Of a stretch of 35,369 nucleotides of DNA, positions 1-35,369 are shown piece after piece; the stretch's first letter is position 1; each line of letters starts with the position of its first letter. Source of the DNA: Nanobdellota archaeon (lineage in GTDB: Archaea; Nanobdellota; Nanobdellia; Parvarchaeales; Parvarchaeaceae); contig JAJZWM010000006.1 of NCBI GenBank assembly GCA_021846665.1, positions 1 through 35,369 of the forward strand, in the 5' to 3' direction. A program made the position numbers and the translations under genes. The notes under the pieces are model-generated. The model ran no database searches, was not told the DNA's origin, and worked only from the letters and a program-made list of their open reading frames with translations.

Positions 1-99
1 AGTTCAAATATACTTGGTAGTTCCATAAGTAGTTTTATAATAGCTATTGCGATTGTAATATCACTTTTAAGCCTAAAAAGTATATCTAAAAAATTATAA
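1..99 (+). CDS. C-terminal end of a truncated CDS (hydrophobic TM tail, ...SSFIIAIAIVISLLSLKSISKKL*)
   Basis: Frame 1 is open from base 1 to TAA at 97-99 and encodes a TM helix with a Lys-rich tail. Confidence 0.6.
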   Translation, partial: SSNILGSSISSFIIAIAIVISLLSLKSISKKL

Positions 100-159
100 A
101 ATCCTTCATTTCATAAGCAGGTTTCTGATTCATCTTCAAAAAGTATTTATATTAGTAAA

Positions 160-177
160 GATATAAGTAGTTATATC
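160..177. promoter_or_regulatory. Perfect inverted repeat GATATAA-GTAG-TTATATC, putative operator downstream of a TATA-like element
   Basis: Read directly; a TATA-like stretch (tatttatatt) lies at about 144-153 and the first ORF starts at 192. Confidence 0.5.
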
Positions 178-191
178 AGAGGTGATATAAT

Positions 192-437
192 ATGAAAATG
201 AACAATGGTGGATGCGGCTGTGGCTGCGGAAACAGAGGAATGAGAGGAATGAGAGGAATGGGCAGGCACGGTATGATGAGAATGCAAGCTGGAGAACTTT
301 CCGAGAAAAGAGACTTGAAGGAAAACCTCGAAGAATATAAAGAGGAGCTGGAAGAGGAAATAAAATTTATCAATAAGAGGATAGAAGAAATTTCCGAAAA
401 TAGTTCTGATGAAAATAGCAACGAGGAAAGCAGTTGA
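192..437 (+). CDS. Small Gly/Cys/Met-rich protein with C-terminal coiled coil (DUF5320-like)
   Basis: 81-aa ORF, MNNGGCGCGCGNRGMRGMRGMGRHGMMRM plus coiled coil; overlaps the PadR ORF. Confidence 0.7.
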   Translation: MKMNNGGCGCGCGNRGMRGMRGMGRHGMMRMQAGELSEKRDLKENLEEYKEELEEEIKFINKRIEEISENSSDENSNEESS

Positions 438-805
438 ATATGAATGGCAGACGTTGCAGATGCGGGCCTTTTAATGTTGATATTATCCCAAAAGGCCTGC
501 TTCAGCCGTTTATACTTAGATTATTGGTGGAAAAGCCAATGCACGGCTTTGAGATAATGGAGCAAATATTTGAAAAGACAGATGGAATGTGGAGACCTGG
601 GCCTGCTGCAGTTTATCCGTCACTTGCGCAGCTGGAAAGCTCGGGCTATATAGAATCTGTTAGCAAAGAAAATCAGGGAGAAAAGACGAGAAAACAGTAC
701 AGGATAACAGAAAAAGGGAAAGAAGCAATAAAGGAATATGATAAAATGAGCGGAAATATAGAAGAAAATATAAATCATTTTATGCATTATCTAAAAAGGT
801 TTTAG
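434..805 (+). CDS. PadR family transcriptional regulator (start may be ATG at 440)
   Basis: PadR wHTH signature ILRLLVEKPMHGFEIMEQI...PGPAAVYPSLAQLESSGYI...RKQYRITEKGKE. Confidence 0.9.
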   Translation: MNMNGRRCRCGPFNVDIIPKGLLQPFILRLLVEKPMHGFEIMEQIFEKTDGMWRPGPAAVYPSLAQLESSGYIESVSKENQGEKTRKQYRITEKGKEAIKEYDKMSGNIEENINHFMHYLKRF

Positions 806-847
806 GTATTCTATCTGTTCACATTAAAAAGCTTATTAATTCTATGA

Positions 848-3214
848 ATGACCTATAGATTTATGGAAAATGAAGAAAAGTTAATTCTTTGGTTTAAAGA
901 CATAAAAAAAGAGGACGTTCCCAAGGTAGGCGGAAAGTCAGCAAATCTCGGTGAAATGACAAATTACATTGAAGTTCCCGTTCCTCCCGGATTTTCAACT
1001 ACATCTTATGCATTCAACAAGTTTCTCGATGAAAATAAAATAAGAGAAAAAATAGAGAATGCAGTAAAGAATATAAATGTAGAGAATGAAAGCGATCTTA
1101 AAAAGGCAAGCGAAGAAATAAAATCCGCTATAATAAATTCTGATTTACCAAAGGACCTTGTTTCTCAGTTATTAGACAGCTATCATAAGCTTGTCAAAGA
1201 GAGTAACGCGGAGTTTGTTGCAGTCAGGTCATCTGCAACTGCTGAGGATCTGCCGGATGCAAGTTTTGCGGGCCAACAGGATACATACCTGAATGTACAC
1301 GGCGATGATGAATTAATTGAAAAGGTAAAGGAATGCTACTCCAGTTTGTTCAATGAAAGAGCGATATACTATAGGGCAAAGAACAATATAGACACAAAGA
1401 CAGTTGCACTTGCAGTAGTTATACAAAAGCAGATATTTTCAATTGAATCTGGGGTTATGTTTACATTAGATGTTTCAAATGGAGATCAGTCAGTTATAGT
1501 TATAGAAGCAAGTTATGGTTTAGGAGAATACATTGTAGGTGGGATAGTAACCCCCGATCTTTTCTATATAGACAAGAAGACAATGCAGATAAAAAGAAAA
1601 GTAATAGAAAACAAGGACCGAAAGCTTGTAAGGCTAAAGGAAGGCGGAACAAAGGACGTTAAATTAAGTGATGAAGAGGCAAAGAAACAGTGTCTTGAAG
1701 ACGAAAAAGTTATAGAGCTTGCAGGATATGGTATGAAGATAGAGCAGCATTATAAGAGACCTATGGATATAGAATGGGCAAGAGACGAGGATGGCAAGCT
1801 TTACATTGTACAGGCAAGGCCTGAAACAGTATGGTCAAATAAAGACAAGATTAAAACCGCAGAAAATAAACAAGGTGTTATACTTTCTGGTTTACCTGCT
1901 TCTCCTGGGTTTGTTTCCGGGCCCGCACATGTTATACTTGATGTGAAAGATATTGACAAGTTCAAATCTGGAGAAATTTTGATAACCGTTATGACAAGCC
2001 CCGACTGGGTTCCCGCAATGAAAAAAGCAAAGGCAATAGTTACTGATGAGGGTGGGATAACCTCACATGCTGCCATAGTTTCAAGAGAGCTTGGAGTTCC
2101 ATGTATAGTAGGAACTGGAGGAAGAGGAAAGAAAGCAACGGATGTTATAAAGACCGGTGATATAATAACGGTGGATTCTAAGAACGGATTAGTTTACAAT
2201 GGAGAAATAAAAGTAGAAGAAGAGAAAGAAGAAAAAGGAAGTCAAACCGTTGTAAATGAAGGGATGGTAATAACTGGCACAAAGATACTTGTAAATCTGG
2301 GTGAACCTGATCTAGCAGAGAAGACTGCCAAACTGCATGCAGATGGTGTTGGATTAATGAGAGAGGAATTCATCTGGGCAAACATAGGTAAACATCCTCT
2401 TTATCTTATAAAACAAGGAAAGGCTGATTTTTTGGTTGATACGTTAGCAGACGGTATAAGAAAAGTTTGTGCTGCTTTTAATCCAAGGCCTGTAATCTTA
2501 AGATTCAGCGACTTCAAAACTGATGAATATGCTCATTTGGAAGGTGGTGAAGAATTTGAACCAAAGGAAAGTAGTCCTTTGTTAGGATGGAGGGGCTCTT
2601 CAAGATATTATGATCCAAAGTATAAGGATGCATTTGTATTGGAGTTAAAAGCCGTTAAAAAAGTAAGGGAAGAGTTTAGACTTAAGAATCTGCACGTAAT
2701 GGTTCCTTTTACAAGAACTGTGGAAGAACTTGAAAAAGTTCTGGAAATAATGAAAGAGAACGGTTTAGAAAGGAATGAGGACTTTAAGATATTTCTTATG
2801 GCAGAAATACCAAGCAATATAATACTTGCTGATAAGTTCAATAAGTACATTGATGGCTATTCTATAGGTTCAAATGACCTTACAATGCTTGTTTTGGGTG
2901 CAGACAGAAACAATGATACATTAAGCAGCATATACGATGAAAGAAATCTTGCAGTTTTGAGGATGATAAGATATTTGATAAAAGTAGCACATAGAGACGG
3001 CAAGACAGTTTCCATATGTGGGCAGGCTCCTTCCGAATACGATGAAATAGTTGATTTCTTAGTAAGATCAGACATAGACGATATATCAGTAAACCCAGAT
3101 ACTGTAGAGCATGTAAGGGAATTAGTTGCCTCGATAGAAAAGCGGGTTGAACTTGAAAAGGACCTTAACCAGAAAGATGAGCATATAAAGGACTGGGAAT
3201 TTCCGGTTTTATGA
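848..3214 (+). CDS. ppsA: Phosphoenolpyruvate synthase
   Basis: 788 aa; GKSANLGEM, RSSATAEDLPDASFAGQQDTYLNV, GGITSHAAIVSRELGVPCIVGT, SIGSNDLTMLVLGADR. Confidence 0.95.
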   Translation: MTYRFMENEEKLILWFKDIKKEDVPKVGGKSANLGEMTNYIEVPVPPGFSTTSYAFNKFLDENKIREKIENAVKNINVENESDLKKASEEIKSAIINSDLPKDLVSQLLDSYHKLVKESNAEFVAVRSSATAEDLPDASFAGQQDTYLNVHGDDELIEKVKECYSSLFNERAIYYRAKNNIDTKTVALAVVIQKQIFSIESGVMFTLDVSNGDQSVIVIEASYGLGEYIVGGIVTPDLFYIDKKTMQIKRKVIENKDRKLVRLKEGGTKDVKLSDEEAKKQCLEDEKVIELAGYGMKIEQHYKRPMDIEWARDEDGKLYIVQARPETVWSNKDKIKTAENKQGVILSGLPASPGFVSGPAHVILDVKDIDKFKSGEILITVMTSPDWVPAMKKAKAIVTDEGGITSHAAIVSRELGVPCIVGTGGRGKKATDVIKTGDIITVDSKNGLVYNGEIKVEEEKEEKGSQTVVNEGMVITGTKILVNLGEPDLAEKTAKLHADGVGLMREEFIWANIGKHPLYLIKQGKADFLVDTLADGIRKVCAAFNPRPVILRFSDFKTDEYAHLEGGEEFEPKESSPLLGWRGSSRYYDPKYKDAFVLELKAVKKVREEFRLKNLHVMVPFTRTVEELEKVLEIMKENGLERNEDFKIFLMAEIPSNIILADKFNKYIDGYSIGSNDLTMLVLGADRNNDTLSSIYDERNLAVLRMIRYLIKVAHRDGKTVSICGQAPSEYDEIVDFLVRSDIDDISVNPDTVEHVRELVASIEKRVELEKDLNQKDEHIKDWEFPVL

Positions 3215-3232
3215 ACAGTATTTAGTTTATAA

Positions 3233-3255
3233 AAAAGAGATTCTCTCTACTTTTT
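3233..3255 (+). terminator. Possible terminator hairpin after ppsA (AAAAGAGA-TTC-TCTCTACTTTTT)
   Basis: Short hairpin followed by a T-run just after the ppsA stop. Confidence 0.3.
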
Positions 3256-3355
3256 AGCTTTTAAAGCGATTACACTATTACAATAGTTATTTGTTTTAGT
3301 TATGCTGTCTATTAGCGATAATACCTATTTATTTTAATAAAGATTAGCTAATATC

Positions 3356-3620
3356 TGACAGGCTAGCCGGGGAGTTAGTCCCTCCCTGTATCACAAATGG
3401 ACTTTAGGTGAGGTGAAGCGTGGCTGAGGGATAGTAACTCTATACATGGTAACAAAGCTATCGTAGATTTACAGCCCTATAGGATGCTTTGGCCTAAAAA
3501 CCCAGCCAGGCCCGGAAGGGAGCAACTGTAATTAAGCTGAAGCGTGCTTGTAGGTAAACTGTAAGGAGAAAATGTTGTTACTCTCTATATGGATAGCTAT
3601 TTCGAAGCCATGGCCTGTCA
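3356..3620 (+). ncRNA. ffs: Archaeal signal recognition particle (7S) RNA
   Basis: Terminal helix GACAGGC (3357-3363)/GCCTGTC (3613-3619); SRP54-binding helix 8 signature CCAGCCAGGCCCGGAAGGGAGCAACTG. Confidence 0.9.
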
Positions 3621-3702
3621 TCTGCTTTAACTTTTATTTAAAGCATCGAAGAGAATCTATAGCAATAACTTAAAATAGATTAGCTACTCTAATTTGTAAT
3701 AA

Positions 3703-3797
3703 GTCGGGGTGACCGAACGGTAAGGTGCATGCCTGCTATCCAGAAACGGAAAGCATGTTGGCGCAAGCCTTAATGGGTTCAACCCCCATCCCCGACG
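3703..3797 (+). tRNA. tRNA-Ser(GCT) with a 13-nt intron (about 3739-3751)
   Basis: Acceptor GTCGGGG/CCCCGAC; anticodon stem CATGC/GCATG around a 20-nt loop CTGCTA[TCCAGAAACGGAA]A; long variable arm GGC-GCAA-GCC; T arm ATGGG/CCCAT; discriminator G. Confidence 0.9.
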
Positions 3798-3896
3798 TTT
3801 TGTTTCTAAATTATAAGTTTATTTTTGTTCTTTTGATATTTAAAATCGTTTTTATTATAAAGTTAAGTATATATTCTAATAATTTAACGTATTGAT

Positions 3897-4118
3897 ATGG
3901 AAAAGAAAGAAGATAATACGATTTATAACGCAATAACTGGAATAGCAAAGGTTATAAAGGATAACATGAATGAACAGAAAGAAAGACCTAGGAAAGTTTC
4001 AATAAACTTGGACAAGCTTGAGATAAATGTGTCAGGTTTGAAATATCCTGTAAAACTTTCTGCAAAAGTTGACCTTGATTTTTCTGGTAAAAATAAAGAA
4101 GAAAAACCACAGAAATAG
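3897..4118 (+). CDS. Small conserved-looking protein, paralog of the next ORF
   Basis: 73 aa; shares KVSINLDKLEINVSGLKYPVKLSAKVDLDFSGK-type core with 4206..4406. Confidence 0.6.
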   Translation: MEKKEDNTIYNAITGIAKVIKDNMNEQKERPRKVSINLDKLEINVSGLKYPVKLSAKVDLDFSGKNKEEKPQK

Positions 4119-4205
4119 TAAAATTTTAAATTTTTTATTTACTATTGAAAGCCTTTACTTTAGTATATAAATATTTATAAAGGCTTGTAAGTATATAATA
4201 ATCCT

Positions 4206-4406
4206 ATGGGAAAGAATGATAATGAAAACAATAAATTGTTTAGTATGTTTCCACAGATGCTATTTGACGTGCTCGGGGGTAGAAACAAGAAGTTTTCATT
4301 CAATCTCGATAATTTTGAAATAAAACTACCAAATATAAAGGAACCTATAAAATTATCTGGTAAGATAACAATAGATCTTTCAAAACATAAGGAGGACAAA
4401 AACTAA
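4206..4406 (+). CDS. Small protein, tandem paralog of 3897..4118
   Basis: 66 aa; KFSFNLDNFEIKLPNIKEPIKLSGKITIDLSKH; directly precedes L10e. Confidence 0.6.
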   Translation: MGKNDNENNKLFSMFPQMLFDVLGGRNKKFSFNLDNFEIKLPNIKEPIKLSGKITIDLSKHKEDKN

Positions 4407-4407
4407 T

Positions 4408-4923
4408 ATGGCAAAATTAAGACCGGGAAGATCCTATAAGGAATTGAAGTTGCCTTACACGAGGAAATCTAAGTACAAAACAAAAAGCTACATAAAGATT
4501 GCTCAAAGACCAAAAATAACACAGTACCATTCTGGTAATCCAAAAAAGGAATTTGACAGTATGGTTTTTCTTATTTCAGAGAAGTCATTGCAGTTAAGAG
4601 ACAATGCAATAGAATCTGCCAGGATAGTTGCTAACAAGTATCTTACCGACAGGATAACCGATCAAAATTTTCATATAGTTGTTGTGGCTTACCCACACCA
4701 GGTTCTTAGGGAACACAAGCTTGCTACTGGAGCAGGTGCCGATCGTTTTTCCTCTGGTATGCAGAAATCATTTGGGAAACCAATAGGGTTAGCGGCAAGG
4801 CTTTCTGCAGGAAAACGTATTTTTGAGATACATGTTGACAAGGCAAATCTTGCAGCTGCAAAAGATGCAGCATTTAAGATGAGCAAGAAATTAGGCATAC
4901 AAACAAGAGTTATAATAGCTTAA
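4408..4923 (+). CDS. rpl10e: Ribosomal protein L10e (uL16 family)
   Basis: MAKLRPGRSYKELK.PYTRKSK...ALRDNAIES-type architecture; GAGADRFSSGMQKSFGKPIGLAARL; SD GGAGG upstream. Confidence 0.95.
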   Translation: MAKLRPGRSYKELKLPYTRKSKYKTKSYIKIAQRPKITQYHSGNPKKEFDSMVFLISEKSLQLRDNAIESARIVANKYLTDRITDQNFHIVVVAYPHQVLREHKLATGAGADRFSSGMQKSFGKPIGLAARLSAGKRIFEIHVDKANLAAAKDAAFKMSKKLGIQTRVIIA

Positions 4924-4925
4924 GT

Positions 4926-5450
4926 TTAAAAGAACTCTTCATTGAATCCATCTCTTTTATTTACGACTCTTGATAAAACAAATAAAAGAGAAGATAATCT
5001 ATTAAGATAAGCAATTATTTCTTTGTTTTCTAGTTTACATCTTATCGCAGATCTTTCAACCTTTCTAGCTATTGTTCTGCATATATTTATTATACACCCT
5101 AATTCACTCCCATTTGGATACAAAAATCTTATTATGTCTTTTGTTTCACCTGCGAATGAATCTATCTCATTTTCAAGTTCCTCTACATCTTTCCTGTTTA
5201 TATCCATTTTTTCTCTTTTTACAAGTTTAGAATAGCCTGAAGCGTATGCACTTATAATATATATTTTTCTTTCTACTTCTCTCATCGCTGTTTTTATGTC
5301 CTCATATTTTGTCTTCGATACAGCATATCCCACAAATGCATTAAGTTCATCTAAATTGCCTATTAAATTCATTACATTGTTATCCTTTTCTACTCGCTTG
5401 CCAGCAATGTCAGTTCTTCCGTTATCTCCTCTTCCGGAATAATATTTCAT
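4926..5450 (-). CDS. Cob(I)alamin adenosyltransferase, PduO type
   Basis: YYSGRGDNGRTDIAGKRVEKDN...GNLDELNAFVGYA; C-terminal LNRLSSLLFVLSRVVN. Confidence 0.9.
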   Translation of the reverse strand: MKYYSGRGDNGRTDIAGKRVEKDNNVMNLIGNLDELNAFVGYAVSKTKYEDIKTAMREVERKIYIISAYASGYSKLVKREKMDINRKDVEELENEIDSFAGETKDIIRFLYPNGSELGCIINICRTIARKVERSAIRCKLENKEIIAYLNRLSSLLFVLSRVVNKRDGFNEEFF

Positions 5451-5797
5451 TGTTGGTCAGAATCCTCCTTTAAACTGTCTGCGTTCTTTACAAGATAATA
5501 TTTTGCCTTTCTTCTTATTCCATCTATATAAACTCTAAATAAATCATATGAAAGCCTATAATAAACCGTTTTTCCTCTGTGTTCTGATACAAGTATTGTG
5601 TTAAACATAGGGGATATAAGGTTATAAAAGTGCTTTTTGCCGTTTTGTGAATTTATGTCTATATTAAGTGCGTTTGCCAATTCTTCTCTATTTATGCTTC
5701 CTTTTTCTCTTATTAAATTTATTATTTTTTCAGCTTCGGCATAAAGTTTCTTGCTTTTTGGATGTGTGCCATATATCATGACAAGGAGTTCTTCCAT
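5447..5797 (-). CDS. Winged-helix DNA-binding protein
   Basis: IINLIREKGSINREELANALNID...LISPMFNTILVSEHRGKTVYYRLSYD; overlaps the PduO-type gene by 4 nt. Confidence 0.6.
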   Translation of the reverse strand: MEELLVMIYGTHPKSKKLYAEAEKIINLIREKGSINREELANALNIDINSQNGKKHFYNLISPMFNTILVSEHRGKTVYYRLSYDLFRVYIDGIRRKAKYYLVKNADSLKEDSDQQ

Positions 5798-5867
5798 ATT
5801 ATTATTAGTTATTTGATTTATTTATTGATGTGTGCTTTTATTTATATTATAATTTCTTCCAATTAAA

Positions 5868-6521
5868 ATGGTATTTGATGCAATAGCTATCTTCAAAAAG
5901 AGTTTTATTCTACTTTTTACAGATCCATTACTTTTTGCACTAGCTATTATATATGCAGTTATCTACATTGTATTTGCAGTGTATTCTTATTATTCTATTA
6001 AAATTCCAAATATAAGCAGCGTAAATATAAATCCAATTACCGTTTATTACCTCCTAATTTATATAGTGTTAATCTTTCTTGTAACTACATTCATAAGCGG
6101 TATTGTATTTGTGAGAGTGGCAGGAAAAAAGAAAAATTTTCATGGCATAATAACAAAGGCAGTAAAAAGATACCCAGCTTTACTTGCAACTTCCTTTTTA
6201 ACTTCAATTATAATAGCTTTAGGTCTTATTGCATTTATCATACCTGGGATTTATCTTACTTTCAAATTAATTCTTTCACCAGTCTCAGCAGTGGTAGAAG
6301 ATAAGAGTCCTGTTGATGCGATTAAAAGAAGCTGGAATATTACATTTGGTAATTGGTGGTATATGTTTGCATTGTTTGTTCTTTTCTTTATAGTTTTATT
6401 AATAATTAGCTTTTTGCCGTATGTTTCATATTTCTTTTCATTTGTATTGGTTATAAGTTATCCTCTCGTTTTCATAGCTCTTTCAACTATACATAAAGCG
6501 AATAAGAAAAAGGCAATATAA
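5868..6521 (+). CDS. Multi-pass membrane protein, DUF7847-like
   Basis: 217 aa, about 5-6 hydrophobic segments; GIYLTFKLILSPVSAVVEDKSPVDAIKRSWNITFGNWW motif. Confidence 0.7.
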   Translation: MVFDAIAIFKKSFILLFTDPLLFALAIIYAVIYIVFAVYSYYSIKIPNISSVNINPITVYYLLIYIVLIFLVTTFISGIVFVRVAGKKKNFHGIITKAVKRYPALLATSFLTSIIIALGLIAFIIPGIYLTFKLILSPVSAVVEDKSPVDAIKRSWNITFGNWWYMFALFVLFFIVLLIISFLPYVSYFFSFVLVISYPLVFIALSTIHKANKKKAI

Positions 6522-6721
6522 TTAATTTTTTGGTAAATTATATCATATCTAAATATTAATATGAGAAATAATTGTTGTTCTAAGATATAGCAAAAAATAT
6601 TGAAATATATTATAATAAGGTATAAAAAGAAATTTGAAATTTGAAAAGTATATTTTGATATTTTAGTTGGTGTATAAGAAAATATTAAACTTCTTAAGTT
6701 GCTTTCTTAGCTTTAAAATAA

Positions 6722-7672
6722 CTAATCTGTTTCATTGAATATTTTAGTATATTCTTCTGGCGTTAATGGATTAATATATAAACCGGAAAGTTCAGCTGAC
6801 CCAATATTAGAAAATCTTGGAGTAATCTCAATATAGAAATGCAGTTCTTTACTCCCTTTAAGCTCATGAAAAATCAAATTATATGAGTGTTTATCAAATA
6901 TCTTATCATTTTTTGCAAGTATTGTTTTTATAAACTTTACCAGGCTTTTTATCTCAGCTCTATCAAGCCTACCTACATAATCAATGTGCCTTTTTGGCAT
7001 TATTATTGAATGTCCTCTAAATCTTGAGCCATAAGGTGCAAATGCGATTGCATTCTTATTTTCTATTAAAACTCTCTCCTTTTCTTTTTTTAACGCTTCT
7101 TCAAGTATGCATTTTTGGTGATTATTTTTTATAATATTAATCTCCTTTTTTATTATCGGTGAAATAAAAGTAAATCCAATTATCTGTGTGTGCTGATGAT
7201 ATAAGCTACCGCCACTTATACTTCCACTATCTTTAAAAGTACAGACCTGTTTTATCCTTTTATCAGAGTACGTAGTATTCTCTGTATCGATTATAAGATT
7301 AAACCATCTCTGCAGTATGTTTTCTTCAATCTCATGAAATTTCTGTAAATGATTAGGAGTATCTATTATTACATATGAATGGCCGTAGTTTGAATACCTT
7401 CTTAAAAAATTAGAATTTTTATAATGTATTATCTCTTCGTTTACAATTGGGTATTTATTATAAATTAATCTTAATTTCCAGGGGTTACCAACAAGTTTTA
7501 TTGTTTTATTAAGATTTTCTTTTCCGTATTCAAACGGACAGTCTTTTGCATTACTTGTTACTTCTTCGTTTTTAAAATCTCTCTGTCTTTTATCTCTTGA
7601 GAATGCAAATATTACTCTTGATCCCGTTATATAATCCTTTCGTATTTCTCCTTTAACTACATCTTCGGACAT
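6722..7672 (-). CDS. galT: Galactose-1-phosphate uridylyltransferase family protein
   Basis: GSRVIFAFSRDKR, CPFEYG, SGGSLYHQHTQIIGF (HxHxQ), FAPYGSRFRGHSIIMPKRH, LIFHELKGSKELHFYIEITPR. Confidence 0.85.
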   Translation of the reverse strand: MSEDVVKGEIRKDYITGSRVIFAFSRDKRQRDFKNEEVTSNAKDCPFEYGKENLNKTIKLVGNPWKLRLIYNKYPIVNEEIIHYKNSNFLRRYSNYGHSYVIIDTPNHLQKFHEIEENILQRWFNLIIDTENTTYSDKRIKQVCTFKDSGSISGGSLYHQHTQIIGFTFISPIIKKEINIIKNNHQKCILEEALKKEKERVLIENKNAIAFAPYGSRFRGHSIIMPKRHIDYVGRLDRAEIKSLVKFIKTILAKNDKIFDKHSYNLIFHELKGSKELHFYIEITPRFSNIGSAELSGLYINPLTPEEYTKIFNETD

Positions 7673-7818
7673 AGCAAGGTAATACTAATTTAGGATAAAA
7701 ATGTTTTTGTTTTATTAAGATTTTCTTAGGGAAAGCGCAATTTATTAAGGTATTATAAGTATCTTCAAATTTTTTATTCTAAAGAAATATTTATATCCCA
7801 TACTTTCCATCCAATAAT

Positions 7819-9072
7819 ATGTCATTTAATTACCTAAATCTTTTAATAAAAGGTAAGCGTTCTCAGTCCGCTTTGGAATACATGATGACCTATGGCTGGG
7901 CCATCTTAATCATAGTAATAGTAGCCGTTATCCTCTATTCAATGGGTATTTTCAACCCAAGTTCAAGCGTAACTACTACCTCAGTAGGTTTTTCTCCTTT
8001 CGTTGTTTCTTCAGCAGTTTGTAACGATTTTGGTCTTATTGTATCAATAGATTCCGGTGCTTTTCCAAATAATGCCTTTTATGTTAATTTGGATGGTTTT
8101 TATATAGTTTCTGCTTCTGGCATTAATGGGCAGTACAATAAATTATATAATATAACACCTTCTGTTCATAATATATTATTAAAACCAGATAGTTCATCAA
8201 AGATAATAATACCTGAAATAAAGTGTAATACTAGTAAAACTTTCTCTATGTCCGCAAAATTACAGTATTATTATTTAACTCAAGCAGGTAACGTTTCTTC
8301 TAATGCAACAGGTACTATAAATGGACAAGTTTCTAATGAAAATTTTATAAATTTTATTAGAGAACCTCCAAACAGTACATATGGAGATTATCATGGCGGC
8401 TTTATTCTTTTAGATAATAATTCTTATCTATTTAATCATAAGAAAGGATTTACAATTGCAATTTGGTTTAGAGATAAAACGTTGAATCTTTCAAACCAAG
8501 GCTGTAACGATTTCGGATTAGTAGCCAAAAATGGAAGAGGGTATGATAATGAGAGCTATCTTGTTGATTTAGGGACTTCCTGTTCTGTTTCGGGTGATTT
8601 CGCAATAAGGTCATTTATAGTTAATTCAAGTAATGATGAAGAGGTATGGACACCAAGTGGAAATGCAGTTAAGCCTAGTTATTTCTACAATAAATGGGTT
8701 TTATACGTTTTTACGTATAATGCATCTCAAGAAAACGAAAGTATCTATATAAATGGAAAGCTTAACAGCTCACGGCAAGTTTCTGGGACTTTATATACTT
8801 CAATAGCGCCTTTAGATATAGGTGCTAGAGGGATAGTTTATAACGGTGATACCCCAGAATTTGGTTATAGGGTATTTAATGGTACTTTAGCCAATATGCA
8901 ATTTTATAATGTCTCTCTAGATTACTCACAGATTAAACAAATTTACAATGAAGGTATTTATGGCAGGCCGATAAATTATGTGGATCTTATGGGATGGTGG
9001 CCACTTTATGGGAATGCTTTTGATTATAGTGGACATGGAACAGATGGCATATTTATAGATATGTCTCCTTAG
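7819..9072 (+). CDS. Class III signal peptide (archaeal pilin-like, DUF361) surface protein with C-terminal LamG/concanavalin-like domain
   Basis: KGKRSQSALEYMMTYGWAILIIVIVAVILYSMGIF signal; LamG-like ...GFTIAIWFRDKT...SIYINGKLNSS...GWWPLYGNAFDYSGHGTDG. Confidence 0.85.
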   Translation: MSFNYLNLLIKGKRSQSALEYMMTYGWAILIIVIVAVILYSMGIFNPSSSVTTTSVGFSPFVVSSAVCNDFGLIVSIDSGAFPNNAFYVNLDGFYIVSASGINGQYNKLYNITPSVHNILLKPDSSSKIIIPEIKCNTSKTFSMSAKLQYYYLTQAGNVSSNATGTINGQVSNENFINFIREPPNSTYGDYHGGFILLDNNSYLFNHKKGFTIAIWFRDKTLNLSNQGCNDFGLVAKNGRGYDNESYLVDLGTSCSVSGDFAIRSFIVNSSNDEEVWTPSGNAVKPSYFYNKWVLYVFTYNASQENESIYINGKLNSSRQVSGTLYTSIAPLDIGARGIVYNGDTPEFGYRVFNGTLANMQFYNVSLDYSQIKQIYNEGIYGRPINYVDLMGWWPLYGNAFDYSGHGTDGIFIDMSP

Positions 9073-9263
9073 AATAAGTTAAATTTTTCAAGTTCTGTTT
9101 ATTAATAAATTTGTTAAAAACTTTGAAATAAACAAAAATTCCATTTTTATGAAATTTTGAATTAATAACTCAAATTACATAGTTATAATAATCTGCAATC
9201 AATTTTAGTCTTTACATACCTTATTTAATTTAAAGAGGATAAAAATATTAAGTAAGTAAAGAA

Positions 9264-9336
9264 TGCTCCCGCCGGGATTTGAACCCGGGTCAGTGACTCG
9301 AGAGGCCACTGTCCTTGGCCGCTAGACTACGAGAGC
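9264..9336 (-). tRNA. tRNA-Glu(CTC)
   Basis: Reverse complement folds: GCTCTCG/CGGGAGC acceptor, GTGGC-CTCTCGA-GTCAC anticodon arm, CCGGG-TTCAAAT-CCCGG T arm. Confidence 0.95.
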
Positions 9337-9427
9337 AGCATAAATAGTATTAAAACGATGGTATTAATAAATTATAGATTTAATGGCTTAGTATCAAATA
9401 TATTAGTCTTAAGTTGTTACTAAATTT

Positions 9428-10534
9428 ATGAATATGAAATACCTAGCAGCATTAAGCACTACTGTTGGAACAATAATGGGTGGTGGAATACTTGCTTTAC
9501 CATATGCAATAGAGAAAAGTGGATTTTTTGAGGGAATAGCACTTCTTGTACTGATAGGATTTGCGTCTATATTGATAACAATGTATACTGGTGAACTTTC
9601 AAGCCATTTCAAGAAACTTCATCAATTACCTGTGATAATAAGTAAGTATGCAGGTAAAAGACTAAGAATTTCGATTCTTATATTTCAAATTCTAACAATT
9701 TACGGAGCTCAGATAGCTTACCTTACTGGGATAGCATTGATAATGGTGTTTCTTTTTCACTTACCATATACAGTTTCCGTTCTTTTAGTGTTTTTGCTTA
9801 CTCTTCCTTTGATCTATAAAGGTTATAAATTAGTTGAGGATGCAGAAACTCCTCTGCTTTTCATAAAGATAGCTCTTATAGTTGCAGCGGCTTTGTCAGT
9901 TATTACAATAGTCAAGGATGCGAACTTCTATATATATAATATAACGAATCTCTTTGAGCCTTTTGGAATAATTCTTTTCTCATTTACAGGTTACACTGTA
10001 ATACCAGAAGTAAAGCAAGAGCTTGGAGGGATAAAGAAACTTACAAGTATTATTGTCGTTTCCTATATAATCTGTATTCTTCTTTATATCTTCTTCTCAT
10101 TTGCATTTGTTGGGGCTTTTGGCCCATTGGTTTCAACAGTTGCTACCGATGGGATACACTCATTTTACTATGAGATACTGTTTTCTTTAACGACATTGTC
10201 TCTTTTGCTAACACCATATATAGCTCTTAGCCTTGTGTTAGCAGATTCTTTTACTTATGATTTCGGAATAGAGAGAAAGTCAAGCATGTTTTTATCGCTA
10301 GCAGCTCCCTTTGCGATAGCGTTTTTTGACTTAAATTTTGAAAGTATTCTCGATGTTACTGGCGGAGTATTTATTTCACTCCTTGCTATGATGATACTTA
10401 TCGCTGTTTTAATTGAAAGAAGAAAAGCAAAAAAACATATAGGATACCTTGTACCTGGCGGTATATATCTTATAATATTTACTTTTGTAGTAATGCTTCT
10501 TGGTTTAGTATACACTGTTTATTCAATAATATGA
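9428..10534 (+). CDS. Amino acid permease (aromatic/hydroxy amino acid permease-like)
   Basis: LAALSTTVGTIMGGGILALPYAIEKSGFF N-terminus; about 11 TM segments. Confidence 0.85.
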   Translation: MNMKYLAALSTTVGTIMGGGILALPYAIEKSGFFEGIALLVLIGFASILITMYTGELSSHFKKLHQLPVIISKYAGKRLRISILIFQILTIYGAQIAYLTGIALIMVFLFHLPYTVSVLLVFLLTLPLIYKGYKLVEDAETPLLFIKIALIVAAALSVITIVKDANFYIYNITNLFEPFGIILFSFTGYTVIPEVKQELGGIKKLTSIIVVSYIICILLYIFFSFAFVGAFGPLVSTVATDGIHSFYYEILFSLTTLSLLLTPYIALSLVLADSFTYDFGIERKSSMFLSLAAPFAIAFFDLNFESILDVTGGVFISLLAMMILIAVLIERRKAKKHIGYLVPGGIYLIIFTFVVMLLGLVYTVYSII

Positions 10535-11523
10535 AAATTATAAAATTGGATAGTAAGAATAATCTGATAAAAGCAATAATAAAATCCTATAGTGATCTTA
10601 TTTTATTACAATATATATGCGAAAATGGAGATGAGTTGACTGCTTATTCAAGAAGAAAGGTCGTTGTCGGTAAATCTCAGGAGATAAAAACAATAAAGAT
10701 AACAATAATAACAGAAAAAGTAAAACTAACAGAAACATCTTTGGATATCGGCGGTAGAATAACCTACTCATCCGATGAAAATGTCCCATTACATAGGTAT
10801 CATACAATACAAATAAAGAAGGGAACAGGGTTTATTCTTAAAAAAACTAGGCTTTTACATTTTCAGGCTAAGCTTCTTAGACAAGCTGCAGAAACTTCAC
10901 CTAAAGTATTTATATGCGTTTATGAAGAAGGCACAGCATTCTTTTACATAATGTCGAATTATAGGATAAAAAGAAAGATGGACTTTTCAAAAGCAGTAAG
11001 CGGTAAGAGGTTCAAAAATGAGAGTAGGAAAGAATTTTTTACAAAACTTGCTGTCTTACTTTCCGAGGAATACAAGAAAGGTTACAATGCTTTCATAGTA
11101 GCAGGAAAGGCAATGGACAATGAGGATTTAAGGAAAAACTATCTTAAAGATAAAAGTATAATCTATGAAACAGTTTCATATGCAGATACTGGTTTAAGGG
11201 AACTTTTATCAAGAAATAGTATAAATGAAGCACTAGATAAAGCTAGACTTTCAATTCAAAGACAGTTAATCAATGAATATCTATTGGGGATTTCAAAGGA
11301 TGACAAACATTATATTTATGGGGAGGAAGAGATAATCAACGCTTTGGTAGAAAGGAAGCCACAGCAAGCTCTTATTTCAAAGGAATATATACTGAATAAT
11401 AAAGAAATTATCGAAAAGCTTGACAATCTTGGCTGTGAAATTATTCTATTCGATGAAAACGATGAATCGTTAAGCCAATTAAATTCATTTGGTGGAATTC
11501 TTGTAAAATTTACAGATATTTAA
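10531..11523 (+). CDS. pelA: mRNA surveillance protein pelota (Dom34)
   Basis: N-domain VGKSQEIKTIKITIITEKVKLTETSLDIGGRITY...HTIQIKKG; VSYADTGLRELLSR; overlaps the permease by 4 nt. Confidence 0.9.
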   Translation: MKIIKLDSKNNLIKAIIKSYSDLILLQYICENGDELTAYSRRKVVVGKSQEIKTIKITIITEKVKLTETSLDIGGRITYSSDENVPLHRYHTIQIKKGTGFILKKTRLLHFQAKLLRQAAETSPKVFICVYEEGTAFFYIMSNYRIKRKMDFSKAVSGKRFKNESRKEFFTKLAVLLSEEYKKGYNAFIVAGKAMDNEDLRKNYLKDKSIIYETVSYADTGLRELLSRNSINEALDKARLSIQRQLINEYLLGISKDDKHYIYGEEEIINALVERKPQQALISKEYILNNKEIIEKLDNLGCEIILFDENDESLSQLNSFGGILVKFTDI

Positions 11524-11546
11524 TCTAAATTAAAAACAAGTTACCT

Positions 11547-12611
11547 TTGAAAGGTAGAAAATTAAGTTTAAATACAAGAGACTGTGTTTATTTATTAATG
11601 AACAGTCCGAGCATAGCGTTTCTTTTGCCCGCATTTATAGGTCAAAAGCCTGTACAGAGAAGGCAGTTTTTAGATAAGCTGAATGCAGCAGTAAGTAAAC
11701 AGTCTATAGTGTTACTGGATTCAATAGAAACAGATGAGGATAGGTGGGAAAATCTCATAATTGTAAAGTTTGCGCACTTACGGTTTTTTGGAGAAAGTTT
11801 TAGGCTTGGTTTATCAGCGGCTTTGAACCTAGGAGCTGAAAAAATAGTTACATTTGAAAATTATTCTATAGAAAATGCAACATGGTTTACTGATTATTTA
11901 AATGGTGGTAATCTGATCGAAAGTGGGAAAAGGAACTTTAGGGAGATGTTAGTGACAGAAGTTTCTAACTTATTATCATTTGGAAATTCGTACAATAATT
12001 TTTCTTTTAATAGGATATTTACAAAAGAAGCTGCTTTACTCCTTATAGACACAAAGCTAAATGGAAAGTCTTTTCTTGTTGAATCAATAAATATACTTAA
12101 TGCACATGGTATACACACTACTGAAATAATAAGAGAAGAATACGGGAAGGATAATAAAAGGATAAATTTAGCAGAAATGGCTGAATCAATAATAAAGAGC
12201 TTTAATAAGACTTCGATAAATTATAGTTTAATCTCTTCGCTTTCTTATATCATTAATTTATTTATGGTATATACCAGCCTAAGCCTTGGTTTTTTCTATC
12301 CTTTAGCTGTTCTTTTTGGAGGTGAGATAAGTGGGCTTTCGAATTTTATTATAAATGAGAAGATAAACTTCAGGAATAAGGGTTTCCTTAGTTCCGCATA
12401 TCGTTTCGGAAAGTTTAATGCTTTTGTATTGGCAGTTGTAGCTTTCGATATATTAATGATTAGTTTTATATCAAAGTACATGCTTGCTTTTGGAAGGACT
12501 TATTTCTCAATTGTGTCTACCTTTTCAATAGTTGTAGTTTCAGCAATTTCTCTTTTCTTTACCAACAAGCTTATATGGGGGAAGGGAAACCATCAGAAGG
12601 TTTTCCTTTAA
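11547..12611 (+). CDS. Divergent GT2 glycosyltransferase-like (dolichyl-phosphate mannosyltransferase type) fused to a GtrA-like membrane domain
   Basis: FGESFRLGLSAALNLGAEKIVTFENYS resembles the GT2 DPMS core; C-terminal LFGGEISGLSNFIINEKINFRNKG is GtrA-like; TTG start. Confidence 0.55.
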   Translation: MKGRKLSLNTRDCVYLLMNSPSIAFLLPAFIGQKPVQRRQFLDKLNAAVSKQSIVLLDSIETDEDRWENLIIVKFAHLRFFGESFRLGLSAALNLGAEKIVTFENYSIENATWFTDYLNGGNLIESGKRNFREMLVTEVSNLLSFGNSYNNFSFNRIFTKEAALLLIDTKLNGKSFLVESINILNAHGIHTTEIIREEYGKDNKRINLAEMAESIIKSFNKTSINYSLISSLSYIINLFMVYTSLSLGFFYPLAVLFGGEISGLSNFIINEKINFRNKGFLSSAYRFGKFNAFVLAVVAFDILMISFISKYMLAFGRTYFSIVSTFSIVVVSAISLFFTNKLIWGKGNHQKVFL

Positions 12612-12627
12612 AATGGTTTTTATGATC

Positions 12628-12699
12628 TGGACCGGCCGAGATTTGAACTCGGAGCCTTCACGATGCGAACGTGACGTCATGCCATTAGACCACCGGCCC
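12628..12699 (-). tRNA. tRNA-Ala(CGC)
   Basis: GGGCCGG/CCGGTCC acceptor with G3:U70; TCACG-TTCGCAT-CGTGA anticodon arm. Confidence 0.95.
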
Positions 12700-12745
12700 G
12701 TATTCTTTATAAATAGCACTTGTTAATATTAATAATATTAAATTT

Positions 12746-13171
12746 ATGGCCAAAATTTCAAGAAAAAAGATAATAGAACAGCCATCTATTTACTTGTTTT
12801 TAGGTATAGTTTCTGCAATAATTATAGCTAGGCTTTATGTTTATTTGGGGGGAAATCTGGGGTTAAGTTATGATGGTATAAAGTTTCATCATATCTTTTT
12901 AGGTATTATACTGGTAATAGTCAGCGGTATAGTATTTTTTGCGTTAGATGAACAGCTTAGAAGAAACAATACAGCGATGTGTGTTACTGCTTTTGCTTTT
13001 GGTTTTGGTACCGGTCTCATATCAGATGAAGCCAATTTTTTGGTAAGTATAGGACAGTACTATAACTTGAGCAATTATTATAAGCCTATAAATTTGTATG
13101 TAGATACTGCTTTTATCCTTTTTGCATTTCTACTTTTCATTTTTTCAATATCTAAAAAGAAACGGAAATAG
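12746..13171 (+). CDS. Small integral membrane protein (about 4 TM)
   Basis: 141 aa; FHHIFLGIILVIVSGIVFFALDEQ...GFGTGLISDEANF. Confidence 0.65.
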   Translation: MAKISRKKIIEQPSIYLFLGIVSAIIIARLYVYLGGNLGLSYDGIKFHHIFLGIILVIVSGIVFFALDEQLRRNNTAMCVTAFAFGFGTGLISDEANFLVSIGQYYNLSNYYKPINLYVDTAFILFAFLLFIFSISKKKRK

Positions 13172-13237
13172 TTAACATTCAATGCTTCTTTAAGCTATTT
13201 TGATTTAACAATTTTATGCTTACTATATTAATTGTAG

Positions 13238-13783
13238 TTAATGGCTCTTTTTCTTTGTCGGCATATACTTTGGAATCTCATTTATACTGAAAAATACCAT
13301 TTTTCCGCTATCTATTGCAATTTTTAATTCATTATCTGCCCCTTTTGAATCTCCTATGACGGGATGATAATAAAGGATAGCATCGCAGTCTTTTAACCAT
13401 TCAATATCCGCTTTTGTATAATAATCATATGAAAGCGTTTTTTTACCGTATAAATGTACAAAATGGGATAAATGAGGTATGTAAGGTATATGCCCTCTGT
13501 CTATCGTATCTATTCCAAAGTTTATTGCATTTACTGTGTTTTCATGTGCAATTCTTGCATAATCATGTGCACTTGCATTATTTGGTGTGTAAGGGCCAGC
13601 AATATATATCCTTAAAGGACGGTCTATCTCATTTTCAAGATTATTTTTCTTCATGTAGGAAGCACACTCATTAATTATTTTAACCAATGTTTCCTGCGCT
13701 TTTTCTTTGTCTCCTTTTTCAAGATGTTCAGAAAGAAGCTCTAACTCGCTTTGCTTTTTCGAAAATTTATAGAATCCTTTCAT
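13238..13783 (-). CDS. Nucleoside 2-deoxyribosyltransferase-like / DUF4406 protein
   Basis: RIYIAGPYTPN...DIEWLKDCDAILYYHPVIGDSKGADNELKIAIDSGKMVFF. Confidence 0.75.
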   Translation of the reverse strand: MKGFYKFSKKQSELELLSEHLEKGDKEKAQETLVKIINECASYMKKNNLENEIDRPLRIYIAGPYTPNNASAHDYARIAHENTVNAINFGIDTIDRGHIPYIPHLSHFVHLYGKKTLSYDYYTKADIEWLKDCDAILYYHPVIGDSKGADNELKIAIDSGKMVFFSINEIPKYMPTKKKSH

Positions 13784-13822
13784 TATGATATCAGAAAACC
13801 TGATATATTTAAGGCTTTAAGC

Positions 13823-14218
13823 TCATCTGTAGCTTGTCTGCTTAAGTGCTCTTGCTGCGCTTCTGTAAGGTTTCTGGGCTTCAGTCTGTCTTTTATCGTC
13901 TACAAGTAATGTTCTATCATATTCCAAAAACTTTTTCCTAAGTGCTTTCTCTTTTTTTACAAGGCTTTTTGCGATTGCAGATCTTACTGTCTGTGCTCTT
14001 GCAACTTGGCCTCCTCCTTTTATTGTTATTACTATATCATATTTTTTGTAAAGATTATCAGATAATTCAATAGGCTCAGAAGCTATCATTCTAAAAAGTT
14101 TATCATTAAATGAATGCAATGATTTTCCATTTATGTATACATTTCCACTTCCTTCTTTTATTATGGCGTTTGCAACAGCCGTTTTTCTCTTTGCTACTAT
14201 CATTGCATTCTTTTTCAT
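13823..14218 (-). CDS. rps9: Ribosomal protein S9 (uS9)
   Basis: AKRKTAVANAIIKEGSGNVYINGK, KGGGQVARAQTVRSAIAKSLV, C-terminal SYR; downstream of L13. Confidence 0.92.
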   Translation of the reverse strand: MKKNAMIVAKRKTAVANAIIKEGSGNVYINGKSLHSFNDKLFRMIASEPIELSDNLYKKYDIVITIKGGGQVARAQTVRSAIAKSLVKKEKALRKKFLEYDRTLLVDDKRQTEAQKPYRSAARALKQTSYR

Positions 14219-14625
14219 TTTACCTGTTTAAGTATATTTGCAAGCTCTCCTATTTTAATCTTGTGTATTGGCTTATCAGTTCTTACTTTTGCAATATTGA
14301 TCATTTCTTTATCTTTTAAATCCTCGGGAATCGATTCGTATATCTTTATTCTTTTGAATGCTTCTCTTCCATGGTATCTCTTGTTTCTTATCATACCTCT
14401 GATGGCTCTTCTAACTATCCCTTTCGTATCCCTTGGAAAGAATGGCCCTTTTGACATTGTACCAATTCTTCTTCTTTCAAGGTATTTATTAAGTATATCA
14501 TTTTTATTTCCTACTATGACTATATCTCTTGCATTTACTATATCAACTTTCTCTCCTTCTAACGCCGATTTTGCTACGAAAGTTGAAAGTCTCCCCAATG
14601 TAGAGTCTTTTCCGTCAATTATCAT
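14215..14625 (-). CDS. rpl13: Ribosomal protein L13 (uL13)
   Basis: MIIDGKDSTLGRLSTFVAKSALEG..VDIVNARDIVIVGNK; GPFFPRDTKGIVRRAIRGMI. Confidence 0.93.
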   Translation of the reverse strand: MIIDGKDSTLGRLSTFVAKSALEGEKVDIVNARDIVIVGNKNDILNKYLERRRIGTMSKGPFFPRDTKGIVRRAIRGMIRNKRYHGREAFKRIKIYESIPEDLKDKEMINIAKVRTDKPIHKIKIGELANILKQVK

Positions 14626-14658
14626 ATCCTTAAATAGAATACATCTCTCAATTTAAAC

Positions 14659-14874
14659 CTATCGTTGTGTTTTATTTTTCTGTTCATTATCAGTTTTGAA
14701 CGTCGTTCCTAAATGCATTGTTTTTTCCCAGTTCTTTTTTCCCTTTATTTCTCTGCCTAAAGCAATAGTATTAGCAATCCATTGTAGTGCTCAATAAATT
14801 GGAGTAGTTACCCCTATGAAAGCTGATTTTAAATATCTATTCTCATCTCCTTTTTCCTTAAGTATAATAGTACT
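14659..14874 (-). pseudogene. Decayed ORF, possibly the C-terminus of a membrane GT2 glycosyltransferase, interrupted by in-frame TGA (14793-14791)
   Basis: Minus strand reads STIILKEKGDENRYLKSAFIGVTTPIY*ALQWIANTIALGREIKGKKNWEKTMHLGTTFKTDNEQKNKTQR* in one frame with coding-like codons. Confidence 0.4.
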
Positions 14875-14896
14875 CTATCGGTAGTTAGTTATTGAT

Positions 14897-15112
14897 TTAA
14901 ATAACTATCTCATTCTTTGCGGCCCAGTCTAAAAGCTTTATTACATCTTCTACAGAATACTTTCTTACTGTATCTGGTAATACCTTTAATATTCTATCTA
15001 AAGGAGGGATATAATCTTTTAGTGCTTGTGGTATAGCAGAATAAGCCTTTACCAGCGAAGTCAATATTTCCTGTGCATCTTCATTTGTTATGTCCGTTCC
15101 AGCAAATCCCAT
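14897..15112 (-). CDS. Small hypothetical helical protein
   Basis: 71-aa ORF directly following 15114..15335 on the same strand. Confidence 0.5.
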   Translation of the reverse strand: MGFAGTDITNEDAQEILTSLVKAYSAIPQALKDYIPPLDRILKVLPDTVRKYSVEDVIKLLDWAAKNEIVI

Positions 15113-15113
15113 G

Positions 15114-15335
15114 TCAATAGTATTTATAGTATTTACCCATCTTTGGATAAAAGCTCAATCCTATAAATATCAATCCTATCACTATAAAGATTATTGAGGT
15201 GTATACCTGCTGCAAAGGTATAAATGACAAGATCTTATTTGTGTACCCACTTATATCCTTTATATTTAATCCTAAAAATGATATTCCTCCTATTAGAAAT
15301 ATTATCAATCCTATCAAAAACAGTGATTTTATCAT
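15114..15335 (-). CDS. Small membrane protein (2 TM)
   Basis: 73 aa with two hydrophobic segments. Confidence 0.5.
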   Translation of the reverse strand: MIKSLFLIGLIIFLIGGISFLGLNIKDISGYTNKILSFIPLQQVYTSIIFIVIGLIFIGLSFYPKMGKYYKYY

Positions 15336-15418
15336 ATATTTTAATAGATTCTTCCATAATTTAACCTTTTCTTATAATATATCGCAAATTATATATTAGA
15401 TTACATACAAGAGAATCT

Positions 15419-15916
15419 ATGCAGAGGAAAAGATGCTTATTTTGTGGAATGCCTGTTGAAAAGGAATGGAGTTTCTGTCCACAGTGTGGTAGGCCTCTTA
15501 GGACACAGGGCATAAATATAAGCGGACTTAATATAGACGTTACAAAGATGGTAAATGAGCTCATACCTCAGGTTTTAAATGGAGTTTTCAATGGCTCTAT
15601 ATTTACGGATAAACAACATGAAAGTCAGCATAGCCATGAAAACAGTTCAAAACAGTCGTTTTCTGCAAAAGAAGTAATAGAACCTGAAGATCTAGTATCA
15701 AAACATGGAGATACGGTTATACATGCGATTTCTTTACCAGGAGTAAGAACAAAAAATGATATTGATATAAGAAAAATGGAAAATTCAATAGAAATAAGAG
15801 CAAAAAATGGCGATAAGCTTTATTTAAAAATAGTAAGAAGGGATAAAAAGCAAAGTATAATATCAGAAGAGTTTGCAAATGAAAATCTTGTCCTTGTCCT
15901 TAGAAAATTAAATTAA
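15419..15916 (+). CDS. Zinc-ribbon protein fused to a C-terminal Hsp20/CS-like beta domain
   Basis: CLFCGMPVEKEWSFCPQCGRPL zinc ribbon; DTVIHAISLPGVRTKNDIDIRKMENSIEIRAKNGDKLYLKIV. Confidence 0.65.
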   Translation: MQRKRCLFCGMPVEKEWSFCPQCGRPLRTQGINISGLNIDVTKMVNELIPQVLNGVFNGSIFTDKQHESQHSHENSSKQSFSAKEVIEPEDLVSKHGDTVIHAISLPGVRTKNDIDIRKMENSIEIRAKNGDKLYLKIVRRDKKQSIISEEFANENLVLVLRKLN

Positions 15917-15964
15917 ATAAAAAAATATAAAAATAGGTTTTTATTTTGTTTTATTCACTCTTGT

Positions 15965-16096
15965 TTATTCTTCGTCAATGTCATCCGAATCGTCTAAATC
16001 ATCATCTTCTAAGTCTTCGTCGTCCAATCCGTCTAGTTCATTTTCTTCGATGATTTCATCGTCGTCTTCTACTTTGTTCTTGTCCTTTTTGGTCAT
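15965..16096 (-). CDS. 43-aa ultra-acidic protein (MTKKDKNKVEDDDEIIEENELDGLDDEDLEDDDLDDSDDIDEE)
   Basis: Internal ATG preceded on the minus strand by GGGAGGTTAAT (strong SD); the longer track start (16219) has no comparable signal. Confidence 0.6.
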   Translation of the reverse strand: MTKKDKNKVEDDDEIIEENELDGLDDEDLEDDDLDDSDDIDEE

Positions 16097-16240
16097 ATTA
16101 ACCTCCCTGGTTTTGTTTTGCGCTCTGCCACTAAGCTTTACTTTTAAGAGATACATATCCTTTATAAATTTTTCTATAATTTGAAAATTTGTAATTATTT
16201 TAAGTTTTATTTTTTGCAATAATTAGATATTAATTATCAA

Positions 16241-16288
16241 AAGGTGAGCGAGAAAGCCCACATTCTTTATAGGTGGGAGGATGTCACA
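16241..16288 (+). mobile_element. Solitary IS200/IS605 (TnpB-type) right-end / omegaRNA-scaffold-like relic
   Basis: AGCGAGAAAGCCCACATTCTTTATAGGTGGGAGGATGTCAC: CCCAC/GTGGG hairpin plus AGGATGTCAC tail typical of TnpB-element right ends; no tnpB adjacent. Confidence 0.55.
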
Positions 16289-16318
16289 TTATTAATAAAA
16301 GACCAGTAGTAATATTCA

Positions 16319-16639
16319 ATGGCAGTATATAGAAATGATGGAAAAAGATTCAAGAGAGATTTTGATTATCTAATAAAAACTGCAAAGGAAGACAAGAGTC
16401 TTTCAGAAAGGTATACTTACATAGCTAAAAGAATATTGCTGTCTAAAAAGATAAGATTATCAAAAGAAGAAAAGTTTTTAATATGTAGAAGCTGTAATAG
16501 ATTACTTATACCTGGAGTTAATTGCAGGATAAGATTAAAGCAAGGTTTTTTAACCTATAAATGCTTAAATTGTGGAAGTGTTAGAAAGGTAAAATATGAT
16601 AAGAGGGTACGACGTAAATCAAATAGAATTAGTGAATGA
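16319..16639 (+). CDS. rnp4: Ribonuclease P protein component 4 (Rpp21/Rpr2)
   Basis: ICRSCNRLLIPGVNCRIRLKQGFLTYKCLNCGSVRKVKY zinc-binding signature. Confidence 0.88.
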   Translation: MAVYRNDGKRFKRDFDYLIKTAKEDKSLSERYTYIAKRILLSKKIRLSKEEKFLICRSCNRLLIPGVNCRIRLKQGFLTYKCLNCGSVRKVKYDKRVRRKSNRISE

Positions 16640-17042
16640 AATCGCAAAGAAACTAGAGGAAGAAAATTTAACTCCACCACCAGAATGGGCATTGTTTGTA
16701 AAAACCGGTTCAGCGAAAGATAGAGTACCTTCGCAAGATAATTGGTGGTATCTGCGTGCAGCAAGTATATTAAGAAGAATGTATACTAATAAAAAACCGA
16801 TAGGCGTTAACCGTTTAAGGAATATCTATGGAGATAAGGAAAAGAATAGATACAGTGGTAGGCATTTCAAGCCTGCAAGCGGTGCAATAATAAGACATAT
16901 ATTACAGGAACTAGAAAAAGCAGAGTTGATTAAAAAAGTAAAGGTACAAGATCATTTTGGGAGGGTTCTAACTCCAAAAGGCATATCCTTTACGGATAAG
17001 GCAGCTAAGGAAACAGCCAAAAAATATGGAATATCAGAATAA
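16596..17042 (+). CDS. rps19e: Ribosomal protein S19e
   Basis: PPEWALFVKTGSAKDRVPSQDNWWYLRAASILRRMY...VNRLRNIYG; overlaps rnp4 by 44 nt. Confidence 0.95.
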   Translation: MIRGYDVNQIELVNEIAKKLEEENLTPPPEWALFVKTGSAKDRVPSQDNWWYLRAASILRRMYTNKKPIGVNRLRNIYGDKEKNRYSGRHFKPASGAIIRHILQELEKAELIKKVKVQDHFGRVLTPKGISFTDKAAKETAKKYGISE

Positions 17043-17313
17043 AAACGATTTATTGGAATTGGAGCAGAGAAAGAAAATGGAGCAGTTAAAGCAGGATACT
17101 CTTGTAAAGTTCCTTACAAAAGAAGCAAGAGAAAGGCTTGGAAACTTGAGGTATGCTCATCCTGAATTAGCAGAAGAAGTAGAAAACATGCTTATTGATT
17201 CAGCATTAACAGGAAGGCTTAAGTCCGTTATAGACGATCAAAGATTAAAGGAATTGCTGCAAGCAATAGCGCAGCCAAAAAAGGAGCAGAAAATAAAGTT
17301 TGAGAACAAGTAA
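17026..17313 (+). CDS. DNA-binding protein, PDCD5/TFAR19 family
   Basis: LVKFLTKEARERLGNLRYAHPELAEEVENMLI; within ribosomal cluster. Confidence 0.88.
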   Translation: MEYQNKNDLLELEQRKKMEQLKQDTLVKFLTKEARERLGNLRYAHPELAEEVENMLIDSALTGRLKSVIDDQRLKELLQAIAQPKKEQKIKFENK

Positions 17314-17315
17314 AT

Positions 17316-17462
17316 ATGTCAAGGAACAAATCAGCAAATAAAAAAAGAGCATTGATAAGGCACGCGAGGAAAGTTAGTCGTCCACCCGTATTTGCGCAGA
17401 TAAGAAAATACGGTACAAGGAAGATGGATAGATCTAGAATGAATAAAAATGTAGGTAGATAA
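17316..17462 (+). CDS. rpl39e: Ribosomal protein L39e
   Basis: 48-aa ORF absent from the track: MSRNKSANKKRALIRHARKVSRPPVFAQIRKYGTRKMDRSRMNKNVGR; between PDCD5-like and L31e as expected. Confidence 0.8.
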   Translation: MSRNKSANKKRALIRHARKVSRPPVFAQIRKYGTRKMDRSRMNKNVGR

Positions 17463-17463
17463 G

Positions 17464-17727
17464 ATGGCAGAGCAAAAGATATTGATGGTAAATATGCGAA
17501 GGGGGATAGAAAAGGTGCCTCCTTATAAAAGGGCGGCGGCAGCTTCAAAATATCTGAGGGCTTTTATAAAAAGGCACATGAAGGCGGAAGCTGTTAAATT
17601 AAGTCAGGATGTCAATAATGAAATATTCAGTAGGGGAATGAAAGATCCTAAGACAAAGATAAGAGTAATGTGTTCTAAAGATGACAAGAAGATAGTTACA
17701 GTAAATCTTGTAAAACAGGGCCAGTAA
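17464..17727 (+). CDS. rpl31e: Ribosomal protein L31e
   Basis: VNMRRGIEKVPPYKRAAAASKYLRAFIKRHMK. Confidence 0.9.
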   Translation: MAEQKILMVNMRRGIEKVPPYKRAAAASKYLRAFIKRHMKAEAVKLSQDVNNEIFSRGMKDPKTKIRVMCSKDDKKIVTVNLVKQGQ

Positions 17728-18150
17728 ATGGAAATTGATGAGGAAAAGCTGAGCAATCAGCTGATGGAAATCGAGTATATAAGAAGAGAACTTGAAAATT
17801 ACATAAACGTTCTTAATAACTTACAGATAACACAAGATAATATTGCAAGGGCATTAGACGGATTAAACTCCTTAAAGGGGAACAGTGACGTTTTGCTCCC
17901 TTACGCACAAGATATTTTTATAAGAGGAAAGGTGAACGAACTTAACGATGCAATTGTGGGTATAGGCAGCAACATCTTTAAGTCATTTTCATTTAAGGAA
18001 TTAAAGTCAAAGCTAGAGAATGATTTTAAAGAGGTAAGTTCAAATATAAATTCAATAGCGCAGACAATACAGACTTTACAGGATAGAGGTACAAAACTAG
18101 AAGAGGATGCAAATAAGCTTTACGAAAGCTATCAAAACTCATTAAGATAA
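17728..18150 (+). CDS. pfdA: Prefoldin alpha subunit
   Basis: Coiled coil - beta hairpin - coiled coil; between L31e and FtsY. Confidence 0.85.
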   Translation: MEIDEEKLSNQLMEIEYIRRELENYINVLNNLQITQDNIARALDGLNSLKGNSDVLLPYAQDIFIRGKVNELNDAIVGIGSNIFKSFSFKELKSKLENDFKEVSSNINSIAQTIQTLQDRGTKLEEDANKLYESYQNSLR

Positions 18151-18151
18151 T

Positions 18152-19285
18152 ATGTTTGACTTCATAAAGAAAAAAATAAAGGATTCTTTAAATTCTATAC
18201 AGAAAAAACTTTCAAAAGAAGAAGAAAAGGAAATTCTAGAAGAAGAGAATAAAGAGGAAAACCTATTACAGCAAGATAAATCAGAACTTAAAAAAGATAT
18301 ACTGTCAGAAGATAAAAAAGAAATAAAAGAAGAAATTGAAGAAATAAAGAAAGAAGTCTCTGAACTTAAAAACATTGAAAAAACAGAAAACAAAACTGAA
18401 GAAAAAAAGCAGAAAATTCCTGTAAAGAAAAAATCTATTCTTTCGCATACTGTAACGGAAGAAGACATTGAAATGATCTATTCAGAAATAAAGTCCGCTC
18501 TTCTGGAAAATAATGTTGCATTGTCAGTACTTGAAGGCATAGACAAAGAGTTGAAAAGCAGATTAGCTGGCCAGAGTATTTCAGTTTTTGGAAATAAAAA
18601 ATATCTGGAAAATGCAATAAAAGAAAGTATTGCTGGAGTTTTAATTGCCTATGACAAGGAAAAATTTATTTCCGACGTAAAAAGTAAAAAACCATTTATA
18701 ATACTTGTAATAGGTGTAAATGGTGCTGGAAAGACAACTACGATAGCAAAGCTTTGCAAGTTCTTTCTTTCAAATAATTTAAAACCTGTTGTTGCAGCAG
18801 GCGATACTTTTCGTGCAGCCTCAATAGAGCAACTTGAGATACATGCAAAAAGATTGAATGTTCCAATCATAAAGCATACATATGGCGCTGACCCGGCAGC
18901 CGTTGCATTTGATGCAGTAAAGCATGCCGTTTCCGCAAAAGAAGACGTTGTATTAATTGATACTGCAGGAAGAAGCGACATAAACAAGAATTTAATTGAG
19001 GAATTAAAGAAGGTAAAAAGAGTGAGTAAACCCGATCTTACTATATTTGTTGGAGATGCCTTAACAGGAAATGATGTTGTTAAGCAGGCTGAGGTATTTA
19101 ATAAAGAAATAGGAATAGATGCAAATATCCTTTCAAAGGCAGACGTTGACAAGAAAGGTGGGGCAGTTCTTTCAATATCATATATTACTAAAAAACCCAT
19201 ACTTTTTTTAGGAACTGGGCAAGGCTATAATGATTTAATACCTTTCAATAAGGAAAAAACAGCAAGTTTTATTTTAAGTGAATAA
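18152..19285 (+). CDS. ftsY: Signal recognition particle receptor FtsY
   Basis: GVNGAGKTTTIAKLCKF, AAGDTFRAASIEQLEIHAKRL, LIDTAGRSDINKNLIEEL; acidic/coiled N-terminus. Confidence 0.95.
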   Translation: MFDFIKKKIKDSLNSIQKKLSKEEEKEILEEENKEENLLQQDKSELKKDILSEDKKEIKEEIEEIKKEVSELKNIEKTENKTEEKKQKIPVKKKSILSHTVTEEDIEMIYSEIKSALLENNVALSVLEGIDKELKSRLAGQSISVFGNKKYLENAIKESIAGVLIAYDKEKFISDVKSKKPFIILVIGVNGAGKTTTIAKLCKFFLSNNLKPVVAAGDTFRAASIEQLEIHAKRLNVPIIKHTYGADPAAVAFDAVKHAVSAKEDVVLIDTAGRSDINKNLIEELKKVKRVSKPDLTIFVGDALTGNDVVKQAEVFNKEIGIDANILSKADVDKKGGAVLSISYITKKPILFLGTGQGYNDLIPFNKEKTASFILSE

Positions 19286-19338
19286 AGCTAAATTTGCAAC
19301 AATTTTAAAATCTAAAGATATAAAAATAAATGTTCTTA

Positions 19339-20640
19339 CTATGGAAGATCGCTGCCAAAACCTACCGTTGGCATAATCCCATTTGGAGGATAAGAACTAA
19401 CAAAAACCCAATTATATAGAGCATCTAATTGTACACCATCAGCATCTGCATAAAAAAATGATAAATATAGAGTAGATTGAGACGTCAATTCATTAGTATA
19501 TGTATCACAGTAAACTTGAGGAGATATTTCACAACCATTTACATTACTAGAAGCTGGAACATAAGTAAAGTTATCTATTTGCCATTGAGTAGTTCCAGTT
19601 CCTACGCTATTATCTGACCAAGAACCATCAGAAAAGCCTTGAACACTAAAAGAACCAGTACTTGAGGGTGCATCTCCGTCATAGTAATTTATACTAGTTG
19701 CTGTTTCACTGTTTCCTAAACCCACAGATGGCTCGGCATTATTATCTGATGTTGAAGGAGCTGCAAAGTAAGCAAATTCTAAGTAAGCTTGATTTGGAAG
19801 CGGTTTTTCATATGTCATTACACCGTTTCTAGTATCTGTAACACCTGTGAGTTGTATAGCTTTTGTACCCTTGTAAGTAGTTGTACTAAAACTTATGGCA
19901 GAGTTCAAATTAAAGTCGCTTTTAGGGGTATTAGCGTTGAAATAAGCATAAAATACATTAGCCCCGTCATCATATTCTCCATAACCTGGAGAAAGTTCTG
20001 GAGCCTCTCCTATTGTAACTTTATTGAAAAGACTTACATTTTTCCTTGCAAAACCCATATAAACTGTAAAAGACGAACTTGCAGGTATGCTACCTACCTT
20101 TATCCACCAAACAGCATACTGTCCTGTATTGCTTTCTAACCAGGAAGGTATAACCGTTCCATTGAAGTAAAAGAACTCAATATTGCTTAGTTCTGCATTT
20201 GAATAGTTTCCATATACCGAATAGTTAGCATTTACCATTTGCTGAAAAGGATAAGGAGTAGCCTGGTTTTGCAGATTGAATATTGTTACAGGTATATAAC
20301 TTATAATATTTGTAGGTTTCTTAGGTAATTGCATTACAATATTCGATGTATTTAATGATACTGCGGAAACATTGATATTTTGCAATTCATTTAAGTATAC
20401 TTTTTGTAATGTAGAATAAACTATACCATACGTACTATTTGATATCGTTAGTGAATTAACATTTGAAAGTGTATTAAGGAAAAAATAATACTGTAGTTTA
20501 GGCATGTTATACGCCTGTATTAATGAATTTACATTTTCATTTGTATTTAGGTTTGCAGATTCTATTCCCAGTATGGTTATAACTGCAAGTATGAGAAATA
20601 GAGAAAAAAATATAGTTACCATCTGCCCTTTATTGTCCAT
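19339..20640 (-). CDS. Surface/pilin-like protein with N-terminal TM and DUF2341-like domain
   Basis: MDNKGQMVTIFFSLFLILAVITILGIESA; QYAVWWIKVGSIPASSSFTVYMGFARKN. Confidence 0.7.
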   Translation of the reverse strand: MDNKGQMVTIFFSLFLILAVITILGIESANLNTNENVNSLIQAYNMPKLQYYFFLNTLSNVNSLTISNSTYGIVYSTLQKVYLNELQNINVSAVSLNTSNIVMQLPKKPTNIISYIPVTIFNLQNQATPYPFQQMVNANYSVYGNYSNAELSNIEFFYFNGTVIPSWLESNTGQYAVWWIKVGSIPASSSFTVYMGFARKNVSLFNKVTIGEAPELSPGYGEYDDGANVFYAYFNANTPKSDFNLNSAISFSTTTYKGTKAIQLTGVTDTRNGVMTYEKPLPNQAYLEFAYFAAPSTSDNNAEPSVGLGNSETATSINYYDGDAPSSTGSFSVQGFSDGSWSDNSVGTGTTQWQIDNFTYVPASSNVNGCEISPQVYCDTYTNELTSQSTLYLSFFYADADGVQLDALYNWVFVSSYPPNGIMPTVGFGSDLP

Positions 20641-20680
20641 ACATAATTTATATATTCAGCTTTTATAAATTATAAAGCAT

Positions 20681-22258
20681 ATGGATTACTACAATAAAGA
20701 GGAAAACTTATCTACTTTTATGCCCCTATTCAAAAAAGAGATAGAAGAGGGTAGGATAAGGAATAGAAAGGAACTGCTTGCCATAAAAAGAGAAGTATGC
20801 AGACAGGTAGGTATGCGTAATATACCTAAGAATGGTGAGATATTAAATTATTTTTCTCAGGAAGATAGAGAAAAATATGCAAGTATCATGGTTTCAAAGC
20901 CTGTAAGGGTTTTATCAGGGGTAAATGTAGTTGCAATAATGACAAAGCCATACGACTGCCCGCATGGCACTTGTATATTTTGTCCAGGCGGAACAAAATT
21001 TAATACACCGCAGAGTTATACTGGTTTTGAGCCCGCTGCTAGGAGAGCATTGATGAATGCTTATGATCCTTATAAACAGGTAACTGCAAGGTTGAAACAT
21101 TATCTTTTTATGGGTTATAATCCACAAAAAATAGAGATTATAGTTATAGGTGGAACATTTACAACCTTACCTAAAGATTATGTAAAGGATTATGTTACAA
21201 ATGTTTATAGAGCAATGAATGAGTTTTATGGCGAAAAAGTAGACGGCAACATTGAAGCACAGAAACATTTTAATGAAACTGCAAGGATAAGGTGCGTTGC
21301 ATTTGCTGCAGAGACTAAACCAGAGAGATGCTCAAGTGAAGATATAGAAAGGATGTTAGATTTCGGTATAACAAGAATTGAGATGGGGGTTCAGAGCATT
21401 TATGATGAAGTGTTGCTGAAAAATAACAGAGGGCATACAATAACAGATGTCATTGATGCAAGTAGAAGACTGAAAAATTATGGTTACAAAGTTGATTATC
21501 ATATAATGCTTAATCTTCCATTTTCAGATAAAGACAAAGACAGAGAGACAATTAAACAGATATATGGTAATGAGGATTTCAAGCCCGATGCCATAAAAAT
21601 ATATCCTACATTAGTTATCCGTGGTACTGGTTTGTATGAGATGTGGAAAAGGGGAAATTATAAACCTTACCCTGTTGATGAAGTAGTTAATTTAATAGCA
21701 GAAGCAGAGATTAACGCACCTAAATGGCTTAGGATAATGAGAATTGAAAGAGATATACCCTCAATGTTTATAGAGAAAGGGATAAAAGTAACTAACTTAA
21801 GGCAGCTTATTGATATGAAGATAGCGGAAATGGGAAAAAAGGCAAACGATATAAGAAGCAGAGAAGTAGGTCACGTAAAAATTTCAAGGCCTATGAAGAT
21901 AAAGTTAAACAGAGAAAATTACCGATCAGCAAATGGGGATGAGGTATTCCTAAGTATCGATGATGATAACAATAACGCAATTATTGCATTTTTAAGGTTA
22001 AGGATACAGGATAATTCAAATGAATCCTTTGTAAGAGAATTGCATGTTTATGGTGAACATCTAAATATAAATGATAGTAATAATAAAGCATTTCAGCACA
22101 GGGGTTTTGGCAGAGAACTGCTTTCCGAAGCAGAAAGAATAACAAAAGAGGAATATTCAATAAATAAGATAAATGTTATATCTGGTGTGGGCGTGCGGGA
22201 GTATTACAGAAATCTTGGGTACAAAAGATACAAGTGGTACATGTCAAAGGAGCTTTAA
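20681..22258 (+). CDS. elp3: Elp3-like tRNA uridine(34) acetyltransferase (radical SAM + GNAT)
   Basis: CPHGTCIFCPGG (CX4CX2C), MGVQSIYDEVLLKNNRGHT, C-terminal GNAT QHRGFGRELLSEAE...GVREYYRNLGYKR. Confidence 0.95.
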   Translation: MDYYNKEENLSTFMPLFKKEIEEGRIRNRKELLAIKREVCRQVGMRNIPKNGEILNYFSQEDREKYASIMVSKPVRVLSGVNVVAIMTKPYDCPHGTCIFCPGGTKFNTPQSYTGFEPAARRALMNAYDPYKQVTARLKHYLFMGYNPQKIEIIVIGGTFTTLPKDYVKDYVTNVYRAMNEFYGEKVDGNIEAQKHFNETARIRCVAFAAETKPERCSSEDIERMLDFGITRIEMGVQSIYDEVLLKNNRGHTITDVIDASRRLKNYGYKVDYHIMLNLPFSDKDKDRETIKQIYGNEDFKPDAIKIYPTLVIRGTGLYEMWKRGNYKPYPVDEVVNLIAEAEINAPKWLRIMRIERDIPSMFIEKGIKVTNLRQLIDMKIAEMGKKANDIRSREVGHVKISRPMKIKLNRENYRSANGDEVFLSIDDDNNNAIIAFLRLRIQDNSNESFVRELHVYGEHLNINDSNNKAFQHRGFGRELLSEAERITKEEYSINKINVISGVGVREYYRNLGYKRYKWYMSKEL

Positions 22259-22259
22259 A

Positions 22260-22775
22260 GTGGAAGATGAAGTATTGATGAACGGGAAAAAAGCAAAAGA
22301 AATAGTAAAACAGAAAAAGCTACTGGAAAAGATTAAGGAGCATGGTGTTACATTTGAATTGGATGGGAACATTGCTTATATAAGTGGAAAGAGTGCTCTT
22401 GAAGTTCTATCAGCTAAAAATGTAATAAATGCCTTCAATAGAGGTTTTGATGCTGCAATTTCATCTTTATTATTAGATGATGACTATGATCTGGTTATAA
22501 TAAGTCTAAGAGATTATAGTAATTCTGAGAAAAGAGCAATGCAGCTTAAAGGCAGAGTAATAGGAACAAGAGGTCTGATAAAGCAGAGATTAATGAAAGC
22601 AACATCCTGCTACATAAATATCTATGGGAAAACTATAAGTATAATTGGGCAGATACAGAATATATCTATTGCACAGTCTGCAATAGAAATGATTTTAAAT
22701 GGTGCAAAACATGATAATGTGTTTTCAATGATAAATAAAAAGAAAGTAGAGGTGTATCTTAATGGAAATCGCTGA
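22260..22775 (+). CDS. KH-domain rRNA-processing protein (Dim2/Pno1-Krr1-like); GTG start preferred over track start 22173
   Basis: GRVIGTRGLIKQRLMKATSCYINIYGKTISIIG; AAAGGAG SD upstream of GTG at 22260; reading from 22173 overlaps elp3. Confidence 0.8.
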   Translation: MEDEVLMNGKKAKEIVKQKKLLEKIKEHGVTFELDGNIAYISGKSALEVLSAKNVINAFNRGFDAAISSLLLDDDYDLVIISLRDYSNSEKRAMQLKGRVIGTRGLIKQRLMKATSCYINIYGKTISIIGQIQNISIAQSAIEMILNGAKHDNVFSMINKKKVEVYLNGNR

Positions 22776-24627
22776 AGAACTTGCAAAGGGACAAAGAGCA
22801 ATAAGCGTTACAGAATTCTTCGAAAAGAATAGGCATCTTCTTGGTTTTGATAATAAACAAAAGGCATTGCTTACATGTGTAAAAGAAGCTGTGGATAACT
22901 CTTTGGATGCTTGTGAAGAAATGGGGCATATGCAGGAAAGAAACAAAGAGAAAGTAACTTTGCCAGAAATAACTGTGGATGTAAAAGCATTAAGTGATAA
23001 TTACCAATTACTTGACGAAAAACAGAATATAGGTCAGTTAATAGTAAGGAAAAATGAGTTTACTGTTCTTTATAAAGGAAAAAGTGAATCAAAGCAGATA
23101 AGAGCTGGTAAGCTAGCTATTTCATTCGATGATGTAACTTTCGACATATCAGAAAATAATAACAAACTTTTAGTTATTATGAACGGAAAACAGCTGAGGT
23201 TAAAGAAGAATGCTCCAATATTCCTTATAAAAATAATGGATAATGGCCCAGGGATACTTTCATCAAAAATACCTGATATATTTGGGAGGATGCTTTATGG
23301 AAGCAAGTTCCAGTCAATGAGACAAGGTAGAGGTCAGCAGGGAATTGGTATTCATTCAGCAGTTCTTTATTCACAGCTTACAACAGGCAAGCCTGCAAAG
23401 ATAGTCTCTAAAATAAAAAGCGCAAAGAAGGCTAAAATGATGAAAGTTCAGATAAATATTCTAAAAAATGAGCCAGAAGTTATCGAAGAAAGTGATGAAG
23501 ATTATACCTATGAATCCGGTACAAGCATTGAGTTGGAGATAGAAGGTCTTTACATTAGTGGAAACAAGGGGTTAGATGAATATATAAGAAGAACCGCTTT
23601 GGTAAATCCTCATGCTACTTTAATTTATACAAATCCAAATGGGGAAAAGATTACATATAAAAGAGTAATAGACTCTCTTCCAAAAGAGCCTTTAGCAATC
23701 AAGCCACATCCAGAAGGGCTAGAGATAGGTATATTTATGAGGATTTTGAAAAATTCGACTGAAAGGACTGTTGTCTCTGTTTTAGAGAATGAATTGTCTA
23801 GGGTAAGCAAGGCAGTTGCAGAACAGACCCTAAAAAGTGCAGGTATAGATGCTAAGACTAAACCGCAGGATATTGATAGAGTACAGGCAAATTCAATACT
23901 GAAGGCTTTGCAGTCCCTCGATTTAATGAGACCGCAGACCGATTGTTTGTCACCAATAGGGGGAGAAGAACTTGAAAAGAGCTTAAAGAAAGAATATTCA
24001 CCTGAATTTGTCAAATCAGTTACAAGGAAACCAGAAGTTTACAGGGGAATGCCTTTCCAGATAGAAGTCGCTGCAGCTTATGGTGGGGGTATACAGAATG
24101 ATAGAGCAATTTTAATGAGGTTTGCAAATAAAATACCTCTATTGTTTGATTCTTCTTCATGCGCATTGACTCAAAGTTTTTTGGGTGTAGACTATGCACG
24201 TTACGGTCTGAAAGTAGAAAGTAAAGTGCCAATAGGCCCGCTTGTCTTCATAATACACATAGCATCGGTATGGGTGCCTTATACCAATGAAAGTAAGAAT
24301 TCAGTTGCCAGCTACCCAGTAATAATAAAGGAGATAAAACTGGCATTACAGGAGCTTGTTAGGAACCTTTCAGTCTTTCTCAATAGAAAACATAAAAGTA
24401 GTTTGTTTCAGGAGAGAATAAGCTTGTTTGATAAATACGGTATAGAACTTGCTTATTCGCTTTCAAAATTAACTGACATGGAAGAGAAAAAGATAAAGGT
24501 AAAGATAGAAGGGCTTCTTGAAAAGAAGAAGGAAGAAGTTAAAGCAAATGTGGAGGAAAGTCTTAGTAAAGGAGATGTAATATCAAGCAAGATAGAGTCT
24601 GATACATCTACAGAAGAGGAAGAGTAA
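22762..24627 (+). CDS. top6B: DNA topoisomerase VI subunit B
   Basis: KEAVDNSLDACEE, IMDNGPGILSSKIPDIFGRMLYGSKF, RQGRGQQGIGIHSAVLYSQLTTGKP. Confidence 0.96.
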   Translation: MEIAEELAKGQRAISVTEFFEKNRHLLGFDNKQKALLTCVKEAVDNSLDACEEMGHMQERNKEKVTLPEITVDVKALSDNYQLLDEKQNIGQLIVRKNEFTVLYKGKSESKQIRAGKLAISFDDVTFDISENNNKLLVIMNGKQLRLKKNAPIFLIKIMDNGPGILSSKIPDIFGRMLYGSKFQSMRQGRGQQGIGIHSAVLYSQLTTGKPAKIVSKIKSAKKAKMMKVQINILKNEPEVIEESDEDYTYESGTSIELEIEGLYISGNKGLDEYIRRTALVNPHATLIYTNPNGEKITYKRVIDSLPKEPLAIKPHPEGLEIGIFMRILKNSTERTVVSVLENELSRVSKAVAEQTLKSAGIDAKTKPQDIDRVQANSILKALQSLDLMRPQTDCLSPIGGEELEKSLKKEYSPEFVKSVTRKPEVYRGMPFQIEVAAAYGGGIQNDRAILMRFANKIPLLFDSSSCALTQSFLGVDYARYGLKVESKVPIGPLVFIIHIASVWVPYTNESKNSVASYPVIIKEIKLALQELVRNLSVFLNRKHKSSLFQERISLFDKYGIELAYSLSKLTDMEEKKIKVKIEGLLEKKKEEVKANVEESLSKGDVISSKIESDTSTEEEE

Positions 24628-24629
24628 AT

Positions 24630-25733
24630 ATGGATAACAAGGAAATTGAAGAATCTAGGAAAAAAAGGTTAAGTATACTTGAAAAACTAGGGAAGGATGT
24701 TTATCAGCAGATAGAGAAAGGAGAGAATCCTTATTTGACTCTACCTGTAAGAGGCCTTTCAAACGTAAAATATGATGAAGAGAGTAGGATGATTACATTG
24801 GGTAGCGGTTTGTCTAGAAGGTATTTTTTAAACGTAGGACATGTAAGAAAATTTATACAGACAATGGCAATGGCTGCAGTAAGCAGAGAACTTATAAAAA
24901 GCGACAAGCATACAAGTTTAAGGTCAGCTTTTTACCAAGTAAGGCGTACAATACCTGGAACTAAAATAGATGTAGTAGATGATCAGATAGAGACGAATAA
25001 GGCAATAGAAGATTTAGAATTAATAACAGATCTAACAAGGGAGCAGTTGAACATAAATGCAAATAAGAATGGTGCTGTTGCAGGAGAGGTAATAATAGAA
25101 GACAGAGGGGATGTAATAGACTGGTCAAAGATGGGAAGTGGTGGATGGGCCGTACCAAGCAATGTAGAGGATATTATATTCAAAAAAGTTGATGCAAAAT
25201 TTGTAATATACATGGAGAAGGCAACTATATGGGACAGACTTAATGAAGACAAAGCATGGAAGAAACTTCATTGTGTTATAATAGCAAGCCAGGGGCAGGC
25301 AACAAGAGGGATAAGAAGGCTGCTTCAAAGGCTTAGTAGAGAGCATAATCTTCCGGTTTATGTTTTAACCGATGGAGATATCTGGGGGGTTTACATTTAC
25401 TCTGCAATTAAATTTGGTTCAATAGCTTTAGCACATGTCTCAGATAAGCTTTCCTTACCTGAAGCAAAGTTTATGGGATTAACAATGGAAGATATAGACA
25501 AATACGGATTAAGAAGACACCTGATAAAGTTTAAGGATGTTGATATAGCAAGGATAAAGCAGATTAAGAATTATGAATGGTTTAAAAATAATAAAAAGTG
25601 GATGGAAGAGCTTAGTAAGATGGAAAAATTAGGAGCGAAGGTCGAATTAGATGCGTTTACTGCAAAGGGTCTTTCATTTATGACTGAAACTTATTTGCCT
25701 GAAAAGCTTAAAGATAAAGATTTTTTGGATTAA
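24630..25733 (+). CDS. top6A: DNA topoisomerase VI subunit A
   Basis: TSLRSAFYQVRRTIPGT (catalytic Tyr region), VLTDGDIWGVYIYSAIKFGSIALAH. Confidence 0.96.
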   Translation: MDNKEIEESRKKRLSILEKLGKDVYQQIEKGENPYLTLPVRGLSNVKYDEESRMITLGSGLSRRYFLNVGHVRKFIQTMAMAAVSRELIKSDKHTSLRSAFYQVRRTIPGTKIDVVDDQIETNKAIEDLELITDLTREQLNINANKNGAVAGEVIIEDRGDVIDWSKMGSGGWAVPSNVEDIIFKKVDAKFVIYMEKATIWDRLNEDKAWKKLHCVIIASQGQATRGIRRLLQRLSREHNLPVYVLTDGDIWGVYIYSAIKFGSIALAHVSDKLSLPEAKFMGLTMEDIDKYGLRRHLIKFKDVDIARIKQIKNYEWFKNNKKWMEELSKMEKLGAKVELDAFTAKGLSFMTETYLPEKLKDKDFLD

Positions 25734-25760
25734 TTTCTTAAAAATAAAGAGCAATAAATT

Positions 25761-26081
25761 TTATATTCCCAATTCCGCCCTTGCTTCATCAGTCATTTTA
25801 TCTTTAGTCCATGGTGGATCAAATGTTATATCTAAATCTACTTTCGTGGCACCTGAAAAATCTATCACTTTCCCTTTTATGTCTTCTACCAAATAATCTG
25901 TGACTGGACAGAATGGAGAAGTTAAAGTCATTGTTATTTTTACCTCAGTTCCATTTATCTCTATCTTATATATTAACCCGAGATCATAGATATTCGCAGG
26001 TATCTCTGGATCAAAGCACTGTTTTAGTCCTTTTATTACATCTTCCTCTTTTACTTTAACTTCCATTATTTTTTTATTCAA
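25761..26081 (-). CDS. DUF59 / MIP18 (SufT-like) iron-sulfur assembly family protein
   Basis: CFDPEIPANIYDLGLIYKIEI...ITMTLTSPFCPVTDYLVEDI. Confidence 0.9.
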   Translation of the reverse strand: MNKKIMEVKVKEEDVIKGLKQCFDPEIPANIYDLGLIYKIEINGTEVKITMTLTSPFCPVTDYLVEDIKGKVIDFSGATKVDLDITFDPPWTKDKMTDEARAELGI

Positions 26082-26110
26082 TTATAATTTAAATATATAA
26101 CGGCGTTATA

Positions 26111-26986
26111 TCAAATAAATCTTATCAGAAAATATAATCCTAGAAGAGCGAACTGCATGGGGCCTATAGCAGCCATTGCAGGATAAGCTTTTCCTTTTTT
26201 ACCTAAGAATAATATTATTGACAATCCGATTACTGCGCCGATTATTGCAAATATCCCTGAAAGGAGGTTATAATGAAGAAAGAATTCATCTGCAAGAATT
26301 GCGGGAAATGCCATATCACCTCCTCCAAGAAATATCTCCTGTTTTTTTGTCTTTCTAGCCATTAAAGATATTCCACCGAATGAATTGCCGGAAAATGCCT
26401 TCGCAAGTGTCAACATGTGTTTTGTTATAAAGACAGAGATATAATCATAAACACTTATTATCGCAATAAGTATCAATGCAGTTATTATATTCAGATATAA
26501 TGATATAATTGCAGATATTGATACAAATAAAATTACATTTAAAACGTCTTTTGCGTATTTTCCTGCGTATTTAAAGTAATAGACGGTAAATACAATTGGT
26601 AGAATATAGACTAATAGAGAAAAAACTGCAAGTAAACTACTGTTAGAATTTAAATTGCCATGTAATGGAAAAACATATATGTCTAAAAGTAGCATGTCTG
26701 AAAAGGCATACATAACAAACAAAAATAAAAGTATAATAACAATATTTATTATCTTTAATTTTTTGTATTTTACAAGCAGTAATATTATTGCAGTCGGTAC
26801 AAGTAAACCTGCGATTATTAAATATACTAGATAATAAAAGGGAGAAGTAACATTATAGTTTATTCCTGTTTGCAGTGAAATTACCGAAAACAATTTTAGA
26901 TTTATACCCGCAAAAAAGCTACTTGCTACAAGAACTACTGTAAATATAGTTAGAAGTAGCAAGGCTATTTTAATATTTGTTTTCAT
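26111..26986 (-). CDS. Presenilin/signal-peptide-peptidase-like intramembrane aspartyl protease
   Basis: YDYISVFITKHM, LGGGDMAFPAILAD (GxGD), GPMQFALLGL; about 9 TM. Confidence 0.8.
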   Translation of the reverse strand: MKTNIKIALLLLTIFTVVLVASSFFAGINLKLFSVISLQTGINYNVTSPFYYLVYLIIAGLLVPTAIILLLVKYKKLKIINIVIILLFLFVMYAFSDMLLLDIYVFPLHGNLNSNSSLLAVFSLLVYILPIVFTVYYFKYAGKYAKDVLNVILFVSISAIISLYLNIITALILIAIISVYDYISVFITKHMLTLAKAFSGNSFGGISLMARKTKKQEIFLGGGDMAFPAILADEFFLHYNLLSGIFAIIGAVIGLSIILFLGKKGKAYPAMAAIGPMQFALLGLYFLIRFI

Positions 26987-27004
26987 ATCCCTTTTAATTA
27001 TTCC

Positions 27005-27667
27005 TTATATTATACTATTTGTTTTCTGATCGTATAATGCAGAACATATAAGCAGTGCAATTCTTGTGTTTCCTTTTGACTTCTTGTATATCTTTTCATA
27101 CTCCTCTTCAGTAAAAGGCTCAATAGAATCAGATTTTTTAGATCTTACTGAATTTAATCTGTTTATTATTATCTGTTTTATATCTTCTTTTGAAAGCCCA
27201 GAAATATTGTATTTTTTGAATTGCTTACTCTGTGCTTTAAGTTCCTTTTCAACGCCATTTTCTCTGTTTTCAACTATTAAAATTGCAATTTTTTGGCTTA
27301 GATTATACAAGAGATCTATAACTCTCTGCTGGCTCATTTTGTCAAGCATTTCTATGTTATTGAAATCATCAAGTTCTATTACTATTTTTTTTGTGTTAGT
27401 AATATTTAAGTTTCTTATATTATTGTAAACAGAAGGTGTGAATTCCTCTTTTATAACCTCTATATCCTTTGATTTATTCAGTTCTTTTTCAATAGCACTT
27501 ATCAATGTACTTTTTCCTATACCAGGTGCTCCTTGTAGTACTATTATTCCACCGTGATCCATCGCTTCATTTATGAGTATTAATAATTCTATCCTTTCGT
27601 TCACTCTATCTACTATAGTATCATTATCTGAGTACGTTATACTTATAAAAGGATTATTCCCTGCCAT
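27005..27667 (-). CDS. AAA+/STAND-like ATPase, Cdc6-like fold without a C-terminal wHTH
   Basis: Walker A GAPGIGKST; Walker B-like KIVIELDDFNNI; 220 aa. Confidence 0.65.
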   Translation of the reverse strand: MAGNNPFISITYSDNDTIVDRVNERIELLILINEAMDHGGIIVLQGAPGIGKSTLISAIEKELNKSKDIEVIKEEFTPSVYNNIRNLNITNTKKIVIELDDFNNIEMLDKMSQQRVIDLLYNLSQKIAILIVENRENGVEKELKAQSKQFKKYNISGLSKEDIKQIIINRLNSVRSKKSDSIEPFTEEEYEKIYKKSKGNTRIALLICSALYDQKTNSII

Positions 27668-27752
27668 AAATGATAAAGAGATATGATAAAGTATAATATT
27701 TATAGTTTTAAACTTAAATGATTTAAGCTAAAAAAGCTTTAGACTCTAAATA

Positions 27753-27826
27753 GCCCTTGTAGTTTAGCTTGGACAGAATACCGGTTTCCTAAACCGGGCA
27801 CCCAGGTTCAAATCCTGGCAAGGGCA
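27753..27826 (+). tRNA. tRNA-Arg(CCT)
   Basis: GCCCTTG/CAAGGGC acceptor; CCGGT-TTCCTAA-ACCGG anticodon arm; T arm CCAGG/CCTGG. Confidence 0.95.
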
Positions 27827-27975
27827 TATCCCATAAAGAGATCTTCAAAGAAGGATTTCTCTGCCGGAATTATTTTATTATTACCATAAACTTTTTTTAT
27901 TTTATTTTTTAAATATTAAATAAAATACAGGTAGTTATTTATAAAAGTTAAATAGTTTAGATTTTTTAATTTAAC

Positions 27976-28440
27976 ATGCTTGACAGCGTTTTGACTAAGG
28001 ATCATGAAAGAATCGATATATACTTTAATGAATTCTTGCTTTCATTAAGTTCAAAGCCAGATATGAATAAGCTTGATTTGATTGTTTCTTCGCTTAGAAA
28101 CCATATGTTTTGGGAAGAGGAGTACCTTTTTCCGGAGATATTTGAAGAAAATAAATTAAGGATACAAGGCTTAGAGGCAGAGCATGGAGCTATACTGAAA
28201 CTATTAGATGAAGTTAAAAGGCTTATTTCAATAAATGAAATTGAGGACGCAAAAAAGAAAACACAGGGAGTTATACGTGTTCTAAAAGGTCATAATGAAG
28301 CAGAAGAAGGGTATATCTACCTTGAACTTGACAAACTAGAAAGTCAAAAACAAGCAGATCTTCTTCTTAAAGAAGTTGAGCATGCATCCGCTCCAAAGGA
28401 CTGGATATGTAAAGTATTACGTACAGGCTCTTTAAAATAA
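27976..28440 (+). CDS. Hemerythrin/HHE cation-binding domain protein
   Basis: KDHERIDIYFNEFL...LRNHMFWEEEYLFPEI...LEAEHGAILKLLDE...HNEAEEGYIYLEL. Confidence 0.85.
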   Translation: MLDSVLTKDHERIDIYFNEFLLSLSSKPDMNKLDLIVSSLRNHMFWEEEYLFPEIFEENKLRIQGLEAEHGAILKLLDEVKRLISINEIEDAKKKTQGVIRVLKGHNEAEEGYIYLELDKLESQKQADLLLKEVEHASAPKDWICKVLRTGSLK

Positions 28441-28472
28441 GTATTTATAGTAGATTTATTCTTAGATTTTGT

Positions 28473-29204
28473 ATGATATCAAACGACAAAACAAGTATAT
28501 TAGGTGAGCTTCTAAAACAAGATTACATAACGGTTTCAGATGAAGAATTGTTGAACCTTATCTCAGAAAACGAGGATTTGACTGTAATTCAGTCGGCGGA
28601 TACTTTTAACTGGTATAAAAATAAGGGAGAAAGCAAGCATATAATAACAAAAAAGGGAAGTAAAAATCTGAAGTATCTAGATAATACCTTAGATTTGTTT
28701 CTTGTAAACCTGGAAAAATTGAAAGAAACGAGTAATTCATACATGATTTCAAATGAACTTTATACTGAAAATTTCTCTGAAAAGGATTCCATCCCAAATT
28801 TATCATTGCTTAATATCTCAGTTTATGATGGTCTAACTAATAGAAATCTTGATGATTATTCCCTTATAAAATCCGAAAGATACTTTGAGTATCCAAATAT
28901 AAAGGATGGTAAGGAAAACTTGAACAAAACGATGAGGGCAAAGTTCTATAGTAAAAAGAAAGGTAATGGAATAACAATAGTTTATAGGCAAACTATAAAC
29001 AATAACAGTATAATCGGTTCTAGAATATACGTTTTTGATAACGGAGAACTAAAAAATTTAGATAAGATAAAAAATGAAAGATTAATAACATTTATGAGAG
29101 CAATAGATTACTGGCACGATAATGAGTTAAAGGAAAGAAATGCAAAGTTGGATAAATTCGGTACTGGCTTAAATGTCCCTTCTTATATGTCCTTGTATTA
29201 CTGA
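28473..29204 (+). CDS. Hypothetical soluble protein
   Basis: 243-aa ORF with coding-like composition; no family recognised. Confidence 0.6.
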   Translation: MISNDKTSILGELLKQDYITVSDEELLNLISENEDLTVIQSADTFNWYKNKGESKHIITKKGSKNLKYLDNTLDLFLVNLEKLKETSNSYMISNELYTENFSEKDSIPNLSLLNISVYDGLTNRNLDDYSLIKSERYFEYPNIKDGKENLNKTMRAKFYSKKKGNGITIVYRQTINNNSIIGSRIYVFDNGELKNLDKIKNERLITFMRAIDYWHDNELKERNAKLDKFGTGLNVPSYMSLYY

Positions 29205-29488
29205 TCTATTTTTAATTTTCCATTTTTTATCGCCAGATTTACGGCAATTATGTGAGAGCATAGTTTATCCTGAAGAGTATACCACTTGCAATCACATTGC
29301 CATCTTTTATCATTTGGTTTTTCGTCAAAGTACATTACATTGTGAAGTTCATTATCTCCCTGTACAAGGAAAGAAACATGCTTTTGTGTTTTATAATCTA
29401 TTTTTACTGAATTAATTAATCTTATACCTTTTATGTAAAGTCTTTCATCTTTCTTAAGGTCTTTATCTTCTAAGATCTTTATTTCCAT
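29198..29488 (-). CDS. SWIM zinc-finger protein
   Basis: RWQCDCKWYTLQDKLCSHIIAVNLAIKNG (CxC...CxH). Confidence 0.85.
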   Translation of the reverse strand: MEIKILEDKDLKKDERLYIKGIRLINSVKIDYKTQKHVSFLVQGDNELHNVMYFDEKPNDKRWQCDCKWYTLQDKLCSHIIAVNLAIKNGKLKIDQ

Positions 29489-29523
29489 GATAATTTATTA
29501 AATACAGATTGTTATATATATTA

Positions 29524-29820
29524 GCGGTATTGTATACAACAGACCATTAACTTTTAATAAGTTGATGGAGGAAGTCCGTTCACCTTTAAAACTGAAGTGC
29601 AGTAATGCATTGCTTTAAAAGGCAGGCAACTGAGCAGAAACGATACCTATTTTCAGTGTAAAGAGATGATGCGAAAGCTGATTGCTGAAAAGAGGATGAA
29701 ACGGCAGACCTTCAGGGTGCAAACCGGTATTCCGGCGCTTAGTCGAATGTTGTTGCATCTAACTGAGAAGCCTTTGAACAAAGGCAGAGAGATGACAAAA
29801 AACGGGCTATTCAATACCGC
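29524..29820 (+). ncRNA. rnpB: RNase P RNA (archaeal)
   Basis: P1 helix GCGGTATTG (29524-29532)/CAATACCGC (29812-29820); GGAGGAAGTCCG; GATGAAACGGCAGACCTTCAGGGTGCAAACCGG; AACGGGCTA. Confidence 0.93.
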
Positions 29821-29853
29821 AATTTATTTAAACAGGCAGGTATTAACATAAAA

Positions 29854-31401
29854 ATGCCAGATGAAAACAAAGAACACAATGCTAATGTAGCAGACAATGA
29901 GAATATAAACAGAGATTTACAGCCAGAAAAAGCTGTAGTTACTGATAATAAAAATGAAAATGCCTCTAATCAACAGCAGAGTTCTCAAAATAATCTAGAG
30001 GAAAGTAAAGTAGAGGTTAGTAGCAATCTCAATGATGATGAGCTTGAAAAATTGAGGAAAGAGAATGAGAGATTGAAAGAAATACAGAGATTAAGGGAGG
30101 AAAATGCCAAACTTTCAAATGGTTATACAGCTTCGTCTGGATTAGAGAAGAATAATAGCAATAAAAACCGGTTAGTCTTTCCTTTGATTCTAGGCGTAGT
30201 AGTTGTTGCGGTAATTATAATAATTTTAATATTTGTTTTTCATGCGCCATCTAAATCAAATATAACGGTACTTGGAGGAAAAGTATTGTTTACTTCTGCA
30301 AATCTATCTGGAGTTTCTAATTCAAATTTAGGGAATACTCCAATACCAAATTCATTGGTACCACCAAATTTCTCTGCAATAAATAACTCTGATACATCTT
30401 TTCAGTTTTTTAAAGGGCCCATAGGTCAGTTAGAACCAAATTATGTGAGTACGCTTTCAAATTTAAGTACTCAATTGGAAGATGTCGGACAGCAGCAATT
30501 AAGCGGAAACATAGAGTGTGTGCCTGCAGGGAACAGTTCAAATGGACCGAATCCTGCTTATTGCGTTCTTTTAATAGGTAGTAACAATTATGATATAATT
30601 CCGATAAAGGTTGGTGGTAATTCAACTATAGAGGTCAATGGAAATTCTGAATTTAAGTTGCCTCTTCTAACCTACAATGGTAAACCTACGTTTGTTTATA
30701 TAGGAGCTCAGGGTTGCCCGTTCTGTGCAGGTATGCGTTGGGCCTTAGCAATCGCCCTTTCAAGGTTTGGAAACTTTTCAAAGTTATTTTATGATAGATC
30801 TGCTACAAGCGATGCAAATGTTCCTACTTTCACATTTGATTATAATGCAAATTTGTTTTATAATGCGGTTTCAAAGCCTTCTATAAATAATGGTGCAGCA
30901 CCTTATGGTGATAGCAATCCAACTCCGTTCTTTGTAGGGGCCTATTATAATTCTAGTTACATAAATTTCATTCCATTGGATGAAATAGGTTCTTCATTTT
31001 TAGTTAATATTACAGGTATAGCGGATGCCTCCCCCTTCGTTTTCAATAATGTAGTACTCACCAGCCAAGCATTTAATTCTTATCATGGGTTTGGAATTTA
31101 CAACTTTTTAGCAGGAGGTGTGCCTTTCTTTGATATTAACAATCAATATGTATTTGATGGTGCAAGCATAAATGCTGGAACATATCTTACATCAAGTGGA
31201 TTAAATCCGGCATATAGCACGCATCAAGATATGCTTAATTCGATTGAAAATCCAACAAGTGGGTCTTTTGGACAAACAGTTTTGGGAGCAGCAAATATTC
31301 TTACAGCACAAATTTGCGAAACATTGAACAATACAGCTCCAGTATGCAGTTTATCATACATATCTAAATTAGAAAATAAATTGAATTCTGTAAAAATTTA
31401 A
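29854..31401 (+). CDS. DUF929 thioredoxin-like membrane-anchored protein
   Basis: Coiled-coil N-terminus, one TM, FVYIGAQGCPFCAGMRWALAIALSRFGNFSKL with CxxC. Confidence 0.85.
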   Translation: MPDENKEHNANVADNENINRDLQPEKAVVTDNKNENASNQQQSSQNNLEESKVEVSSNLNDDELEKLRKENERLKEIQRLREENAKLSNGYTASSGLEKNNSNKNRLVFPLILGVVVVAVIIIILIFVFHAPSKSNITVLGGKVLFTSANLSGVSNSNLGNTPIPNSLVPPNFSAINNSDTSFQFFKGPIGQLEPNYVSTLSNLSTQLEDVGQQQLSGNIECVPAGNSSNGPNPAYCVLLIGSNNYDIIPIKVGGNSTIEVNGNSEFKLPLLTYNGKPTFVYIGAQGCPFCAGMRWALAIALSRFGNFSKLFYDRSATSDANVPTFTFDYNANLFYNAVSKPSINNGAAPYGDSNPTPFFVGAYYNSSYINFIPLDEIGSSFLVNITGIADASPFVFNNVVLTSQAFNSYHGFGIYNFLAGGVPFFDINNQYVFDGASINAGTYLTSSGLNPAYSTHQDMLNSIENPTSGSFGQTVLGAANILTAQICETLNNTAPVCSLSYISKLENKLNSVKI

Positions 31402-31560
31402 CTTTAAAATCACTATCTATTAACAATAAATTATTTGGTTGTGCTATTTATAAAGTAGCTGTAAAATAGTGAGTTAAATTAATTATTGTAATTTTTTATA
31501 TTTTTAGCCAAGATTCAAAAATGATAAATATATTTAAGTCTTTAATTTGCATTAATTAGT

Positions 31561-32430
31561 ATGGATAATGGGGATAACTTGAAGAAGGTAACACAGAATA
31601 TACTAGATACCTCTTACAAAGTTTATTCAGATGTTTCGTTGATAAACAGCTCTTTATTCAGAGCGGCTTCTTCTTTAGGTGTTGAACTACCAGAGATACC
31701 ACAGATAAAACTTGCAGAAATAATGGAGAAGTTAACTGCTAGTTCAGTAAACAAGAAAGGGAATCAAGTAGAGAAATCATCTATGGAAAAGAGGCTTCCT
31801 TTATTTGGTATAGATAAAAAGCTTAAGAAATCACAGGAAAACACTGAAAAAGTGACAGTATCACAGCCCGCTTTAAGTGAAACTCAGAAGTTAAAAGTTG
31901 CGCATGAAGAAAAAATTGATAAAATTATACATGAATTGCCATCTGGTCCAAATTATAAACCGGGAGATTTAGCGGAGGGGAATGTAGGAGTAATTGCGCA
32001 GTCTGGAAATAAAACAGAGACAAAAGTTTCTATGGAAGAAAGAGAAAATAAGCTAAATAAAATACAATCAGCTATGCCATCTAAGGTTATTGTTAAAAAG
32101 GATGATGATTTAATTCAGCCAGCAGAAGCGATTTCTCCAGCAAGTGAAATGAACTCTCAGTCCAAAATGCAGAAGAAAATATTTGAAACAACTAACTTTG
32201 GTAAAATATCTGGAAAAGATGAAGAGGGACAAATAGATGAGATTTTAAATAATCCACTAAATAAATTACTTTCATTAGTCAAGGAAAAGCACTCAATTAC
32301 AACTTCGCAAGCTGCGCAATCTTTAAATGTTAGCAAAGATTTAATTGAAAAATGGGCTAAGATACTTAGTCAGAATTCTCTTATAAGAGTAAAGTATCAA
32401 TTGATGGGAGATATGATATTAGAAGGATAA
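31561..32430 (+). CDS. Protein with disordered middle and C-terminal winged-helix domain
   Basis: C-terminal LLSLVKEKHSITTSQAAQSLNVSKDLIEKWAKILSQNSLIRVKYQ; stop overlaps the KaiC-like start. Confidence 0.65.
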   Translation: MDNGDNLKKVTQNILDTSYKVYSDVSLINSSLFRAASSLGVELPEIPQIKLAEIMEKLTASSVNKKGNQVEKSSMEKRLPLFGIDKKLKKSQENTEKVTVSQPALSETQKLKVAHEEKIDKIIHELPSGPNYKPGDLAEGNVGVIAQSGNKTETKVSMEERENKLNKIQSAMPSKVIVKKDDDLIQPAEAISPASEMNSQSKMQKKIFETTNFGKISGKDEEGQIDEILNNPLNKLLSLVKEKHSITTSQAAQSLNVSKDLIEKWAKILSQNSLIRVKYQLMGDMILEG

Positions 32431-33140
32431 TGGAAACGGAAAGTGAAAATGGTATTGGAAGAGAATCTACAGGAATACCTGGATTAGATGAGGCTTTGAA
32501 AGGAGGATTCCCAAAGAATAGTGTAGTATTTCTTACAGGAACGCCAGGTGCAGGTAAAACTACTTTTTCATTGCAATTTTTAGCTGATGGAGCTAAAAAA
32601 GGCGAAAAAGGACTTTACTTTACATTGGAAGAAAGTCCAGAGGATATAATTTCTCAATTTACATTATACGATCCAAAGCTGAAGGAATACATTGATAATG
32701 GACTTATAAAGATAGTAACCATACCTTTAGTTGATTATGATTCTATGAAGGAAGTTGTTTCTTCAGAACTTGATGCAATGGGCGCACAGCGCTTGATAAT
32801 CGATTCCATAACTTACTTACAAATGTTCTTTTCTGATATAATGTCAATAAGAAAGGCTATAATAGAACTTTCAAGCATAATAAAAGCGAGAGATTGCACT
32901 GCTATATTTATAGGAGAAATGCCATATGGTGAAAATAAGCTTTCTGCTTTTGGAGTTGAAGAATTTGCATCAGACGGAGTAATAGCTCTTTATATGGTAG
33001 AAAGACAAAGCTCATTCATAAGAGCCCTTAGGATAATAAAAATGAGATCTACTGATCATCTAACAAAATATATACCTTTAGATATAAAATCAACTGGCAT
33101 AGTAATTTATCCATCTGCGGAGCTTTTCGCAGACATATAA
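32430..33140 (+). CDS. KaiC/RecA-superfamily ATPase
   Basis: STGIPGLDEALKGGFPKNSVVFLTGTPGAGKTTFSLQFL...LRIIKMRSTDH. Confidence 0.9.
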   Translation: METESENGIGRESTGIPGLDEALKGGFPKNSVVFLTGTPGAGKTTFSLQFLADGAKKGEKGLYFTLEESPEDIISQFTLYDPKLKEYIDNGLIKIVTIPLVDYDSMKEVVSSELDAMGAQRLIIDSITYLQMFFSDIMSIRKAIIELSSIIKARDCTAIFIGEMPYGENKLSAFGVEEFASDGVIALYMVERQSSFIRALRIIKMRSTDHLTKYIPLDIKSTGIVIYPSAELFADI

Positions 33141-33142
33141 TT

Positions 33143-34084
33143 ATGGCCCTCTGGATAGAGAAATATAGACCACAGTCATTTGACGAAATAATAGGGCAAA
33201 CAGATATAGTAGCTAAATTAAAGGCTATGGCTGAGAAGAAAGAGATACAGCACATGATATTATCCGGCCCGCCTGGCGTTGGGAAAACAACTTCTGCGGT
33301 CGTATTAGCGAAAGCAGTATTTGGTCAGGATTGGAATCAGAATTTCATCGAATTAAATGCATCTGATGATAGAAAGTTAAGCGTTATACAAGGAAAAGTT
33401 AAGGAATTTGCAAGGACGAAGCCGATAGATGCTCCTTTTAAGATAATTCTTTTTGATGAGGCTGATTCATTGACACAAGAGGCTCAACAGGCTCTGCGTA
33501 GAATGATGGAGGAATATAGTGCAACATGCAGATTTATATTTAGCGTTAATTATCAAAGTAATATAATAGAACCCCTACAGTCAAGATGTGCAATTCTACG
33601 TTTCCAACCGCTTTCCAAAGAAGATGTGCATAAATTTATAAAAAGAATTGCAGAAAGTGAAAAATTGGAAATTGATACTGAAGCAATGGATGCATTGGAT
33701 TATGTTTCAAGAGGTGATCTTAGAACTCTTGTTAACCTAATGCAATCTCTTGCAAACGTTTCAAAAAAGATAGATGCCAAAGCTGTTCTTCAGAGTAGCG
33801 GTTTAATGGATGTATCAAAGACTATGGAAGGGCTAAAAGTTGCATTATCTGGAGATTTCAAAAAATCTAGAGAGATATTCTCAGAAATAATAGATAGTGG
33901 AGTAAATATGAAAGAGCTTTTAATTTCGATTTTTAATATAATTTCAACTACAGATATAGTAAATGATAAGGTTAAAAATTATGTTTTCGAAAAGCTTGCA
34001 GAAACTGATTATAGAATAGTTGAGGGTGCAACACCATTCATACAATTTCAGGCCTTTCTTGCCTTTTTGTCCAGTCTAAAATAA
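33143..34084 (+). CDS. rfcS: Replication factor C small subunit
   Basis: WIEKYRPQSFDEIIGQ, GPPGVGKTTSA, LNASDDR, LFDEADSLTQEAQQALRRMME. Confidence 0.96.
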   Translation: MALWIEKYRPQSFDEIIGQTDIVAKLKAMAEKKEIQHMILSGPPGVGKTTSAVVLAKAVFGQDWNQNFIELNASDDRKLSVIQGKVKEFARTKPIDAPFKIILFDEADSLTQEAQQALRRMMEEYSATCRFIFSVNYQSNIIEPLQSRCAILRFQPLSKEDVHKFIKRIAESEKLEIDTEAMDALDYVSRGDLRTLVNLMQSLANVSKKIDAKAVLQSSGLMDVSKTMEGLKVALSGDFKKSREIFSEIIDSGVNMKELLISIFNIISTTDIVNDKVKNYVFEKLAETDYRIVEGATPFIQFQAFLAFLSSLK

Positions 34085-34086
34085 GT

Positions 34087-35061
34087 ATGTTATCTCTTTT
34101 TAAGCCAGAAATGAAAATGTTTGTAGAGAATTATTCGAATAGTATACCTTCTAAGGTATTAAATGCTATAAAAAGGGGCAAATCTCGTTTTGTATTCAAT
34201 GGTCCAGCTGGGACAGGCAAAAATTTTTTAGCAGAAGCAATTGCAAATGAGCTTGGTTCTACATTTGAAGTTATAAATTTATATGAATTGGTTGATGACA
34301 CGCAGAGCGTATCCTCTTTAATATTAGAAAGCATAAAGAGAGTCGCAGTCTCTAAATCACTTTTTCAGCAGAATAAGAAGGTTATTTATATTGAGGATAT
34401 AGAAAAATTGCTGTCAGTTGACGCTTCTATATTACAGAAACTTAATTCAATAGCAAGTGATTCTATAATAATATTTGAATCTGAAACAGGAGATATATTC
34501 AGGGGTAAATACAAAAAATATCTTGTAGCTTATGAAATTATAAGGTTCTACAAACTTAATAGTAGGGTATTAAAAGTTTTTGCTTTAAAACTAGCTGTTT
34601 ACAATAAGCTTAAAGTAAACGAAAGTTTAATTGATAGCATTGTAAGAGGAGCAAAAGGGAATATAGCTAGTGTAATAACCGATCTTAATACAATATATAT
34701 AACAAATTCTACTCATTTAGATACTTTTAGGAATTCAGATGATTCAATATTTGAAAAAATAACGGCAGTATTTTCAGGTAAAATAGAAAACACGGAGATA
34801 TACTTCGCATCGGATATGGAAGCAAAGAACTTTGAAATTTGGCTGGCTGAAAAAGCACCTCAAGTACTTAAGAAAGAAGAACTTTATCATTTTTTTGAGT
34901 CTATTGCTGCAGCAGACATAGTTCTTAATAAAATAAAGAAGCAAAATTGGTCTCTTTTAAAATATGTAAAAAATATAATGGCGTATAGCTGTTATGGTTT
35001 TAAAGTAAGTTTTCCAAAAATTGATTTTTACGCTCCAAGGTGGGATTCTTACTATAGATAG
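34087..35061 (+). CDS. Degenerate, short replication factor C large-subunit-like protein
   Basis: Directly after rfcS; GPAGTGKNFLAEAIANELG (Walker A T/S to N), VIYIEDIEKL, RFYKLNSRVL, GAKGNIASVITDLN. Confidence 0.7.
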   Translation: MLSLFKPEMKMFVENYSNSIPSKVLNAIKRGKSRFVFNGPAGTGKNFLAEAIANELGSTFEVINLYELVDDTQSVSSLILESIKRVAVSKSLFQQNKKVIYIEDIEKLLSVDASILQKLNSIASDSIIIFESETGDIFRGKYKKYLVAYEIIRFYKLNSRVLKVFALKLAVYNKLKVNESLIDSIVRGAKGNIASVITDLNTIYITNSTHLDTFRNSDDSIFEKITAVFSGKIENTEIYFASDMEAKNFEIWLAEKAPQVLKKEELYHFFESIAAADIVLNKIKKQNWSLLKYVKNIMAYSCYGFKVSFPKIDFYAPRWDSYYR

Positions 35062-35104
35062 TATACAAAGAAATATTTATATCCCTTGATTTATAATCAA
35101 TGAT

Positions 35105-35369
35105 ATGTCATTTAAAACCTTAAACACAGAGAATTTAACTATTTTAACAAAAAGTAAAAGATCTCAGTCCGCTTTGGAATACATGATGACCTATGGCTGG
35201 GCTATTTTGATCATAGTAATAGTAGCAGTAATATTATACAGCATGGGTATTTTTAATCCAGCATCAAGCATATCATTAACAATAACAGGCTTTCAGCAAA
35301 CTCCTATATCCTCAGCAATATGTACTCCGACAGGAGTTCTAGTAGTTTCAGTAGAAGATGCAACAGGTA
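35105..35369 (+). CDS. Class III signal peptide surface protein, truncated by window end
   Basis: MSFKTLNTENLTILTKSKRSQSALEYMMTYGWAILIIVIVAVILYSMGIFNPASS; open to the window edge. Confidence 0.85.
   Translation, partial: MSFKTLNTENLTILTKSKRSQSALEYMMTYGWAILIIVIVAVILYSMGIFNPASSISLTITGFQQTPISSAICTPTGVLVVSVEDATG

Follow-up and report, generated by a model that had tools for sequence, protein, structure and literature searches.

Terminal-only derivatives of IS200/IS605 elements have been described in the haloarchaeon Haloquadratum walsbyi, whose PATEs include 52-bp forms that originate from deletion of the core between 22-bp or 19-bp repeats; the mobility of these terminal-only forms was left open (PMC3119063, 2011). 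In IS608, the guide tetranucleotide AAAG is associated with TTAC and GAAT with TCAA (PMC5934647).

Our analysis of one locus in a 35,369-nucleotide stretch of DNA from a Nanobdellota archaeon (the whole stretch is called the window here) indicates that the 50-bp segment at 16238–16287 on the plus strand is very probably a complete terminal-only IS200/IS605 derivative of the TnpB type, in which a left end is fused to a right end (LE::RE). It is the same kind of element as the terminal-only PATEs of H. walsbyi (HqIRS46, ISHwa23; PMC3119063), from another lineage, and as such real but ordinary. Both are about 50 bp long and have fused IS605-type ends with one near-terminal palindrome, and both lack a transposase and a target duplication. 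The H. walsbyi forms derive from deletion between direct repeats of 19 to 22 bp, and such deletion in place was observed directly between Haloquadratum strains, whereas for the window copy we infer it; the archaeal lineage and the target, TTAT/TTAA, also differ. With IS608 and ISDra2, the IS200/IS605 elements that carry tnpA and tnpB, the element shares subterminal hairpins and a tetranucleotide target kept on the left; 5' of the hairpin there is likewise a putative guide tetranucleotide, and over the family as a whole, guide and target vary together. In contrast to those elements, it has no genes, and its hairpin is single where they have two. REP elements, with their TnpA-REP (RAYT), are also short dispersed hairpins tied to a Y1 transposase family; unlike in these, both regular IS605 ends are recognisable in the window element, and its parents carry tnpB. 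Hence, terminal-only IS200/IS605 remnants, known from a haloarchaeon, extend to small acidophilic archaea.

Parts and homology of the element

The element (CAAAAGGTGAGCGAGAAAGCCCACATTCTTTATAGGTGGGAGGATGTCAC) consists of the start of a left end, a single hairpin and the tail of a right end, all on the plus strand. It is preceded at 16234–16237 by TTAT, which lies outside the element in the left flank and stands 5' of the left end in nearly all copies of the genus. The left-end remnant CAAAAGGTGAGCGAGAA (16238–16254) matches the left ends TTTATCAAAGGTGAGCGGGAAAACCCAC of full and deleted tnpB elements, and the putative guide tetranucleotide AAAG (16253–16256) directly 5' of the hairpin was assigned from the guide/target table of all loci and from the IS608 guides (PMC5934647). 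The common hairpin CCCAC ... GTGGG (16257–16277) corresponds to the direct repeat of full elements, and the tail AGGATGTCAC (16278–16287), with the right cleavage site TCAC, is identical to the tails found downstream of tnpB. Terminal inverted repeats are absent; the hairpin is located inside the ends as a palindrome near the termini, and the outermost GTGA and TCAC are complementary across 4 bases only, as in other copies. At 50 bp, the element is below coding length.

A preliminary description of this DNA had reported a solitary right-end hairpin of a tnpB-type IS200/IS605 element at 16241–16288. Reading the sequence confirmed the hairpin and its tail at that place, and the family assignment stands as well. 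The feature is indeed located there, but its true extent is longer than noted, and the term "solitary right end" has to be replaced since the left part is the element's own left end.

A profile built from 18 related copies, with the window copy excluded, matched 16240–16287 with E = 2.4e-15; the second-best match in the window had E = 1.3, and the best over 20 shuffled windows had E = 1.7. Furthermore, the tail pattern GGGAGGATGTCAC was present in 8 of 36 genomes searched, all eight belonging to the genus of the window, while a reversed-pattern control gave 0 matches in the same 36 genomes. The tnpB elements of the genus begin with left ends of the form TTTATCAAAGGTGAGCGGGAAAACCCAC...GTGGGATGAAAGCGAAC and finish with right ends of the form GGAAGCCCAC...GTGGGAGGATGTCAC, which have the same ending as the window segment. 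The copies fall into two classes: some are right ends that immediately follow a tnpB gene, and others, the window copy among them, are solitary and have a GTGAGC head. The solitary copies occur at several sites of one genome with unrelated flanks; in these copies, the initial portion of a left end is linked through one hairpin to the terminal portion of a right end.

Pairing in the stem was found in 92% of cells over 19 copies, compared to 45 to 59% in slid controls, and two inner pairs change on both sides; as the pairs had been defined from the same sequences, the comparison is somewhat biased toward the stem. In the window copy, the inner stem has lost one pair that other copies have. As an isolated RNA, the stem is not unusually stable (folding energy z = 0.16), and therefore, the case for the element rests on homology and on the empty site in relatives, not on folding energy. 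In nearly all parsed copies, the left guide changes with the target, TTAT occurring with AAAA and TTAA with AAAT; exceptions are few, and the pattern by analogy fits the IS608 logic of single-strand transposition. The window copy, with a TTAT target and an AAAG guide, fits with regard to the target and not the guide, and it is among the few exceptions and unparsed copies of the guide/target table. The last base of its guide is right-end-like, most left ends of the genus having AAAA, and AAAG next to TTAT is a better fit for TCAC, on the right, than for the left site. This suggests that the window copy may not be excisable.

The insertion site upstream of rnp4

The element lies 31 nt before the start codon of rnp4 (16319–16639, plus strand; PF04032, E = 6.2e-14), which encodes the RNase P subunit Rpr2/Rpp21 and is followed by rps19e (16596–17042; PF01090, E = 1.6e-43). 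A homologue of Rpr2/Rpp21 was found in 28 of 28 genomes of the genus. The placement ahead of rnp4, as first described, is correct, and the remnant may lengthen the mRNA leader.

Alignment of the spacer before rnp4 from the window and 11 of its closest relatives revealed that the segment is missing in all 11, and no full copy was present at this position in any of them either. Joining the window flanks as AATTAT|ATTATTAAT restores a sequence that is continuous in the relative G003 (15 of 15 bases, a local match). The right flank ATTATTAATAAA directly adjoins the element. The left spacer of the window has about 11 to 12 extra AT-rich nucleotides, where the alignment is ambiguous, and the left boundary TTAT|CAA was fixed by other copies, not from the window site alone. 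Judged from these junctions, the element is inserted 3' of TTAT without target duplication.

Divergent from rnp4 is a small acidic ORF of about 44 amino acids (15968–16099, minus strand) without a Pfam match. A similar acidic frame is visible upstream in those relatives whose locus was read in the rnp4 orientation, and the start region of the ORF aligns across the 11 relatives aligned at the rnp4 spacer. Elsewhere in the window, Rfam detected a tRNA at 3703–3797 on the plus strand (42.2 bits) that was missed by ARAGORN; its length of 95 nucleotides suggests an intron.

Origin of the fused ends

In full tnpB copies of the genus, the hairpins of the two ends resemble each other, and therefore, deletion between them gives exactly such fusions. 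In the genome G022, MAS3.bin115, an exact 22-bp direct repeat, CCCACACTCTTTAGAGGTGGGA, is shared by the left end L219 with two right ends, L217 and L218; these ends lie on separate contigs, and we infer their pairing into one element. The same genome has five solitary copies (L212 to L216); L212 to L215 are identical and represent the exact fusion of the ends, and L216 has one change. The architecture of the window copy is found in copies of both G022 and G049.

In our model, a tnpB-carrying IS200/IS605 element with near-identical hairpins in direct orientation at its two ends would have inserted, in the lineage of this genome, 3' of TTAT into the spacer upstream of rnp4-rps19e. Everything between these hairpins, including tnpB and the omegaRNA scaffold, would then have been lost by recombination or replication slippage from one hairpin to the other, and the product would be the 50-bp fusion, in which a single hairpin joins the start of the left end to the tail of the right end. 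The deletion would have taken place in situ, and the remnant is presumably inert now. No full-length copy was encountered at an orthologous locus, the relatives aligned at the site all being empty. The earlier view of a decay product without tnpB is right, but an excision scar in the strict sense it is not, because excision by TnpA restores the empty site.

That the hairpin is a retained standalone RNA, either omegaRNA-like or a leader regulator of rnp4-rps19e, had also been considered in the preliminary description. Its position so close to the rnp4 start codon and the intact outer stem would be in line with such a role. However, a profile of 13 tnpB right-end regions matched only the last 34 nt of the window segment (E = 1.9e-4), and a scaffold-only profile, from which the end had been removed, gave no match in the window (best E = 9.8), whereas it recognized two control right ends with E = 5.8e-11 and 1.1e-9. 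The segment thus lacks the omegaRNA scaffold that lies upstream of a right end, and it is very probably not a standalone guide RNA. A conserved leader RNA is contradicted by the 0 of 11 aligned relatives that carry the hairpin at this locus, and a known RNA family by an Rfam search without a match at the site; the lost inner pair and the insignificant folding energy add to this, so that we consider a retained RNA of either type very improbable. An isolated right-end hairpin should not be taken for a guide RNA. Even further from our expectation, to the point of being practically negligible, is a chance resemblance or an unrelated short repeat: the segment is short, but the profile match, the negative shuffles, the reversed-pattern control and the empty sites in relatives all speak against it.

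The more serious competitor is a 50-bp form that is itself a mobile mini-element and was brought here as such by a Y1 TnpA acting in trans. The four identical copies L212 to L215 have unrelated flanks, eleven similar solitary copies were read in LSA5.bin73, the genome G049, solitary copies are present in MAGs labelled with several archaeal phyla, and a possible mobilization of 52-bp forms was suggested for Haloquadratum (PMC3119063). On the other hand, one hairpin provides one guide, while by the IS608 logic the left (TTAT/TTAA) and right (TCAC) sites need different ones, and the AAAG of the window copy fits TCAC, not TTAT. The solitary copies of G022 match the end type that has the long perfect direct repeat. 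Moreover, the own genome gave no match to a Y1 TnpA. Two genomes of the genus, G008 and G009, have Y1 TnpA genes, but a motif search revealed no matching ends around them, for which reason these genes were rejected as movers of the element. Arrival as a mobile mini-element is conceivable but doubtful, and we favor deletion in place over mobilization of the short form. The wider proposal, that the single-hairpin form of about 50 bp is a transposable unit served by Y1 TnpA in trans and passed between archaeal phyla (small archaea and Thermoplasmata), appears unlikely to us. If true, the form would rank as a mobile DNA of very small size, and one hairpin could serve both ends. Given the number of copies, its mobility is testable by strain comparison.

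Copies in the own genome and in other archaea

The window belongs to a draft genome of 39 contigs (G000), in which other copies do exist. One clear full tnpB copy with HTH, OrfB_IS605 and TNB domains is located on contig C37, and an internally deleted copy of about 209 bp (L230, C28:3861-4069) retains only the left end, the first tnpB codons and a degenerate right end. A covariance model, for which the window copy was part of the training set, found only these two and the window copy in G000 at E <= 0.001. Whole, internally deleted and ends-only copies thus form a full series in one genome. The C37 copy was rejected as direct parent of the window element, since its hairpins differ in sequence. 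In G049, L244, L246 and L247 are short deleted elements with left and right ends about 150 to 350 bp apart; their left hairpin has an additional GCCCTCTTCAGAGGG insertion, which is found in 0 of 11 solitary G049 copies read.

Outside the genus, L257 in the Thermoplasmata MAG G047 shares the end motifs, has the order LE, tnpA (Y1), broken tnpB, RE, and is an autonomous relative. When genome contigs were scanned with the pattern, 34 matches resulted, of which 32 lie in MAGs with an archaeal label; the two others, L124 (Actinomycetes) and L149 (Ruminococcus), differ in their inner sequences and are probably due to chance. About 30 further copies stand in archaeal-labelled MAGs, assigned to Micrarchaeota, Nanoarchaeota/Parvarchaeota, Marsarchaeota and Thermoplasmata, these being depositors' labels with mis-binning possible. 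As groups, these archaea are generally known from acid habitats. Viral contigs gave 0 matches to the pattern, and viral carriage of the element was rejected on this basis. In each of two pairs of copies, L142/L154 and L147/L151, one solitary insertion recurs with unchanged flanks in a second MAG, the two MAGs being YP3.bin112 and clean615, and therefore, some copies are inherited.
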